Assembly: GCA_013824615.1 (NCBI GenBank)
Contig: PNOC01000018.1
Location: 1 to 61,770, forward strand
Reading direction: 5' to 3'
Length of the DNA stretch: 61,770 nt
DNA from: Thermodesulfovibrio sp.
GTDB taxonomy: Bacteria; Nitrospirota; Thermodesulfovibrionia; Thermodesulfovibrionales; UBA6898
Shown here: positions 1 to 61,770 of the stretch, one piece after another
How positions within the stretch are numbered: position 1 is the stretch's first letter
Layout: each line of letters opens with the position of its first letter
Notes under the pieces: generated by a model
What the model was told of the DNA's origin: nothing
The model's database searches: none
Seen by the model: only the letters and a program-made list of their open reading frames with translations
Made by a program: the position numbers and the translations under genes

Positions 1-1
1 C

Positions 2-580
2 CAGGAATGGACAATCCGGAGTCAGGAGCAGGTTATGGCGCTGCGCTCAACCTTCAGTGCCGGAGCAGACGCTCTTGATGCAACAATACAAAAAGGCGGT
101 CCTGACGGGAAGTTCTTTTCGTGGACCGGGCAGATTCAATGGATCCGGAGAATAGGTGAGAGCGGCCTGCAGGCGTTCTTCAGGGCCGATGCCCAGCTCA
201 CGTCTGACCAGCTTTTGTCCATGGAGAAGTTTTCTGTCGGAGGCATGGAGAGCGTCCGCGGGTACCGGAAAAATATCCTGGTCAGGGACAACGGAATTTC
301 CTCGTCACTGGAAATCCGGCTGCCGCTCATCAGGACTGAGAAGAGAGATGACATTCTCCAACTGATTCCGTTTTTGGATTACGGCAGATCCTGGAACTCA
401 GGCAAAGAGAGTTCCGGCCCTCAAAATATTGCATCTGCCGGGGCCGGCATCAGATGGGCTGTTACGGAGAAGATCGTCTTTCAGCTCTTCTGGGGCGCTG
501 CCCTGAACGATGTCCCGGTATCCCACAGAGACCCGCAGGACAGGGGTTTCCACTTCAGACTTTCAGCGAGGCTCATATGA
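2..580 (+). CDS. ShlB/FhaC/HecB-family TpsB outer-membrane transporter, C-terminal part
   Basis: This is the C-terminal end of a two-partner secretion pore; the reading frame is open at the left window edge, so the POTRA domains and much of the barrel lie outside. What is visible is the end of the 16-strand barrel: the loop-6 signature VRGY (in GMESVRGYR), alternating amphipathic strands, and a terminal strand ending in RLSARLI with a hydrophobic C-terminal residue, as expected for an outer-membrane barrel. Proteins of this family export a partner TpsA across the outer membrane. The stop codon overlaps the start of the next gene (ATGA at 577-580), which encodes exactly such a partner, so the two are translationally coupled. 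Confident about family; substrate specificity is inferred from adjacency. Confidence 0.9.
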   Translation, partial: QEWTIRSQEQVMALRSTFSAGADALDATIQKGGPDGKFFSWTGQIQWIRRIGESGLQAFFRADAQLTSDQLLSMEKFSVGGMESVRGYRKNILVRDNGISSSLEIRLPLIRTEKRDDILQLIPFLDYGRSWNSGKESSGPQNIASAGAGIRWAVTEKIVFQLFWGAALNDVPVSHRDPQDRGFHFRLSARLI

Positions 581-3288
581 GCCGCCTCCGCAAATTGCTG
601 CTTATCGTTTATCTTGTGACAGTTGCCTCAACGCTGCATGCCGAAGTTGTACTTGACGGTACCATGGGAAGATCAGGAAGCCTGACCGGTCCCAATTTCA
701 TGATAACAGGTGATCTGGGAAAACAGGCAGGCGGCAACCTTTTTCATAGCTTCAGCAGCTTCAATATTCAGTACGATGAAAGTGCGACCTTTGCCGGGCC
801 GGGTTCGGTCCAGAATATCATAGCGCGGGTAACCGGGGGCAGCATGTCGAATATCAATGGCCTCCTGCGTTCTACCATCCCCGGCGCTGATCTCTATTTC
901 ATTAATCCCTCCGGGGTCTTCTTCGGCCAGGGCGCCAGTCTTGACCTGCAGGGCTCTCTGTATGTGAGCAGTGCGGACTATCTGAGACTGGGGACTGAGG
1001 GACGGTTCGATGCCGCAGATCCGGGCCGCAGCATCCTGACTTCGGCGCCGCCGGCAGCCTTCGGCTTTCTGAGCCAGACTCCGGCATCTGTCTATATTGA
1101 TAACAGCCAGCTTGAGGTTTATGAAGGAAAGAGCATATCGATTGTGGGCGGTGACCTGCTCTTTGACAATGCAGTACTCTGGTCCCACGGCGGAAGGATA
1201 AATATAGTCAGCGCTGCATCGCAGGGCGAGGTTGTGATGAGCCAGCCTGACTGGAACACCGGGGCTTTTGCAAAGCTCGGCGAGACCCTCCTGTTCGGGG
1301 GATATATCGTGACCAGCGGAGGGCAGGAGAGCGGTATATTCATCAGGGCAGGAGGCCTGTACGCCAGGGACGCCTATATAGAGGCAGGTTCGGTTGCTGG
1401 TCCGGGGGGAGGAAAGGTTGACATAAAACTGGGCGATGCACTGGTGATGGAAGGGGGTTTGATGAGGACGGTCCAGGAAGACAGCGGCCAGGGTGGCGAT
1501 CTGAAGCTTGACGTCAGGGGCATGCTTCTGACCGGGGGGGCTGCGGCAGGGACGACTGCGCTTGGCAGCGGAAACGGCGGAGACGTTATCGTCCAGGCGA
1601 CAGAAATAATCGAGATTTCAGGGGCAGACCAGGCAGGCTCCAGAAGCAGTATTTTCAGTTACGGCAACAGTACCTCTACAGGGACGACAGGAAGAATTTT
1701 CATTGCAACGTCTCTGCTTGACCTTGCGGAAGGCGGGCTGATCATAACCAGCTCGGGACGCAGCGGGCACCGGGGCGATATACGCGTCAGCGCCGACCGG
1801 ATGAGGCTCTTTACGGACAGCAGAATTTATGGCGCCAATATGTTCTTTGATGTCAACAACCTGGTCATAGGCAGCGGCTCCTATGTATGGAGTCAGGCAG
1901 AAGGACTTGATGATGAACGGGCCATTACCATCAACGCGGGAGAATCAATCGTGATCGCCGGGGAGCAACAGTCAGAAGATCCCTGGAGAAATAAGACGGC
2001 CCCGCTTTACACGGGGATACATACCGATGTCTTTATCAACGCGGACGGTAATGCAGGCGACATCAACATATCGAGCCCGCTGCTGCTGATAACCGACTCG
2101 GGCCAGATCGGGGCGAGGACCTACACCGATGGCCATGGCGGTGATATCAATATCAACGCAGGCAGGATCGAACTGATTTCCGGGGGCCAGATTGGCGCCG
2201 ACAGCTTCGGTTCCTCACTCTACTACGGACCATCCGGCAATATTACCGTCAGGGCAGGGGAAGCGATAGTCGTCTCAGGGGTCAATGGAGAGCTTGAGAG
2301 CGGATTTTCCTGCAACACCCGCAGCAGTGCCGGGGCAGGACTGATTTCTGTCACCACTCCCCTGCTGACCATGAGCGACTACGGGCAGATTGCGGTTACG
2401 ACAGGCGTCTTTGGCGAGGGCCGGGCCGGCGACATTCTGGTCAATGCCGGACGGATAGAGCTCTTTTCGAACAGCAGCATCAATAGTGCCTCCCGCGGCC
2501 ATGGTCTGGAGGGGTCCATACGCATTATTGCTTCTGAAAGCATACTCCTGGATGACGGCCACCTGGTGAGTTTTGGGGACGACGAAGGAAAGGCCGGATA
2601 CATATATGTAAAAACCCCCCTGCTTGAGATGAGGAATGCAAGTGTCATATCGACGCTTTCCGGCAATGACCTTACTGCAGGGGATATCACGATTGATGCC
2701 GGAAAGGTGCGGCTTGAGGGGAAGTCCGGAATATCATCCGAAAGCAGGGGGAGAGGCAGGGCAGGCCAGGTATCGATACACGCGACCGATACCCTGCTGA
2801 GCATCGACAGTTCCATAACAACAGCCGCCGCATTTTCTACAGGCGGGAATATAATGATAGATGCCGCAAACCTTATTTTGACAAAGTCCAGTCGGGTTTC
2901 GGCAACGGTCGGAGGCGGAAGTGGTGACGGCGGAAACCTCAGCATCAGGGCCAATGCCCTTGTTGCGATAGAGGACAGCGATATAACTGCCAGGGCCGAT
3001 CAGGGGTTCGGCGGCAGCATAGCCATTAATGCAAAGGCAGTTATTTTCTCCCGGGACAGTGAGGCGAATGCCTCGTCAAACGTTACGGGGCAGGATGGCA
3101 CGGTCGAGATACAGTCTCCCGACGTGGACATCAGCGGATTTCTTACGGTGCTGTCCTCAAATTACCTGAATGCAGACCTGCTGCTGCCGAAGGCCTGCGC
3201 CCTGGCAGATGATAAGGCGAGCAGCTTTATAATAACCGGCCGGGAGATGCTGCCCCCGATGCCCGAAGGCTTCAGGATAGGGAGATAG
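577..3288 (+). CDS. Filamentous-hemagglutinin N-terminal domain (TpsA) secreted exoprotein
   Basis: A 903-residue secreted exoprotein. I start it at ATG 577, which overlaps the tpsB stop and yields a clean signal peptide (MSRLRK followed by a hydrophobic stretch, cleavage near residue 22); the frame is open further upstream but only as a shadow of tpsB. Residues about 23-140 form the TPS secretion domain, with the typical NPSG motif (FINPSGVFFGQG) and the NIIARVTGG stretch. The rest is a long run of Gly/Asp/Asn/Ser-rich repeats of the kind that build a right-handed beta-helix (GGDININAGRIEL-like units). The C-terminus carries a cysteine followed by SSF and GREMLPPMPEG, resembling the ends of cyanobacterial exoproteins of this family. 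Likely exported by the preceding barrel to the cell surface; the target or function of the passenger is unknown. Confidence 0.9.
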   Translation: MSRLRKLLLIVYLVTVASTLHAEVVLDGTMGRSGSLTGPNFMITGDLGKQAGGNLFHSFSSFNIQYDESATFAGPGSVQNIIARVTGGSMSNINGLLRSTIPGADLYFINPSGVFFGQGASLDLQGSLYVSSADYLRLGTEGRFDAADPGRSILTSAPPAAFGFLSQTPASVYIDNSQLEVYEGKSISIVGGDLLFDNAVLWSHGGRINIVSAASQGEVVMSQPDWNTGAFAKLGETLLFGGYIVTSGGQESGIFIRAGGLYARDAYIEAGSVAGPGGGKVDIKLGDALVMEGGLMRTVQEDSGQGGDLKLDVRGMLLTGGAAAGTTALGSGNGGDVIVQATEIIEISGADQAGSRSSIFSYGNSTSTGTTGRIFIATSLLDLAEGGLIITSSGRSGHRGDIRVSADRMRLFTDSRIYGANMFFDVNNLVIGSGSYVWSQAEGLDDERAITINAGESIVIAGEQQSEDPWRNKTAPLYTGIHTDVFINADGNAGDINISSPLLLITDSGQIGARTYTDGHGGDININAGRIELISGGQIGADSFGSSLYYGPSGNITVRAGEAIVVSGVNGELESGFSCNTRSSAGAGLISVTTPLLTMSDYGQIAVTTGVFGEGRAGDILVNAGRIELFSNSSINSASRGHGLEGSIRIIASESILLDDGHLVSFGDDEGKAGYIYVKTPLLEMRNASVISTLSGNDLTAGDITIDAGKVRLEGKSGISSESRGRGRAGQVSIHATDTLLSIDSSITTAAAFSTGGNIMIDAANLILTKSSRVSATVGGGSGDGGNLSIRANALVAIEDSDITARADQGFGGSIAINAKAVIFSRDSEANASSNVTGQDGTVEIQSPDVDISGFLTVLSSNYLNADLLLPKACALADDKASSFIITGREMLPPMPEGFRIGR

Positions 3289-3332
3289 GCTGTCCCGGCA
3301 TATATCCGCAATATTAAGAAGGCGGCTGTTTT

Positions 3333-4061
3333 TTATTTCCTGTCAAAGGCTGCAGCATCTCTGAGTCCTGCCTGATCAAGAAGACCTGCGCGGGAGGCGC
3401 GCAGAGCCTTGTCATCGGGATTCGCGGCTATAAGTGTATGCAGCAGGGAGAGTGCGTCGTACCAGATTCCTTCAGAGGCATATATCCCGGCCTTTTCGAG
3501 ATCATTTTTAGCTGATAAAAGCCTGTCGGTGAGCTCCCGGGCGGGTGTTATGCGCCTGATCATTCCGGAGCTTACAATATCCTTTGATCTCTGTTCCGGG
3601 TCTTTGATGACTGCTGCGAACCACTGATATTCGACGCCCGGTACCAGGGACAACCCATGAGCTGCAAGGTCGATGCAGCGTATCCCGGTATCGGAGTTTC
3701 CCTCAAATTCCTTTTCGAAGAAAGGGGCTGCCGAGGTTTCGTCGTTGATCGTAATCCCGAGCCTTGTTCTGGCCCTGCCGGACAGATACCAGCAGAGGGA
3801 GGGCTGCGCAGAAACAGTCAGGCCAAGGTGATCAGGCGCGAGTGCTGTGATCACAAAGGCAGACTCCTCTGCCCCCCTGGTGGCGCCGCCGACTCTTATT
3901 GCCGGCTTTCCGATTGAGCCGGGGCGCGGCTGGTAATTGATAAGAGACCCCGGGGTTTCTTTTTTATCCCGGGCCAATGATTTTGTTTCTTTGTCTGCTG
4001 CAAATCCCCCTGTTGTCCATAGAACAATCGATACGATGAGCGCTGCAATAAGTGTTTTCAT
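3333..4061 (-). CDS. DUF928 domain-containing exported protein
   Basis: A 242-residue protein with an N-terminal signal peptide (MKTLIAALIVSIVLW... ending near GGFAAD). Its body matches the pattern of DUF928: an Arg-Val-Gly-Gly-x-Thr-Arg-Gly stretch near residue 60, an ITALAPDHLGLTVSAQPSLCWYL segment split across residues 71-92, and a Tyr-x-Trp followed by RSKDIV near 170-185. The C-terminal third is helical and TPR-like. The start has a good ribosome site (GGGAGG four bases before ATG). It is the last gene of a minus-strand operon after the CHASE2 cyclase and CHAT genes and converges on tpsA. DUF928 proteins are often found beside FHA-type exoproteins, CHAT and CHASE2 proteins, notably in cyanobacteria; their biochemical function is unknown. 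Probably periplasmic. Confidence 0.8.
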   Translation of the reverse strand: MKTLIAALIVSIVLWTTGGFAADKETKSLARDKKETPGSLINYQPRPGSIGKPAIRVGGATRGAEESAFVITALAPDHLGLTVSAQPSLCWYLSGRARTRLGITINDETSAAPFFEKEFEGNSDTGIRCIDLAAHGLSLVPGVEYQWFAAVIKDPEQRSKDIVSSGMIRRITPARELTDRLLSAKNDLEKAGIYASEGIWYDALSLLHTLIAANPDDKALRASRAGLLDQAGLRDAAAFDRK

Positions 4062-4084
4062 GGTACCTCCCGTGCTGTATTTTG

Positions 4085-6031
4085 TCAGGACTCTTTGCTG
4101 CCGATAACCCGGAAAACAGTCAGCCCTTCTTCCCTTCCCTTGACCTTTATCTCACCTATACGTTCAGTTCTGAAGTCATCGCCCAGCAGGTTCATGGTTG
4201 CTTCGCTGATCAGGATGCCGCAGGCCCCGGCTTCATGTCCGGCCCCCTGCAGTTCCTTCAGGTAGCCTTCAAGCCGCGAGGCTGTGTTGACGGTATCTCC
4301 TATGACCGTGTATTCCATTCTTTCCCTGCTTCCGATGCTCCCCGCAACCAGGGGGCCGGTATGTATGCCAACTCTCATAGCAAGCGGCATCCTGCCGGTA
4401 TGTTCCCATTTCCTGTTAAGCGCTTCGAGCTCCGTTCTCATGGCCAGGGCACACCGCACTGCATGTTTCGCGCTTGCCCTGACCGCTGCCTCGTCTTCAT
4501 GCCCAACCGGTGCGCCAAAGAGGGCCATCACCGCATCTCCGATGAACTTGTTCACGGTTCCGTTATGCCTCATTACAGCGTCTGCCATGGCATTCATATA
4601 CGTGTTCAGCCAGTCCATCAGCTCCTCTGGCTCCTGCTTTTCTGCTGTTGCGGTAAAGTTCTGGAGGTCGGTGAAAAGCACGGTTGCGGTCATCTTTTGG
4701 GGGACGAGCCTGCCGCTGGCCATTAAACGGGTGCGCTCCCTCCATAGTGCGTCGGCAATATCCTTGGAAACATGACTTGAAAAGATCTTCATCAGGAGTC
4801 TGCGGTCATTTTTTTCTCTGTAGGAGAGATAGGCAGTGATTATACCCAGCGATGAGACCCACGAGATCATCGGAGGGACTGCCGGAATCCAGTAATCCGC
4901 TCTGAAGGCGAGAAAGGTCCCGGCAGTGAGAACAACCAGTCCGGACAGAAGGATTGCAGGAAGGGTCCATGCAGAACGACCGGGCAGGCCGCAGAGTCCT
5001 CCTGCCATGGCCGCAATGAGGATCAGCAGCCACTCAGACCACTCTGGCACTGCCCGCATAAGCCCCCTGCCTGTCGTGGCGGCCCTTATGATCTGACCGG
5101 CGGCCTGCGCGTGGATTTCCAGCCCCTGCATCAACCGGGCACCGGAAAAGGCACCGGCTACGGGTGCTGCATAGATGTCTTTCATGCTTTCGGCAACAGA
5201 CCCTATAATTATCACGCGGTCACGCATGAGGGCTGGGGGGACATTGCCGGATAACAGAGAGCTTACCGATACAGTCTGAAATTGTTTTGAACCGAAGTCG
5301 AGCAACATCTGGTACCCGCCGGCATCTGCCCGGATGTATCCTCCGTCATCAGGCCTGAACGGCACAAAAGTCATTTTCCCTATCCGGACATGGTCGGGCT
5401 GCGCTGTGTCGGGCTGAGCATAGACCGAATCGTGCCCGAGATACGACAGTGCCAGGAGAAGGCTGAAAGAATTGAGCACTGCCTCACCATCCTCCATAAA
5501 AAGGAGCCCCCGTCTTATGGTGCCATCCTTATCAACCGGCAGATCATTGAATCCGACGCTGAATCCGACACTGGATCCGGCACTCCCCTGGTCTTTGAGC
5601 ATGTAGGGTGCAGCCACCCCGTCCTGTCCCTGATTGCCGGTTTTCCTGACAGTCACGATAGGGTGCCCTTCGTCAAACAGCTCAGTGAGTTCCCGGTTGC
5701 CGGGGGGGACAGGGATATCGCGGTAGATATCAAGCCCTATGACTCGGGGGGATTCCCTGAGTATGAGCTTCAGCAGTTCAGCGAGTTTTTTATCGGAAAC
5801 CGGCCAGCTTCCGAGCGCCCGGATATCGGCTTCGGTTATGGTTACGAGTGTAATTGGGGCGGGCGCTGCCGATGTCCCGGCCTTCAGTTTCAGGTATGTG
5901 TCATACGCTCCTATCTCCGGGGACTGCAGAACTCCTGTGGTCCGGATGCCGGCCACAAGCACAAAAACGCTCATGCCAATGAGGATGGCTGCCAGAGTCC
6001 TGGAGCTGAAAAACCGGGGCAGGTCAGCCAT
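4085..6031 (-). CDS. CHASE2-domain class III adenylate/guanylate cyclase
   Basis: A 648-residue membrane sensor. A single N-terminal membrane segment (about residues 13-33) is followed by a periplasmic CHASE2 sensor domain (about 35-310), three membrane segments (about 335-405), and a cytoplasmic class III nucleotidyl cyclase domain (about 440-640). The cyclase has both metal-binding aspartates (FTDLQNF and FIGDAVMALFG), the lysine of NKFIGD expected for purine recognition, and the VIGDTVNTASRLE helix with the transition-state Asn and Arg, so it looks catalytically competent. I expect cAMP as product but cannot exclude cGMP. It lies six bases after the CHAT gene stop and upstream of the DUF928 gene, suggesting one transcript. 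It could translate a periplasmic or envelope signal from this locus into a second messenger; that role is inference. Confidence 0.88.
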   Translation of the reverse strand: MADLPRFFSSRTLAAILIGMSVFVLVAGIRTTGVLQSPEIGAYDTYLKLKAGTSAAPAPITLVTITEADIRALGSWPVSDKKLAELLKLILRESPRVIGLDIYRDIPVPPGNRELTELFDEGHPIVTVRKTGNQGQDGVAAPYMLKDQGSAGSSVGFSVGFNDLPVDKDGTIRRGLLFMEDGEAVLNSFSLLLALSYLGHDSVYAQPDTAQPDHVRIGKMTFVPFRPDDGGYIRADAGGYQMLLDFGSKQFQTVSVSSLLSGNVPPALMRDRVIIIGSVAESMKDIYAAPVAGAFSGARLMQGLEIHAQAAGQIIRAATTGRGLMRAVPEWSEWLLILIAAMAGGLCGLPGRSAWTLPAILLSGLVVLTAGTFLAFRADYWIPAVPPMISWVSSLGIITAYLSYREKNDRRLLMKIFSSHVSKDIADALWRERTRLMASGRLVPQKMTATVLFTDLQNFTATAEKQEPEELMDWLNTYMNAMADAVMRHNGTVNKFIGDAVMALFGAPVGHEDEAAVRASAKHAVRCALAMRTELEALNRKWEHTGRMPLAMRVGIHTGPLVAGSIGSRERMEYTVIGDTVNTASRLEGYLKELQGAGHEAGACGILISEATMNLLGDDFRTERIGEIKVKGREEGLTVFRVIGSKES

Positions 6032-6037
6032 GTTGTC

Positions 6038-8353
6038 TTACAGCCAGTTGCCTATCAGGATGAACGGAGCCCAATAATAAGGGTGCTGGTACGGGGCCCT
6101 TTTCAACAGTGATAGTTGAGCCTGTTGCAGAGCCTTTGCCTTGGTAAGTACCCGGCTCTGAAATTGGCGATAGAACTCGGTGATGAGCTGATAAGAAGCC
6201 TCGTCGCTGACGCTCCAGAGGGCGGCTATTGCACTCCTTGCTCCTGCCTTGACTGCAACCCCTGCAAGTCCCAGGGCTGCCTTGTCATCTCCGGTGGCGG
6301 TCTGGCAGGCGCTCAGCGTAAGCAGTTCTACAGGGACCTTCCGAAATCTGCCGGACTTGATAAACTTTTCGAGCTGGTCCATCGAGAGCTTTTCATCCCA
6401 GGCAAGGAGAAACGACTTCTGCACGTCCCCTGAAAACTCCCCGTGAGAGGCTATATGAACAATTGAAAAAGAAAGGTCAGAAAGTTCTTTCTTCAGCCCG
6501 GACGTGACAAACGTGCGGTCCTTCAGCAGCTTCCCGGGGTAAAGACTGCCGATGTCCCGCAACTCGTCAGAGACGCTTAGAAGGGCAGGATACCCCTGCA
6601 CCGGCTCGGTAATGCCTGCCATGAGGACATCAATGCGCTGCTCCTGAACAGGCTTCGGGTCGATGAGAGTCAGTCCCTGCGTCGAGGTGATGGAAAATCT
6701 GCTGACGAGAAACTCTCTGCCGTCGTGCAGTGCTGCCAGAGGCACGGTCCTGAGCCACTGGTCCGGCACAAAGACTATGGTTTCAATATTCCGGGAAACC
6801 AGTGTTTCCAGAAGGGGCGTTATCAGCCAGGCATACAATTTTTGCCCGTGTATCATATATTCCCGGGTGGTCCTTTTTTCGAGAGTCTTCCTGAAGGCCT
6901 TAACCTCAGAGACAAAAGTTTCTTTTGTGACATTTACGGAATAGCGCTCAATGCCGGAGGACAAGCTGAGCAGAAGTCCGATTTTTTTTTCGAAAGGGAT
7001 GACATACAGCACAGCAGCTCTGCCCCCGACTGTTTCGAGCGAGCGGGCCTTTGCAATATACGCATCAACACAGGGGTCCCTGAAGTAGTCATGGAGCTCC
7101 GCTCCCTTCATGTCTTCGATGGTCTGGCGTGCCTCAAGCAGGAGCGCTGCTGACTCTCCATGATCCGTGCTCTTTCCAGAAAGATCGAACAAAAGCTCCG
7201 CAAGGCCGAAGTAAACCGGCTCAACCTTCTCCCTGAAAAAATCAGGGCCGCAGATAAAGCAGCCTGCCGATACCTCATCCCGGATGGTCTCCAGTGTCCG
7301 GGTTGCCAGCCGGTAAGCCTTGATCGCTTCGCGGGGCCTGTCCTGTTTCTCCAGAATCCTTCCTGTCTGCCACTGCCAGAGATAAAGGCCCTCTCCCTGC
7401 CTGATGTTTTCGGCCTCCAGTATGGCTCTGCGCGTTAATCTCAGGGCTTCGTCGAACTTTCCGCTCTCCTCGTGCAGCGCTCCAAGATAGCCATAGGCAT
7501 ATGAAAGTGACCGGCGATCGGCAAGGTTTTCGGCCAGGACCAGGGCCTCCTGCAGTGTCAGCAGGGAGAGTTCCTTCAGTTCTGTTGCAGCCCCTGTATG
7601 CGTTGCTGCTGCCAGCTCAGCAGTTCGGCCGATGCTGAGGAGGCGTACCGCCTTGTCGTGGTCCTGTCTCATATTCCTGGTGAGTGCATGCGCTTCACGG
7701 AGCAGCCCGAATGAGGTGTCAGGATCCTTCCTGATTACCTGCAGTCTTGCGAGGTTCGTAAGGATATCGCAAAGCGTTTCGTCGTCGTTGAACTGCCTGG
7801 AAAGGGAAACGCCCTTCTGGTATGAACCAGCAGCGCCATCATAGTCTTTTCTCAGCACCTGCAGCGTCCCGATATTATTGAGGATAGAGGCCTGATGGCC
7901 TTGCCCTGCCGCTTTTGCCGCTCCAAGGGCCTGACTGAGCAGGCTGTCAGCTTCATCCGTCATTCCGCGGGCCAGATAAAGGCCCCCCAGTCTGCCCGCT
8001 ATGGAAGCCTGCTGAGCATTGCTCCCGGTGTCCTGCGCAATTTCCAGAGCAGCGCGCAGATTTTTTTCAGCCTCCCGAAAATGTCCCGCTCCCCAATATG
8101 CTCCTGCAAGGATTTTGAGAGGCTCAAGCCTTTTTGTTCTGTCCCCGGTTGCCCTGAGGCTCCTGTCGGCGCTGAGAGCAGCCTCTATGGCATGCTCAAA
8201 GTCGCCTCTGCCGAGGGAGCTGCTCGCCTCCTGCATGAGTATGGCAGCATCAGGCGGGACAGCCGCGGCAGCATGGCCGCATAGCGCGGCGAGCATGCAT
8301 ATGCAGAGTATATTTACCGCCCGTATTATTCTGTCACTGATTAAATTGTTCAT
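6038..8353 (-). CDS. Exported TPR-CHAT domain protein (caspase-like protease)
   Basis: A 771-residue protein with an N-terminal signal sequence (hydrophobic stretch in residues 12-30 ending HAAAAV), about eight tetratricopeptide repeats (roughly residues 35-380), and a C-terminal CHAT domain. The caspase-like His-Cys dyad is present: His637 in IVHIASHGEF and Cys683 in LLTLSACQTA, and the usual GARSAIAALWSVSD segment follows. The protein therefore looks like an active cysteine peptidase, unusually placed outside the cytoplasm by its signal sequence. First gene of the operon with the CHASE2 cyclase and DUF928 genes; the ribosome site is weak (AAAAG). TPR-CHAT proteins are known as effectors, e.g. 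the gRAMP-associated Craspase peptidase, but exported ones beside TPS exoproteins have no defined substrate. The adjacent TpsA exoprotein is an obvious candidate. Confidence 0.9.
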   Translation of the reverse strand: MNNLISDRIIRAVNILCICMLAALCGHAAAAVPPDAAILMQEASSSLGRGDFEHAIEAALSADRSLRATGDRTKRLEPLKILAGAYWGAGHFREAEKNLRAALEIAQDTGSNAQQASIAGRLGGLYLARGMTDEADSLLSQALGAAKAAGQGHQASILNNIGTLQVLRKDYDGAAGSYQKGVSLSRQFNDDETLCDILTNLARLQVIRKDPDTSFGLLREAHALTRNMRQDHDKAVRLLSIGRTAELAAATHTGAATELKELSLLTLQEALVLAENLADRRSLSYAYGYLGALHEESGKFDEALRLTRRAILEAENIRQGEGLYLWQWQTGRILEKQDRPREAIKAYRLATRTLETIRDEVSAGCFICGPDFFREKVEPVYFGLAELLFDLSGKSTDHGESAALLLEARQTIEDMKGAELHDYFRDPCVDAYIAKARSLETVGGRAAVLYVIPFEKKIGLLLSLSSGIERYSVNVTKETFVSEVKAFRKTLEKRTTREYMIHGQKLYAWLITPLLETLVSRNIETIVFVPDQWLRTVPLAALHDGREFLVSRFSITSTQGLTLIDPKPVQEQRIDVLMAGITEPVQGYPALLSVSDELRDIGSLYPGKLLKDRTFVTSGLKKELSDLSFSIVHIASHGEFSGDVQKSFLLAWDEKLSMDQLEKFIKSGRFRKVPVELLTLSACQTATGDDKAALGLAGVAVKAGARSAIAALWSVSDEASYQLITEFYRQFQSRVLTKAKALQQAQLSLLKRAPYQHPYYWAPFILIGNWL

Positions 8354-8505
8354 CTTTTGTTTATCATGTATTCATCAGGGGGTATGGTTAGATTATATAT
8401 TAAAATATGCGTTGGAGCTAAGAGATTTATGCAGAGCGGGATGAGCCGCGGAAGTTTTTGCCAAACAGCACAAATATATTTATAATTCAGATAAGGAGGA
8501 AGATT
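8354..8505. other. Divergent intergenic region between CHAT operon and cupredoxin
   Basis: This 152-base AT-rich gap separates two divergently transcribed genes and must hold promoters in both directions. I see AT-rich stretches resembling -10 elements (for example TATATTAAAAT near 8395) but no convincing paired -35/-10. The cupredoxin has a strong ribosome site, AAGGAGGA, ending six bases before its ATG. No RNA gene or repeat recognised. Confidence 0.4.
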
Positions 8506-8841
8506 ATGAAAAACTATATCCTGTGCGTTCTACTGGCAGTTTCGGTAATGTTTGCGGGTGTCTTAAGCGCGGCGGCTGCCGATGCAGTTGCCGCCCCTGT
8601 TGTGGTGACTATAGAGGGGAGTGCCTTTTCCCCCGAAGTAGCTGTCATCAAGATTGGCGAAGAGGTAGTCTGGAAGAACAGGGACGCGGCTGCTCATACG
8701 GTAACCGCGAATGACGGCAGTTTTGATTCCGGGGCCCTGTCGCAGGGGGATGAGTTCAGAAGAAAATTCCCTTCGGCCGGCATATTCAAATATTCGTGCG
8801 ACAACCATGCATGGATGGGGGCGAGGATAGAAGTCCGGTAG
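8506..8841 (+). CDS. Exported plastocyanin-like cupredoxin
   Basis: A 111-residue small blue copper protein. The ATG at 8506 follows AAGGAGGA and opens a clear signal peptide (MKNYILCVLLAVSVMF... cleaved near AAAADA). The mature domain is a single cupredoxin fold of about 85 residues with all four type-1 copper ligands visible: His in AAAHTVTANDG, then Cys, His and Met in YSCDNHAWMG. It resembles the amicyanin/plastocyanin group that carries single electrons in the periplasm. An earlier in-frame ATG at 8458 would add 16 residues ahead of the signal and lacks a ribosome site. A GC-rich hairpin follows the stop. The donor and acceptor are unknown; no copper oxidase or nitrite reductase is nearby. 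Confidence 0.9.
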   Translation: MKNYILCVLLAVSVMFAGVLSAAAADAVAAPVVVTIEGSAFSPEVAVIKIGEEVVWKNRDAAAHTVTANDGSFDSGALSQGDEFRRKFPSAGIFKYSCDNHAWMGARIEVR

Positions 8842-8853
8842 CTGCAGCGGCCT

Positions 8854-8881
8854 TGCCGGGGCGCTGTCATACGCCCCGGCA
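8854..8881 (+). terminator. GC-rich hairpin after cupredoxin gene
   Basis: A ten-base-pair perfect stem (TGCCGGGGCG / CGCCCCGGCA) with an eight-base loop lies 12 bases after the cupredoxin stop. No T-run follows, so it may stabilise the 3' end or work with Rho rather than act as a classical intrinsic terminator. It sits between convergent genes. Confidence 0.45.
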
Positions 8882-8910
8882 GAAAAGGCGAAACGATGCG
8901 ATTCCCGCTG

Positions 8911-9132
8911 CTATGTATTCCTGATAATTCTCAGCTTGGCATGCGGAATGGCGGTTTCAGAGGGGAAGTCTTTCTGTGAGAAGACTGCAAAGTCCTCATG
9001 CACTCCTATCAGTCGGTGCGTGTTTTTTGCAGGTGTCCGGTGGCCGAAGAAAGCGATATAACTGCAGGAATCTGAATCCAGCAACTCACATTCCTGCCCC
9101 TCAAGTCCTGCCAGATAGTCTTTATAGGTCAT
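8911..9132 (-). CDS. Small conserved-looking protein of unknown function
   Basis: A 73-residue cytoplasmic protein with no signal peptide or membrane segment. I place the start at ATG 9132, which has AAAGGAGA six bases upstream; the longer form from 9156 lacks a site. It contains two close cysteines (ECELLDSDSCSY) and several histidines but no motif I recognise, and ends in a short basic strand (KLRIIRNT). It follows the YtkA-like gene with an 11-base gap and is probably co-transcribed with it. I cannot assign a function; a small beta-rich (LSm/SH3-like) fold would fit the strand pattern but that is a guess. Confidence 0.6.
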   Translation of the reverse strand: MTYKDYLAGLEGQECELLDSDSCSYIAFFGHRTPAKNTHRLIGVHEDFAVFSQKDFPSETAIPHAKLRIIRNT

Positions 9133-9142
9133 ACTATCTCCT

Positions 9143-9625
9143 TTACTGTTTGTCATTTCCGCTATATTGACCAGGCGGAAGGAGTTTTGTTGCCGCAGCC
9201 GGGAATAAAAAAATGGCGCCGTCTGTCACAGCCTTATCCCTGACCTGGATGGTCAGCTTCCATGTCCCTTGCCGCTTAACGTCAAGGTTTGAGGCAAGGT
9301 AGAGGCCTTCGCCTTTTTCTTTGACGGCTACCGGTTCGGTGCTTCCCTCCGCCGTCACGGTAAGTTCAGCCTTTTCCACGTCCCGGTCATGTCTGTCATG
9401 GACTACGATGCCGACTACATTTCTGCCGATCTTATACTCTTTTTCATCAGGCAGGATCTCTATGCTGAACTCAGCCTTTTCAGTAACCGCGAAGAAGGTC
9501 TGTCTGAAGTGTTTGGTAAAGACAGGTTGTGGTCTGTTGTCGGCGGCAGCCCCCGCAAATACTGCCGGGGATGAAAGAAAAAAGAAGAAGAGACCTGAAA
9601 TAATCATTCTGGATAATGTCTTCAT
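9143..9625 (-). CDS. Exported YtkA/FixH-like beta-sandwich protein
   Basis: A 160-residue exported protein. ATG 9625 has GGGGGA eight bases upstream, which is better placed than the in-frame ATG at 9634. Residues 1-25 form a signal peptide (MKTLSRMIISGLFFFFL...FAGAA). The mature part has the pattern of the YtkA-like domain: an early beta-strand pair (FSIEILPDEKEYKIGRN), a central VHDRHDRDVEKAELTV strand, and a late GTWKLTIQVRDKA strand. Such domains occur with copper and heavy-metal genes and cytochrome oxidase assembly (FixH). Here it lies in tandem after an outer-membrane channel-like gene and near a cupredoxin, which hints at a metal-related role, but this is inference. Two histidines and no cysteines are visible in the mature domain's centre. 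Confidence 0.6.
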   Translation of the reverse strand: MKTLSRMIISGLFFFFLSSPAVFAGAAADNRPQPVFTKHFRQTFFAVTEKAEFSIEILPDEKEYKIGRNVVGIVVHDRHDRDVEKAELTVTAEGSTEPVAVKEKGEGLYLASNLDVKRQGTWKLTIQVRDKAVTDGAIFLFPAAATKLLPPGQYSGNDKQ

Positions 9626-9640
9626 GTTTGACATCCCCCG

Positions 9641-10609
9641 CTAGAACCCGATGCCGAAACCAAAAAGCGTTCGTGCCCTGGTCTTTGCCTGGATCCCGTT
9701 TATGTCCTGCATGACGGGGAAGCCGACAGATACATATGCCATTGTATTCTTCCTGAGCGAAAGCCGCAGCCCGGGTGAAAGGAGAAGGATGTGCTCACCG
9801 CTGTTTTCATCCCTGATCCCGGCTATTGACTGTTTCTGTTTCCATTCACCATTGAGTTCAAGGACGAGGTCAAGAGCTATCCCTCCCGCGAGTGCACGGT
9901 AAGAGGCCGCAGCATTGTAGCTGAGCAGATCGCCGAGATCAGTTTCTTGTGACCCTTTTGACGCGATGGCATATATGATATTTGCATCCAGGGAAAGCGG
10001 GCCGTTTCTTCTGGTAACGGCGACCCCGAAGATAGGGTCCCATGACCCGGAGCCGGGCTGATGCTCAGTTTCGAGCAGGTCACCTTCCGGATCTTTCACC
10101 GAGGTCTTTCCCGTGGGCATCTTGACGCCTGCAACAAGGGATACATCAACTCCGTTGCCGCCTTGCTTTATGACACGGTAGCGGCCGAGAACCGAGAGGT
10201 CGCCGATCCCGCTTGAGTTGCCGTGACTGTGTATGTGATCAGGATCCTCGGGGTTAGAAGCACGGATGTTTCTCAGTGAGGCATACGGGATTTTGATACC
10301 GAGGGTCAGGTCATCCGTCAGGCCGTACCCGAGCCCGAAGTTTAGATGCCGGACCGAGTCGATGCTGTGGATATCGTTGCCGTCTATTGCCAGCTGCTGC
10401 ATTGCTGCATCAGAGAACGGTTTGAGGCTGATAATCTCGGCCTGGATATCGAAACTGAAACTCCCTTGTTTCAGGGTGTCTGCAGAAAGCGTCCTGATGG
10501 GCCCTGCATCTCCTGCTGCCATGCCAACTGCAGGGTGATGCGCCCAGGCGCTGCATTGGAGCAGAAGGACAAAGGCGGTGGCCAAGATCTTCGTTGCTAT
10601 GCTTTTCAT
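9641..10609 (-). CDS. Outer-membrane beta-barrel, phenol MetA-pathway/transporter family
   Basis: A 322-residue outer-membrane protein. ATG 10609 has GGAGG five bases upstream. A signal peptide covers residues 1-24 (ending CSAWA), followed by a His-rich start (HHPAVGM). The rest is a series of amphipathic strands with turns (LNFGLGYGLTDDLTLGIKIPY, GIGDLSVLGRYRV) typical of the pfam MetA-pathway-of-phenol-degradation / generic transporter barrels, and the last residue of the closing strand is Phe (FGFGIGF), the normal barrel-assembly signal. It heads a three-gene minus-strand group with the YtkA-like and the small unknown gene. The substrate is not evident; a histidine-rich external stretch (DPDHIHSHGN) could bind metal. 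Confidence 0.7.
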   Translation of the reverse strand: MKSIATKILATAFVLLLQCSAWAHHPAVGMAAGDAGPIRTLSADTLKQGSFSFDIQAEIISLKPFSDAAMQQLAIDGNDIHSIDSVRHLNFGLGYGLTDDLTLGIKIPYASLRNIRASNPEDPDHIHSHGNSSGIGDLSVLGRYRVIKQGGNGVDVSLVAGVKMPTGKTSVKDPEGDLLETEHQPGSGSWDPIFGVAVTRRNGPLSLDANIIYAIASKGSQETDLGDLLSYNAAASYRALAGGIALDLVLELNGEWKQKQSIAGIRDENSGEHILLLSPGLRLSLRKNTMAYVSVGFPVMQDINGIQAKTRARTLFGFGIGF

Positions 10610-10730
10610 TGTATCCTCCACAATCAAGAAATATTACCAGATAGTACATTCTATTATATAGGCAATCCTCATAAATACAAGGCCGGGTGGGCAGGTTGAA
10701 AAACCGGGCTGAGACCTTGTACAATCCTGC

Positions 10731-11519
10731 ATGTCGGTACTTGAGAAAATAGTAGAGAAAAAAAGGGAGCGGATAGCGATTTCCAGGGCGAGAAACTCCC
10801 TGAGTGACCTGAGGGTAAGGATTAGTGGACTCGAAGCCCCGCGGGATTTTACCCGTGCCGTGAGGCGCGACCCGGACGGTTCCGTAAAACTGATTGCGGA
10901 GCTGAAGAAGGCCTCTCCGTCACGGGGGCTTATCCGGCAGGACTTTGACCATAAGCAGATCGCGTCGATATACGAGGCAAAGAGGGTCGATGCCCTGTCG
11001 GTCCTGACTGAAGAGGACTTTTTCCAGGGGAAGCTTGACTATCTGCCCGAGGTGAGGACGATCACCTCAAGGCCTCTGCTGAGAAAGGACTTTCTCATTG
11101 ACGACTATCAGATTTTTGAGGCGCGCGCCTGGCAGGCTGATGCGGTCCTCCTGATCGCTGCCATACTCGAAAAGAACCAGGCGGCAGAATTTCTCGCCTG
11201 TGCCTGCGAACTCGGCATGGCTGTCCTCTTTGAAGTGCATGACCTGAAGGAGCTTGAGATGGCGCTGCTGATTGATGCGCCTATCATCGGCATCAATAAC
11301 CGTAATCTCAAGACCCTGACCATAGACCTTGAGACGACTTTTCAGCTTCGCAGGGAGATACCGCAGGGGAAGATTGTGGTGAGCGAAAGCGGGATAAGCA
11401 GGCATGAGGATATGCTGAAGCTCCTGGCAGCCGGGGTCGATGCCATGCTGGTCGGCAGTTCCTTCATGGCCTCGCCGGATATCGGAAGAAAGATCGACGA
11501 GCTCAGGGGCACTACCTGA
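10731..11519 (+). CDS. trpC: Indole-3-glycerol phosphate synthase
   Basis: A 262-residue TIM-barrel enzyme that closes the indole ring, turning 1-(2-carboxyphenylamino)-1-deoxyribulose 5-phosphate into indole-3-glycerol phosphate in tryptophan synthesis. The family landmarks are present: ELKKASPSRG (catalytic Lys on strand 2), LRKDFLIDDYQIFEARAWQADAVLLI, GINNRNLKT, and VSESGIS followed by GVDAMLVGSSFM at the phosphate site. Length is normal. It stands alone here, facing right, while trpG and trpE lie 49 kb away at the right edge of the window, so the pathway is not in one operon. Its 3' end overlaps the convergent tonB gene by eight bases. Confidence 0.96.
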   Translation: MSVLEKIVEKKRERIAISRARNSLSDLRVRISGLEAPRDFTRAVRRDPDGSVKLIAELKKASPSRGLIRQDFDHKQIASIYEAKRVDALSVLTEEDFFQGKLDYLPEVRTITSRPLLRKDFLIDDYQIFEARAWQADAVLLIAAILEKNQAAEFLACACELGMAVLFEVHDLKELEMALLIDAPIIGINNRNLKTLTIDLETTFQLRREIPQGKIVVSESGISRHEDMLKLLAAGVDAMLVGSSFMASPDIGRKIDELRGTT

Positions 11520-12426
11520 GCTGTTGATAGCCATAGAGGCTGTAGATGAAATGGCCGAGGATGCTGTAGCTTTCCATGCCCCACTCCTCCGGCAGCGGCC
11601 AATAAGGCTCTCCGTCTTTCAGGGCTTTTATTGCTGCATCATCCAGAAGCTTGTAGCCTGAAGTCCTCACCAGTTCAACTTTTCCCAGTCTTCCGTTCTT
11701 GTTGATTGTAAACCGTATCTTCAGGTCGCCGTACTTTCCCTCTGCCGCAGCTGCCGGGGGGTAGACCCATATGCTCTGGATCTTGTCCCTGAGTTTATGC
11801 ATATACCCTGCGTACCGGTAATCCCTGGTATCAAAGGTTATGGCGTCATCCCTGCCTGACCGGGCAGAAGCATCCTTCCCTGCGATCTCAGCGGTGATCA
11901 TAGGGTCGAAAAGTCTTGACCGCCCTGAGTCCCGCCCTGAGCTCCGTTGACGAGCTGCTTCAGGAGAGCGGCCAGATTTAGCCGGTTCATTAGCCGGTTC
12001 AGCACCCGGGCCCGAATCAGAACCTGAATGAGTACTTTGGGCTGAATCTGCAGATCTCTCAGGGGTAACAGACTGTCCTGCCGCAGGCTTCTGTCCTTTC
12101 GGAAGCGTCTCCCCGGTGTCGGAGCCTTCACCGGGAACGACCGGCCTGTCTGAGGAAATATCAGGCGGCCGCGAAGAAGGCTTTTGAGACAGGAGGGCTT
12201 CCCTTTTGGGTTGTCGTGGAAAAGATCGCGGAGGAAGAGGCCGTTCCGCAGGCCTGACAGCCACTGGTGGAGGCGGGACCTGAGACTGCCGGACTTCTTC
12301 CTGGGTGACGAGTCTGGTCAAAAAACCCTGCTTCTCCGGCTGTTTTGCGTCTGGCAGATAATAGATGCCGATAGCTATCAGTATATGAATAACGATCGAA
12401 ACAGTTAAAAAAAGTCTTAACGGCAC
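11512..12426 (-). CDS. TonB-family energy transducer protein
   Basis: A 304-residue inner-membrane protein with the TonB plan. It starts with GTG 12426 (AGGGA upstream). One membrane anchor (residues 4-23, LFLTVSIVIHILIAIGIYYL), a long proline/serine-rich periplasmic spacer (about 40-190), and a C-terminal TonB domain (about 210-300) with IWVYPPAA and GYKLLDDAAIKALKD. TonB proteins pass proton-motive force from ExbBD to outer-membrane receptors. No exbB or exbD genes lie nearby. A second, shorter TonB-type protein is found at 38265-39047 beside the B12 receptor, so this one probably serves other receptors. The C-terminal box is somewhat divergent, so a related envelope-spanning role is possible. 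Confidence 0.8.
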   Translation of the reverse strand: MPLRLFLTVSIVIHILIAIGIYYLPDAKQPEKQGFLTRLVTQEEVRQSQVPPPPVAVRPAERPLPPRSFPRQPKREALLSQKPSSRPPDISSDRPVVPGEGSDTGETLPKGQKPAAGQSVTPERSADSAQSTHSGSDSGPGAEPANEPAKSGRSPEAARQRSSGRDSGRSRLFDPMITAEIAGKDASARSGRDDAITFDTRDYRYAGYMHKLRDKIQSIWVYPPAAAAEGKYGDLKIRFTINKNGRLGKVELVRTSGYKLLDDAAIKALKDGEPYWPLPEEWGMESYSILGHFIYSLYGYQQLR

Positions 12427-12477
12427 AGTAGCATATCCCTGTCAGGCAAGACTGCATCTGTTCTGCAAGCCATGCCC

Positions 12478-12984
12478 TCAGAAGCCGGGAGGAAAAGGGC
12501 AGTGGATCTTGGCCTTGGTGACTGAAAGCCTGTTGTCCAGATAGTGTGCAGATATCTTGAAAAAAAAATCTCCGACAGATCCCGAGATTGTCTTGTCGCG
12601 GTTCTCGGCCCAGGTCATCGTCTTTCTGAAATTATTGATCGCGACGATCAGGTAGATCCGGTCCTTTGCCATGCCTGCGATATCCTCAGGGCTCGGGACC
12701 GGAAGTCCCTTCATCTCGCCGAACTGCGTGTGAGAATGGAAGTCCCCGACTATCTGCAACCGGTCGAGCCGGGCAAGGATCGGGTCGATCTTCTTATGAC
12801 TCGTGTCACGGGACACTACCCCTCTTTGCTTCCGCGATGCTGTCTGGAAGCTGAAGGCATGTTCTATAATGAAACGGTCTTCAAGCCTGTACCCCAGAAG
12901 GAACCCGAGGCATTCTTTTTTATATACCTCCGCAGAGCTCAGCAGCAGATCGATAAAGGCATTTTCAGACAGGTAAGCCCGCAT
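12478..12984 (-). CDS. JAMM/MPN-domain metalloprotease-like protein
   Basis: A 168-residue protein made of a single JAMM (MPN+) domain. The expected features are visible: the N-terminal glutamate in KKECLGFLLGYR, and the zinc motif His-Ser-His followed by Ser-Pro-Glu-Asp (GDFHSHTQFGEMKGLPVPSPED), matching HxH-x(n)-SxxD though with a slightly long spacer and Thr in place of the usual Pro after the second His. JAMM proteins are zinc isopeptidases or carboxypeptidases that remove ubiquitin-like or sulfur-carrier protein tails. No ThiS/MoaD-like gene is adjacent, so the substrate is unclear. It starts directly before the uspA stop (zero-base gap), so it is translated from the uspA transcript. Confidence 0.75.
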   Translation of the reverse strand: MRAYLSENAFIDLLLSSAEVYKKECLGFLLGYRLEDRFIIEHAFSFQTASRKQRGVVSRDTSHKKIDPILARLDRLQIVGDFHSHTQFGEMKGLPVPSPEDIAGMAKDRIYLIVAINNFRKTMTWAENRDKTISGSVGDFFFKISAHYLDNRLSVTKAKIHCPFPPGF

Positions 12985-13437
12985 CTACTGCTGGTAATTC
13001 GGGATCCTCACCGAGAGCACCGGGCATGGGGCATAGCGGACCACCTGCTCGGCAGTGCTGCCGAAGAGCATGCGGTCGAGTCCCTTGCGGCCATGGGTGC
13101 CCAGTACGATCATGTCTATGGACTGCTCGCCGGCAAACCGGGCAAGCTCTTCATAGGGAATGCCCTTCAGGACGATTTTTTCAATATCCTTAACCCCGTG
13201 CATCTCTTCGGTAAAACATTTGTCAAGCTCAGCCCGGGCACCGGCTTCAATATCCTTGTACATTGCGTCCATATTGACATGCGGGACATACCAGCCGGCT
13301 GTCTTGGCAACATCGTAGACAACGTGTACAAGATACAGTCTGGCGCTGTAGCGCTTTGCCATGTCCACTGCATATGGCAGCGCATGGGATGAGCCCTCGG
13401 AAAAGTCGGTAGCAAACATAATCTTCTTGATCTCCAT
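12985..13437 (-). CDS. Universal stress protein, UspA family
   Basis: A 150-residue single-domain Usp. It begins with the typical strand KKIMFATDFSEGSSHALPYAV and ends with the ATP-binding loop G-x2-G-x9-GS (GTHGRKGLDRMLFGSTAEQ) followed by CPVLSVR, so it belongs to the nucleotide-binding type. It starts one base after galT-like stop region and directly precedes the JAMM gene in the same transcript. Usp proteins act as stress-induced nucleotide-binding regulators in the cytoplasm; the specific partner is not evident from context. Confidence 0.92.
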   Translation of the reverse strand: MEIKKIMFATDFSEGSSHALPYAVDMAKRYSARLYLVHVVYDVAKTAGWYVPHVNMDAMYKDIEAGARAELDKCFTEEMHGVKDIEKIVLKGIPYEELARFAGEQSIDMIVLGTHGRKGLDRMLFGSTAEQVVRYAPCPVLSVRIPNYQQ

Positions 13438-13438
13438 T

Positions 13439-14476
13439 TTAAGCCTCCCTAAGGTATTTTGATGCGTCTTCCGGTGAGGTTGTCAGGATATAAAAACCTG
13501 ACCCCCATTCAAAGCCGCTGGTGTTCAGAAACCGCGGCATGATTTCAAGATGCCAGTGAAAATCTTCACCGAGCGTATGCCAGTGGTCCTTGCGGGGGAC
13601 CCTGTTCGGTGCCGTGTGGATGAAATAATTAAACGAGATGTCTGTAAAAAGTGACCTCAGTTTCTTCAGGGTCCCTGAGAGAATGAGGGCCATGTCCTCG
13701 ATTTCTTCATGCCGGATCTCCTGGAAGCTGCAGCTGTGGCGCTTCGGCATGATCCAGGTCTCAAACGGGAACTTTGAGGCGTAGGGGCAGAAGGCCATGA
13801 AATAGCGCGTCTCGTTGATCACCCTGCTGCCGACGCGCAGTTCCTCCCGCATTATATCGCAGAATATGCACCGCTCCTTGTAGGCAAAGTACTGTTTGGC
13901 CCCGTCCAGTTCCTCTTTCACCCTCTTGGGTATGACCGGGGTGGAGGCAAGATGAGATATCGGATGAGAGAAAACAGCCCCGGCATTCCTGCCGGCGTTC
14001 TTGTAAATAAGGGTATATCTGAGTCTTGGGTCTCTTTCGAGATCAGTAATGCGGTCCCGATAGGTCAAGATGACCTTTGTCATCTGGTCAAGACCAAGAT
14101 CCTCAGGCGGCCGTCCATGCTCCGGGGATTCAACAATGATTTCATTGGCCCCGATGCTGTTCATCCTGTCATACATGCCGTCGCCGCGCCTGCCGAGGTC
14201 GCCTTCTATCTTAAACACGGGATTAAAGTTCGGGATGACCCTTGTCAGCCAGGCATGTTGGTTTCCCGGTTCCCGGATTGACATGATCTCCTTCGGAGCC
14301 TCTTCTTCACGCCCCCGGCAGAGCGGGCAGGTCTCCTCATGGGCATCCTGGGGCGGCATTGTATATTCTGACGGCGGCATCGACCGGTTCAGTACGGCCA
14401 CCCATCTGCCGAGCAGCGGGTCCTTCCTCAGTTCATTAAGATCTGTTTTTTTCATAAATAATTCTGAGTCCTTCAT
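13439..14476 (-). CDS. GalT-like nucleotidyltransferase with altered active site
   Basis: A 345-residue protein (338 if ATG 14455 is used; neither start has a clear ribosome site). It has the galactose-1-phosphate uridylyltransferase layout: a CPLC zinc pair (residues 50-53), a CIFC pair near 206, and a C-terminal HWHLEI stretch. GalT normally uses the second histidine of an HPHxQ or HSHSQ motif as the nucleophile that becomes uridylylated. Here the motif reads HPISH (residues 171-175), with Ile at the nucleophile position and His at the Gln position; I checked this in the bases. It may therefore not catalyse the normal ping-pong reaction. It overlaps the coaX 3' end and lies next to uspA. 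Either a repurposed family member or an enzyme with a shifted catalytic His. Confidence 0.85.
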   Translation of the reverse strand: MKDSELFMKKTDLNELRKDPLLGRWVAVLNRSMPPSEYTMPPQDAHEETCPLCRGREEEAPKEIMSIREPGNQHAWLTRVIPNFNPVFKIEGDLGRRGDGMYDRMNSIGANEIIVESPEHGRPPEDLGLDQMTKVILTYRDRITDLERDPRLRYTLIYKNAGRNAGAVFSHPISHLASTPVIPKRVKEELDGAKQYFAYKERCIFCDIMREELRVGSRVINETRYFMAFCPYASKFPFETWIMPKRHSCSFQEIRHEEIEDMALILSGTLKKLRSLFTDISFNYFIHTAPNRVPRKDHWHTLGEDFHWHLEIMPRFLNTSGFEWGSGFYILTTSPEDASKYLREA

Positions 14477-15203
14477 GTATGAGATCAGGCCTTATTTCAC
14501 AGGGCCTGGTCAGGTACTGCTGCATCGACATACAATGACCGCCGGTGATGACCGTCATGAAATGCAAGCCGGTCTCAGCGGAAACCTCGGCAATAATCCT
14601 CTCAACAGCTCCAGCAGTGCCGAAAAAAAGCCCTGAGCATATTGCTGACGCAGTATCCCTGCCGAGCGCGCTGTCCGGCTTATTCGGCGGGACCACGCTC
14701 AGTTGCGAAGTCATTGCACCGAGAGCGGCGCTCATGAGCCTGAGCCCCGGCAATATCGCACCCCCGATCAGGTTGGCTTTGTCGTCAACCATGGTGAGCG
14801 TTGTGGCTGTTCCAAAATCCAGAACGGCAACAGCCTTCTGATAAATTGCATAGGCCCCGGCGGCATTTGTCAGCCTGTCAGTCCCGAGTGTCTGCGGGGC
14901 CCCGAGCTTCAGGCAGAGCCCGGTTTCAAGCTGGTGGTTTACCGTCAGCGGACCGACCGGCCTTCCGGCCAACAGGTTAAGAGCCTCCCGGAGTATGCCG
15001 GTATGCACCGGAACTACTGAGGATATTATACAGCGAACCTCTCCTTTTTCTATATGATTCTGATCTCTGAACGCGGCCATGGCATCGGCGTATGCCTCTG
15101 CATCTCGGAGAGACAGGGGGTCGAGGCGCTGGATGATTAGCCCTGCGGGGGTGAAATAACCTATTCCTGTTGAGGAGTTGCCTATATCTATGGTGATCAG
15201 CAC
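14436..15203 (-). CDS. coaX: Type III pantothenate kinase
   Basis: A 255-residue enzyme of the ASKHA fold that phosphorylates pantothenate in the first step of coenzyme A synthesis. Motifs: the phosphate loop DIGNSSTGIGYF at the N-terminus, GTDRLTNAAGAY (pantothenate and dimer interface), and DFGTATTLTMVD with the catalytic aspartate. The C-terminal part has VITGGHC. Length is normal for CoaX. Its start overlaps the birA stop by seven bases, an order (birA-coaX) common in many bacteria, because both act in cofactor metabolism. Confidence 0.95.
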   Translation of the reverse strand: MLITIDIGNSSTGIGYFTPAGLIIQRLDPLSLRDAEAYADAMAAFRDQNHIEKGEVRCIISSVVPVHTGILREALNLLAGRPVGPLTVNHQLETGLCLKLGAPQTLGTDRLTNAAGAYAIYQKAVAVLDFGTATTLTMVDDKANLIGGAILPGLRLMSAALGAMTSQLSVVPPNKPDSALGRDTASAICSGLFFGTAGAVERIIAEVSAETGLHFMTVITGGHCMSMQQYLTRPCEIRPDLIHEGLRIIYEKNRS

Positions 15204-16171
15204 CTGTCAACTCCCTGCTCTGAAATCTCACCGCTGCTGATTATTTTTCTGAGGCCCGAAGGGAGTCTCAGGACAAGTCTGCCTTTATCATCGATATCCT
15301 CGGCAATCCCTGAAAGCTTCGCTGCCCCATCCATCACCACAACCTCCCTGCCAAGACAGCCCAGGAGAGGCCGCAACTCCCGTATAAGAGGAAAAACGCC
15401 GATGGCCCGCAGCTTTTTATATCGAAACTCAAATTCATTCATGATTGCTGTGGTGAGTCTGTTTCTTGATACAGTTGTGCTGCTTTCGATCAGGACCGAG
15501 GTTGCCTTTCCGGCGATTTCAGGGGGGAGGTCTTCAGCAGTGCTGTTGAGATTGATGCCAATCCCGATAACCGCTCTGGTCATAACCCCCTTGAGGGTCC
15601 TTGCTTCGGTCAGAATTCCTCCCAGTTTTTTCCCTCCCATCAGCAGATCGTTCGGCCATTTAACCGAAACCCGGATGCCGGTTTCGCTGAGTAATGCAGC
15701 AGCAGAGGCCAGGGCGGCAAGTATGGTGAGGCAGGGGGCTTCGGCAGGAGTGATATCTGGTTTCAGCACGATACTCAGATACATGTTCAGCCCAGGAGGT
15801 GAGACCCATGTCCTGGCGAATCTGCCCCTGCCTTTTTCCTGTGTGTCAGCAACAATGACAACGCCGGTTTCACCCTGTTCGTAATCCAGGTCCAGGGGTA
15901 GAGACAGCCCGATATCATTGGTAGAGCTGACAGATTGGCAGCAGACAATTTCTCTCCAGAACCTGCTTTGCAGGCCGGACCTGATCTCATCTGCCGAGAG
16001 GCCATTATCTGCCCGGGGGAGTTTGCCGGGTCTGCCTGAAGAATGTTGTTTGCTCAAACTATCACACTTCTGACCATTACTCGATCTGCCATCACACTGT
16101 CGGCCATTATTCTTCCGGGAGTATCCTGACGTTGATTTTTCCTTTGAGCAGGCCTGCAAATTGTTCTGCAT
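15197..16171 (-). CDS. birA: Biotin--[acetyl-CoA-carboxylase] ligase, monofunctional
   Basis: Attaches biotin to the carrier protein of acetyl-CoA carboxylase via biotinyl-AMP. Signature residues: SSTND, the adenylate loop GRGRFARTW, KWPNDLLMGGKKLGGILTE, and a short SH3-like C-terminal domain. There is no N-terminal helix-turn-helix, so it is not a repressor-type BirA. The start is uncertain: ATG 16171 gives 324 residues but runs 65 bases into the preceding hydrolase gene, and the first 40 residues (Asn/Ser/Gly/Cys-rich) look non-native; TTG 16057 gives 286 residues and starts after that gene. An imperfect direct repeat (AATGGYC...AGTGTGAT) at about 16060-16110 underlies the odd N-terminus. 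Followed by coaX in the same operon. Confidence 0.9.
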   Translation of the reverse strand: MQNNLQACSKEKSTSGYSRKNNGRQCDGRSSNGQKCDSLSKQHSSGRPGKLPRADNGLSADEIRSGLQSRFWREIVCCQSVSSTNDIGLSLPLDLDYEQGETGVVIVADTQEKGRGRFARTWVSPPGLNMYLSIVLKPDITPAEAPCLTILAALASAAALLSETGIRVSVKWPNDLLMGGKKLGGILTEARTLKGVMTRAVIGIGINLNSTAEDLPPEIAGKATSVLIESSTTVSRNRLTTAIMNEFEFRYKKLRAIGVFPLIRELRPLLGCLGREVVVMDGAAKLSGIAEDIDDKGRLVLRLPSGLRKIISSGEISEQGVDRC

Positions 16172-16721
16172 CTTTCCTGGTGCCGACAATCGAGCCGTAA
16201 TGCATCGGAATTGCAGTCTGCGGTTGTATGTCGAGCGCTGCTTTTGCAGCCTCTTCTGCAGTCATGACATAGGTCCCCGAAACAGGCAGAAGCGCAATGT
16301 CTGCCCTGAAGGTCTTCATCTCCGGTATATAATCCGTGTCTCCCGCAAGGTAGATGCGCTGTTTGTTCAGGGTAAAGATATATCCCACCCAGTTGCGGTC
16401 CTTTGTATGGAATTTTTTGTTCGTATTATACGAGGGGACCGCCTCGATGCTGACCCCTCTGACTTCGATACTGTCGCCGGGTTTTACAATCCTGACTGTA
16501 CCCTTGAGCTTGGCAGCACAGTCTGCCGGTGCAATGATAACGGTATCAGGTCCCTGAATCTTCTGCAGATCTTCGGGAGAGCAGTGGTCGTGATGTTCGT
16601 GGGTTATCAGGATGATATCGGCAACATCCTTTCTCTTTATCTTGAATGGATCAGTATAGACGATCCGCTCGCCAACGATCCTGAACGTATCATGTCCCAG
16701 CCAGTGAATATTTTCGACCAT
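16107..16721 (-). CDS. Metallo-beta-lactamase-fold hydrolase (UPF0173-like)
   Basis: A 204-residue metal-dependent hydrolase. The start at ATG 16721 is chosen because AAGGAGGAG lies seven bases upstream; the frame is open to 16799 and would add a signal-like stretch (MKCTAYIVLFFLSLF) but without that site. Features: THEHHDH zinc motif, the AGDTDYIPEM metal site, and a late histidine in AIPMHYGSIVG. It resembles the UPF0173/UlaG-like group of the metallo-beta-lactamase superfamily; the substrate is unknown. It lies between nagA and birA in a minus-strand gene run with an 81-base gap upstream. If the long form is real the protein would be exported, which would change its role. Confidence 0.85.
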   Translation of the reverse strand: MVENIHWLGHDTFRIVGERIVYTDPFKIKRKDVADIILITHEHHDHCSPEDLQKIQGPDTVIIAPADCAAKLKGTVRIVKPGDSIEVRGVSIEAVPSYNTNKKFHTKDRNWVGYIFTLNKQRIYLAGDTDYIPEMKTFRADIALLPVSGTYVMTAEEAAKAALDIQPQTAIPMHYGSIVGTRKDAEQFAGLLKGKINVRILPEE

Positions 16722-16802
16722 GGTATCTCCTCCTTCGGACCGAGGGCCCGGTGCAAACAACGATAAAAAGAACAGGACTATATATGCCGTGCATTTCATA
16801 TG

Positions 16803-17716
16803 CTACGACCTGCCGAGGCCCATATAACGGGCAGGGTTATCGGTTGCAGCCTCAGCAATCTCTGCGTCAGGGATGCCTATCTCGCTGAGTACGGAAACTG
16901 AGTTGGCAAGGGTTATGCCGCTTCCTGCCAGCACCCCGCGGTCGTCAAAGACAGCACTGACATTATATTCCTTTGATCGCCTGATGCGGCCCCTGACCGA
17001 ATCCGTGACCAGCATAATCCGGTCGAGCCGCTTGCGGTTGAATATCATCTCAAGTGTCCGGGGGTGGAGATGGGCGCCGTCCGCGATTATCTCAATATAG
17101 AGTGCCTCATCCAGAAGTCCAAGCCCTGCAAGTCCTGGTTCGCGGTGATGGAACGGCCGCATGGCATTGAAGAAATGCGTGATCCCGGTGGCCCCGGCCC
17201 TTTTACCTTCGAGCGCCTCGGCATAGGTCGCGTCCGAGTGTCCCATATTGACCCTGATGCCGAGTTTCACGCAGCGTTCTATTACCCTCAGCGCGCCGGC
17301 AAGTTCCGGGGCTATGGTCATGATTTTAATGATCTCCTCATTGCCGGCAACCAGCTCCTTCAGCTGCGAGAGCGAAGGCTTCAGCAGGGCTTTTTTATCA
17401 AGGGCCCCGGCATATTTTGAATTCAGAAACGGGCCTTCAATATGCACTCCAAGGATCGTGGCCTGTGCGCCTGCTTCTTTTCCGGTCATCCTCCGGACGC
17501 CTGAGTCCTGTCTCTGCTTTTCGATAGCCGCGCGCACTGCATCAATCTGCTGTCTCATGATAGTGACAGGTCCGGGGTATATGGCAAGGCAGATTGCAGC
17601 AGTGCCGGCCTTGCCATGCAGGGCAGCTATCTTCAGGATATCAGAAGGATTTGTTGTCTGCGTATCATATTTCCCCAGACCATGGGTATGCAGGTCAACA
17701 TATCCCTTTGTCTGCA

Positions 17717-17717
<1 letters not shown>
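16803..17717 (-). CDS. nagA: N-acetylglucosamine-6-phosphate deacetylase family protein
   Basis: A 304-residue amidohydrolase. Visible metal and catalytic sites: VDLHTHG, the glutamate in GVHIEGPFLNSKYAGA, NMGHSDATYAEA, THFFNAM, ADGAHLHPR and the aspartate in MLVTDSVRG. This is the NagA pattern (deacetylation of GlcNAc-6-phosphate for amino-sugar recycling), but the protein is about 70 residues shorter than typical NagA, mainly because it lacks the small N-terminal beta-domain. It overlaps the serS stop by one base (TGATG), so translation is coupled to seryl-tRNA synthetase. No sugar uptake genes are nearby; a role in peptidoglycan sugar turnover is plausible. Confidence 0.85.
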
Positions 17718-19075
<1,358 letters not shown>

Positions 19076-19082
19076 TTAACAT

Positions 19083-19544
19083 ATGGACAGGAGATATTGC
19101 CTGAAATTCTTTTTTTTCTTTGCCTTTACCCTCCTTGCGACGGCTTCCTTTGCAGAGCCGGAGAAATGCAGGCCCACAGAGCCTGATGAGCTTGGCCCCT
19201 TTTACCGGGCCGGTGCCCCGGTGAGGGCGAGCGTCGGGAAAGGGTATATTCTCACCGGTACTGTCCGGTCATCAAAGGGATGTTCAGCGATAAGGAATGC
19301 AGAGATTGAGCTCTGGCTGGTCGGGCCTGACGTGAAGTATGACGCTGCCCACAGGGCAACGGTTATTTCAGATGACAAGGGTGCATTCCGCTTCGAAAGT
19401 AATTATCCCAAGCCCTACGTCGGCAGACCGCCGCATATACATCTCCGCGTTACTGCAAAAGGTTTCATACCCCTGGTGACACAGCACTACCCTGCAAAGG
19501 GAAAATCAGCCGGCGTCTTTGATCTCGTCCTGATGCCGGAGTAG
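19083..19544 (+). CDS. Exported minimal intradiol-dioxygenase-like protein
   Basis: A 153-residue protein with a signal peptide (residues 1-24, ...ATASFA) and one domain resembling the protocatechuate 3,4-dioxygenase/intradiol ring-cleavage fold. The N-terminal EPDELGPFYRAGAP and central DDKGAFRFESNYPKPY segments match the family, and the four candidate Fe(III) ligands are present as Tyr (KYD), Tyr (PKPY), His (PPHIHLRV) and His (TQHYP). It is much shorter than cytoplasmic dioxygenases (about 200-240 residues). Exported versions are known but poorly characterised. No aromatic-degradation genes lie nearby, so the substrate is unclear. It is a single-gene unit. Confidence 0.8.
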   Translation: MDRRYCLKFFFFFAFTLLATASFAEPEKCRPTEPDELGPFYRAGAPVRASVGKGYILTGTVRSSKGCSAIRNAEIELWLVGPDVKYDAAHRATVISDDKGAFRFESNYPKPYVGRPPHIHLRVTAKGFIPLVTQHYPAKGKSAGVFDLVLMPE

Positions 19545-19560
19545 CAGGGGAGTGCCAGCC

Positions 19561-19872
19561 TTAGTTCTTATCATGACGTTGTTCATTCAGAAAATCTGGC
19601 ATGAAATTACGCTTACCATGAATAATGGCGAGGACATCAGTCTGGCCGGGTGATATTTCATAAATAAGTCGATAAGAATAAATGAGCAATTCCCTGATGT
19701 TTGGATCTCCGATCTCCGGAACAATTCTGCCGACTTCAGGAAAAGAGTTAAGTTTTTCTGATTTCTCAACAATCTCAAGAGCGACTTTCTGAGCATACAA
19801 CCTGGAATCGCTCGCAATGTAATCGTGAATCTGTCTCAAGTCCATTTTGGCCGGCTTCGACCACTTTACCAC
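19561..19872 (-). CDS. ParE/RelE-family toxin
   Basis: A 103-residue toxin of the RelE/ParE superfamily. It reads KPAKMDLRQIHDYIASDSRLYAQKVALEIVEK, then SFPEVGRIVPEIGDPNIRELLIYSYRLIYEI and DVLAIIHGKRNF, which is the usual two-helix hairpin followed by a four-strand sheet; the RELLIYSYRLIYEI pattern fits the ParE side, whose members poison gyrase, rather than ribosome-dependent RelE. It begins with GTG 19872, overlapping the antitoxin stop by seven bases, the standard translational coupling for such pairs. The DNA here is more AT-rich than the surrounding housekeeping genes. Confidence 0.88.
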   Translation of the reverse strand: MVKWSKPAKMDLRQIHDYIASDSRLYAQKVALEIVEKSEKLNSFPEVGRIVPEIGDPNIRELLIYSYRLIYEISPGQTDVLAIIHGKRNFMPDFLNEQRHDKN

Positions 19873-20045
19873 GATTGCATTTCTCTTTTTAAGTCTTCGC
19901 TGGAAACAGACTCCCCGCGTTCCACTGCCTCTCTGCCTTTTTTGACCTTATCAACGACATATAGTTCATACATGATGTCATCAATGCTTGCTGTCTCCGG
20001 CAGTTTAGAAATTACCCTGATTGCTTCTTGTTTTAGAGTGTCCAT
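19866..20045 (-). CDS. Antitoxin partner of ParE-type toxin
   Basis: A 59-residue protein. The start ATG 20045 has AAGGAGG eight bases upstream; an upstream in-frame start at 20084 would add 13 residues with no ribosome site. It has an N-terminal helix-rich part (KQEAIRVISKLPETASIDDIMYELYVVDKVKKGREAVERGE) and a short charged C-terminus (SSEDLKREMQSW), a pattern common in small antitoxins paired with ParE. The N-terminal part probably binds DNA and the tail binds the toxin. It precedes and overlaps the toxin gene and has a strong sigma70-type promoter with a dyad over the -10 site (20121-20149), suggesting autorepression. Confidence 0.82.
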   Translation of the reverse strand: MDTLKQEAIRVISKLPETASIDDIMYELYVVDKVKKGREAVERGESVSSEDLKREMQSW

Positions 20046-20120
20046 TCTCAATTCCTCCTTGTACCACAATATGATGCAGGGCACTTAGCATATCTAATCG
20101 GGCCTGTCGTGGCATGCCCC

Positions 20121-20149
20121 ATTGTATTCGATACTTTCGACCTTGTCAA
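20121..20149 (-). promoter_or_regulatory. Promoter of the toxin-antitoxin operon with overlapping dyad
   Basis: On the minus strand TTGACA (20144-20149) and TACAAT (20121-20126) are separated by exactly 17 bases, a near-consensus sigma70 promoter directed at the antitoxin gene 76 bases away. A short perfect dyad GTAT-TCG-ATAC (20124-20134) overlaps the -10 element and could be the operator for the toxin-antitoxin complex; the operator role is inference. Confidence 0.75.
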
Positions 20150-20379
20150 CCGCAATGCACTTTGAGAACCAATGTCCCCAAAGTGTTCCTTGATAAGCCG
20201 GCTTTTCTGCTGCACCGGCATGCTATCACAGTTGCCGCTTCTAAATAAAACGTCAAGAAGAAGGGCTTTGAGTCCTTCTTCTTCCTTCCCTAATCTTGAA
20301 GCTTTCCGAAAGAAAAAATCTGTCATTATACTTTCGGAATGCCCTATAATATGCCTGAAAGTCCTGAAAGGGGAACACA
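20150..20379. other. Intergenic region between TA operon and orphan lipoprotein gene
   Basis: No convincing gene. An open frame on the minus strand (20048-20380) has no family resemblance and carries the TA promoter inside it. A TATAAT hexamer at 20345-20350 lies 30 bases before the lipoprotein ATG and may be its -10, but no good -35 is at the right distance. Confidence 0.4.
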
Positions 20380-21723
20380 ATGTTGAGGGGATTTTTTAAA
20401 TCTATTTTTACAAGCTTAGTATCTTGCGCCCTGATAGCGGGATGCACTACCTCCAAGAATCAAGGCGCTAATGTATTGACGGCATATGAAGCAGCAATGA
20501 GCAACAAAACAGAAGAAGCTCGGAAGCTGATGAAGTCAGGACATTTCGATTCCTTTGGTAGCTTTTTGCTTTCCTGCCTTGAGCTTTCAGATGGGAACAT
20601 GGTTCTTGCGAGACATTACGCTGATGAGTTTATTGCTTCAAATCCAAGCGTTCCTGATGGAAAGGTTCTCGTTGAACTAATCGAAGAACGCAAAGCTTAT
20701 CCTGATGACCCTTGGCTGACATCATTTGTCGATGCATGGAAAGCAGCGGGGTCGCCTGAATTAGGCTATATCTTTAACTTGTTTGAACGGCCGACATTAG
20801 CCGAAGGCAACGAAACTTGCAAAGAGTGGAATATTCCGGAGGCATTCGTTGGCAAGCCAGATGCGTTAATAGCTGCGTTAGACCTTGGTATAGCTTGCAA
20901 CACAGAAAACTTTGTTGAGTTGTGTCTGTCTCAAACTACGCCTGAGACACCAATTGCAATCAAACTGCTCGCGCTGACGGTTATCGATTCCACATTGAGT
21001 CAGTCAAGTTGCAATGATTCCGGGATTTCAAACGAAGCAAGTAAGCGAATAACAGAACGCCGTCATCAGGTTATGGTGGAGCTTACAATTCAGTCACCGG
21101 AGGATATGGCATTTCCTTTGATTGCTATTCTCGATCAAGTGAAAGATAAGAATGAGTTGTCCTTGCCGGATATTAAGCTCATAGAAGAGGCTGTCGCTAG
21201 GCCGAGGCTATCTCCGTCGGCGGAGCAACTTTACAAGGATTATCTTCCCCGCTATATTGCCGTCGGCTCAAAGACTCCATACCTGAGTGCTTCATCTGAG
21301 GCATTTTCCGTTATAAGCTCACTTTTCATTTACGAACTGCGAGAAAAAATGGAGGAGACTGCGAAGACTGCATCCCCGGAACTAAAAGGTAGAATCGCCG
21401 CCATCCTTGAGCGAATCGGAAAAGCGGAGATTAAGAACAGGACAATGATCGGTGCTATGCTCGGCTTCAATTGGCTGCGTTCCGCAGCACTTATTAGGGA
21501 TGATAAAGTTGCAGAGTCGCATCTTTCATCACTTTACACTTATTTAATGAAAGTGTTTAGCCTCCCGATTATCTACGCTGCAGGTTCTAGTTCTTTGTGG
21601 CCAATCCCATCGCTTATGGTTGATTCTACGGATAGGCGCATAAAAGATGAAATGGCAGTTTATCAAATATTTGCGGACATAGATATCGAGGCCGATTTAT
21701 TGCATCTTCTGAATCCTGAGTAG
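20380..21723 (+). CDS. Predicted lipoprotein of unknown function
   Basis: A 447-residue protein with a type II signal peptide: MLRGFFKSIFTSLVSCALIAGC, lipobox ALIAGC, so lipid-anchored at Cys22. The rest is mostly alpha-helical, with a first part resembling tandem helical hairpins (EEARKLMKSGHFDSFGSFLLSCLELSDG) as in TPR proteins, and several isolated cysteines. I do not recognise a family. The ribosome site is AAAGGGGA. The gene is flanked by intergenic DNA on both sides and codon use is noticeably more AT-rich and less biased than in neighbouring genes, for example many AAA, GAA, TTT and ATT codons, which together with the adjacent toxin-antitoxin pair suggests a horizontally acquired segment at 19545-21800. 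Confidence 0.75.
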   Translation: MLRGFFKSIFTSLVSCALIAGCTTSKNQGANVLTAYEAAMSNKTEEARKLMKSGHFDSFGSFLLSCLELSDGNMVLARHYADEFIASNPSVPDGKVLVELIEERKAYPDDPWLTSFVDAWKAAGSPELGYIFNLFERPTLAEGNETCKEWNIPEAFVGKPDALIAALDLGIACNTENFVELCLSQTTPETPIAIKLLALTVIDSTLSQSSCNDSGISNEASKRITERRHQVMVELTIQSPEDMAFPLIAILDQVKDKNELSLPDIKLIEEAVARPRLSPSAEQLYKDYLPRYIAVGSKTPYLSASSEAFSVISSLFIYELREKMEETAKTASPELKGRIAAILERIGKAEIKNRTMIGAMLGFNWLRSAALIRDDKVAESHLSSLYTYLMKVFSLPIIYAAGSSSLWPIPSLMVDSTDRRIKDEMAVYQIFADIDIEADLLHLLNPE

Positions 21724-21820
21724 CAAAATCCGCTACACATCTGTGTGTTCATGTCTGTGGCATTTCAGTATTGATGTTCACATTCTTGCGTAATCACGAT
21801 TCTTCTCTTTAAAATTGAAT

Positions 21821-23521
21821 ATGCCCCAGATTAATGTACTTTCCCCTGATGTCCGGAACAAGATAGCTGCAGGCGAGGTGATTGAACGGCCTGCATCTGT
21901 TGTGAAGGAACTGCTCGAAAATGCTATCGATGCGGGCGGCACCGATATCCGGATCGATATCCTTTCTGGCGGGAAGAGGATGATCAGGGTCTCTGACAAC
22001 GGGATCGGGATGGACCGGGAAGACGCCCTGCTCTGCTTTGAGCGGCATGCAACGAGCAAACTCATCTCTGCGGACGATCTCTTTGACATTCGGACCCTCG
22101 GGTTCAGGGGTGAGGCCCTTCCTTCCATCGCCTCTATCTCAAAGGTGAAACTTGTGACCGGGCTGAAGGGTTCAGGTGCAGGCATATCCATAGAAATGAC
22201 CGGAGGAGAAATAACTGATACCCGGGAGGCAGCTTCTGCAGGTACCTCGTTCGAGATTCGTGATCTGTTTTTTAATACGCCTGCCAGGAAAAAGTTCCTC
22301 AAGACGACTACCACAGAGCTTTTCCATATCATCGATATTGTTACGAAAGAGGCCCTTTCGCATCCTGAGATAGCGTTTTCGCTTTATACCGATACCAAAG
22401 AGACCATGCTCCTTCCTCTTGCCTCAGGCCTGAGAGAGAGAATTATGCAGATTTATGGTGATGATTTTCTGAAGGGACTCCTCTCGGTAAGCACTCCGGC
22501 CCCCCCCTCCGCTTCCGGCATCCCGCTGCGCATGGATGCCTTTGTCTCGGATACTACAGCCTTCAGAAACAGCAGGGACCATCAGTTTGTCTTTATCAAC
22601 AAAAGGCCGGTCAGAGACCCATCGGTTTCACATGCGGTCTATAAGGCCTATGAGGGTATCTTGCCCCAGGACCGCCACCCGATCTTTTTTGTCTTTATAG
22701 AGATAGACCCGCACAAGATAGATTTCAATGTGCATCCTACAAAGCGCGAGGTCAGATTCGAAGACAAGGAGTCGGTCTATCGCCTTGTCAATGGCAGCCT
22801 CAGAGGGCTGATCAGGGGGGCGCATGAGGAATATACAAGGCCTTTTTCGACAGTTCCGGGGCCTGCCTCCTATCCGGTCTGGCCTTCGCCTCATCCGATA
22901 CAGCAGGGCGTTGCCGATCAGCAGGACGTTTTTATCTCTGAGACCTCCGGCCCGGGCTACAGGCCATCTCAGCCTTTTATCTATCTGGGGGATACCTTTA
23001 TTGCCGTATCCGGCAAGGGTGGACTCACCTTGATCGATCATCATGCCGCGCATGAGAGGGTACTCTATGAAAGACTGCTCAACAAGGTGCAGGTGGATTC
23101 TCACCAGCTGCTTTTTCCGGAACAGGTCAGGCTTTCGCACAAGGAGTACCGGGCCATACTCGAAAACAAAGAACTCCTGTCCGGCCTTGGCGTGGAAGTG
23201 GATGACTTTGGCCACGATACCCTGATTGTCCGCGCCCTGCCGGCTGACCTTGCGGGAGCAGATATCCGCGGCATACTCTCCGACATATCCTCTGCCATGC
23301 TCAACAGTATTCCGCCGGAGAAATCCCTTCGCGAGTCGCTTGCCGCCCGCATTGCCTGCCACAGTTCGGTTCGGGGCAGGGAGGTCCTGAATCAGGAGGA
23401 GGTTGCGAGTCTCCTGCATGATCTGGAGCAAACAGATTTTCCCGACCAGTGCCCCCATGGAAGGCCAACCCGGCTCTTTTATTCACTCGACGACCTGCAG
23501 AAGCTCTTCAAGAGAAAATGA
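21821..23521 (+). CDS. mutL: DNA mismatch repair protein MutL (endonuclease type)
   Basis: A 566-residue mismatch-repair protein. Residues 1-330 form the GHKL ATPase: ENAIDAGGTDIRI, DNGIGMDREDALL, TLGFRGEALPSIASISKV. The C-terminal dimerisation/nuclease domain has DHHAAHERVLYE, which fits the metal-binding DQHA(x)2E(x)4E motif with His for Gln, and the late CPHGRP motif. So this is the endonuclease-competent MutL found in bacteria without MutH and Dam-directed repair. The linker (about 335-375) is short and proline-rich. I start at ATG 21821 (MPQINVLSP) rather than TTG 21815; there is no evident ribosome site. The stop overlaps the miaA start (ATGA). Confidence 0.96.
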   Translation: MPQINVLSPDVRNKIAAGEVIERPASVVKELLENAIDAGGTDIRIDILSGGKRMIRVSDNGIGMDREDALLCFERHATSKLISADDLFDIRTLGFRGEALPSIASISKVKLVTGLKGSGAGISIEMTGGEITDTREAASAGTSFEIRDLFFNTPARKKFLKTTTTELFHIIDIVTKEALSHPEIAFSLYTDTKETMLLPLASGLRERIMQIYGDDFLKGLLSVSTPAPPSASGIPLRMDAFVSDTTAFRNSRDHQFVFINKRPVRDPSVSHAVYKAYEGILPQDRHPIFFVFIEIDPHKIDFNVHPTKREVRFEDKESVYRLVNGSLRGLIRGAHEEYTRPFSTVPGPASYPVWPSPHPIQQGVADQQDVFISETSGPGYRPSQPFIYLGDTFIAVSGKGGLTLIDHHAAHERVLYERLLNKVQVDSHQLLFPEQVRLSHKEYRAILENKELLSGLGVEVDDFGHDTLIVRALPADLAGADIRGILSDISSAMLNSIPPEKSLRESLAARIACHSSVRGREVLNQEEVASLLHDLEQTDFPDQCPHGRPTRLFYSLDDLQKLFKRK

Positions 23522-24435
23522 ACAAAGTCATCATCCTGCTCGGCCCGACCGGAGTTGGAAAGACCAGGGCTTCCATACTGCTTGCGAGGGACCTTGATAC
23601 CGAGATTATCAGTGCCGACTCGATGCAGATCTACCGGCATATGAATATCGGGACTGCCAAGCCTTCACCTGCGGAGCTGGACCTGGTGAAGCACCATATG
23701 ATTGATGTTGTCGGTCCGACAGAGTCGTACAGCACCGGGCAGTACATCGACGCCATCGTGCCGATTATTGAAGGACTTCATTGCCGCGGTAAAATTCCGA
23801 TCATCACCGGAGGGACCGGTCTATATATCAAGGCGATTACCCGGGGCATATTCAGCGGACCCTCTGCTGACTGGCCGTTGCGGGATGAACTCCTCCTGCG
23901 TGAGCAGGAGAGCCCCGGAAGCCTCTATCTGCAGCTGGCAGAGCTCGATCCCGAGGCTGCACGCAGGATAGAACCGAATGATATCAGACGGATCATCCGG
24001 GGCCTGGAGGTCTGCCTGAAGAGTTCCGCGACCATTTCAGGCATGCAGGAAAAGCTCACCAGTCCGCTGCCGTATGAATTCATCAAGATCGGACTGACCC
24101 GTGACCGCAAGGAACTCTATGCCCTGATCGAGCAGCGCGTCGATGAGATGGTAACCGCAGGCCTTGCAGATGAGGTAAGCGCACTCCTTGCCCTGCAGCC
24201 GGATAAAACGCCGATGCAGGCCATCGGGTATAAAGAGATGGCCCTGGCTCTGGCAGGCGGGATGCCGCTTGAAGAAGCGATACAGCTTATCAAGAGAAAC
24301 ACGCGCCGCTATGCCAAGCGGCAGTTCACCTGGTTCAGAAAGGAAGAGGGTATTCACTGGCTTGATCTCACCGGTCTGTCAGCCCCTGAGGGGATCAGGA
24401 TGAAAATCATGAATGTCCTTGATAATTCTTTGTAA
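23518..24435 (+). CDS. miaA: tRNA dimethylallyltransferase
   Basis: A 305-residue enzyme that adds a dimethylallyl group to A37 of tRNAs reading U-starting codons. It has the P-loop LLGPTGVGKT, the SADSMQIYRHMNIGTAKPS substrate region, TGGTGLYIKAI, and the C-terminal TRRYAKRQFTWFR motif. I start at ATG 23518, overlapping the mutL stop by four bases, since this puts the first strand (NKVIILLGPTG) directly at the N-terminus. It is followed by hfq after 45 bases; the mutL-miaA-hfq order is a well known conserved arrangement. Confidence 0.97.
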   Translation: MNKVIILLGPTGVGKTRASILLARDLDTEIISADSMQIYRHMNIGTAKPSPAELDLVKHHMIDVVGPTESYSTGQYIDAIVPIIEGLHCRGKIPIITGGTGLYIKAITRGIFSGPSADWPLRDELLLREQESPGSLYLQLAELDPEAARRIEPNDIRRIIRGLEVCLKSSATISGMQEKLTSPLPYEFIKIGLTRDRKELYALIEQRVDEMVTAGLADEVSALLALQPDKTPMQAIGYKEMALALAGGMPLEEAIQLIKRNTRRYAKRQFTWFRKEEGIHWLDLTGLSAPEGIRMKIMNVLDNSL

Positions 24436-24480
24436 ATAATTTATGGTAATAAAAAATAATTATACCGAGGTGGTGCGGGG

Positions 24481-24711
24481 ATGACCAACAGTAAAGGGCT
24501 TCAGGACAATTACCTTAATCAACTGAGAAAAGACAGGACCCCGATCATTATTTACCTCACCAACGGTGTCCGGCTGAAAGGCACGATTAAAGGCTTTGAC
24601 AACTTTGTTGTCCTGGTCAAGGATGTGGCCCAGCAACTGATCTACAAGCATGCCATATCGACGATCGTGCCGGAGAGAGATGTAGATATAAGATTCGAAG
24701 AGCAGGACTAG
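24481..24711 (+). CDS. hfq: RNA chaperone Hfq
   Basis: A 76-residue Sm-like protein that forms a hexameric ring, binding small RNAs and poly-A or U-rich mRNA. Sm1 ([27 protein letters not shown]) is split by a short linker from Sm2, with the [10 protein letters not shown] signature replacing the E. coli [22 protein letters not shown] at the N-terminus gives the proximal-face uridine contacts. The C-terminal tail is short (about ten residues), as in many non-enterobacterial Hfq proteins. It lies downstream of miaA, probably in the same transcript. Confidence 0.98.
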
Positions 24712-24813
24712 AGCAGGAATCTTCAAAAAAATCTGCTATTATATACATAGTTTTTCAGGCCGCCGCTTTTTTGGAAAATAATGCTGATCGTTATACAGGG
24801 AGGAAATTGTTAA

Positions 24814-25485
24814 ATGCTGCAGACCATGCGCCACCACGCAAAATATTTTTATGTGCTTTTCTTTATTGTAATACTCTCATTTATATTCTGGGGAGTCGGG
24901 ACTGTCGACAAGACAGAGCAGGGGAGTGTTGTTGCCGAGGTCGGCAACCTCAAGATCAGTGGTGAGGAATACTGGAGGGCCTATGACAGGACCTTTGGTT
25001 TCTATAAGGAAATTTATAAAGAAAAGTTTGACGAGGCGATGCAGAAGAAGCTGAACCTGAAAGAGAATGTTCTCAATACGCTTGTCGATAACAAGGTGCT
25101 GCTTCTGGCTGCAAAAAAAGAAGGAATTGTTGTCAGTGACGATGAGCTGAGCGAGGCGATACGAAACGAGCCGGCCTTTATGACAAGCGGGGCCTTTGAC
25201 CGGGATGTCTACCAGAACCGGTTGCGGCTGAACCGGTTGACTCCGGAAACCTACGAAGCTGCCAAGCGGCAGGAGATGACCATAAACAGGATGCGGCGTA
25301 TTATAGAGCTCGGTACAGCATTGCCTGAGGCTGATCTTGCAAAGCTTTCAGGTGATGAGAAAACGGTCAAGCAGATCAGGGAGGCGATGGTGGGCAGTGC
25401 AAAGGAAAAGGCCCTCAAGTCCTATATCGAAGGGTTGAAAAAAGGCATGAAGATCAAGATCAACAAAGATGTTATGTCTTCCTAA
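24814..25485 (+). CDS. SurA_N/PpiD-like membrane-anchored chaperone without PPIase domain
   Basis: A 223-residue protein. A single membrane anchor near the N-terminus (residues 11-29, YFYVLFFIVILSFIFWGVG) is followed by a SurA N-terminal-type helical domain: the VAEVGNLKISGEEYWRAYDRTF start, and NVLNTLVDNKVLLLAAKKEGIVVSDDELSEAIRN, which are the normal PpiD/SurA markers. Unlike PpiD there is no parvulin PPIase domain; the protein ends after the closing helix (LKSYIEGLKKGMKIKINKD). It should act as a periplasmic chaperone attached to the inner membrane. Ribosome site GGAGG nine bases before ATG. It stands as a single gene before a strong hairpin. Confidence 0.82.
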   Translation: MLQTMRHHAKYFYVLFFIVILSFIFWGVGTVDKTEQGSVVAEVGNLKISGEEYWRAYDRTFGFYKEIYKEKFDEAMQKKLNLKENVLNTLVDNKVLLLAAKKEGIVVSDDELSEAIRNEPAFMTSGAFDRDVYQNRLRLNRLTPETYEAAKRQEMTINRMRRIIELGTALPEADLAKLSGDEKTVKQIREAMVGSAKEKALKSYIEGLKKGMKIKINKDVMSS

Positions 25486-25522
25486 CACCGCAAGCACGTT
25501 ATCTGTCTGTATTTGATTATTT

Positions 25523-25558
25523 CACAGGCTGCAGGAGGGTGCCCTCCTGCAGCCTGTG
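25523..25558. repeat. Perfect 17-bp inverted repeat (hairpin)
   Basis: Two 17-base arms (starting CACAGGCTGCAGGAGGG) are exactly complementary around a central TG. The hairpin lies 37 bases after the SurA_N gene stop and reaches to within 16 bases of the PAS gene ATG. No T-run follows on the plus strand. It could end the upstream transcript or sequester the leader of the downstream gene. Confidence 0.7.
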
Positions 25559-25573
25559 TACGTATGGGGAAGC

Positions 25574-26674
25574 ATGGCCGAAAAACATATGACAAAAAAA
25601 GAACTGACAGCTGAGCTGGAGAGACTCAGAGCAGAGCTTGCCCTGGCGCAGGCTGATAAAGCTGCAGCTGATGCGGTTATTGAGGGCCTGGGAGATGCGA
25701 TCAGTATCCAGGACCGGGACTTCAGGATTCTCTATCAAAACCGGAAGCACCGGGATTATGTGGGTGAGCATGCCGGTGAATACTGCTACCGTGCCTATTC
25801 CGGGGCTGACCATGTCTGCCCGGACTGTGCTGTTGAGAAGGCGTTTGCCGATGGTAAAACCTACCGCCTGGAGAAAAGCAGGCCGGCGGACGGGGGGGAG
25901 TTTTTTGTAGAGATTATTGCTTCTCCGCTTCGTGATGTCCACGGTGAGATCTATGCCGGGGTCGAGGCCGTGCGGGATATCACCGACCGGGTCAGGATGC
26001 AAAGGGCGCTCCAGGAGAGTGAGGCCAGGTATCGTATGCTCTTTGAAAGTGCGGTGGATGCGGTATTTATCATTGATGCAGAGGGGGAAAATACCGGGCG
26101 GATCATTGAAGCCAACCGGGCAGCGGCCGGGATGCATGGCTATACGGCCCACGAACTGGTGGGGATGAAGATCTCTGATCTGGACACTCCTGAGGTTGCC
26201 AGCAAGGCGCCTGAGAGAATAAAAAATATTGCCTCGGGGGAATGGCTGAAGACCGAGCTTATGCATCAGAGAAAGGACGGAACTGTATTTCCCCTCGAGG
26301 TGAGTGCAGGCTTGCTTGAAATAGGGGGCCATAAGTATATACTTGCCCTTGATCGCGATATTTCCGACCGCAGGGCTGCCGAGGCTGAGCAGGAGAAACT
26401 GATAAGCGAACTCAGAGACGCATTGCAGAAGATCAAAACGCTCAAGGGGCTGCTTCCGATCTGTGCCTGGTGTAAAAAAGTGCGCGACGACCACGGATAT
26501 TGGAAAGGCGTTGAGAAGTATATTGAGGAGCACTCTGCTGCATCCTTCACCCACGGGATCTGCCCCGACTGCCTCAAGAAAAATGACCCTGAACTCTACG
26601 ACATGCTTTTGAAAAATCCTGATCTGCGTCATTCACTCATGCAGAACGAGGATACGGATACCGCAGAGACATAG
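25574..26674 (+). CDS. PAS-domain signalling protein with C-terminal cysteine-pair module
   Basis: A 366-residue cytoplasmic protein without membrane segments. An N-terminal coiled coil (about residues 5-35) is followed by a first PAS domain (about 35-140, with three cysteines in EYCYRAYSGADHVCPDCAVEKAF), a second PAS domain (about 150-270), a second coiled coil, and a C-terminal module (about 300-345) with LLPICAWCKKVRDD and GICPDCLKK, two Cys pairs likely to bind zinc. This tail occurs at the end of many bacterial PAS proteins instead of a kinase or cyclase; its function is unknown. No histidine kinase or GGDEF domain is present. The ATG at 25574 is preferred over GTG 25556, which lies inside the hairpin. 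Confidence 0.82.
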   Translation: MAEKHMTKKELTAELERLRAELALAQADKAAADAVIEGLGDAISIQDRDFRILYQNRKHRDYVGEHAGEYCYRAYSGADHVCPDCAVEKAFADGKTYRLEKSRPADGGEFFVEIIASPLRDVHGEIYAGVEAVRDITDRVRMQRALQESEARYRMLFESAVDAVFIIDAEGENTGRIIEANRAAAGMHGYTAHELVGMKISDLDTPEVASKAPERIKNIASGEWLKTELMHQRKDGTVFPLEVSAGLLEIGGHKYILALDRDISDRRAAEAEQEKLISELRDALQKIKTLKGLLPICAWCKKVRDDHGYWKGVEKYIEEHSAASFTHGICPDCLKKNDPELYDMLLKNPDLRHSLMQNEDTDTAET

Positions 26675-26719
26675 TCCGGCAGCAGAAATTCGCCAGCCCG
26701 GACTCCAGGCTTCTGTTGG

Positions 26720-27931
26720 TCAGAGCCCCTTCAGTGCCTGCCCGATATCGCCGATGATATCGGCGGCATCCTCCAGTCCGGTAGAAATGCGGATGAGGGT
26801 TGGATCAATTCCTTTCTGAAGACAGGCAGCATCGGACAGTTTGCTATTGAACATGAGGGCAGCATTCATAACAATCGTTTCGGTATCTCCGAGGCTGACC
26901 CCTACCCGGCAGAGTCTGAGTCTCTTCATGAACCGCCTGCAGGCAGCTCTGCTGCCGAGGGTGAGCGATACGACGCCGCCGTAATCTTTCATCTGTTTTC
27001 CGGCTGTCCTGTGGCCGGGGTGTTCTCTGAGCCCCGGATACAGCACAGACCGGACCTTGTTCTGCCCGGCAAGAAACTCTGCTATAGCTGCCGCCGACCG
27101 GCAGTGGCAGTCCATTCTGAGATGGAGAGTCTTTAGTCCCCTCAGGAAGAGCCAGGCATTGAAGGGAGAGAGGCAGCCCCCGAGGTTCATGAGCATATTT
27201 TCCCTGAGACGTCTGACCAGTTTTTCCGGGCCAGCCACAATCCCGCCAAGGGCATCGCCGTGACCGCCGATATATTTTGTCGCCGAATGGATGACACAGT
27301 CGATGCCCTCAAGGAGCGGCTTCTGCAGATAAGGCGTGGCAAACGTGTTGTCGATCACCGAGACGAGCCGGTATTTTCGGGCAATATCCGCTATAACGCG
27401 CACGTCAATAATGCTTAAGGACGGATTGGAGGGGCTTTCAAAGAAGATGAGCCTGGTTTTTTTTGTTATCAGTGAAGGGAGTTTTACCTTCAGGTCATCC
27501 TGCGGATCAAAATACAGCACCGGGCAGTTGAGTTTCCTGAGAGTACGGTCAAAAAAAATCCGGGTACCACCGTAGATACTGCTGCTCGATATGACCTCGT
27601 CCCCCGGTTCCAGGAGTTCCAGCAGAACAGCGGCCACAGCCGCCATGCCCGAGGAGAAGGCCACCGCAGCGTCACTCTCTTCCAGCAGGGCTATTTTGTC
27701 CTCGAACGCCTTGACGGTCGGGTTTCCCATGCGGGTATAGACAAACCCGTTCTTCTGCCCGCCTGCAATGGCTGCAACGTCTGCGGGGTCTGTGAAGAAG
27801 AAGGTGCTGGCCTGATAGATCGGCATGCTGGAAGGGCTTGCCACTGCGCAGAAGTCTCCTTCGCCATGGACCAGGAGTGTTCCAGCCCCCTTGCCCGCGA
27901 CTTTGCCAACGACTTTATTTGTGCGCTTCAT
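26720..27931 (-). CDS. Cys/Met-metabolism PLP-dependent enzyme (cystathionine gamma-synthase/lyase type)
   Basis: A 403-residue fold-type I PLP enzyme of the trans-sulfuration group. Markers: YTRMGNPTVKAFEDKIALLE, AFSSGMAAVAAVLLELLEPGDEV, the VIDNTFATPYLQKPL aspartate stretch, and the PLP lysine in SATKYIGGHGDALGG. Members include cystathionine gamma-synthase, cystathionine lyases, methionine gamma-lyase and acylhomoserine sulfhydrylase; sequence alone does not separate them here. The N-terminal 15 residues are lysine/glycine rich. It overlaps the ferredoxin gene by four bases and is the last gene of the operon beginning with lpxK. Confidence 0.88.
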   Translation of the reverse strand: MKRTNKVVGKVAGKGAGTLLVHGEGDFCAVASPSSMPIYQASTFFFTDPADVAAIAGGQKNGFVYTRMGNPTVKAFEDKIALLEESDAAVAFSSGMAAVAAVLLELLEPGDEVISSSSIYGGTRIFFDRTLRKLNCPVLYFDPQDDLKVKLPSLITKKTRLIFFESPSNPSLSIIDVRVIADIARKYRLVSVIDNTFATPYLQKPLLEGIDCVIHSATKYIGGHGDALGGIVAGPEKLVRRLRENMLMNLGGCLSPFNAWLFLRGLKTLHLRMDCHCRSAAAIAEFLAGQNKVRSVLYPGLREHPGHRTAGKQMKDYGGVVSLTLGSRAACRRFMKRLRLCRVGVSLGDTETIVMNAALMFNSKLSDAACLQKGIDPTLIRISTGLEDAADIIGDIGQALKGL

Positions 27932-28155
27932 GTCTTCTTTTTTCCTTCGCTGCGGTAGACGGTTATCGCTATATCGGGGCAGACCATTGCACAGATGCCG
28001 CAGCCGGTGCAGCGCTCCTTATGTTCAACAACTGCCGGAAAGTATCCGATGGCATTAAAGTGGGAGCTGATGGCCAGCGCTTTGACAGGGCAGACAGGTA
28101 CACAGTACCCGCAGCCCTTGCAGCGCTCTTTCTGTATTTTTATCAAGCCCTTCAT
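27928..28155 (-). CDS. 2x[4Fe-4S] ferredoxin
   Basis: A 75-residue dicluster ferredoxin with two complete cluster motifs: CKGCGYCVPVCP and CTGCGICAMVCP. Clusters are spaced by about 34 residues with an ALAISSHFNAIGYFPAVVEHKE insertion, a layout typical of the delta subunits of 2-oxoacid:ferredoxin oxidoreductases (KorD/PorD type). No alpha or beta subunit gene is nearby, so it may serve as a free electron carrier. It overlaps recN upstream and the PLP enzyme gene downstream by four bases each, implying coupled translation; whether the neighbours share a function is not obvious. Confidence 0.92.
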   Translation of the reverse strand: MKGLIKIQKERCKGCGYCVPVCPVKALAISSHFNAIGYFPAVVEHKERCTGCGICAMVCPDIAITVYRSEGKKKT

Positions 28156-29816
28156 AAGTCCTTTCCCAGCAGTTCGCCTGCATGTTTGAGCGAAATGTCG
28201 GTAATGCTCCCGCTGAGCATCCTGGCAATTTCGTTCGTCCGCTCACTGCCGTTAAGCTCCTGAACTCTTACCGTAGTCCTGTTGTCCACAGTATTTTTTT
28301 CTATCTTCAGGTGCTGATTTCCTGAGCTTGCAATCTGAGGCAGATGCGTAATGCATATTACCTGATGACTGTCGGCCAACCTTTTCAGTTTTTGTGCAAC
28401 ACGTTCCGCCGTCTTCCCGCCGATGCCTGCATCCACCTCGTCGAAGATCAGGACAGGGATACTGTCAAGGTCTGCAAGGATGCTCTTCAGCGCCAGCATA
28501 ACCCTGGAGAGTTCTCCTCCCGAGATAATTTTTGTGAGTGGTTTCAGCGGTTCTCCGGGATTTGCCGTAAAAAGGAATTCCACAAGATCAGACCCGTGAG
28601 GTCCAACCCGCACTTTTCCATCATCTCCGGTCTCCTGTCTTACCTCAATCCTGAACCCGGGGCTGCTGAAGGCCAGGTCTTTCAGGGTCTCCTCAATCAA
28701 TTTTTCTATCTGCCTGGCAGCCTTTGTCCTTTTTGCCGACAGCAGGGCAGCGGTCTTGCCGAGCTCAGCTTCCTTTTCGAGCAACTGACTTTCAAGTATA
28801 GCCAACCGGTCATCGGTTGACTCAAGGCTCTGCATCTCTTCTTCTGCCCTGTCCCGGTATTGCAGGAGTTCCCGGATGCCGTCTCCATATTTCTTCTCAA
28901 GCTTTTTCAGTGTTTCAAGGCGCTCCTCTACAGACTCAAGCCGGGCCGGGTCAAGGTCGTATCTGTCTCTGAAGCCCCGCAGCGCAATAGAAATATCCTC
29001 AATAAGCGGCAAGGCGGCCTCCAGATTTTTTGCTGTATCACTGAGCCGGCTGTCGAGGGCGGTCATCTCTTTCATGCGGGTACGCACACGGGAAAGCTTT
29101 TCGAGGCAGGATCCCTCTGACTCATACAGCAGGCCGTATGCCTCATCCGTGAGTGCTGTCAGCTTCGTCAGGTTTGCAAGGACGCTGCGCTCTCCTTCGA
29201 GACTTTCCTTTTCTCCGGGCTGCGGGTCTGCTGTGTTTATTTCAGCCACCTGAAAACGAAGCAGATCCAGCCGAAGGGCACGTTCTCTGGTTTTTTCCCT
29301 GAGTTCCCCGCATTCCTGCCTGAGCCTGCGTGCTGCGATAAAAAGTGCAGAGGTCTTTTCCTTCTCGGGCTGCAGTCTTCCGTAGCTGTCGAGCAGCCGC
29401 CGCTGGTTTTCTGCAATGAGCAGGCTCTGATGTTCATGCTGGCTCATAATATCGACAAGAGATTTGCCAAGTTCCGAGAGGGTCTGGAGCGTGACCATGG
29501 TGTCATTCAGGTATGCCCGGCTTTTGCCTCCAGCAGTCAGCACCCTGCGCAGGAGGAGTCCTTCAGCTGCATCGATATCAAGGTCGGGTAACAATGTCAA
29601 AGGCTGCAGATCGAAATAAACCTGCACCGAGGCCTCTTTTGCGCCTGCACGTATAAGGTCTGCCTGGGAGCGGTCTCCCAGGGCGAGGCCGAGGGCGTCG
29701 ATGATGATCGATTTGCCGGCTCCGGTCTCTCCGGTCAGTATGTTCAGACCCTTGCCGAAGCTGATGGACAGGTCATCAATGATCGCGAGATTTTTTATTC
29801 TCAGCTCTTTCAGCAT
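28152..29816 (-). CDS. recN: DNA repair protein RecN
   Basis: A 554-residue SMC-like ATPase involved in double-strand break repair. The N-terminus has IKNLAIIDDLSISFGKGLNILTGETGAGKSI with the Walker A motif; a long central coiled coil runs from about 160 to 375; the C-terminal part carries ISGGELSRVMLALKSIL (signature) and IPVLIFDEVDAGIGG (Walker B), followed by QVICITHLPQIAS. Length is normal. The stop overlaps the ferredoxin start by four bases, and pfk ends 15 bases before its start, all within one operon. Confidence 0.96.
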   Translation of the reverse strand: MLKELRIKNLAIIDDLSISFGKGLNILTGETGAGKSIIIDALGLALGDRSQADLIRAGAKEASVQVYFDLQPLTLLPDLDIDAAEGLLLRRVLTAGGKSRAYLNDTMVTLQTLSELGKSLVDIMSQHEHQSLLIAENQRRLLDSYGRLQPEKEKTSALFIAARRLRQECGELREKTRERALRLDLLRFQVAEINTADPQPGEKESLEGERSVLANLTKLTALTDEAYGLLYESEGSCLEKLSRVRTRMKEMTALDSRLSDTAKNLEAALPLIEDISIALRGFRDRYDLDPARLESVEERLETLKKLEKKYGDGIRELLQYRDRAEEEMQSLESTDDRLAILESQLLEKEAELGKTAALLSAKRTKAARQIEKLIEETLKDLAFSSPGFRIEVRQETGDDGKVRVGPHGSDLVEFLFTANPGEPLKPLTKIISGGELSRVMLALKSILADLDSIPVLIFDEVDAGIGGKTAERVAQKLKRLADSHQVICITHLPQIASSGNQHLKIEKNTVDNRTTVRVQELNGSERTNEIARMLSGSITDISLKHAGELLGKDL

Positions 29817-29831
29817 AGATGCGCGCTGCGG

Positions 29832-31073
29832 TTAATCGATGAGATAGGAGAACCTGCTCCGGAACTGCGCCACGCTCATGCGTGCGGCCTGAGCAAGCGC
29901 CTGGATATGCCCCGCCTCAAAATCCTCTCTTTCGAGTCTGATCATATACTTTCTGCCCACCTCATAGTTCTCGGCACCGATATCAACCATCCGGACCCTG
30001 GTCTTGCCGGTGCCCGGGTCAGCCATCTCCACAAAGGAGACCGGCCTGAGCTTGCCCTCATCAAAAGTGATCATGGCCCCGGTACCTCCCCTGAGCAGGA
30101 ACTTGACCGCCCCGTAGCCCAGGTCCCTTGTGTACTCTATGTCGTAGGGAATAGGATCAGCAGCTCTGAGCTCATAGCCGATACTTTTATGGACGATGGT
30201 GGTTTTAATGCCCCGCTGCTCCAGACTTTTTCTGACAATGCCCCTGAAGATCCTGCCGAGCGGGATCTCGGAGAACCGTATTCTGCCGAGCTCATCCTTT
30301 TCCACGTCTTCACAGGACTCGAGTTCCTGCATGTCAAGTCTGCTTGCGATGCCTTCAGCGAGGATAGAAACTCCGTGGTCTTTATCCATGGCAAGCCTCT
30401 TGATAATGGTACCCTCAAGGATATCCGCTACCTTCTGAAAGACAAGCTTTTTTTCAGTAAACTCCTCGGGGATAAGAGTCAGGGGTGCGCCGGAGGCCTT
30501 TCCCATGCCGAGTGCAAGATGGCCGGTATCTCTGCCCATGGTCGATATGAAGTACCAGCGTCCGGTTGTTTTTGCGTCTTCCATCAGATTTTTGACAATC
30601 TCGACCCCCCAGTGGCGGGCAGTATGGTACCCGAAAGATGATCTGCCGCCGGGAAGGTAGAGGTCGTTGTCTATGGTCTTGGGCACGTGGACAATGGCTA
30701 TCCGGCCCCTTGATTCACGTTCTATCCACCGGGCCATAAAGGCTGTGCCGTCACCGCCGATAGTGATCAGGTATTTTACCTTCAGCGACTTGAGCATGCC
30801 CAGGAGGGTCTTGAACTTTTCTTTTGCTGTTTCGATGGGGTCGCGGGAGGTGCGCAGGATCGACCCGCCGGTCGTATGAATGCGGGATACATCATCGATC
30901 TTCAGCCGCAGGACACTTTTTTTGTCACCTGCAAAAAGGCTCTTGAAGCCGCCGACAATGCCGATTACTTCTTTGCCCTGATTAATCGCTTCGATTGTGG
31001 CGGCACTGATCACGCCGTTAATGCCAGGGGCCGGCCCGCCGCCGACAACAATTGCCACTACCTCGCTGCTCAT
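29832..31073 (-). CDS. 6-phosphofructokinase, plant-like ATP-type
   Basis: A 413-residue phosphofructokinase of the long bacterial/plant group. The ATP site reads GGDGTAFMA, and the catalytic loop reads PKTIDNDLYLPGG. Family knowledge: a Gly in GGDG favours ATP as phosphoryl donor, while PPi enzymes usually have GGDD; the Lys before TIDND is common to PPi enzymes and to plant-type ATP enzymes. So ATP use is most likely here, and I would not call it PPi-dependent despite the pyrophosphatase elsewhere in the window. It also has GRDTGHLALGMGKASGAP and a C-terminal helix rich domain. Start overlaps the previous small gene stop by four bases. Confidence 0.9.
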   Translation of the reverse strand: MSSEVVAIVVGGGPAPGINGVISAATIEAINQGKEVIGIVGGFKSLFAGDKKSVLRLKIDDVSRIHTTGGSILRTSRDPIETAKEKFKTLLGMLKSLKVKYLITIGGDGTAFMARWIERESRGRIAIVHVPKTIDNDLYLPGGRSSFGYHTARHWGVEIVKNLMEDAKTTGRWYFISTMGRDTGHLALGMGKASGAPLTLIPEEFTEKKLVFQKVADILEGTIIKRLAMDKDHGVSILAEGIASRLDMQELESCEDVEKDELGRIRFSEIPLGRIFRGIVRKSLEQRGIKTTIVHKSIGYELRAADPIPYDIEYTRDLGYGAVKFLLRGGTGAMITFDEGKLRPVSFVEMADPGTGKTRVRMVDIGAENYEVGRKYMIRLEREDFEAGHIQALAQAARMSVAQFRSRFSYLID

Positions 31074-31228
31074 GACTTCTCCTGCTGCTGTTCGGACTTG
31101 CTGTCCGGTTTAATCTGTAAATCTTTCACATATTCAGGGCAGCGGAGGTCCTTCCCGGACACGGAGAATTTTTTCTGGCAGGACTCACGCCAGGCACAAA
31201 TTGAACAGGCTTGTTTCTCGGTTTCCAT
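31070..31228 (-). CDS. Small cysteine-containing protein of unknown function
   Basis: A 52-residue protein started at ATG 31228, which has AGGAG about seven bases upstream. Four cysteines are arranged as CSICAWRESC and a later RCPEY, a spacing that could hold a metal ion or cluster. The tail is lysine/glutamine rich (SKSEQQQEKS). I do not recognise a named family, though short proteins of this look occur in many sulfate reducers and Nitrospirota. Its stop overlaps the pfk start by four bases (ATGA), so it is translated with pfk. Confidence 0.7.
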   Translation of the reverse strand: METEKQACSICAWRESCQKKFSVSGKDLRCPEYVKDLQIKPDSKSEQQQEKS

Positions 31229-31278
31229 TATTGCTCCTGTATGCTGCTGTATTTCCTGACGGTCCGCCGTGTTCAAAG

Positions 31279-31689
31279 CTAGGGCATCTTCTTGTCGCTG
31301 AGGAACTTGACGGCAACTCTCCGGTGGCGCGGACCATCGAACTCGCAGAAGAAGACCGACTGCCAGGTGCCAAGTACCAGCCTGCCCTCATCGATCATAA
31401 CGCTGAGCGAAGGGCCGATCAGTGACGCCTTGATATGAGCCGAGGAATTTCCTTCCTTATGGAGATAGTCTCCTTCAAACGGTATCATTCTGTTAAGCAC
31501 GGTCAGTATGTCACGCTGAACGCTGGGATCAGCCCCCTCATTGATCGTGACTGCGGCGGTGGTGTGCGGCACATACAGGTATCCGATGCCTGAGACAAGC
31601 CCCGCCTCTTTCAGGAGTTCCTGGACTTTTTCAGTAATATCGATAAATTCAGTTCTGGTTCTGCTTTTGACATTTATGTATCTGATCAC
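31279..31689 (-). CDS. YjbQ-family (UPF0047) protein
   Basis: A 136-residue protein of the YjbQ family, reported in E. coli to have weak thiamine-phosphate synthase activity. Conserved stretches: YLYVPHTTAAVTINEGADP, an H/E pair in YLHKEGNSSAHIKASLIGPS, and LGTWQSVFFCEFDGPRHRRV. The start is set at GTG 31689, which is part of a GTGA overlap with the lpxK stop and has AGGGAGG eight bases upstream; a longer frame from 31719 would reach well into lpxK. It is coupled to lpxK upstream, and the small cysteine gene follows after 50 bases. Confidence 0.9.
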   Translation of the reverse strand: MIRYINVKSRTRTEFIDITEKVQELLKEAGLVSGIGYLYVPHTTAAVTINEGADPSVQRDILTVLNRMIPFEGDYLHKEGNSSAHIKASLIGPSLSVMIDEGRLVLGTWQSVFFCEFDGPRHRRVAVKFLSDKKMP

Positions 31690-32744
31690 CGGTATTCCCT
31701 CCCTGGGGAGATGCTGCATCTCTGTTCAAAAACTCTGTCATAGAAGCTGCTGTCTATAGAAAATTCGATTCTTATTATAAGAATATTTTCTGGCAAATCA
31801 AGATGTTCGATCTTTATTATATCCTTTTCTGTTGTCACAATCCATTCGCATTTCAATTCCCCGGCTTCTTTTGCCAGTCCGGCAATATCTGCCGGCGTAT
31901 AGCGGTGATGGTCCCGGAAAGGTCTGAACCCGGCAACCTCGGCGCCGGTATCCTTCAGCGTCTTCAGAAAAGACCCCGGGCTGCCTATACCGCAGAACCC
32001 GAAAATCTTTTTCCCGGCCAGTATCCGCAGCGGCTGCTCACGTCCGCACCTGTCTGTGGCCGAAACCGGGAGGTGGTCCGCAATATAGAGCCCGGCCTTT
32101 GTATTATACTCCCTTACGGAGTTCAGGGTTTTTTCAATGGCAGGGCCCCTGCCATCCATTTTTATGCCGCTTTTGGTGACCACGATGATATCTGCGCGCT
32201 CCAGTGCGGCAAGCGGTTCCCGCAATCTGCCGAAGGGCAGGAGTCTGTTGCCGCCGAACGGGTCTTCTGCATCCAGCAGGACAATATCCATATCCCGGAA
32301 GAGCCGGGAATGCTGAAACCCGTCGTCAAGGAGAAACAGGGTTTCGGATCCCGCAGCCTGATCCTGCAGCCTGATCCTGTCCAGTGCAAAGATTCCTGAT
32401 TTATAACGGTCGGGTCCTTTGACAATCGGGATTCCGCTCAGCCGGCGTGCCATAAGATAGGGTTCGTCTCCTGCCTCACCTGCAGAGAGGAGCGGTCCGC
32501 TACCGGTGGTTACGAAGCAGGGCCCGCGGGCGGTCCCCCGGTATCCCCGGGTCAGGATGACCGGAGCAAGGGAGCGTTTCAGGGCTTCCTGGGCAAGGGC
32601 CATGGTGGCAGGGGTTTTCCCTGTTCCTCCTACGGTTATGTTCCCTATGCTGATTACACGGCAGGGAAGTCGTTTCCGATCGGCAAGGTTTCTTCTTTGC
32701 TGCCATGAGAGCCCGGCATGATAGATGCGCTCAAGGATATTCAT
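31686..32744 (-). CDS. lpxK: Tetraacyldisaccharide 4'-kinase
   Basis: A 352-residue inner-membrane associated kinase that adds the 4'-phosphate to the lipid A precursor. Visible: the VISIGNITVGGTGKTPATMALAQ P-loop, LTRGYRG, GDEPYLMARRL, the DDGFQH motif typical of LpxK, and a C-terminal DHHRYTPADI. The presence of this gene shows that the organism makes lipid A and so has an outer membrane. The start ATG 32744 is preferred over GTG 32762 although neither has a good ribosome site. It begins the minus-strand operon running to the PLP enzyme. Confidence 0.95.
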   Translation of the reverse strand: MNILERIYHAGLSWQQRRNLADRKRLPCRVISIGNITVGGTGKTPATMALAQEALKRSLAPVILTRGYRGTARGPCFVTTGSGPLLSAGEAGDEPYLMARRLSGIPIVKGPDRYKSGIFALDRIRLQDQAAGSETLFLLDDGFQHSRLFRDMDIVLLDAEDPFGGNRLLPFGRLREPLAALERADIIVVTKSGIKMDGRGPAIEKTLNSVREYNTKAGLYIADHLPVSATDRCGREQPLRILAGKKIFGFCGIGSPGSFLKTLKDTGAEVAGFRPFRDHHRYTPADIAGLAKEAGELKCEWIVTTEKDIIKIEHLDLPENILIIRIEFSIDSSFYDRVFEQRCSISPGREYR

Positions 32745-32814
32745 GTCCCGGTATATTACCACGGCAGGATAGTAAATCTATTTTTCCTATAAACATTTTT
32801 TATCACTTTATTTG

Positions 32815-32846
32815 TTGACAAATCGCCCGGGGTCTTGGTATATAAT
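32815..32846 (+). promoter_or_regulatory. Sigma70-type promoter for the DsrE/TusA-like operon
   Basis: TTGACA (32815-32820) is followed after 18 bases by TATATA (32839-32844, running into TATAAT at 32841-32846). It is about 40 bases before the first gene of the sulfur-transfer cluster. A ribosome site AGGAGGAG precedes the ATG at 32886. Confidence 0.75.
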
Positions 32847-32885
32847 TATCCTTGCTGACCCAAATCCATTATAGGAGGAGACCGA

Positions 32886-33182
32886 ATGAAGTTAGGTGTT
32901 TTTGTGAGTGACTTTAATCTGACGGTTGACACCCTGGACAGGCTAAAGGCCGAAAAGCTCGGCATTATACTTGTGCAAAACGGTGTGTATCATGCAACCA
33001 CAAAGGTAAGCGGCAAGGCCTCATCGCTGCTCGACAAGACCCAGAATCTGTATGTTCTTTCCGACGACGTTCAGATACGAGGACTCAAGGTAGAGGACGT
33101 TGACAAGAGGGTGAAGGTTGTTAACTACAGTGATATCGTGGATCTTATGTTCAATGACTACGATAAAACAGCTTGGCTTTAG
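32886..33182 (+). CDS. DsrH/TusB-like sulfur-relay protein (no cysteine)
   Basis: A 98-residue protein of the DsrH/TusB type: an N-terminal strand and helix (MKLGVFVSDFNL), a central LGIILVQNGVYHATT, LYVLSDDVQIRGL and the family's typical C-terminal VVNYSDIVDLMFNDYDKTAWL ending in Trp. There is no cysteine at all, so it cannot carry persulfide itself and is likely structural in a TusBCD-like hetero-oligomer. It is first of four genes transcribed together, with a good promoter and ribosome site. In sulfur oxidisers DsrEFH passes sulfur to DsrC; in sulfate reducers the role of such homologues is not settled. Confidence 0.8.
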   Translation: MKLGVFVSDFNLTVDTLDRLKAEKLGIILVQNGVYHATTKVSGKASSLLDKTQNLYVLSDDVQIRGLKVEDVDKRVKVVNYSDIVDLMFNDYDKTAWL

Positions 33183-33193
33183 GAGGCGATGAT

Positions 33194-33553
33194 ATGGGTA
33201 AATTAGCGATAGGATGTTTTCCAGGGCTGGTCGGCAACATGACCTTTGATTTTGCCATGAAACTGGCTGATGCTGCCGCCGATAAAGGGCACAGTGTAAG
33301 TATATGGTTTTCCGGAAATGCCACCGGGTCTGTCAAGGCGCACCAGAAACACCTGAAGGACTATTCGACCGGGGAAAAACCCCTGCTGGCCCTTATTGCA
33401 AAAGGTGTTGAGATCTGTACCTGTGAGGCCTGTACCGTTGCCAGAGGCGTACAGAAGCCCGAAAGTATCGAGGGTGTCCAGTGGAACGCCATGCACTGGT
33501 ATCTTGCAAGGGTCCATGCTGCAGACCGGGTCCTGCTGATAGGGGGTGAGTAA
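33194..33553 (+). CDS. DsrE/TusD-like sulfur-relay protein
   Basis: A 119-residue protein. The ATG at 33194 follows AGGAGG by seven bases. The fold starts with GKLAIGCFPGLVGNMTFDFAMKLADAAADKGHSVSIWF, and the candidate active cysteines lie in GVEICTCEACTVARGV, a position matching the persulfide-carrying Cys of DsrE/TusD. The ending ARVHAADRVLLIGGE resembles the family too. It lies 11 bases after the TusB-like gene and one base before the next gene. The three Cys in a nine-residue window (CTCEAC) are more than needed for simple sulfur transfer, so redox or metal chemistry is possible. Confidence 0.8.
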   Translation: MGKLAIGCFPGLVGNMTFDFAMKLADAAADKGHSVSIWFSGNATGSVKAHQKHLKDYSTGEKPLLALIAKGVEICTCEACTVARGVQKPESIEGVQWNAMHWYLARVHAADRVLLIGGE

Positions 33554-33554
33554 G

Positions 33555-33965
33555 ATGGGTGATGTTAAAGTAGCAATGATTGTCCAGAAACCGCAGTACA
33601 AGGGCGAGACCTCACGGCTGGCCATTACCCATGCCATATCGTACCAGACGGTCGAGATCCTGCTTGAAGACGGGGAGACAGTAACCCCGAAGCTCTGCTT
33701 CATCGGCGAGGGCGTGCTGGGACTTCAGAAGGGACAGAATGCCATGGAGCTCTATGGCATTACGAGTACTGAAAGCCATATGAAAAACACCCTTCTGGTT
33801 GACCTCGATGTGCTGGTATGCAAGGAAGATCTTGATAAATACGGAATTCCGGAAGATGCGATGCCGAATGCGGATGAGATGGGTGCTGACAAGACAATAC
33901 AGGTGGTTCCCTTTGCCGAAATACAGAAGGCAATAGAAGAAGCCAACCACGTAATGTTCTTTTAA
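33555..33965 (+). CDS. DsrF/TusC-like sulfur-relay protein
   Basis: A 136-residue protein of the DsrE/F superfamily. Start ATG 33555 follows GGGGGTGA; an alternative GTG at 33546 overlaps the upstream stop region. Sequence features: KVAMIVQKPQYKGETSRLAITHAISYQTVEILLEDG, PKLCFIGEGVLGLQKGQNAMELYG, LLVDLDVLVCKEDLDKYGI, ending AIEEANHVMFF. Two cysteines are present. The pattern of N-terminal helix and C-terminal acidic helix suits a TusC/DsrF subunit. It is third in the operon with the TusB-like, TusD-like and TusA genes. Confidence 0.78.
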   Translation: MGDVKVAMIVQKPQYKGETSRLAITHAISYQTVEILLEDGETVTPKLCFIGEGVLGLQKGQNAMELYGITSTESHMKNTLLVDLDVLVCKEDLDKYGIPEDAMPNADEMGADKTIQVVPFAEIQKAIEEANHVMFF

Positions 33966-33997
33966 ATAATAACCAATTTTTTAAGGAGGCTTTACAG

Positions 33998-34246
33998 ATG
34001 GGTGAACTCAGCAGCAAAACAGCAGATCAGACACTTGATGTTCTCGGCAGGGTATGTCCGTATCCGTTGGTTCTTACGAAAAAGGCGCTCGAGAAGATGT
34101 CGAGCGGCCAGATGATCAAGGTCCTTTGTGACGCGCCTGCCTCGGCAGAGGATTCACTGCCGAAGTTTGCAGAGAAACAGGGATTCAAGTTCGAGTCCGT
34201 AAAACTGCCTGGCGATACCTGGGAACTGTATATCCAAAAGAGCTAA
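33998..34246 (+). CDS. TusA-family sulfurtransferase
   Basis: An 82-residue sulfur carrier. It has the family signature Cys-Pro-x-Pro in LGRVCPYPLVLTKKALEKM, preceded by the DQTLDVLG strand, and a normal C-terminal strand (DTWELYIQKS). The Cys forms a persulfide that is handed to partners such as TusBCD/DsrEFH. Here it is the last gene of a cluster with DsrE/F/H-like proteins, 32 bases downstream, with the site AAGGAGG. An intrinsic terminator follows directly. Confidence 0.92.
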   Translation: MGELSSKTADQTLDVLGRVCPYPLVLTKKALEKMSSGQMIKVLCDAPASAEDSLPKFAEKQGFKFESVKLPGDTWELYIQKS

Positions 34247-34268
34247 GAAGCCACAACGATCAGAGCAT

Positions 34269-34302
34269 AAAAAGGGGCAGCCGCGTGGCTGCCCCTTTTT
34301 TT
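34269..34302 (+). terminator. Intrinsic terminator after the sulfur-relay operon
   Basis: A 14-bp stem beginning AAAAAGGGGCAGCC with loop GCGT, closed by its complement and followed by a T-run (seven Ts in all). It is 22 bases after the tusA stop and shows no mismatch. It separates this operon from the regulator gene downstream. Confidence 0.93.
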
Positions 34303-34308
34303 CTCTTC

Positions 34309-34338
34309 TTGACAAATAATATTGGTATTTACTAGAGT
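34309..34338 (+). promoter_or_regulatory. Possible promoter of the KaiC-like/XRE/cupin regulator gene
   Basis: TTGACA at 34309-34314 is followed by a weak -10 candidate (TAGAGT at 34333-34338, spacing 18). The core GGTATTTACTAG (34324-34335) within it resembles the reverse complement of the 13-base repeats upstream of the glutamate synthase gene, so it may be an autoregulatory site. A short palindrome GTTTAAAC follows. Moderately convincing. Confidence 0.5.
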
Positions 34339-34364
34339 TTAAACACTGTTAGGTGCTATATTCC

Positions 34365-35621
34365 ATGTCAAAAATATCTTCAGGTGTTAAAACCCTCGAT
34401 CTGCTGATCGACTCACTCTACATTGGTGACAATGTGGTTTGGGAAGTTGATCCCGGAGCTTCCCATGACGTCTTTATCCGCCATTTTGTGCGGCAGTCCC
34501 TTGAGGACTCCCAGAAGGTCATTTATGTCAGCTTCAACAAGTCTCCCCAGAGTGTTCTGAACGAACTGGAACGCATTATGAATATCGAGCACTTTACCCT
34601 GGTTGACTGTTTTACTGAGGGAAAGGGAAAGAATGATGCCACCTTCCACAAATTTTATGACAGGTCCCCCGGCTGTGGTGTCGTCAGGATTGGGGCGCCG
34701 GGGGATATCGACAAGTTTACCGCAACGCTGAACGAGATTGAAGACAGACTTCCTCCGGGTGCCCGCTATGTATTTGACAGTCTCACGGGCATGCAGGACC
34801 TCTGGGGTGATGAAAACAGGACCTATAAGTTCTTCACGTATATGTGTCCGCGTCTCTATGACCTGGAAACCGTGGCCTACTGGATACTCGAAAAAGACGC
34901 CCATAGTCAAAAGTTCAAGGCAAACTTAAGACACATAACTCAGGATGTTTTCGATCTCTATCTGCGGCGGGATAAGCTGTATATCAAGGCCCTCAAGCTC
35001 GCAGGGAGACAGGACCGGGAAGCTTTCAAACCGCATACCTACCAGATTTCCGGGGGAGATATCTCCATTGTCTCTTCCAGAAAAGAGCCCTCAACCGATC
35101 TCGGCGTCAAACTGAAAAATATGAGAATGAAGGCCGGGATGAGTCAGAAAGACCTTGCCGACAGGGTGGAGGTTACCCCCAGTTTTATTTCTCAGTTGGA
35201 GAATAATCAGATAAGCCCCTCCTTGAATTCGTTTGTCCAGATCTGCAGGGCGCTCGGAGCAAATCCCGCAGAATTTCTCGAAGACAGTAAGGCAGTCCCC
35301 CTGCAGTGGCTCATAAGGAAGGACAGAATGTTTTCACAGCTCATGCCTGCCGGAGACGGACTGAAGGCCGCATCGATAATTGCCGGTGAACAGTTGTCTG
35401 CCCGGTTCGTGGTCATTCCTCCGCAAACCTTAGTGAAAAAGCATTTTCATTTGTTAAGAAAGCCTGAGTTCATTTTTGTTCTGCAGGGGACGGTATCGAT
35501 AACCGCGGACGATAAGACTGAAACGCTGCATCCCGGGGACAGTGTTTATCTTCTTGAGGTCGTACCGACACAATGGAAGAATGAAGGAGGTAACGATGCC
35601 GAACTTCTGGTGGTGTGGTGA
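34365..35621 (+). CDS. Three-domain regulator: KaiC/RecA-like, XRE helix-turn-helix, cupin
   Basis: A 418-residue fusion. Residues about 1-230 resemble a KaiC/RAD55-type RecA fold (SSGVKTLDLLIDSLYIGDNVVWEVDPGASHDVF), but the Walker A lysine-glycine loop is missing (DPGASHD in place of GxxGxGKT), while the Walker B-like YVFDSLTG remains, so ATP hydrolysis is unlikely. Residues about 240-300 form an XRE helix-turn-helix (MSQKDLADRVEVTPSFISQLENNQISPS), and about 330-418 a cupin whose metal motif HFH-x5-E-x6-G is intact. XRE-cupin regulators are common, but this N-terminal ATPase-like module is not. It is transcribed toward the glutamate synthase and P-II genes and lies after the sulfur-relay operon, so it may sense a small ligand and control one of these. 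I chose ATG 34365 over GTG 34353. Confidence 0.85.
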   Translation: MSKISSGVKTLDLLIDSLYIGDNVVWEVDPGASHDVFIRHFVRQSLEDSQKVIYVSFNKSPQSVLNELERIMNIEHFTLVDCFTEGKGKNDATFHKFYDRSPGCGVVRIGAPGDIDKFTATLNEIEDRLPPGARYVFDSLTGMQDLWGDENRTYKFFTYMCPRLYDLETVAYWILEKDAHSQKFKANLRHITQDVFDLYLRRDKLYIKALKLAGRQDREAFKPHTYQISGGDISIVSSRKEPSTDLGVKLKNMRMKAGMSQKDLADRVEVTPSFISQLENNQISPSLNSFVQICRALGANPAEFLEDSKAVPLQWLIRKDRMFSQLMPAGDGLKAASIIAGEQLSARFVVIPPQTLVKKHFHLLRKPEFIFVLQGTVSITADDKTETLHPGDSVYLLEVVPTQWKNEGGNDAELLVVW

Positions 35622-35687
35622 GATATCACTAAGTTTCCCGTTTTTTTATTGCATCATGGTTGAGGGTATTTTTTTGTCTGTACTGTA

Positions 35688-35731
35688 TAGAAATACTTAA
35701 TTTAATGCTGTTAAAAATTAGAAATACTTAA
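35688..35731 (+). repeat. Two 13-bp direct repeats upstream of glutamate synthase gene
   Basis: TAGAAATACTTAA occurs exactly at 35688-35700 and again at 35719-35731, with starts 31 bases apart, close to three helical turns, so both lie on one face of the DNA. They sit about 90-130 bases before the start codon and are the most conspicuous element in the 198-base intergenic region. Candidate binding sites for a transcription factor. Confidence 0.75.
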
Positions 35732-35819
35732 GGGGGTGAGCGTATAGCAGAAGGAAATAATGTGCCGTCGGTGAGATTGTAGAAATTGATGACTGAAAAA
35801 ATTTAAGGAGGTAGTGAAA

Positions 35820-37412
35820 ATGAATTTACAGCAGCCCAACGCCAATGAGGCAACCAGGACTCACAACAGGTCAAAAAGTGTATCACCCATGAGCGGACTC
35901 TGCACCAGATGTATCGATGGCTGCAGAGGAAACTGTGAAGTGTTTAAATCAACCTTCAGGGGCAGAGAACTGCTTTATCCAGGGCCGTTCGGTGAAATCA
36001 CCGCTGGCGGTGATAAAAACTATCCCATAGATTATTCTCACCTGAATATTCACGGATATGCTTTTGGGGCAAAGGGACTGCCGAAGGGCCAGAAGGGTGA
36101 TCCCGATACCGCAAAGTTTCCAAACGTGAATACTGAAACTGCCTATGGCTGGACAAAAAAAGTAAAAATGAAGGTTCCGATATTTACAGGTGCGCTGGGG
36201 TCCACAGAAATTGCCCGCAAGAATTGGGAGCATTTCGCCGTTGGTGCGGCAATTTCAGGTGTTACGATTGTCTGCGGTGAAAATGTCTGCGGTATTGATC
36301 CGGCACTTGAATTAAGCAGTAAAAAAATGATTACTAAGGCTCCTGATATGGACCGCAGAATCGAAACATACCGCCGGTACCATCAGGGATTTGGTGAGAT
36401 CCTGGTGCAGATGAATGTTGAAGACACCCGGCTGGGTGTGGCTGAATACATTATCAACAAGCACGGGATTGAAACCATAGAGTTGAAATGGGGACAGGGA
36501 GCCAAATGCATTGGCGGCGAAATCAAGGTGGGTACTCTGGAACGCGCTCTTGAATTACAGAAACGGGGCTATATTGTTACTCCTGATCCATCCGATCCCG
36601 TGGTGAAGGCGGCCTTCAAAGACGGAGCCATAAAAGAATTTGAGCGTCATAGCCGCCTCGGTTTTATCGACGAAAAAAGTTTTTATGCAGAAGTCAACAG
36701 ACTGAGAAAACTCGGATTCAAAAGGATCACCCTGAAGACCGGTGCCTATGGCCTGCGTGAACTGGCGATGGCGATCAAGTGGAGTTCCAAGGCCAAGATT
36801 GACCTGCTGACGATCGATGGGGCTCCGGGTGGGACCGGCATGAGTCCCTGGCGTATGATGGAAGAATGGGGCATGCCTTCACTCTACCTCCACGCAGCAG
36901 CAGCAGAGTTTTGCAAGCATTTGGATAAAAAAGGGGAGCGCGCGCCTGATATAGCCTTTGCCGGAGGTTTCAGCAGTGAAGACGGTATCTTCAAGGCTCT
37001 TGCCCTGGGAGCTCCGTATACCAAGGCGGTCTGTATGGGCCGGGCACTCATGATTCCCGGTATGGTCGGCAAGAATATTGCGAAGTGGATAAAGGCAAAT
37101 GATCTTCCCAAAACCGTGAGTGAATTCGGCTCCACGATTGAAGAAATCTTTGTCTGCTACGAAGAGGTGAAACACCTTGTAGGAAATAAAGAGATCAATA
37201 ACATTCCGCTGGGAGCTCTCGGTATTTATAGTTACGCACAGAAAATCAGGGTAGGATTGCAGCAGTTAATGGCGGGAGCCCGTTGTTTTAACGTCGACTC
37301 CATTACCAGAAACGAGCTGATGTCTCTTACTGAGGAATGCGCCAAGGTTACCGGCATACCCTACCTGATGGAATCGTACAGGAAGGAAGCAATGAAAATA
37401 CTTAACTCATGA
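35820..37412 (+). CDS. FMN-binding glutamate synthase family protein
   Basis: A 530-residue protein matching the FMN/synthase domain of glutamate synthase (the archaeal-type, stand-alone version). The N-terminal segment has four cysteines (LCTRCIDGCRGNCEVF) that may bind an Fe-S cluster. The barrel shows IDGAPGGTGMSPWRMM, AFAGGFSSEDGIFKALALGAP and MGRALMIPGM, typical of the FMN site and the loop near the 3Fe-4S cluster. It lacks the glutaminase and the beta-subunit domains of full GltB/GltD, so it must obtain ammonia and electrons from partners. A ribosome site AAGGAGG lies eight bases before ATG 35820. The glnB gene follows, consistent with nitrogen assimilation. Confidence 0.88.
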   Translation: MNLQQPNANEATRTHNRSKSVSPMSGLCTRCIDGCRGNCEVFKSTFRGRELLYPGPFGEITAGGDKNYPIDYSHLNIHGYAFGAKGLPKGQKGDPDTAKFPNVNTETAYGWTKKVKMKVPIFTGALGSTEIARKNWEHFAVGAAISGVTIVCGENVCGIDPALELSSKKMITKAPDMDRRIETYRRYHQGFGEILVQMNVEDTRLGVAEYIINKHGIETIELKWGQGAKCIGGEIKVGTLERALELQKRGYIVTPDPSDPVVKAAFKDGAIKEFERHSRLGFIDEKSFYAEVNRLRKLGFKRITLKTGAYGLRELAMAIKWSSKAKIDLLTIDGAPGGTGMSPWRMMEEWGMPSLYLHAAAAEFCKHLDKKGERAPDIAFAGGFSSEDGIFKALALGAPYTKAVCMGRALMIPGMVGKNIAKWIKANDLPKTVSEFGSTIEEIFVCYEEVKHLVGNKEINNIPLGALGIYSYAQKIRVGLQQLMAGARCFNVDSITRNELMSLTEECAKVTGIPYLMESYRKEAMKILNS

Positions 37413-37467
37413 GGTGCAACTGGTGCAAGTAGTGGCCCCCTGTCCACAGGGGTTATGGATAAGGTAC

Positions 37468-37495
37468 GGGTGCCCGCAGTGTTCTGCGGGCACCC
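37468..37495 (+). terminator. Hairpin between glutamate synthase and P-II genes
   Basis: A 12-bp perfect stem (GGGTGCCCGCAG / CTGCGGGCACCC) with loop TGTT. A smaller hairpin (CCCCTGT / ACAGGGG) precedes it at 37437-37452. Neither is followed by a T-run, so they may attenuate or process the transcript rather than end it. Confidence 0.5.
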
Positions 37496-37517
37496 CAATC
37501 CATGAGGTCATCGATAG

Positions 37518-37913
<396 letters not shown>

Positions 37914-37991
37914 TACGACGTGAACAATTTCGCAGCACTATAAGTAAGCATAGGTATGGTAGTTAATTTATACCCAGGAGGATTATATAGC

Positions 37992-38243
37992 ATGGAACAG
38001 AGGTCAGAAGAGTTGCATCCGGCCCCAGGACAGCTTTGGAAAAATGTGCGGACAGGAGATCTGCTTTTTATATACAGAAAAAATGGACAGATTGAGGGAA
38101 TATCAGGCGAGGGCAAGAAAATAAGCGTCAAGGAGGTAATGAGGACCGCACATCATGGATGCGGATGGGCCTGTGTGGTTGAACAATCGGCTTCAGCGGG
38201 GGGATATGGAGAACACGACTCCTACGAGTTCAGAGCATCCTAA
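37992..38243 (+). CDS. Small soluble protein of unknown function
   Basis: An 83-residue protein. The ATG at 37992 has AGGAGG ten bases before it; an earlier frame to 37956 lacks a site. It has no signal peptide. Sequence shows an N-terminal acidic stretch, then GQLWKNVRTGDLLFIYRKNGQIEGISGEGKKISVKEV, and a histidine/cysteine group HHGCGWACVVEQ, ending in a Gly-rich tail. I do not recognise a family. It lies 78 bases after glnB and may be co-transcribed with it, before a convergent TonB gene. Confidence 0.65.
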   Translation: MEQRSEELHPAPGQLWKNVRTGDLLFIYRKNGQIEGISGEGKKISVKEVMRTAHHGCGWACVVEQSASAGGYGEHDSYEFRAS

Positions 38244-38264
38244 AAATGTTCACGGCCTGATATC

Positions 38265-39047
38265 TTAATCGTGTTCACTCAGCCTGAAGGTGATCGGGAT
38301 TTCGACCCGTTTATTCTGGGCCGGGAAGGGGGCTGCCTTCTGGATCGTTTCTTTGGCGGCCTCATCAAGTATGGCGTAATGTGAGGTCCTGACAATTTTC
38401 ATGTTCTCCGGCATGCCGGTGTTGTTTAGTCTGAATTCTGCAAGGACGGTTCCCTCGATTCTTTTTTTCCTGGCAAGATACGGGTAGACAAGATTTGACT
38501 GGAGTGTATCTCTTATCTTCTTTGCAAGGGCCGGATCAATCTCGCCGGCCATATGCGTCCCAGCTGTGGATACTCCCATCCCTCCGGCTTCACGGCCAAC
38601 AAAACCCGAGACTCCCGGAGAGCTTGCAACAGCTGTACTTTGGCGGCCTTCACTTCCCGACACCCCACCGCCGACCGTTCTGTTGACAACCGGCTGAAGG
38701 GGCACGGCATCGGCAGCCGCTCCTTTTTCCTGAAGCGTCCGATGGAGTGGTGCCGGAGGTGCTGCTGTTTCTGCAGCAACCGGCTGATGCTGCTCAGGTT
38801 GGAGTCTTGCAGCCCGTGTATCCTGCGGCGGCCGGACCAAGACAGGTGCTGCATTCTTCCGGTCGGCGGCCAGAGCAGCCGGTGGGATTTTCGTGGTGGT
38901 TCCGGCCTCCTGAAGCGCATCAAACAGTGAAACAATCAGCAGCTTCTTCGGCTGCTGGAGGCTGCTGTTCCCGATAGCGGCAACAGCAGCCAGCAGCACC
39001 GAATGGAGCATGACCGATATAAAGATATTTCGGCTGATCCTCTGCAT
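38265..39047 (-). CDS. TonB-family protein of the B12-uptake region
   Basis: A 260-residue inner-membrane protein. One membrane segment (residues 8-24, IFISVMLHSVLLAAVAA), a long proline/alanine/glutamine-rich periplasmic part (about 40-160) and a C-terminal TonB domain (about 170-258) with LVYPYLARKKRIEGTVLAEFRLNNTG and ILDEAAKETIQKAAPFP. It lies two bases after the TonB-dependent receptor stop, so it is transcribed with that receptor and probably energises it specifically. Ribosome site is weak. No ExbB/ExbD genes appear in the window. Both are under control of the cobalamin riboswitch upstream. Confidence 0.88.
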   Translation of the reverse strand: MQRISRNIFISVMLHSVLLAAVAAIGNSSLQQPKKLLIVSLFDALQEAGTTTKIPPAALAADRKNAAPVLVRPPQDTRAARLQPEQHQPVAAETAAPPAPLHRTLQEKGAAADAVPLQPVVNRTVGGGVSGSEGRQSTAVASSPGVSGFVGREAGGMGVSTAGTHMAGEIDPALAKKIRDTLQSNLVYPYLARKKRIEGTVLAEFRLNNTGMPENMKIVRTSHYAILDEAAKETIQKAAPFPAQNKRVEIPITFRLSEHD

Positions 39048-39049
39048 GG

Positions 39050-40981
39050 TTACAAGGCTATGCGCAGGCCTCCATAGAAGTTACGCTCCGGGGCCGGATA
39101 GAAATTCTTGTTGCCGCCGAACCCGACAATACCGTATTCAGAGAATTTTTCATTGAACAGGTTATTGATGCCCACATAGGCGGTGAGATTCTTACAGGTG
39201 TAGGAGAGCTTGGCATTGACCACGACAGACGAGTCCATTTTATCGTAGGCATTGAGGACATCATTGTCGAGATATTTTTTTCCGTTCCAGGTCAGGTTTG
39301 CTGCCAGGAGGAAGGACTTCAGGAATTTGTAATCAGCACCCAGGCTGGCCGTATATTGGGGAACCAGCTGGATATGGTTGCCGTCATAGGGGCCTGCCTT
39401 GAACTTGGCGTCCGAGTATCCGAGGGTTCCAAAGACCGCGATGTCATCGTTTACCGATGCGGTAACTCCTGTCTCAACACCATAATGACGCGTCTTGGCA
39501 AGGTTTTCATTTGCACCAAAGCCGAAGGCGCCGCCGGTCGGATTATAGAACAGTTCATCCTTCACGTCCATGGTATAGGCCGTAAGCCTGGCCTGCAGGC
39601 GCTTGCCGAAGGAATGCACCACGCCGGCTTCATAGGTGTCTGAACGCTCAGGCTTGAGTGTGGTAATCACGCCGCTGAAATCAAATATTTCATCCGTTGT
39701 CGGCAAGCGGTAGCCTTTTGCATAGTTGATGAACAGCTTTGACCTGTCGGCATAGTTGTATGTCAGTCCTGCCTTTGCGGCGTTTTCCCTGAACTTCTGT
39801 GTCCCGATCACCTGGTCCTCGAATTTTGCGTCGGCATACCGGTAGCCGAGGCTGAGGGAGAACTGCGGAGAGATGAAGAACTCATCCTGCAGGTAGAACC
39901 CTGTATCTGTTTTTGACAGGTCAGAGTTACCGAAGGAGGTTTTGTTGGCAACGGCAGAATCACTATAGTCTACCCCGGCCACCAGCAGGTTTCTCATGGT
40001 GCCATACTTTTTGTCGATCGTGAGCTTCGCCCTCAGACCGGAGGTGGCGGTGTCTCTCTTCGTATTATATGAGGTGCCGAAGAAAACAAGGGTGGAGTCA
40101 TACTCCCGGTTGTCGTAGCTGTAGCCGATTTCAAGGTCCCCCCAGGTCCCAAGTCCAAAATTTGCTTTTGTATCAATATAGCGCTGGTTATAGCTGACCC
40201 GGTCATCCGGTTTGGTAGACTGCCTGCGGTCAGCAGCCAGTTCGCTCTCGGTCAGTCCGCCGGGGAGCCCCTGCTTGTCTTTATGGTAACCTGCCGCTAC
40301 ATCAAAGGTCAGATGGTCGTTCAACCTGAAAGAGAGCTTGGTGCCGAGGTCGTTTGACTTGAAGTGACTGTTGGCGCGGTAGCCGGAGGTATCATGGTAC
40401 TTGGTAAAGACAAAGTAACTGACCCAGTCATTTCCGCCGGTCACGGTGCCGCTTTCTGTCTGGCCCCTGTAGCTTTCAGCCCGGGCATCAAGCACGAGGG
40501 TAAGAGCCTGCTTATATCCTTTTTTCGTTATGATATTGATAGCGCCGGCCATGGCGTTATCACCGTAAAGAACGCTCTGGCTCCCCCTGACGACTTCGAT
40601 CCTCTCGACATTCTCAAGGGCGATCGTATTCCAGTCTACGCCGCTGAGGTCGATCTCGTTCAGCCTCCGGCCGTCGATCATGATAACCGTGTTCAGCCCG
40701 CGAGCAAAACCACGCATGTCGACGGTTGATTTTGTTCCGGTACCATACAGGTCTCTGATGATAAGGCCTTCTTCATTTCTCAGCAGATCCTGCACCGTCG
40801 CTGCGGTTGATTTTTTTATTTCGTCCTGAGTAATGACGGTGACATTTGAGGATATTTTATATATCTCTTCGTCGGCCCTCGTTGCCGTGACGACAATCTC
40901 ATCTATGTTTATCTTTTCCTCTGCCCATACCTGTGAAACCAGAAGCAAGGCCATGCATGCTGCACTTACTATTTTTTTCAT
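39050..40981 (-). CDS. btuB: TonB-dependent vitamin B12 receptor
   Basis: A 643-residue outer-membrane receptor. A signal peptide (residues 1-20, ending QVWAEEK) is followed by the TonB-box region (INIDEIVVTATR), the plug domain (about 40-160; VQDLLRNEEGLIIRDLYGTGTKSTVDMRGF, IEVVRGSQSVLYGDNAMAGAINI), and a 22-strand barrel ending ...NFYGGLRIAL with Leu last. The assignment to B12 rests on the cobalamin riboswitch that directly precedes it (41110-41248) and on the btuFCD genes nearby; substrate is otherwise not deducible. It is co-transcribed with the TonB gene downstream. The ribosome site, AAAGGA, lies 11-12 bases before ATG. Confidence 0.9.
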   Translation of the reverse strand: MKKIVSAACMALLLVSQVWAEEKINIDEIVVTATRADEEIYKISSNVTVITQDEIKKSTAATVQDLLRNEEGLIIRDLYGTGTKSTVDMRGFARGLNTVIMIDGRRLNEIDLSGVDWNTIALENVERIEVVRGSQSVLYGDNAMAGAINIITKKGYKQALTLVLDARAESYRGQTESGTVTGGNDWVSYFVFTKYHDTSGYRANSHFKSNDLGTKLSFRLNDHLTFDVAAGYHKDKQGLPGGLTESELAADRRQSTKPDDRVSYNQRYIDTKANFGLGTWGDLEIGYSYDNREYDSTLVFFGTSYNTKRDTATSGLRAKLTIDKKYGTMRNLLVAGVDYSDSAVANKTSFGNSDLSKTDTGFYLQDEFFISPQFSLSLGYRYADAKFEDQVIGTQKFRENAAKAGLTYNYADRSKLFINYAKGYRLPTTDEIFDFSGVITTLKPERSDTYEAGVVHSFGKRLQARLTAYTMDVKDELFYNPTGGAFGFGANENLAKTRHYGVETGVTASVNDDIAVFGTLGYSDAKFKAGPYDGNHIQLVPQYTASLGADYKFLKSFLLAANLTWNGKKYLDNDVLNAYDKMDSSVVVNAKLSYTCKNLTAYVGINNLFNEKFSEYGIVGFGGNKNFYPAPERNFYGGLRIAL

Positions 40982-41109
40982 ATTCTCATATTCCTTTCTT
41001 GGTAGCTTATTTCCTGCTGCGCTTCTTATCGGTCCGGGTCCGTCCCGGTATGCTATCCATCCATGAATCTCATCGCGCTCCTCCTCTTCCCTCGAAGGGT
41101 TTCTACTCT
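40982..41109 (-). other. Expression platform between B12 riboswitch and btuB
   Basis: This leader segment has a small GC hairpin (CCGGG-ACGGA-CCCGG, about 41035-41049 in minus sense) without a following T-run, and a weak ribosome site. I see no gene in it. Together with the aptamer it fills the whole 308-base gap between cobC and btuB. Confidence 0.5.
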
Positions 41110-41248
41110 GAGATGTCCAGGGTCTCCTGACTCAGGGCCTCCTACTCACAGGCCTTCCCGTCCCTAAGGACAGTGGCTTTTCTGTTTTCGTTCCCTTTAC
41201 AGTTGCGGGGCAGTTTCCGTTTTTCACGGGATTCCCCTCGAACACCTC
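41110..41248 (-). promoter_or_regulatory. Cobalamin riboswitch upstream of btuB-tonB
   Basis: On the minus strand the leader contains the class I cobalamin (AdoCbl) aptamer landmarks in order: GGTGTTCGAGGGGAATCCC, ACTGCCCCGCAACTGTAA, the B12-box GCCACTGTC, GGGAAGGC, and GAGTCAGGAGACC. The P1 helix is formed by 41240-41248 pairing with 41110-41118, which sets the aptamer limits. No T-rich terminator appears between it and the btuB start (129 bases later), so control may be by blocking the ribosome site. Confidence 0.93.
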
Positions 41249-41289
41249 TTCTGAGCTGCCTAAAGCAGCTTATACTACCGTCATAAAGC

Positions 41290-42003
41290 TCATTGCGTAT
41301 TGTCCTGACTGGAGCAGGTCCCGTTCATGAGTTTAACCACCGGGTACCGCTGCCACTGCTCGATAATATTAATGCAGCCGTATCCCTGCTCAATCCTGAA
41401 AATGTTTTCAAGGGGAGCCCCCAGTATGTGACTGAGGATTACCCGGTTAACGCCGCCATGGGCCACCACGGCAATCTGCCCTGCAGGATGAGCGGCTGCA
41501 ATTATCTTCCATGCGGCGAGCGTCCGTTTCTCGACCGAGGTGGTGGTTTCGCCCCCAGGAGGACTATACAGAAGAGGGTTCTCAGCCCAGTTTTCGAATT
41601 CCCGGGGATACTGCTCCCTGATTTCTGAAAAAGACATGCCTTCCCAGAGGCCGAAGCTTCTCTCCCTGAGTTCAGGAACTGTAACCGGGATAAGGCCGCA
41701 GGAGTCGGCGATGATTTTAGCACTCATAAATGCCCTGCGCAGATCTGAGCAATACACGGCTTCGAGCCCGGAAACAGAAGCTGTTTCTGCTTTGACATTG
41801 CCTGCTGTCCCGTGAATGTCCCTGAGATAGGAGTTTGCATAGGCCTCCGACGCAGCCGCAACATACCGGGCAAGCAGTGACGCAGTCTGCTGTATCTGGC
41901 TGACACCTGCTGCAGAGAGCGGCAGATCGATGCTGCCCTTGTAGCGCTTGGTATCATCTCCTTCTGTCCGTCCATGCCGTATTAAATAAATGGTCGAAAG
42001 CAT
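41290..42003 (-). CDS. cobC: Histidine phosphatase family, alpha-ribazole phosphatase-like
   Basis: A 237-residue phosphoglycerate-mutase-like phosphatase. It has the catalytic LIRHGRTEGDD motif with the phosphohistidine, ERSFGLWEGMSFSEI, and a C-terminal VAHGGVNRVIL with the second catalytic His. It is about 35 residues longer than typical CobC because of an insert (YVAAASEAYANSYLRDIHGTAGNVK near 50-75). Placement as last gene of the riboswitch-controlled btuFCD operon, six bases after btuD, supports alpha-ribazole-5'-phosphate dephosphorylation in B12 assembly; otherwise the family is broad. Confidence 0.82.
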   Translation of the reverse strand: MLSTIYLIRHGRTEGDDTKRYKGSIDLPLSAAGVSQIQQTASLLARYVAAASEAYANSYLRDIHGTAGNVKAETASVSGLEAVYCSDLRRAFMSAKIIADSCGLIPVTVPELRERSFGLWEGMSFSEIREQYPREFENWAENPLLYSPPGGETTTSVEKRTLAAWKIIAAAHPAGQIAVVAHGGVNRVILSHILGAPLENIFRIEQGYGCINIIEQWQRYPVVKLMNGTCSSQDNTQ

Positions 42004-42009
42004 GGGTGC

Positions 42010-42825
42010 CTATCCTGCAACCGGGGTTCCGGGTTCTTTGTCGGGCCGCGAAAAATTGCTTTCATAGCTGATATACGCTTTCCCTCCCGGCTGTCTGATA
42101 ATTTTCACATCCACGCCGAAGGCATGTCTGATCCTTTCTTCTGTCAGTATTTCCTCGGGAGTGCCTACCCCCAGTATTGATCCCGGCTGGATAAGGACAA
42201 CCTTTTCGAACTGAAGCGCTATATTGATATCATGGAGAGCGATGACAACTGATATACTTCTTTCTTTGTTGAGCTGCTTAAGGAGCCTGACTATTTCGAC
42301 CTGGTATCTGATATCGAGGTTTGCCAGGGGCTCATCCAGCAGGAGCAGTCCTGCTCCCTGCAGCAGGGTCATGGCTATGAAGACCCGCCGCTGCTCGCCT
42401 CCGCTCAGATCGGAGAGGTAGGAGTTGCGCTTGTCTTCCAGGCCCACGAGGGTTAACGCCTCTGCAACCGTCATGGAGGGCCTGACGTCATAGGGATACA
42501 AGCCCATGCCTACAACCTCGGCAACGGTAAAGGGCACGGAGATATCAATGGTCTGCGGGAGATAGCTGATGAGCTTTGCCCGGTCCTTGTTTGCATAGGC
42601 CCTGAGCGGCTTGCCCCAGAGTGAAACAGAGCCTGCAGCAGGCTTTAGAATGCCGCTTCCCAATTTCAGAATCGTTGACTTCCCTGAACCGTTTGCACCC
42701 AGGAGTCCTATGAATTCGCCTTCACATACGGTGAGTCCAAGGTCCTTCACGAAGGGAGCTGCTCCGGTATAGGAGAAAGAGACTCCCTGCATGTCGAGGA
42801 TGGCATGTTTACAGGCTGAGGACAT
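42010..42825 (-). CDS. btuD: Cobalamin ABC transporter ATP-binding protein
   Basis: A 271-residue ABC ATPase. Walker A is GANGSGKST, the signature is LSGGEQRRVFIAM, Walker B is GLLLLDEPLANLD, and the switch is the His in VIALHDIN. It fits the FepC/BtuD type that pairs with FecCD permeases. The start has GAGGAGG just upstream and overlaps btuC by 17 bases. It forms the motor of the inner-membrane B12 importer. The B12 assignment comes from the riboswitch upstream of the operon, since FepC-type ATPases for siderophores look the same. Confidence 0.92.
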   Translation of the reverse strand: MSSACKHAILDMQGVSFSYTGAAPFVKDLGLTVCEGEFIGLLGANGSGKSTILKLGSGILKPAAGSVSLWGKPLRAYANKDRAKLISYLPQTIDISVPFTVAEVVGMGLYPYDVRPSMTVAEALTLVGLEDKRNSYLSDLSGGEQRRVFIAMTLLQGAGLLLLDEPLANLDIRYQVEIVRLLKQLNKERSISVVIALHDINIALQFEKVVLIQPGSILGVGTPEEILTEERIRHAFGVDVKIIRQPGGKAYISYESNFSRPDKEPGTPVAG

Positions 42826-43771
42826 TTTTCCTCCTCAGGAGAAAGAGAAAATAGGGGGCCCCGATAATAGCGGTAACAATACCGGCCGGCAGTTCCATCG
42901 GCGGCAGAATCGACTTGCTGATCAGGTCGGCAAAACAGAGGAGTGCACCCCCACTGAGCGCGGATACCGGCACCAGGTAACGGTTGTCGGAACCCACCAT
43001 GAACCGCATTATATGCGGTACCAGCAGGCCGATAAACCCGATCATGCCTCCCAAAGAAACAGAGGCGGCTGTCAGGAAACCAACAGATACAAAGAGAAGA
43101 AGGCGTTCTTTCCCTGGCGAAAAACCGAGGCTGTGCGCAAACTCGTCACCGAGAACCAGTGCATTGAGGGCCCTGGCCCGGACTATCGGGATGGCAAGTC
43201 CCCCTGCAACGAGCACGAGCCCATAGGGTACTCGCGTCCAGTCCGACATCGAGAGGTCCCCGAAGATCCAGAGTATCGCACGCCGGAGACCTTCATCTGC
43301 AGAGATACTCATGATGAGCATCAGCAGGGCCGAAAAAAGAAAACTCAGGCCTACGCCCGCAAGCAGGAGCCTTTCGGGCCAGATAACGCCCCTGTTCCAT
43401 CCCATCATGCCGACTACGGCTCCGGTAGCTATTGCCCCGGCAAAGGCAAAAAGAGGGACAGTGACTGCTCCGAAGACAGAGGCCCCTGCAAGGATTCCAA
43501 GAGCAGCGGCAAGTGAGGCGCCGCTGGAGATGCCCAGGACATAGGGGTCAGCGAGAGGGTTTCTCAGGATGCCCTGAAGCACGGCTCCTGAGGCCCCGAG
43601 GGCCATGCCCATAAGGAGGGCGACAACGCTCCGGGGGGCTCTGATCGAAAGCAAAATTTCCCGGCTCGTCTCATCCAGGTTAAACGGATTGATCACGCTG
43701 GGCCCCCAGAAGAGAGAGAGCCCGAAGGAGAAGAAAAAAATTACTATAACAAAGAAAATTTTCAGCTTCAT
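42809..43771 (-). CDS. btuC: Cobalamin ABC transporter permease, FecCD family
   Basis: A 320-residue membrane permease with about nine or ten membrane segments. Typical features: the N-terminal LSIRAPRSVVALLMGMALGASGAVLQGILRNPLADPYVLG, and LGFSPGKERLLLF, the coupling stretch FIGLLVPHIMRFMVGSDNRYLVP. Two copies form the channel of the BtuC2D2F importer. The start overlaps the btuF stop (ATGA) with ribosome site GGAG five bases away. It is slightly shorter than E. coli BtuC but matches family length. Confidence 0.93.
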   Translation of the reverse strand: MKLKIFFVIVIFFFSFGLSLFWGPSVINPFNLDETSREILLSIRAPRSVVALLMGMALGASGAVLQGILRNPLADPYVLGISSGASLAAALGILAGASVFGAVTVPLFAFAGAIATGAVVGMMGWNRGVIWPERLLLAGVGLSFLFSALLMLIMSISADEGLRRAILWIFGDLSMSDWTRVPYGLVLVAGGLAIPIVRARALNALVLGDEFAHSLGFSPGKERLLLFVSVGFLTAASVSLGGMIGFIGLLVPHIMRFMVGSDNRYLVPVSALSGGALLCFADLISKSILPPMELPAGIVTAIIGAPYFLFLLRRKNVLSL

Positions 43772-44601
43772 GGTTTGTCTCCGAGCAGGCGGGAGAGGTC
43801 CTCTATCCCTTTTGGTGTCCTGGGGCCCAGGCGGTAGAGATCATCGCCAATATAGAAGACTTTATTGTTCTTGACCGCCGGGACGGACTTGAGTCTCTTG
43901 AGAAGGCCTTCGGACATTTTTTGTATGCCTTCCCGCATATCCCCGATGACGATGATGTCCGGAGCCTGACGGAGCAGTTCCTCAATAGAATACTTGGGGT
44001 ATGACACCCGGGCCTTTCCGGCCACATTTTCTGCTCCGAGCAGATTCAACACATCGTCGATGAGGGTCCCCGGGCCGGCAGCAACGAGCGGGTCGGGCCA
44101 GACAATGAAAAATACCCGTTTTTTTCGCAGAGGAGCTGGTTTTTTGAAGCGGCTCAGCGTTGCCTCGATTTCCTGTGCCAGAACTTCCGCCCGCTGTCCT
44201 GCCCCGAAGGCCTGTCCTGCCTCACGCAGGTCGCGCGGGAGCTCGCTGAGCCGGCGGGCAGTAAAGATGTAGGTTTTTATACCCATGGATCTGAGTCGTT
44301 CTTCAAACTCCTTATGGTTCCCGTTAGTCGAAACAGCTACGAGGTCGGGCTTGAGATTCAGAATTGCCTCAAGAGAAGGGTTCCACATGCCGCCTACTTT
44401 CGGTTTCTTTCTGGCTTCTTCAGGGTAGTCGCAGAAGGTGGTAACCCCGATAATCCGGTCGCCGAGTCCCAGGCTGAAAAGTATTTCCGTAATGTTTGGT
44501 GCCAGAGAGATTATCCTCCGGGACGCTTCGCCGTACGATGACGACGGAATAGCGCAGAAAAAAAGCAGCAGGATTAAGAATAGTGTCGCCGGTTTATGCA
44601 C
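43768..44601 (-). CDS. btuF: Cobalamin-binding periplasmic protein
   Basis: A 277-residue periplasmic binding protein for the B12 importer. It starts with GTG 44601 and has a signal peptide (residues 1-24, LFLILLLFFCAIPSSSYGEA). The mature part has RRIISLAPNITEILFSLGLGDRIIGVTTFCDYPEEARKKPKVGG, which is the usual BtuF N-lobe; one helix backbone links the lobes. It overlaps btuC and is controlled by the riboswitch at 44783-44958 with its terminator at 44637-44671, so it is the first gene of btuF-btuC-btuD-cobC. Confidence 0.92.
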   Translation of the reverse strand: MHKPATLFLILLLFFCAIPSSSYGEASRRIISLAPNITEILFSLGLGDRIIGVTTFCDYPEEARKKPKVGGMWNPSLEAILNLKPDLVAVSTNGNHKEFEERLRSMGIKTYIFTARRLSELPRDLREAGQAFGAGQRAEVLAQEIEATLSRFKKPAPLRKKRVFFIVWPDPLVAAGPGTLIDDVLNLLGAENVAGKARVSYPKYSIEELLRQAPDIIVIGDMREGIQKMSEGLLKRLKSVPAVKNNKVFYIGDDLYRLGPRTPKGIEDLSRLLGDKP

Positions 44602-44629
44602 GTGTTTTTATGTTCCTCTTCTCCATAAA

Positions 44630-44671
44630 ATAAAAAAATCCTCGGGACCCATAAAACAAGTCCTGAGGATT
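44630..44671 (-). terminator. Riboswitch-associated intrinsic terminator before btuF
   Basis: On the minus strand a 12-bp stem (AATCCTCAGGAC pairing with GTCCCGAGGATT, one G-T pair, 11-base loop) is followed by a long T-run (TTTTTTATTTT). It lies between the second cobalamin aptamer and btuF, as expected for transcriptional control by B12: ligand-bound aptamer would favour this terminator. Confidence 0.88.
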
Positions 44672-44782
44672 GCACCCTGGTTTACTTTATCCTCACCTTC
44701 CTCCACGGAAAGGCATGTCAGATCAGCGGCTTTCATACACTCAGTGCTGCCTGAGTAGGCACGGTTCGCTGATTACTCTCTT

Positions 44783-44958
44783 GTACAGGCAGGTCTTCTG
44801 GCTCTCCCGGTCTTTGCCAAGCCTTCCCATCCGCTGCGGCGGACAGTGGCGCATTTCCAGCAAAAAACGTCTACTCCGAAACACCGGAGTCGGGACTACA
44901 GCGGCGGGACCGCTCCTGATTCCAACAGGATTCCCTTTTAAGTCAACAACACCTGTAA
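44783..44958 (-). promoter_or_regulatory. Cobalamin riboswitch upstream of btuFCD-cobC
   Basis: On the minus strand the aptamer markers are in order: ACAGGTG, AAAAGGGAATCCTGTTGGAATCAGGAGCGGTCCCGCCGCTGTAG split over 44900-44941, the CGCCACTGTCCGC B12 box, GGGAAGGC, and GAGCCAGAAGACCTGCCTGTA. P1 is formed by 44952-44957 with 44784-44789. About 110 bases further on is a terminator (44630-44671). This is a second, divergent aptamer from the one at btuB. Confidence 0.93.
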
Positions 44959-45095
44959 CTGTTTCTAGTTTGCAGGATGACAGGAGATAAAAGCAACAGT
45001 GTTTTCATCCGGAGCGCCGCAGCAGAACTGCCGTGTTGCAAAAAAAGAACCGACGTTTTATCATTAAAAACAAACAAGGGATGGAAAGAGGTGTT
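44959..45095. other. Intergenic region upstream of riboswitch and lipoprotein gene
   Basis: Holds the divergent start regions of the btuF transcript (minus) and the small lipoprotein gene (plus). No convincing pair of -35/-10 hexamers seen; AT-rich segments near 44985-45065. No gene found. Confidence 0.35.
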
Positions 45096-45521
45096 ATGAA
45101 AAAGACCGTACTGCTGCTTATTGTTGCTCTGTCGTTTGCTGCCTGCGGCGGAAAAAAAGAAGTCAAACAGGTTTCTCAGGAGTCGGCTGCCTATACCGAG
45201 GCGGCTGCTATGGCCGAGACGATACGAAATGCCTTTGTCGGCAATGACCGCGTGGCGCTGCAGAAGAACTCGACAGAGCAGGGTTATCGGGACATCACTG
45301 CCAGCAAGAAGATGTTTGACCAGATTGAGTTGTCATTTACGCCCCGCTGGTTTGAGATTGAGCAGAACCAGGTGCTTCTGAATGTCTCGTGGAAGAGTGT
45401 CTGGACCATCGCGGGCAAGAAGACCGAAGACCGTGGCATGGCTGTCCTGGTGCTGGAGGGCAGGCCGCTGAAGGTCTCAAAAGTCCTGCGTGCCAACCCC
45501 TTTATATACCCGGAACAGTAA
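45096..45521 (+). CDS. Small predicted lipoprotein of unknown function
   Basis: A 141-residue protein. The ATG at 45096 follows AAAGAGG and opens a type II signal: MKKTVLLLIVALSFAAC, with lipobox SFAAC. The mature part starts GGKKEVKQ and has a helical segment (AAAMAETIRNAFVGNDRVALQKNSTEQG), then a short beta-rich part (FTPRWFEIEQNQVLLNVSWKSVWTIAGKK). It resembles small NTF2-like folds seen in many lipoproteins, but I cannot assign it firmly. Upstream frame to 45033 is not supported. It stands between the B12 operon and a convergent fmdB-type gene. Confidence 0.78.
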   Translation: MKKTVLLLIVALSFAACGGKKEVKQVSQESAAYTEAAAMAETIRNAFVGNDRVALQKNSTEQGYRDITASKKMFDQIELSFTPRWFEIEQNQVLLNVSWKSVWTIAGKKTEDRGMAVLVLEGRPLKVSKVLRANPFIYPEQ

Positions 45522-45524
45522 AAG

Positions 45525-45740
45525 CTATTTACAGGTGCTGCAGGAGCCTCCGCTGCAGGAGCTGCAGCCTGACGAAGAACCGGCAGCAGGCGGCTTCTCC
45601 CCGCCGCTCATTCCGAAGGTTGACATCTTTTTCCTGATATTTCCGGCAGAGCATTTCGGACACTGCACCGTGGTGCCTGCAAAGACCAGTTTCTCGAACT
45701 CTTCACCACAGTCATTGCAGGCATATTCAAAAATAGGCAT
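45525..45740 (-). CDS. FmdB-type zinc ribbon protein
   Basis: A 71-residue protein with the regulatory-protein FmdB start: MPIFEYACNDCGEEFEKLV and the second CPKC pair, forming a four-cysteine zinc ribbon in residues 8-33. The tail is flexible, Ser/Gly/Cys-rich with the run SSGCSSCSGGSCSTCK giving five further cysteines that may bind metal. Such proteins are common small putative regulators of unclear function. It follows transaldolase by seven bases, so it is probably co-transcribed. Confidence 0.88.
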   Translation of the reverse strand: MPIFEYACNDCGEEFEKLVFAGTTVQCPKCSAGNIRKKMSTFGMSGGEKPPAAGSSSGCSSCSGGSCSTCK

Positions 45741-45747
45741 AAAAGTA

Positions 45748-46413
45748 TTATTTTCCCGAAGAGGATTTCTTCTTCGGGACCTTTTCCCAGTCCTTTAAGA
45801 ACTTTGCGAGTCCTATATCGGTCAGCGGATGCTTTATCAGCTGCGTGATGACAGAATACGGGATCGTTGCAATGTCCGCACCCATCCGGGCGGCGTCGAG
45901 GACATGGAGAGGGTTTCTTATGCTGGCGACAATAATCTCGGTATCAAATAAATAGTTGTCGTAAATATCGACGATCTCCTGGACGATAGCCATGCCGTCA
46001 TGACTGATGTCATCGAGTCTTCCGACAAAAGGGCTGACAAACGTTGCCCCTGCTTTTGCCGCAAGCAGCGCCTGCGTGGAAGAGAATATGAGGGTGACAT
46101 TGGTTCTGATGCCGGCTGCCGACAATTTTTTTACGGCCTTCAGCCCTTCCTCGATCATCGGGATTTTAATAACGATATTTTTATGGATCTTCGCCAGGAC
46201 TGTCGCCTCCCTGATCATTTCACCGGCAGTAAGGCCGACCACCTCGGCGCTGACCGGCCCGTCAACAATGCTGCAGATTGCTTTGAAGGTCTCAACAGGG
46301 TCCTTGCCTTCCTTCGCCAGAAGTGACGGGTTCGTGGTTACGCCATCGACCACCCCGAGATCCCATGCCTTTTTGATTTCGTCAATGTTTGCTGTGTCAA
46401 TAAAGAATTTCAT
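45748..46413 (-). CDS. tal: Transaldolase (small, FSA/TalC type)
   Basis: A 221-residue class I aldolase. It starts [36 protein letters not shown], has [53 protein letters not shown], and the Schiff-base lysine is in the IVIKIPM strand as in the MipB/TalC family. It moves a dihydroxyacetone unit between sugar phosphates in the non-oxidative pentose pathway. C-terminal extension PKKKSSSGK is unusually basic. Start ATG 46413 has AAGGTGG upstream. Followed by the fmdB-type gene. Confidence 0.95.
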
Positions 46414-46856
46414 GAAACCACCTTGCTTTTTTATAGAAACTTATGATTATAATGACGGGGCTGCAATTCAGCAGCATACATTTAATAACTGCTTTAGTAT
46501 AAAAAAAAGTATAAAAAATCGCAACTTTGTTTTTTTAACTGACTGATTTCAATGAATTATTATCTTTTTGAGGCTTGTGAGGCATTTATTGTGCTGTCGG
46601 CTGATAATTCTGGAATCAGATAAATAAGTAATTCTTATCTATTTATCAGAAATATGAATTTGACTTAAAAAAAAGGTGAGGCTTATAGTTATAGGGTTGT
46701 AAAAATATTATAACTGCCATAAGTAAAATTTATTTGAATATCATATGGTGTTTCGGAAAGCAGACCGTGGACGCAAAACCGCTTCGTACAGACTGAACAG
46801 ACTATCAGTAAAAGATACGTTACTGACTTTAATTTAATTCACAGGAGGAATACAGA
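46414..46856. other. AT-rich intergenic region between transaldolase and sat
   Basis: The 443-base gap is markedly AT-rich, with runs of A and T and no open frame that looks coding. It contains the sat promoter/dyad at 46619-46689 and a 167-base leader. A short stretch GGACGCAAAACC (46769-46780) recalls the core of c-di-GMP riboswitches but the rest of that motif is missing. Transcription from here goes right to sat, and left to the transaldolase gene. Confidence 0.6.
46619..46689 (+). promoter_or_regulatory. Promoter and dyad upstream of sat
   Basis: TTGACT (46660-46665) and TATAGT (46684-46689), 18 bases apart, form a good sigma70-type promoter. Just upstream lies an inverted repeat GATAAATA-N13-TATTTATC (46619-46647), a possible operator. 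The transcript would have a leader of about 160 bases before the sat ATG. Confidence 0.65.
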
Positions 46857-48056
46857 ATGTCTTTGATTAAGCCACATGGTTCAGACGCACTAAATCCATT
46901 ATTTGTATATGACACGGCTGAAAATGAAGCCCTGCAGAAAAAAGCTGAAGGTCTTGCTTCCATTGTTGTGAGTTCAGCTACTGCAGCGAATGCGGTTATG
47001 CTGGGCGGTGGCTACTTCAACCCCTTGACCGGTTATATGAATAAGGCCGATGCCCTGTCTGTTGCTAAGAGCATGAAAACAGCATCCGGCTTGTTCTGGC
47101 CTGTTCCCGTCTTGAACCTGGTCAAAGATGCCGGTGGCGTTAAGGCCGGCGACCGGATAGCACTGAAAGATCCTAACATCGATGGCCATCCCATTCTTGC
47201 AGTTATGGATGTGGAAGCGGTGGAAGAGTTCAGCGATGCAGAGATGGCGATGATGTCTCAGGAAATTTATCGTCCTCGTGCTGAGGAAGCACATCCCGGA
47301 GTTGAAGCCTTCAATTCTCAGGGTAAGATCTGCATATCAGGTCCGATCAAAGTATTAAACTTTTCTTACTTCCAGTCTGAATTCCCGGACACGTTCCGCA
47401 CTGCAGTTGAAATCCGCAACGAGATCGCTGAGCGCGGCTGGAGTAAGGTCGTTGCCTTCCAGACGCGCAACCCGATGCATCTTGCTCACGAAGAACTTTG
47501 CCATATGGCCATGAAGCGCCTGGGCTGTGACGGTCTGGTTATTCATATGCTGCTTGGCAAGCTGAAGCCGGGAGATATACCCGCACCTGTGCGTGATGCT
47601 GCGATCCGTAAAATGGTTGAGCTCTATTTCCCCAAAAACAGCGCAATGGTTACCGGGTACGGCTTCGATATGCTTTATGCCGGCCCGAAAGAAGCTGTAT
47701 TGCATGCAGTATTCCGCCAGAACATGGGCGCAACGCACTTCATTGTCGGTCGTGACCATGCGGGCGTCGGCGATCACTATGGTGCATTTGATGCGCAGAC
47801 CATCTTTGATAATGAGGTGCCTGCCGGTGCACTTAAAATTGAAATCTTCAAAGCTGACCACACTGCCTACTCGAAGAAACTGGACAAGGTTGTAATGATG
47901 TGTGAAGCACCTGATCATGTAAAAGAAGACTTTGTTCTGCTTTCAGGTACAAAAGTTCGTGAAATGCTGGGTAAAGGTATTGCACCACCCAAAGAATTCT
48001 CACGGCCTGAAGTGGCTGAAATTCTGATTAAATACTATCAGAGTCTTGAAAAATAA
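46857..48056 (+). CDS. sat: Sulfate adenylyltransferase (dissimilatory ATP sulfurylase)
   Basis: A 399-residue homo-oligomeric ATP sulfurylase that activates sulfate with ATP to APS and pyrophosphate, the first step of sulfate reduction. The sulfate/ATP site is QTRNPMHLAHEELC (QxRNP and HxxH), then VGRDHAGVGDHYGAFDAQTIF, and LSGTKVREMLGKG with the C-terminal ISGTxxR-type motif. There is no APS kinase domain, as expected for dissimilatory enzymes. Site AGGAGG about seven bases from ATG. It has its own promoter and a 230-base gap before aprB. The released PPi can be used by HppA nearby. Confidence 0.97.
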   Translation: MSLIKPHGSDALNPLFVYDTAENEALQKKAEGLASIVVSSATAANAVMLGGGYFNPLTGYMNKADALSVAKSMKTASGLFWPVPVLNLVKDAGGVKAGDRIALKDPNIDGHPILAVMDVEAVEEFSDAEMAMMSQEIYRPRAEEAHPGVEAFNSQGKICISGPIKVLNFSYFQSEFPDTFRTAVEIRNEIAERGWSKVVAFQTRNPMHLAHEELCHMAMKRLGCDGLVIHMLLGKLKPGDIPAPVRDAAIRKMVELYFPKNSAMVTGYGFDMLYAGPKEAVLHAVFRQNMGATHFIVGRDHAGVGDHYGAFDAQTIFDNEVPAGALKIEIFKADHTAYSKKLDKVVMMCEAPDHVKEDFVLLSGTKVREMLGKGIAPPKEFSRPEVAEILIKYYQSLEK

Positions 48057-48286
48057 ATTCATCATTCATACGTAAAGGCAACGCACAGAGAAAGGCGCAT
48101 AATTATCGACTTCATTAAGATATGGGCTGCGGGCAAGGGGCGGAGGATACGCCCCGCTGCCCCGTTGCCCGTTACGAAGATGAGAGGGGGTGAAGTACCG
48201 GCATCATTAAAAGGAAGCAGGTTTGTTAGAGTGCTTATCTATAATCATCTACATCACCAATAAAAAATCTCAAAGGAGGTTAGTTA
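48057..48286 (+). other. Intergenic leader between sat and aprBA with compound hairpin
   Basis: It contains a GC-rich stem-loop at 48130-48171 (CGGGCAA...TTGCCCG outside GGGGCG/CGCCCC) with no T-run, which may protect the sat mRNA end. A TATAAT hexamer at 48240-48245 might be the -10 of the aprBA promoter but no matching -35 is seen at normal distance. A strong ribosome site AAAGGAGG precedes aprB. Confidence 0.5.
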
Positions 48287-48724
48287 ATGCCAAGTTTTGT
48301 TATTACAGAGAAGTGTGACGGTTGCAAGGCGCAGGATAAGACTGCTTGCCAGTATATCTGCCCCAATGACCTCATGACCCTCAACAGGGATCTCATGAAG
48401 GCATACAATCAGGAGCCGGAGCAGTGCTGGGAGTGCTACAACTGCGTGAAGATCTGCCCTCAGCAGGCTATTGAGGTACGGGCTTATCAGGATTTCGCAC
48501 CCCTGGGTGGAAACGTTATCCCGATGAGAGGTACTGACTCCATCATGTGGACGATCAAGTTCAGGAACGGATCCCTCAAAAGGTTCAAATTCCCGATCAG
48601 ACTGACCGCAGAAGGCTCGGTTGATCCGTATGCAGGCAAGCCGGCTGCAGATCTGTCCAAGCTGAAGCAGCCAGGGTTTTTCACACATCAGGGTGCGGGC
48701 AAGACCATGCCCTCACTGAAATAA
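48287..48724 (+). CDS. aprB: Adenylylsulfate reductase beta subunit
   Basis: A 145-residue iron-sulfur subunit. Two [4Fe-4S] clusters are bound by CDGCKAQDKTACQYICP (an expanded first motif typical of AprB) and CWECYNCVKICP. The C-terminal tail (about 95-145) with TIKFRNGSLKRFKFPIRLT wraps the alpha subunit in known structures. It transfers electrons from QmoABC to the FAD of AprA. It lies just before aprA with a 12-base gap. Confidence 0.97.
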   Translation: MPSFVITEKCDGCKAQDKTACQYICPNDLMTLNRDLMKAYNQEPEQCWECYNCVKICPQQAIEVRAYQDFAPLGGNVIPMRGTDSIMWTIKFRNGSLKRFKFPIRLTAEGSVDPYAGKPAADLSKLKQPGFFTHQGAGKTMPSLK

Positions 48725-48736
48725 GGAGGCTAAATA

Positions 48737-50740
48737 ATGGAAAAAGAAACCTGTACGTTTTCATTTTGCCAGAAGCCTGAGGTGGTTGAGGTAGAAACCG
48801 ATATCCTTCTCATCGGCGGCGGTATGGCATGCTGCGGTTCAGCCTATGAGGCAACGCAGTGGGCAAAAGGCAAGAACATCAAGATCACCATGGTCGACAA
48901 GGCAGCAACAGACAGATCCGGTGCCGTGGCCATGGGACTTTCCGCAATCAATACCTATATGGGTGAGAATGACCCCAAGGATTATGTGAAGATGGTCAGA
49001 GGCGACCTCATGGGCATAACAAGAGATGATCTCGTTTATGACCTTGGCAGGCACGTCGATGATTCCGTCCAGCTCTTCGAAGAATGGGGTCTCCCCATCT
49101 GGAAAAAAGGCGATGACGGCTTCTCCCTCGACGGCTTCCAGGCAAGAGATGCCGGCAAGAAGCTGCTGAAGGACGGCGGCGAGCCGGTTCGTTCCGGCAA
49201 ATGGCAGATCATGATCAACGGTGAATCCTACAAAGTCATCGTTGCAGAGGCTGCAAAGAAGGCCCTTGAACTCAACAGGGCTGAGACCGGTGTTGCACAG
49301 AACCACTATGAAAGAGTATTCATCGTAAAACTTTACCATGATGCCAACGACCCCAAGAGGGTTGCAGCAGCAGCCGGCTTCAGCGTAAGAGAGAACAAGA
49401 TATACCTCTTTAAGGCAAAGGTCATGATCAACGCCTCAGGCGGAGCAGTTAACGTCTTCAGGCCGCGTTCGACCCAGGAAGGCCAGGGCCGCGCATGGTA
49501 TCCTGTATGGAACTCAGGTTCAGGCTATGCACTCGGTCTTCAGGCCGGCGCAGAGCTGACCATGATGGAAAACAGGTTCGTGCCTGCACGGTTTAAGGAC
49601 GGCTACGGTCCTGTCGGCGCATGGTTCCTCTTCTTCAAGGCAAAGGCAACCAACGCACTCGGCGAAGACTATTGCGTCGGCTCCAACTTTGAAGAGACTT
49701 CAAAGCTCTACAGCCCCTATGCTGCAAAGCTCGGCACCTGCATCAGAAACCATATGATGATGATGGACATGAAGGCAGGCAAGGGCCCGATCTATCTGAA
49801 TACCCATACAGCCATGGATATTCTCAGCGCGAACTTCAAGGAAAAGCTTGGCGACAAAGAAGGCGCCAAGAAGATCAAGCACCTTGAGGCAGAGGCATGG
49901 GAAGACTTCCTCGATATGGCTATTGGTCAGGCCGGTCTCTGGGCCTGCAAGAACATCGAGCCGAACAAGGAGCCTTCAGAAATCATGCCGACCGAGCCGT
50001 ATCTCCTCGGTTCACATGCAGGCTGTGCAGGCTTCTGGTGCAGCGGACCTGACGATCTTGGTGCACCTGCCCATTACAACTGGGGCTACAACAGGATGTC
50101 CACCGTCCCCGGCCTCTTTATGGCTGGCGACATCTGCGGCGCATCCGGCCACAAGTTCTCCTCCGGCTCACATGCAGAAGGAAGAATTGCAGCCAAGTCA
50201 GCACTGCAGTTCATGTTTGACCACGCAGATTACAAGCCTGCGATCAAGGAGACTGCAGACCAGATTGCAGCAGACCTTTACTTCCCGTTTGAGACGTATG
50301 AGAAGTACAAGACTGTTTCAACTGATCCGGCAATCAACCCTCATTACATCAGGCCGAAGATGCTCCAGACCAGACTGCAGAAGATTTCCGACGAGTACTT
50401 TGGCGGAATCTCCACCTGGTACATGACATCCAAGACCATGCTGAACGAAGGTCTGAAGCTGCTTGAAATGCTCAAGGAAGATGCTGCCCTCATGGGCGCA
50501 AGCAACCTCCATGAGCTGATGAGATGCTGGGAGAACTACCACAGAATCCTTTCTGTTGAGGCACATGCCCGTCATATCCTCTTCAGGGAAGAGACCAGGT
50601 ATCCTGGCTACTACTACAGAGGCGACTTCCTTGCTATCAATGATACAGACTGGAAGTGCTTTGTCAACTCGAAGTATGATGCTGAAAAGAACACATGGGA
50701 ACTGAAGAAGGTCCCGTATGTTTCGCTCGTAGCAGACTAG
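48737..50740 (+). CDS. aprA: Adenylylsulfate reductase alpha subunit
   Basis: A 667-residue FAD subunit that reduces APS to sulfite and AMP. Near the N-terminus is the FAD-binding IGGGMACCGSAYEA, followed by DRSGAVAMGLSAINTYMG; later AGDICGASGHKFSSGSHAEGRIAAKSA near residue 460-490 gives the second FAD loop. Length matches AprA of sulfate reducers. Site AAGGAGG is about eight bases before ATG. The stop is followed by a strong hairpin and a set of palindromes before qmoA. Codon use is highly biased (Leu CTC/CTT, Lys AAG, Gly GGC), as expected for an abundant enzyme. Confidence 0.98.
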   Translation: MEKETCTFSFCQKPEVVEVETDILLIGGGMACCGSAYEATQWAKGKNIKITMVDKAATDRSGAVAMGLSAINTYMGENDPKDYVKMVRGDLMGITRDDLVYDLGRHVDDSVQLFEEWGLPIWKKGDDGFSLDGFQARDAGKKLLKDGGEPVRSGKWQIMINGESYKVIVAEAAKKALELNRAETGVAQNHYERVFIVKLYHDANDPKRVAAAAGFSVRENKIYLFKAKVMINASGGAVNVFRPRSTQEGQGRAWYPVWNSGSGYALGLQAGAELTMMENRFVPARFKDGYGPVGAWFLFFKAKATNALGEDYCVGSNFEETSKLYSPYAAKLGTCIRNHMMMMDMKAGKGPIYLNTHTAMDILSANFKEKLGDKEGAKKIKHLEAEAWEDFLDMAIGQAGLWACKNIEPNKEPSEIMPTEPYLLGSHAGCAGFWCSGPDDLGAPAHYNWGYNRMSTVPGLFMAGDICGASGHKFSSGSHAEGRIAAKSALQFMFDHADYKPAIKETADQIAADLYFPFETYEKYKTVSTDPAINPHYIRPKMLQTRLQKISDEYFGGISTWYMTSKTMLNEGLKLLEMLKEDAALMGASNLHELMRCWENYHRILSVEAHARHILFREETRYPGYYYRGDFLAINDTDWKCFVNSKYDAEKNTWELKKVPYVSLVAD

Positions 50741-50747
50741 TCACCTG

Positions 50748-50775
50748 TGCAGGGAGGGCGCAAGCCCTCCCTGCA
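50748..50775 (+). terminator. Hairpin with GCAA tetraloop after aprA
   Basis: A perfect 12-bp stem (TGCAGGGAGGGC / GCCCTCCCTGCA) capped by GCAA, a stable GNRA loop. A short TCTTTAT follows, so it may partly terminate or protect the aprBA transcript, letting qmo be expressed at a different level. Confidence 0.7.
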
Positions 50776-50808
50776 TCTTTATACAGCGCAATGCACAATG
50801 CACAGCGC

Positions 50809-50834
50809 AAAACCGGTTTTTGTACTGTACAGTA
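50809..50834. repeat. Two adjacent 12-bp palindromes between aprA and qmoA
   Basis: AAAACCGGTTTT (50809-50820) and TACTGTACAGTA (50823-50834) are each perfect palindromes, separated by two bases. Both are flanked by similar GCAATGCAC-type sequences on each side. This lies 50 bases before qmoA and could be a regulator binding site or a cruciform-forming repeat. Confidence 0.6.
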
Positions 50835-50883
50835 TGCATTTTGCACTCGAGCAAACTGACTTACTGCCTAAAGGAGGATAAGC

Positions 50884-52137
50884 ATGGCAGAAAATAAAAA
50901 AGTACTTGTTATCGGAGGCGGCTTCAGCGGCCTTACGGCAGCGGTTGAAACGGCTGAGGCAGGGTCCGAGGTTATTATTGTTGAAAAGACCCCCTTCTTT
51001 GGCGGCAGGGTAACGCAGCTCAATAAATATTTCCCGAAGCTTTGCCCCCCCAACTGCGGTCTTGAAATAAATTTCAAGCGGATCAAGAACAGTGGAGACG
51101 TAGCGTACCATACCCTCGCCGAGGTCGAAAAAATCACCGGGCAGGAGGGTGCCTTTGAAGTAACCGTCAAGATTAAACCCCGGTATGTCAATGATAAGTG
51201 CGTCGGTTGTAATGCCTGCGCCGAGGCCTGTCCTGTCGAGATGCCGAACGAGTTCAACTTCGGGCTGGATACAACAAAGGCCGCCTACATAACGCATAAT
51301 CAGGCATTTCCGTTCATTTATGCAATTGATGACCGGTACTGCAAGGGCAAGGCCTGCGGCAAATGCGCCGAGGCCTGTAAATACAATGCGATTGACCTTG
51401 ATATGAAGCCGGAGACCATAACGCTCAAGGTGAGTTCAATCATTTTGGCCGCGGGCTGGGACCTGTATGATGTTTCGAAGCTCGACAACCTGGGCGGCGG
51501 AAAAATCAAGAACGTTATCACCAACATGCAGATGGAGCGGCTCGCCTCCCCGAACGGGCCGACCGCAGGCAAGGTACTCAGGCCGTCCGACGGGAAAGAG
51601 GTGAAGAACATCGCCTTTGTCCAGTGCGCCGGAAGCAGGGATGAAAACCATCTGCCATATTGTTCCTTTATCTGCTGCATGGCATCTTTGAAGCAGGCAA
51701 CCTATGTCAGGGAACAGTACCCTGATGCCAAGGCCGAGATTTTCTATATCGATATCAGGACCCCCGGACGCTACGAGCAGTTCTACTGGAAGGTCAAGGA
51801 CGACCCGAATGTTACTCTGACAAAGGGCAAGGTTGCCGGTATAACGGAAGACCCGGCCACCGGGGACGTTATACTCGAGGCAGAGGATATCTTTGGAGGC
51901 AAGAAGATCAGGAGGTCCTTTGATATGGTTGTCCTTGCCGCAGGCATGGTTCCGTCAACAAAGAATTCGAAGATCCCCGTTGAAGTCTCGTTAACACCAG
52001 ACGGCTTTGTGCTGCCTGCAACCCTTCAAAAGGGTATCTACGCAGTCGGCACGCTCAAGAGCCCGGTTGATGTTGCTAAGTCAGTTCAGGATGCAACAGG
52101 GGTTGCAATAAAAAGCATTCAGAGTGCGAGGAGGTAG
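50884..52137 (+). CDS. qmoA: Quinone-interacting membrane-bound oxidoreductase subunit A
   Basis: A 417-residue soluble HdrA-like flavoprotein subunit. The N-terminus has IGGGFSGLTAAVETAEAGSEV (FAD). Unlike full HdrA, it has one ferredoxin-like motif (CVGCNACAEACPVEMP) near residue 103 and a second cysteine group (CKGKACGKCAEACKYNAIDLD), and lacks the C-terminal HdrA extension. It is part of the Qmo complex that carries electrons from menaquinol to AprBA. Ribosome site AAAGGAGG. The stop is followed eight bases later by qmoB. Confidence 0.95.
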   Translation: MAENKKVLVIGGGFSGLTAAVETAEAGSEVIIVEKTPFFGGRVTQLNKYFPKLCPPNCGLEINFKRIKNSGDVAYHTLAEVEKITGQEGAFEVTVKIKPRYVNDKCVGCNACAEACPVEMPNEFNFGLDTTKAAYITHNQAFPFIYAIDDRYCKGKACGKCAEACKYNAIDLDMKPETITLKVSSIILAAGWDLYDVSKLDNLGGGKIKNVITNMQMERLASPNGPTAGKVLRPSDGKEVKNIAFVQCAGSRDENHLPYCSFICCMASLKQATYVREQYPDAKAEIFYIDIRTPGRYEQFYWKVKDDPNVTLTKGKVAGITEDPATGDVILEAEDIFGGKKIRRSFDMVVLAAGMVPSTKNSKIPVEVSLTPDGFVLPATLQKGIYAVGTLKSPVDVAKSVQDATGVAIKSIQSARR

Positions 52138-52145
52138 AGGCTACA

Positions 52146-54371
52146 ATGGAGAAGAAATTCGGTGTATATATCTGTAAAGGCTGCGGCATCGGCGAGACCG
52201 TTGACATAGAAAAGCTGAAGAAGAACACGGCCGGCGGTGCAAGAGTCCCTGCAGAGCAGATCAAAGAGCATGGAATTCTCTGCAGCCCCGAAGGGCTGGA
52301 GCTGATCAGAAACGATGTCAAGGAAGGGACGAATACCATCATCGTTGGCGCCTGCTCTCCCCGCGTCAAGTTTGAGGAGTTCGATTTCCCCGGGACCCTG
52401 ACAGAGCGGGTCAACCTCCGTGAGTTTGTGTCCTGGACCCAGGAGCCGATGACCGAGGCGACCCAGACTTTGGCCGAAGATTACCTGAAGATGGGTGTGA
52501 TCAAGACGCAGAAGGGAAATCTGCCGGAGCCCAATATCCTGCCTGACCTGAGCAATGCGATTATGGTTATTGGCGGCGGTATTTCCGGACTGACTGCAGC
52601 CCTTGAGGCAGCGAATGCAGGTTACCAGGTTACCCTGGTCGAAAAAGAGGCTGAACTCGGCGGGTGGTCGGCAAAACTCTATAAGGAAGCTCCCCGTCAG
52701 TACCCTTATGAAAAGCTGGACGAACCCATGATCTTCGACAAGATCAAGGAAGTAGAAGCGCATCAGAATATCAAGGTCTATAAATCGACGACCATTGAGA
52801 AGACGGATGGTCAGCCTGGTCTTTTTGATGTGACGCTCGCTGCCAATGGAGCGAGTGAGACCATCAAGGTCGGGGCCTTTATCATGGCAGCCGGCTGGAA
52901 GCCATATGATGCCACGAAGCTGGTCCACCTCGGCTATGGCAATCCGAATGTTATCACCAGCGTACAGATGGAAGAGATGGCGAAGAAGGGCAAGATTATC
53001 CGCCCTTCTGACGGCAAAGAGGCGAAGAAGGTTGCCTTTATACAGTGCGCCGGTTCCCGTGATGCCAACCATCTTCCGTACTGTTCGTCCTTCTGCTGCG
53101 CGACCTCTCTGAAGCAGGCACAGTATGTGCGCGAGAAAAACAGCGACGCAGTCGCCATGATCTTCTACAAAGACATCAGGACCCCGGGCCAGAGCGAGCT
53201 GTTCTATAAGAATATGCAGAACAACCCCGGCGTGCTGCTGACCAAGGCTGAAGTAAGCGCTATTACCGATGCCGGCAACGGGAACCTCTATGTCGAGGCT
53301 GACCACACGTTTCTCGGTGAGAAGATACAGGTAGAGGCTGACCTGGTTGTTCTTGCCATCGGCGTCGTCCCGGCTACCCGTGCTCCGCAGGAGTATCTCG
53401 ATGGCCTGACCGAGGCCGGTAAAAAAGGCGATGATGCCAAGAAGGCTTACGTGGATGAAACCGCAAAGCCTGATTTCATATTGAATCTCAACTATAAACA
53501 GGGGCCGGAATTGCCGACTCTGGAAGGTGCCTACGGCTTTGCCGATTCGAACTTCATCTGTTTCCAGTACGAGACGAGAAGGACCGGTATCTACTCTGCA
53601 GGATGTGTGCGTCAGCCGATGAACATGGCTGAAGCTGCCCAGGACGCTGCCGGTGCAGCACTGAAGGCTATCCAGTGTGTGGAGCATGTTGCCACCGGCA
53701 CGGCAGTTCATCCGCGGGCATGGGATCAGACCTTCCCGGACCCGATGATGATCAAGTGTACCTCCTGCAAGAGATGCACGGACGAATGTCCGTTCGGCGC
53801 TATCGACGAGGATGCAAAGGGTACGCCGTTCTTCAGAGTCAACCGCTGCCGCCGCTGCGCTACCTGTCTGGGCGCATGTCCTGAAAGAATCGTTTCGTTC
53901 AAGGACTTCAGCGTCGACATTGTCGGTTCCATGCTGAAAGCGATCGATATCAACGAGGATGACTTCCGCATACTCGTGCTGGCCTGTGAAAACGATGCCT
54001 ATCCTGCACTCGACAGTGCTGCGATCAAACGCATGAAGATCAGTCCGAGCGTCAGGATAATTCCTGTGCGGTGCCTGGGCGCAACGAACCTTGTCTGGGT
54101 TACGGACGCCTTCTCGACCGGTATCGACGGGGTCCTGCTGTTGGGCTGCAAGTATGGTGAGAACTACCAGTGCCACTTTGTCAAAGGCAGTGAGCTTGCC
54201 AACTACCGCTTCAGCAAGGTTCAGGAGACGCTGAATAAACTCCAGCTTGAGGCTGAGCGGTGCCAGTTGATACAGGTATCGATTTCAGAGTATGACAAGC
54301 TGCCGCAGATAATCAACGACTTTGTGGCACGGGTTGAAGAGATAGGGCCTAATCCGTTTAAGGATCTGTAA
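52146..54371 (+). CDS. qmoB: Quinone-interacting membrane-bound oxidoreductase subunit B
   Basis: A 741-residue HdrA/MvhD-like fusion. It starts with a small cysteine segment (ICKGCGIGETV), followed by an FAD domain with VIGGGISGLTAALEAANAG at about residue 140, then two [4Fe-4S] motifs (CTSCKRCTDECP and CRRCATCLGACP near 540-580), and an MvhD-like C-terminal domain (about 600-730; the cysteines in VLACENDAYP, RCLGATNLVW, LLGCKYGENYQC). This matches the plan of QmoB. It is thought to take part in electron bifurcation or confurcation with an unknown partner. It is located between qmoA and qmoC; the long antisense frame over it is not a gene. Confidence 0.95.
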   Translation: MEKKFGVYICKGCGIGETVDIEKLKKNTAGGARVPAEQIKEHGILCSPEGLELIRNDVKEGTNTIIVGACSPRVKFEEFDFPGTLTERVNLREFVSWTQEPMTEATQTLAEDYLKMGVIKTQKGNLPEPNILPDLSNAIMVIGGGISGLTAALEAANAGYQVTLVEKEAELGGWSAKLYKEAPRQYPYEKLDEPMIFDKIKEVEAHQNIKVYKSTTIEKTDGQPGLFDVTLAANGASETIKVGAFIMAAGWKPYDATKLVHLGYGNPNVITSVQMEEMAKKGKIIRPSDGKEAKKVAFIQCAGSRDANHLPYCSSFCCATSLKQAQYVREKNSDAVAMIFYKDIRTPGQSELFYKNMQNNPGVLLTKAEVSAITDAGNGNLYVEADHTFLGEKIQVEADLVVLAIGVVPATRAPQEYLDGLTEAGKKGDDAKKAYVDETAKPDFILNLNYKQGPELPTLEGAYGFADSNFICFQYETRRTGIYSAGCVRQPMNMAEAAQDAAGAALKAIQCVEHVATGTAVHPRAWDQTFPDPMMIKCTSCKRCTDECPFGAIDEDAKGTPFFRVNRCRRCATCLGACPERIVSFKDFSVDIVGSMLKAIDINEDDFRILVLACENDAYPALDSAAIKRMKISPSVRIIPVRCLGATNLVWVTDAFSTGIDGVLLLGCKYGENYQCHFVKGSELANYRFSKVQETLNKLQLEAERCQLIQVSISEYDKLPQIINDFVARVEEIGPNPFKDL

Positions 54372-54407
54372 AATAGCAGGTTCCAGTTATAAAAAGAGGA
54401 GGAATAC

Positions 54408-55514
54408 ATGTCAGAACAGATTAAACCTGACCTTAAGTTTATAAACAGCGTTATCAACGCCGGTGGTGAATCGCTCAAGAAATGCTTTCAGTGCGCGACC
54501 TGCAGTGTGGTCTGCAAAGTCACCCCTGACGACAAACCGTTTCCGAGGAAAGAGATGGTCCAGGCACAGTGGGGGCTGAAGGACAAACTGCTCAGCAATC
54601 CGGATATTTGGCTCTGCCACCAGTGCAGCGACTGTACTGCCTATTGCCCCCGTGGGGCAAAGCCCGGCGAGGTGCTCGGCGCAATCAGGAAACTGAGCAT
54701 TGAGCATTATGCCTTCCCGAGCTTTGTCGGCAAGGCAGTGGCTGACCCGAAGTTCCTGCTGCTTACGTTTGCTGTCCCGGTGCTGATATTCGGCGCTGTT
54801 CTCATGGCCCTCGGGAACCTGAAAATTCCCGATGGTGAGATTGTTTACGCAGAGAAATTCATGCCGGTTCCGGTTATTGATGCTGTCTTTATCATGTCCG
54901 CTATTTTTGCCATGATCGGCTTTGGCGTCGGCATAACCCGCTACTGGAAAGACCTGACCTCCGGAACAAAGGTGAAGGGACTGCCCATGGCCGCCATCAT
55001 GGCCACGGTTACGGAGTTCCTGGCGCACAAAAAATTCAAGACCTGTGAAGAGACCGTGGACCGGTCGCGCTCGCATCTGTTTACGTTCTATGGCTTTGTC
55101 GGTCTTGCAATAACGACAACCTGGGCGATTGTTTACCTGTATGGTATGCAGTGGCTGTCCCCGTATCCGTTGCGCGATCCGATGAAGATATTCGGGAACC
55201 TTAGTGCTGCCTCGCTGCTAATCGGCATCACCCTGGTTATCATCAACAGGCTGAAGCACGCGGAGAAGGCCGGTTCCGGCAGTTACTTTGACTGGCTTTT
55301 TATCGGCGTCATTTTTACGATCGTAACCACCGGCCTGCTTTCAGAGATTCTGCGGCTGCTGCATGTTCCGGTGCTGGCTTACCCGGTGTATTTTATTCAC
55401 CTGGTCGTGGTTTTTTTCCTGTTTGCCTATGCCCCGTTTTCGAAAATGGCCCATATGGTCTACAGGACAACCGCCCTGGTTTATGCAAAGCATACGGGCA
55501 GGGATAAAGCTTAA
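54408..55514 (+). CDS. qmoC: Quinone-interacting membrane-bound oxidoreductase subunit C
   Basis: A 368-residue subunit made of an HdrC-like domain (residues 1-110) with two [4Fe-4S] motifs (CFQCATCSVVCK and CHQCSDCTAYCP), fused to an HdrE-like cytochrome b membrane domain with six hydrophobic segments (roughly 115-360). Histidines in the membrane part (SHLFTFYGF, LLHVPVLAYPVYFIH) can bind heme b. It oxidises menaquinol and passes electrons to QmoB and A. Start ATG 54408 has GAGGAGG seven bases away. Confidence 0.95.
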   Translation: MSEQIKPDLKFINSVINAGGESLKKCFQCATCSVVCKVTPDDKPFPRKEMVQAQWGLKDKLLSNPDIWLCHQCSDCTAYCPRGAKPGEVLGAIRKLSIEHYAFPSFVGKAVADPKFLLLTFAVPVLIFGAVLMALGNLKIPDGEIVYAEKFMPVPVIDAVFIMSAIFAMIGFGVGITRYWKDLTSGTKVKGLPMAAIMATVTEFLAHKKFKTCEETVDRSRSHLFTFYGFVGLAITTTWAIVYLYGMQWLSPYPLRDPMKIFGNLSAASLLIGITLVIINRLKHAEKAGSGSYFDWLFIGVIFTIVTTGLLSEILRLLHVPVLAYPVYFIHLVVVFFLFAYAPFSKMAHMVYRTTALVYAKHTGRDKA

Positions 55515-55559
55515 CAAACGCATGGCTGCATATGAAGCAGCCCAGGGAGGTATGAGCGT

Positions 55560-56006
55560 ATGGCTACGGTGAAAGAGATTCTCGGAGATGTAGAGAGAGA
55601 GATTGTGTCCCTTGCCACGGACAGGACAGTGGCGGATGCCGTCAGCATTATGGTCGAAAATGAGATCGGCGCATTGGTCGTGGTTGACAGCGACGGCAAA
55701 CCGGTCGGCATGTTCACCGAAAGGGACGTGCTGAAATGCTGGACCAGGAAGGGCGACCGCCATTTCAAGGACATCAAAATTGCGGAGGTCATGACCACCA
55801 ATCTGATCATTGTTGAGGCTGACGATGACCTCTGCTATGTGACAACCATTATGATCAAGAACAGGATCCGGCACCTGCCGATCCTCGAGAAGAACAAGCT
55901 GATCGCCATGCTGTCGATCAGGGACGTGGTAAAGGCTCAGGTGACCGATCTCCGGGCAGAGAACCATTATCTGAAGGATTATATCTCAGATAAATACCCG
56001 GGTTGA
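55560..56006 (+). CDS. Two-CBS-domain protein next to qmo genes
   Basis: A 148-residue protein made of two CBS motifs: residues about 10-65 (VADAVSIMVENEIGALVVVDSDGKPVGMFTERDVL) and about 75-130 (DDLCYVTTIMIKNRIRHLPILEKNKLIAMLSIRDVVK). A pair of CBS motifs forms a Bateman module that binds adenine nucleotides (AMP, ATP, AdoMet). It lies 45 bases after qmoC and 128 bases before hppA, so it may sense the adenylate state and adjust APS reduction or pyrophosphate use, since AMP is a product of APS reduction. That is an inference from position. The site GGAGG is ten bases before ATG. Confidence 0.92.
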   Translation: MATVKEILGDVEREIVSLATDRTVADAVSIMVENEIGALVVVDSDGKPVGMFTERDVLKCWTRKGDRHFKDIKIAEVMTTNLIIVEADDDLCYVTTIMIKNRIRHLPILEKNKLIAMLSIRDVVKAQVTDLRAENHYLKDYISDKYPG

Positions 56007-56134
56007 TACGATTTCCTAAAAAGTTTTCATCTGGAATCAATAGCTTAAAGGAGGTGAAGTCAGAGGCCTTTAGTCTTGGTACGGTTCAATAATTTATTTA
56101 TATAATAATTTTTTTAAGAAAAGGAGGAGTTTGA
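56007..56134 (+). other. Leader region of hppA
   Basis: AT-rich region with a TATAATAAT stretch around 56098-56108, a possible -10, and a weak -35 (TTGGTA) at an unfavourable distance of about 19 bases. Two ribosome-like sequences occur: AAAGGAGGTGAAG (56047) with no gene start nearby, and AAAGGAGGAG right before hppA. Nothing else seen. Confidence 0.4.
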
Positions 56135-58210
56135 ATGAGTGGACTTAGTAATACTATTTTATTTGCTTTAGGTTGCGGAGCGTTAGGCGTTATATACGCT
56201 GCGATGACTGCAATGTGGGTATCAAAGCAGGATGCAGGAAATGCGAAGATGCAGGAGATTTCAAATGCGGTCAAAGAGGGTGCAATGGCTTTCCTCGCAC
56301 GTGAGTACAAAACGGTTGCTATGGTTGCGGTGCCTTTGACGATTATGTTGTCTTTCCTCGGGACCTGGACAGCAATAGGGTTCGTTATCGGAACGGTCGG
56401 TTCGGCGGTAGCCGGATACATCGGCATGATGGTATCGGTGCGGGCCAATGTGCGTACAGCTCAGGCTGCCCACAAGGGCCTCCAGGCTGCACTCGGCCTT
56501 GCTTTTAAGGGCGGATCAGTTACCGGCGTTATGGTTGTAGGTCTTGGTATCATCGGACTTGCGGGTTTTTATTTTATAGCTAAACAGTCTGCTCCTGAAC
56601 AGGCATTCCATGCACTTGTAGGACTCGGATTCGGCTGTTCGCTTATGAGCGTGTTTGCCCGTATCGCAGGTGGTATATATACAAAGGCAGCAGACGTAGG
56701 AGCTGACCTCGTCGGAAAAGTTGAAGCTGGAATTCCTGAAGATGATCCCAGGAACCCTGCTGTTATCGCAGATAACGTTGGTGACAACGTAGGTGACTGT
56801 GCAGGCATGGCAGCTGACCTTTATGAAACATATACGGTTACGCTCGTTGCAGCAATGCTTCTTGCAAAGACTGTTTTTGGCGCTGAGAGTCTATGGGTCG
56901 AGTTCCCCCTCATGCTCGGCGGAATATCTATCATCGCTTCCATTATCGGAACCTTTGCAGTAAGGCTCGGTAAAAGCGGATATATCATGGGCGCCCTCTA
57001 TAAGGGACTCGCTGTTGCCGGCGTTCTTGCCGCAATAGCATTTTATATCGTAACCGGTGAATTCCTGAAAGGTGTAGATCCGGCTTCAATGGTCTCTCAC
57101 CCTTCATTTACACAGATTAACGTTTTTCTTATGGCGCTTATCGGTCTTGCATTGACCGGAATAATCGTCGTAATAACTGAGTACTTCACTGCTGCCCAGT
57201 ATCCACCGGTGAAGCATATTGCACAAGCCAGCTTGACTGGTCACGGAACAAACGTTATCGCAGGCCTTGCGGTCAGCATGAAGTCAACCGCAGCACCTGT
57301 TTTGGTTATCGTTGCTTCGATCCTCGGCGCTTATCAATTAGGCGGCGGGTTTGCTGGAGACTTGTCGGGCGGTCTTTTTGCTATAGCCCTGTCAGCTGTT
57401 TCGATGCTTTCTATGACAGGCATTGTTGTAGCTATTGACACATACGGCCCGATTACAGACAATGCAGGTGGTATAGCTGAAATGGCAGGAATGCCTGAAG
57501 AGATTCGTGCTATCACAGATCCGTTGGATGCAGTCGGCAACACCACAAAGGCTGTTACAAAGGGTTATGCTATCGGTTCGGCAGCCCTTGCAGCTCTCGT
57601 TCTTTTTGCAGAGTATTCAAGGTCATTCTCTACTCCGATCCTGTTTGACCTTTCGAACCCTATGGTTCTGGCAGGCCTTTTCATCGGCGGTCTGCTTCCT
57701 TATTATTACGGCTCGCTCCTGATGGAGGCCGTTGCTAAGGCTGCAGGCGGCATCGTTGTTGAAGTGCGCAGGCAGTTCAAAGAGATTCCCGGCATCATGG
57801 AAGGCACGGGAAAGCCGGAGTACGGCAAGTGCGTTGACATCGTGACCAAGGGCGCCATTCAGCAGATGATGGTTCCTGCGCTTATCCCGGTTGTTGTTCC
57901 CGTTGTTGTTGGACTTCTCCTGGGCAAAGAGGCCCTCGGAGGCGTACTTATGGGAAGTATCCTGACCGGACTCTTCCAGGCTATCGCCATGACCAGTGGC
58001 GGCGGCGCATGGGACAATGCCAAGAAAGCCTTTGAAGACGGCGTTACTGATTCTACAGGAAAAGTTCACAAGAAGGGCAGCGAGGGCCACAAGGCCTCTG
58101 TCACGGGCGACACAGTCGGCGATCCTTACAAGGATACCGCAGGACCTGCGATCAACCCGATGATCAAGGTCATCAACATTGTCGCGCTTCTTATCGTTCC
58201 TTTGATCTAG
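56135..58210 (+). CDS. hppA: Membrane-bound proton-pumping pyrophosphatase, K+-independent type
   Basis: A 691-residue integral membrane pyrophosphatase with about 16 membrane segments. The substrate loop has [42 protein letters not shown] (spread over residues about 187-228) and a late [20 protein letters not shown]. The motif [12 protein letters not shown] has Lys and Thr at the positions that distinguish K+-independent, H+-pumping enzymes (Ala in K+-dependent ones, GNTTAA). It therefore probably pumps H+ using pyrophosphate. Its place after sat-apr-qmo fits recovery of energy from the PPi released by Sat. A terminator follows. Confidence 0.96.
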
Positions 58211-58230
58211 AAGCTGTTGCAGGAAATACC

Positions 58231-58268
58231 AAGGGCTGGTCGGGATATTCCCGGCCAGCCCTTTTTTT
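58231..58268 (+). terminator. Intrinsic terminator after hppA
   Basis: A 14-bp stem (AAGGGCTGGTCGGG with one G-T pair, loop ATATT) followed by a run of eight Ts. About 20 bases after the hppA stop; it closes the sat-apr-qmo-hppA region. Confidence 0.93.
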
Positions 58269-58311
58269 TATTTACAACAATAAATTGAGATCCCTGAAAA
58301 ACCTTTATTTT

Positions 58312-58395
58312 CGGTCATTCCCGTGAAGACGGGAATCCATAGCCCACTGATTATTTATAAACCTGGATCCCCGGGTCAAGCCCGAGGATGACAGA
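58312..58395. repeat. Palindromic dispersed-type element (GTCATTCCCG... type)
   Basis: The element starts CGGTCATTCCCGTGAAGACGGGAATCC and ends CTGGATCCCCGGGTCAAGCCCGAGGATGACAG, making two inner hairpins (CCCGTGAAGACGGG; CGGGTCAAGCCCG) inside an outer GTCAT/ATGAC inverted repeat. Such sequences are typical of REP- or MITE-like elements that occur many times in proteobacterial and Nitrospirota genomes. It is the only copy in this window. Confidence 0.75.
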
Positions 58396-58421
58396 TTCCG
58401 GACTTTTTCATAAGTCTCAAG

Positions 58422-58814
58422 TTAAACAGAAAGTTCTTTTTTTAGCCAGTTCCGGATCTCATCGCTGATGGCATACATGCCGCATACCGGGGGCAGCACC
58501 GGCTGCTCGATTGCAGCCTTTACCATTTCCGCCGGCACTTCCTCGATCTTCCCCACGGTGTTGGTTATATCGCTCCTCCCGATCTTCAGGAGCATCAGGG
58601 CCGGGATTTCGGATTCGGTCTCGATATAAAACATATACCCGGTTATATCCTTCAATTTTTCAAGATCTTCAGGCCGGGACTGAAACCGCGGCTCCATCAT
58701 CATCTGCGGAGTTACATCCAGCTTGATCTTCGGGAGTATATCAGGTCTCTCTTTGATATCCTTCAAGCCGAGCAGATCGAAAACACTTTTGTCATCAATT
58801 TCAGGAATGTCCAT
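58422..58814 (-). CDS. Protein of unknown function in a redox operon
   Basis: A 130-residue soluble protein with no signal peptide. It has an acidic helix at the start (MDIPEIDDKSVFDLLGLKDIKER), a central FYIETESEIPALMLLKIGRSDITNTVGKIEEVPAEMVKAAIEQP, and a C-terminal VCGMYAISDEIRNWLKKELSV. There is one cysteine. I do not recognise a family. It overlaps the FTR-like gene by 14 bases and is the third gene after a glutaredoxin and the FTR catalytic-chain-like protein, so it probably assists or is a substrate of that pair. The pattern of short strands could fit a small sensor or adaptor fold. Confidence 0.7.
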   Translation of the reverse strand: MDIPEIDDKSVFDLLGLKDIKERPDILPKIKLDVTPQMMMEPRFQSRPEDLEKLKDITGYMFYIETESEIPALMLLKIGRSDITNTVGKIEEVPAEMVKAAIEQPVLPPVCGMYAISDEIRNWLKKELSV

Positions 58815-59142
58815 TCGTTACCTCTTTCTTTACACGTCGTTCAGGTACTGTAATATGAGCAATCTTCTCTTCGTTCCACTCAGCAGAGACATACAGGCCG
58901 CAATAACAGCTGCCGAATTCACTGACATCAGCATTACGGTAGGCGCAGGGACAGACGATGTCGGCGTCCATCTCCCCGACACCTGATGCCAGCCTGCAGG
59001 GGCAGGACCGGTAGCCATAGCGTGCTTCATTCCTGAGCAGTCCATCCAGAATATCCAGGACAAACGTCTTGTCGCGATTGAGCTCCATCCCCTGACTGTG
59101 GGCATAGGTCGTCAGCAGATCAAAGAGCTGCTCAGGAGTCAT
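58801..59142 (-). CDS. Ferredoxin-thioredoxin reductase catalytic-chain-like protein
   Basis: A 113-residue protein with the three Cys motifs of FTR beta: CPC (residues 47-49), CPC (64-66) and a C-x-C (79-81). In plant and cyanobacterial FTR these hold one [4Fe-4S] cluster and the redox disulfide, and the third motif is CHC with a functionally important His. Here it is CYC, with Tyr80 in its place. No variable (alpha) chain gene is present. It overlaps the glutaredoxin stop by four bases and the unknown gene after it. Likely uses reduced ferredoxin to reduce a thiol-disulfide partner, possibly the co-encoded glutaredoxin. Confidence 0.85.
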   Translation of the reverse strand: MTPEQLFDLLTTYAHSQGMELNRDKTFVLDILDGLLRNEARYGYRSCPCRLASGVGEMDADIVCPCAYRNADVSEFGSCYCGLYVSAEWNEEKIAHITVPERRVKKEVTNGHS

Positions 59143-59405
59143 GTCTTCCCGGATGCATTGCTGCCGAGGATCTTGGCCCTCAGCCGGTCTATATCATATC
59201 CGACGACAACTTCTTCAACCACAGTGGTCGGATAAGTCGACTGTGGATTGTGCCTTGCTACTTCCTTGGTCATCACCCACTGCTCTCCACTCTGCAGCAG
59301 GTCGACCTCAATAAGCGTGTATGTGATGCCGTTGTCGTCAAGAAACGTCTTCACCTTTTTGCATACAGGACACGTGCTGAGAGAATAGAGCGTCACCTTT
59401 TTCAT
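59139..59405 (-). CDS. Glutaredoxin-like protein
   Basis: An 88-residue thioredoxin-fold protein with the active site CPVC in YSLSTCPVCKKVKTFL, then STYPTTVVEE with the cis-proline region and VVVGYDIDRLRAK. The lack of a usual glutathione-binding TVP/GG pattern suggests it works with a reductase rather than glutathione, similar to NrdH-redoxin. It is first in the operon with the FTR-like gene, so it may be that protein's target. The start overlaps nothing and has no good ribosome site. Confidence 0.9.
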   Translation of the reverse strand: MKKVTLYSLSTCPVCKKVKTFLDDNGITYTLIEVDLLQSGEQWVMTKEVARHNPQSTYPTTVVEEVVVGYDIDRLRAKILGSNASGKT

Positions 59406-59603
59406 GTATCAATCCTGGGCCTCGTGAATTGCGGGCTGACCGGCTGTGATGGTATCAACCCCAGAGGTTATAGTATAATACAGATAACGTGCTCAGTGGA
59501 AACAGAGCGGCATGAGCGGCGAATACTTTCTTCCCTTTTCCCATTTATCTGCCAACGTCCGTATGCCATTGACGCAAAATCATTACAACAGAGGAGTGCT
59601 TTC
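59406..59603. other. Intergenic region between glutaredoxin operon and YkgJ-type gene
   Basis: Divergent gap of 198 bases. TATAAT at 59474-59479 may serve the plus-strand gene but lacks a good -35 at the right distance. No RNA gene or repeat recognised. Confidence 0.35.
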
Positions 59604-60521
59604 ATGGGTGAAAAGAAGAACAAGGACAAGGCCGCAGTCAATGAGATAAAACAGGCCCTCCAGGGCAAGATAAAACAGAGCGTTATTGTCCCGGAGTTCC
59701 TTACCAGCAAATCGCGCTTCAGATTTAAGTGTTATCCAGGCATCGGCTGTTTTACCAAGTGCTGCAGCGGCATCAAAATTATTCTTTCCCCCTATGATAT
59801 CTATCGCCTTAAAAACAGGCTGGGCAAGACCTATCTGGAATTCCTCAACGAGCATACTGTCCCCATGACCATAGAGGGTTCATCCCTGGAAACCGTAGGT
59901 CTCCGTATGCTGGATGACGAAGGACGGTCCTGCCCGTTTGTGACCCCTGATGGCTGCACCGTCTACACTGATCGCCCTCTTACCTGCCGATACTATCCTA
60001 TAGGGATGGGCATGATGAAGAAGGACACCGGCACGTCCGGAGAGGACTTTTTTATCAAGGTCAAGGAAGACCACTGCCTCGGCCATAACGAAGAAAAGGT
60101 CTGGACCGTCCAGGAATGGCGGCAGGACCAGGAGTCTGATGTTTATGATGAGATGAACAACGACTGGATGGCGATCGTTTTGAAAGCGAAGACCCTCGGC
60201 AAGGTAGAGTTCAGCCAGCGTTCGCTCCAGCTCTTCTTTATCGTCAGCACCAACCTTGACCTCTTCAGGGACATGGCCCTTACCCCGAAATTTATCTCGG
60301 CCTACCAGCTCGATGAGGAGATGCTAAAGAAACTCGCAGCGGACGAACTGGAGCTGCTGAAGTTTTCTCTGAAATGGCTTCGGTTCGTGACGTTCAACGA
60401 AGGTGACTTCACCGTAGACCAGGAGGCCAGGGCGAAGGCAAAAGAAAAACTCCTTGCCCAGGCCGAAGAAGAGATGAAAAGACGCAGAGAAGAGGAAGCA
60501 GAGATTGAAATAGAGGATTAG
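59604..60521 (+). CDS. YkgJ/UPF0153-type putative zinc- or iron-chelating cysteine protein
   Basis: A 305-residue protein. I start at ATG 59604, which has GAGGAG eight bases upstream; the open frame reaches back to 59250 but overlaps the convergent region of the glutaredoxin gene. The conserved core has CYPGIGCFTKCC, DEGRSCPFVTPDGCTVYTDRPLTCRYYPIGMG, and EDHCLGH, a cysteine pattern typical of the YkgJ family that may bind a metal or Fe-S cluster. The C-terminus is a long charged coiled coil (AKAKEKLLAQAEEEMKRRREEE). An N-terminal Lys-rich part precedes the core. Function unknown; possibly a flagellin-methylase-like FliB group relative. Confidence 0.85.
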   Translation: MGEKKNKDKAAVNEIKQALQGKIKQSVIVPEFLTSKSRFRFKCYPGIGCFTKCCSGIKIILSPYDIYRLKNRLGKTYLEFLNEHTVPMTIEGSSLETVGLRMLDDEGRSCPFVTPDGCTVYTDRPLTCRYYPIGMGMMKKDTGTSGEDFFIKVKEDHCLGHNEEKVWTVQEWRQDQESDVYDEMNNDWMAIVLKAKTLGKVEFSQRSLQLFFIVSTNLDLFRDMALTPKFISAYQLDEEMLKKLAADELELLKFSLKWLRFVTFNEGDFTVDQEARAKAKEKLLAQAEEEMKRRREEEAEIEIED

Positions 60522-60540
60522 CCCTGGCAAGGGCTTTATT

Positions 60541-61110
60541 CTAATACTTCAGTTTTAAAAAGTTCCTGAGCAGGTCCTTGCCGGAGGTGGTGAGGATCGA
60601 CTCGGGATGGAACTGGACCCCTTCGATGATGAACTCCTTATGCCTGACCCCCATAATCTCGCCGTCGTCGGTCCAGGCCGTTATCTCGAGGCAGGCAGGC
60701 ATGGTCTCTTTCTTGATCACCAGGGAGTGGTATCGGGTGGCGATGAACGGGTTCGGCAGCCCTTCATAGACGGTTTTGCCATCGTGCTGGACCATCGAGG
60801 TCTTTCCGTGCATCAGCTTCGGGGCCCGGATGATATCGCCACCGAAGGCGGCGCCGATCGACTGATGGCCGAGGCATACACCCAGAATCGGGATCTTTCC
60901 GGCAAAATGTACAATTGTCCCCACTGAAATTCCGGCCTCGTTCGGCGTGCACGGCCCGGGAGATATGACGATCCTGTCGGGCTTCATCTGTTCGATATCC
61001 TCAAGGGTAATTTTATTATTCCTGAATACTTTGATATCCTCCCCCAGCTCGCCAAGATACTGGACCAGGTTATAGGTAAAGGAATCATAGTTGTCGATCA
61101 TCAGCAGCAT
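60541..61110 (-). CDS. trpG: Anthranilate synthase component II (glutamine amidotransferase)
   Basis: A 189-residue class I glutamine amidotransferase. The catalytic triad is visible: Cys in [12 protein letters not shown], and His-x-Glu in [11 protein letters not shown]. It also has [23 protein letters not shown] and [11 protein letters not shown]. It supplies ammonia to TrpE for anthranilate formation. PabA function for folate is also possible as these proteins are interchangeable in some bacteria. The start overlaps the trpE stop by one base. Confidence 0.95.
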
Positions 61111-61770
61111 CAGCCCAGACCCTCCTCAGCCATTTCAACGGCCTTTATCATTCCGCGGGCCTTGTTCACCGTCTCGGTGTGCTCACTTTCGGGCTGAGAG
61201 TCGGCAACAATGCCTGCACCTGACTGAACATAGATCGTTCCATCTTTAATTATGAGTGTCCGGATCGTGATGCAGGTATCCATATTCCCGGAGTAACTGA
61301 AGTAGCCGACGGCGCCGGCGTATGGGCCGCGCTGGGTCGGTTCGAGTTCATCGATGATCTCCATTGCTCTGACCTTCGGAGCGCCTGATACGGTCCCGGC
61401 AGGAAAGCAGGCAGCAAGGACATCAAAGGCATTCAGGCCCTTCTGCAATTCACCTTCGACATTCGAGACCAAATGCATGACATGGCTGTACCGCTCAACC
61501 GCCATCATCCCGGTCACCTGCACCGAGCCCGGTTCCGAGACCCTGCCGACGTCGTTTCTGCCGAGGTCTACCAGCATAATATGTTCGGCAAGCTCCTTGG
61601 GGTCCTGTTTGAGTTCCTCTTCAAGCGCCCGGTCCTCTGTGTCTGTTTCTCCCCGCTTCCTTGTCCCGGCTATAGGGCGCAGCACAATCTTCCTGCCTTC
61701 GAGTCTGACGAGAATTTCCGGCGACGACCCGACGATCTTCGCTTCACCGATATCAATAAAATACATATAG
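61110..61770 (-). CDS. trpE: Anthranilate synthase component I, C-terminal part
   Basis: The gene runs off the right window edge; only the last 219 residues or so are present. Visible conserved parts: [99 protein letters not shown] and [16 protein letters not shown], all typical of chorismate-binding TrpE/PabB. The PIAGT motif is that of anthranilate and aminodeoxychorismate synthases. It is followed by trpG, so TrpE is likely. The regulatory N-terminal domain is outside the window. Confidence 0.95.

Follow-up and report, generated by a model that had tools for sequence, protein, structure and literature searches.

Proteins of the KaiC/RAD55 group, RecA ATPases collected in PF06745 and represented by PH0284, SSO2452 and cyanobacterial KaiC, are the nearest described counterparts of the N-terminal half of the regulator considered here. 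They share with it a fold that extends over the entire domain (Z 22-25) as well as the Walker B strand, and PH0284 also an F-T-x-G region. The regulator differs from them in lacking the P-loop Lys/Thr and the catalytic Glu pair, in scoring below the Pfam cut-off, and in belonging to a set of proteins in which such a pseudo-KaiC (KaiC*) domain is fused to transcription-regulator or PPDK_N parts. The N-domain of BcsE, too, has a RecA/KaiC-type fold that is degenerate, diverged in Walker A and used in regulation, and it self-associates in two-hybrid assays (PMC7439463), but BcsE belongs to cellulose secretion and its partner domains are degenerate REC-GGDEF. The C-terminal half resembles regulators of the PuuR type, in which an XRE helix-turn-helix (HTH) is followed by Cupin_2, and a PuuR-like profile matches the window protein; an extra pseudo-KaiC domain, a cupin without metal ligands and a linkage to ammonium assimilation set it apart from PuuR. 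NrpR, a regulator of ammonium assimilation found at the same loci, has the operator GGTA-N6-TACC in Methanosarcina (PMC3177094). It is an unrelated protein, operators of this type track with NrpR and not with the KaiC* regulator, and the Pfam scan of the window protein gave no match to NRD1_2 (PF01995). Finally, the GAF-AAA+-Fis part of a sibling sigma54 class is similar to NifA (a Brocadiaceae member reaches 510 bits against the NifA model, slightly under the cut-off of 529), whereas the pseudo-KaiC domain in front of it is an addition.

The window, i.e., the whole stretch of DNA that was analysed, comprises 61,770 nucleotides from a Thermodesulfovibrio sp. (Nitrospirota). The regulator is encoded on its forward strand by a single open reading frame at 34365..35621 (ATG at 34365, stop ending at 35621), preceded by a sigma70-like promoter, TTGACA-18-TAGAGT (34309..34338, +), which is also present in aligned orthologs. 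The 418-aa product consists of a pseudo-KaiC domain recognised in the predicted structure (aa 1-237; 34365..35075, +), an XRE HTH (aa 246-305; 35100..35279, +) and a cupin domain (aa 326-418; 35340..35618, +). In a Pfam scan of the protein, HTH_3 matched aa 250-304 with 51 bits (cut-off 23) and Cupin_2 matched aa 348-418 with 42.5 bits (cut-off 27.2), the arrangement of XRE-cupin regulators, and PF06745 stayed under its gathering cut-off of 26.6, with 24.9 bits for the domain alone and 22.6 for the whole protein. Orthologs at ~30 Nitrospirota loci are 45-71% identical over their full length, and the architecture is therefore not a chance join. The preliminary description of this DNA knew of no account of such a combination, which holds within the libraries and papers searched: a literature search for degenerate KaiC, cupin and nitrogen together, covering mostly non-subscription papers, found no description, and the KaiC*-XRE-cupin architecture is, as far as these sources show, undescribed. 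Directly upstream of the regulator, genes for DsrH, two DsrE-like proteins and TusA stand in a row on the same strand (32886-34246), and a strong terminator-like hairpin (34269-34300) closes the run. Elsewhere in the window, two cobalamin riboswitches lie on the reverse strand (41099-41273 and 44771-44971), the former followed by a TonB-dependent-receptor-like gene (39050-40981, reverse strand).

AlphaFold2 models were built on a 45-row alignment and reached a mean pLDDT of 87 for the full-length protein, and a pLDDT of 92 with a pTM of 0.90 for the N-domain alone. The N-domain model matches PH0284 (2dr3) with VIA Z 25.0 and an rmsd of 2.0 over 214 aligned residues, and KaiC with Z 23-24; the full-length model agrees with the N-domain-only result, and a sequence search against solved structures returned weak KaiC-type matches only. 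The N-terminal module had been described as KaiC/RAD55-like, with a structure-based search set as the test of its RecA-likeness, and this search confirms, at the level of the predicted model, a RecA/KaiC fold in the N-terminal half.

The nucleotide site of the predicted fold is altered at several points. With PH0284 and KaiC as reference, G-G-P-G-T-G-K-T is replaced by V-D-P-G-A-S-H-D and E-E by N-K; the degenerate Walker A, V-D-P-G-A-S-H-D-V, is at 34446..34472 (+), aligned with GGPGTGKT of PH0284, and the Asn-Lys in place of the catalytic Glu-Glu pair of KaiC at 34536..34541 (+). Among 109 relatives drawn from all architectures, none has the Walker A pattern GxxxxGK[ST], and the Walker B strand is retained, in the window protein as the invariant core YVFDS (34767..34781, +) followed by LTG; the alignments thus agree with the earlier remark that Walker A is missing and a Walker B-like stretch retained. 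The Walker B Asp is kept in 37/37 orthologs, and at the catalytic Glu pair, located after the strand following Walker A, the first position is Asn in 37/37 and the second Arg/Lys in 32/37. Acidic residues are aligned near the phosphate-binding position. With other residues in place of the P-loop Lys/Thr and of both catalytic Glu, nucleotide hydrolysis by the KaiC* domain is unlikely, judging from sequence. A GDNVVWE signature (34425..34445, +) occupies the strand before the P-loop position, with a GDN-like motif in 108/109 relatives, and G21, N23, W26, E27, F137, D138, C161, P162, Y172 and Q193, among others, are invariant in a 26-row alignment. These invariant residues argue for a retained function other than ATP hydrolysis.

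The pseudo-KaiC domain was found in 45 of 295 Nitrospirota genomes, one copy each, and in 126 of 345 genomes of the phylum of G064, the genome that holds the Desulfuromonadaceae locus L067. Its forms in the latter phylum include a ~440-aa XRE-cupin protein, a 365-aa KaiC*-XRE protein without cupin, and a long form of ~820 to 1,200 aa (mostly 860-1,000) with a PPDK_N domain in the members scanned. Planctomycetota and one Vicinamibacteria genome carry a third arrangement, in which the pseudo-KaiC domain heads a GAF-sigma54-Fis activator (L062-L066, L073). In a tree of the domain, the PPDK_N, sigma54 and short-XRE classes each form one side of a branch, and four changes suffice for all groups together.

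Control of sulfur or nitrogen genes had been suggested for the regulator, and gene neighbourhoods support the nitrogen part, the sulfur part being unsupported. Among 31 Nitrospirota loci, 29 were readable (the other two stop at contig edges), and in all 29 the gene directly downstream of the regulator is c0, which encodes a glutamate-synthase-like FMN protein; this count comprises 28 loci with c0 next and L048, where c0 begins and then runs into Ns. NrpR lies downstream in 15 of these loci, PII and glutamine synthetase appear in several, and a split glutamate synthase is encoded divergently, upstream of the regulator, in 12-14. An independent sample of 52 loci, nearly all non-Nitrospirota, was compared with 26 random regions from the same kinds of genomes, counting any of ten nitrogen-assimilation genes within ~9 kb. 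Such neighbours were present at 37/52 loci versus 1/26 random regions (Fisher p 5e-9), and still at 22/52 with c0 uncounted (p 4e-4), both p-values being indicative because the loci are phylogenetically non-independent; 15/52 loci had none. PPDK_N-type loci had a nitrogen-assimilation neighbour in 15/20 cases, mostly glutamate dehydrogenase. Two pseudo-KaiC forms occur together with NrpR, c0, glutamate dehydrogenase, split glutamate synthase and glutamine synthetase at a single locus (L111), and one run of genes in the Vicinamibacteria genome G061 encodes the sigma54 form, GlnD, an ammonium transporter and the PPDK_N form. The linkage to nitrogen genes spans the three main architectures.

In the window, c0, the probable target gene, lies at 35814..37412 (+; PF01645, 61.2 bits) and is followed by a gene for the PII signal protein GlnB/GlnK (37551..37913, +; PF00543, 116 bits). 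The match of c0 to Glu_synthase is partial and “glutamate-synthase-like” is a sequence label; an additional split glutamate synthase is encoded elsewhere in the window's genome. When 26 genomes were searched for c0, 19 had no c0, and the regulator was found in 0/19. Of the seven with c0, three (G035, G554, G057) have the regulator and G011 is without it; G009 and G493 hold regulator remnants, internally deleted in the KaiC and HTH parts with both ends and c0 kept (L183 and L187, respectively), and in G479 the region is cut by the contig start.

A candidate operator or promoter, the element TTTTTTGYC-N-ATACTNAA, is located 5' of c0 (35670..35700, +) as the sole match in the window's genome, with a second ATACTTAA copy downstream of it (35724-35731). 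Across loci the pattern reads TTTTTTGYC-N12..16-ATACTNAA, often with another ATACTTAA-like copy ~31 bp on. It matches in 13/24 genomes and is at or near c0 in nearly all of them (11/12 beyond the window's genome, apart from the following exceptions): G034 and G035 show, by the exact pattern, no more than a stray match, and G482 has one additional match. This element is the best candidate for a target of the regulator. It may instead be a site for another factor, or simply part of the promoter, because G011 keeps c0 and the element with the regulator absent, and because of the G009 and G493 remnants. The leader is highly constant in ~25 loci (35670-35731 in the window), with a T-run, GYC, 13-14 bases and ATACTTAA; it could be a promoter, an operator or a regulatory RNA, and an Rfam scan of it gave no RNA element at gathering scores. 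Several c0 leaders have an extra GGAGGTG ~100 bases ahead of the real start.

A separate motif, the palindrome GGYAACCGTTTRCC, stands just ahead of the start codon in most Nitrospirota orthologs (L031-L060). Genome-wide, 18 exact matches were found in 12 genomes, 17 of them at or by the promoters of the regulator, glutamate synthase, glutamine synthetase or c0, and the reversed pattern gave no match. The palindrome fits the NrpR operator, and NrpR is present in the motif-bearing genomes tested; in relatives, the regulator gene therefore looks like part of the NrpR regulon. The window's genome has neither an NRD1_2 match anywhere nor the motif and, as read from this assembly, the NrpR control layer is missing in the organism. 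As an operator of the KaiC* regulator itself, GGYAACCGTTTRCC was rejected on the same grounds.

We consider it probable that the protein is a local transcription factor of ammonium assimilation, with a KaiC module dead for ATP hydrolysis, a target in the ATACTTAA element and a metal-free cupin. In the mechanism that we infer, from the DNA target and the ligand to the oligomer and the sign of regulation, the XRE domain would be the DNA-binding part, with the ATACTTAA-containing element ahead of c0 as its most likely site, and the regulator would control c0 and probably the following genes too, such as PII. The KaiC-fold domain, having lost ATP hydrolysis, would most likely serve for head-to-tail assembly or as a platform for binding a partner or ligand; self-association of a diverged KaiC fold without ATP binding has a precedent in BcsE (PMC7439463). 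This platform would report nitrogen status, and the metal-free cupin would provide a second, small ligand pocket.

We regard as unlikely a role of the KaiC-like domain as an energy sensor, in which the altered loop would have kept the ability to bind ATP, ADP or a signalling nucleotide and the nitrogen linkage would be a readout of ATP and 2-oxoglutarate with PII-like logic. Such a sensor would suit the retained Walker B and overall KaiC fold, the adjoining PII genes and the fusion of one class to the nucleotide-binding domain PPDK_N, but it has to contend with the loss of the P-loop Lys/Thr and the catalytic Glu pair in the relatives inspected, and with the acidic residues near the phosphate-binding position.

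The cupin bears on another possibility, namely that it is the only sensor, as in PuuR, and that the KaiC domain is a passive dimer or ring scaffold. An HTH joined to an intact, metal-binding cupin had been proposed; both domains were found, but the metal site is degenerate. The first cupin motif reads HFH-x5-E in the window protein, the second metal His is kept in 4/37 orthologs, and the third (distal) one in 0/37, with Q in the window protein. Because the second His is rare and the third absent, metal binding is unlikely, and these ligand counts contradict the earlier claim. The XRE-cupin arrangement with its PuuR-like profile match, and the self-associating N-domain of BcsE, are what one would expect of a cupin sensor on a KaiC scaffold. 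On the other hand, conservation within Nitrospirota is lowest in the cupin (mean identity 35.8%, against 62% for KaiC*, which is on a par with XRE at 62.7%), the 365-aa class keeps KaiC* and XRE with no cupin, and in the sigma54 and PPDK_N classes nitrogen genes are accompanied by the KaiC domain and not by the cupin, all of which makes this reading quite improbable. Regulation of the four sulfur-relay genes (DsrH, DsrE, TusA), suggested by their position directly upstream on the same strand, was rejected as very improbable, given the terminator-like hairpin and separate promoter in between and orthologous loci that adjoin nitrogen genes, with no DsrH/DsrE/TusA or recurrent sulfur cluster found beside orthologs in the 31-locus Nitrospirota set.

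Beyond the preferred reading of a local ammonium-assimilation regulator, we tentatively suggest, at somewhat less than even odds, that pseudo-KaiC is a general module for sensing nitrogen status, not described before, which is plugged into XRE-cupin, NifA-like sigma54 and PPDK_N phosphotransfer-like outputs in at least five phyla and responds in all of them to a shared signal (2-oxoglutarate, glutamine/glutamate or a PII-type partner, for example). The fusions of pseudo-KaiC with PPDK_N (L067-L077, L111-L132) mostly adjoin glutamate dehydrogenase, and are possibly control proteins for this enzyme. Nitrogen control is poorly mapped in Nitrospirota, among sulfate and metal reducers of the Desulfobacterota type and among anammox-related Planctomycetota, and one module by which regulators of ammonium assimilation can be recognised would give testable genes at once in those groups. 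It would also be a clear example of a dead enzyme, with the fold of a clock-type ATPase, put to use as a regulator, and the broken KaiC module looks like an undescribed part of the control of nitrogen use in many bacteria.
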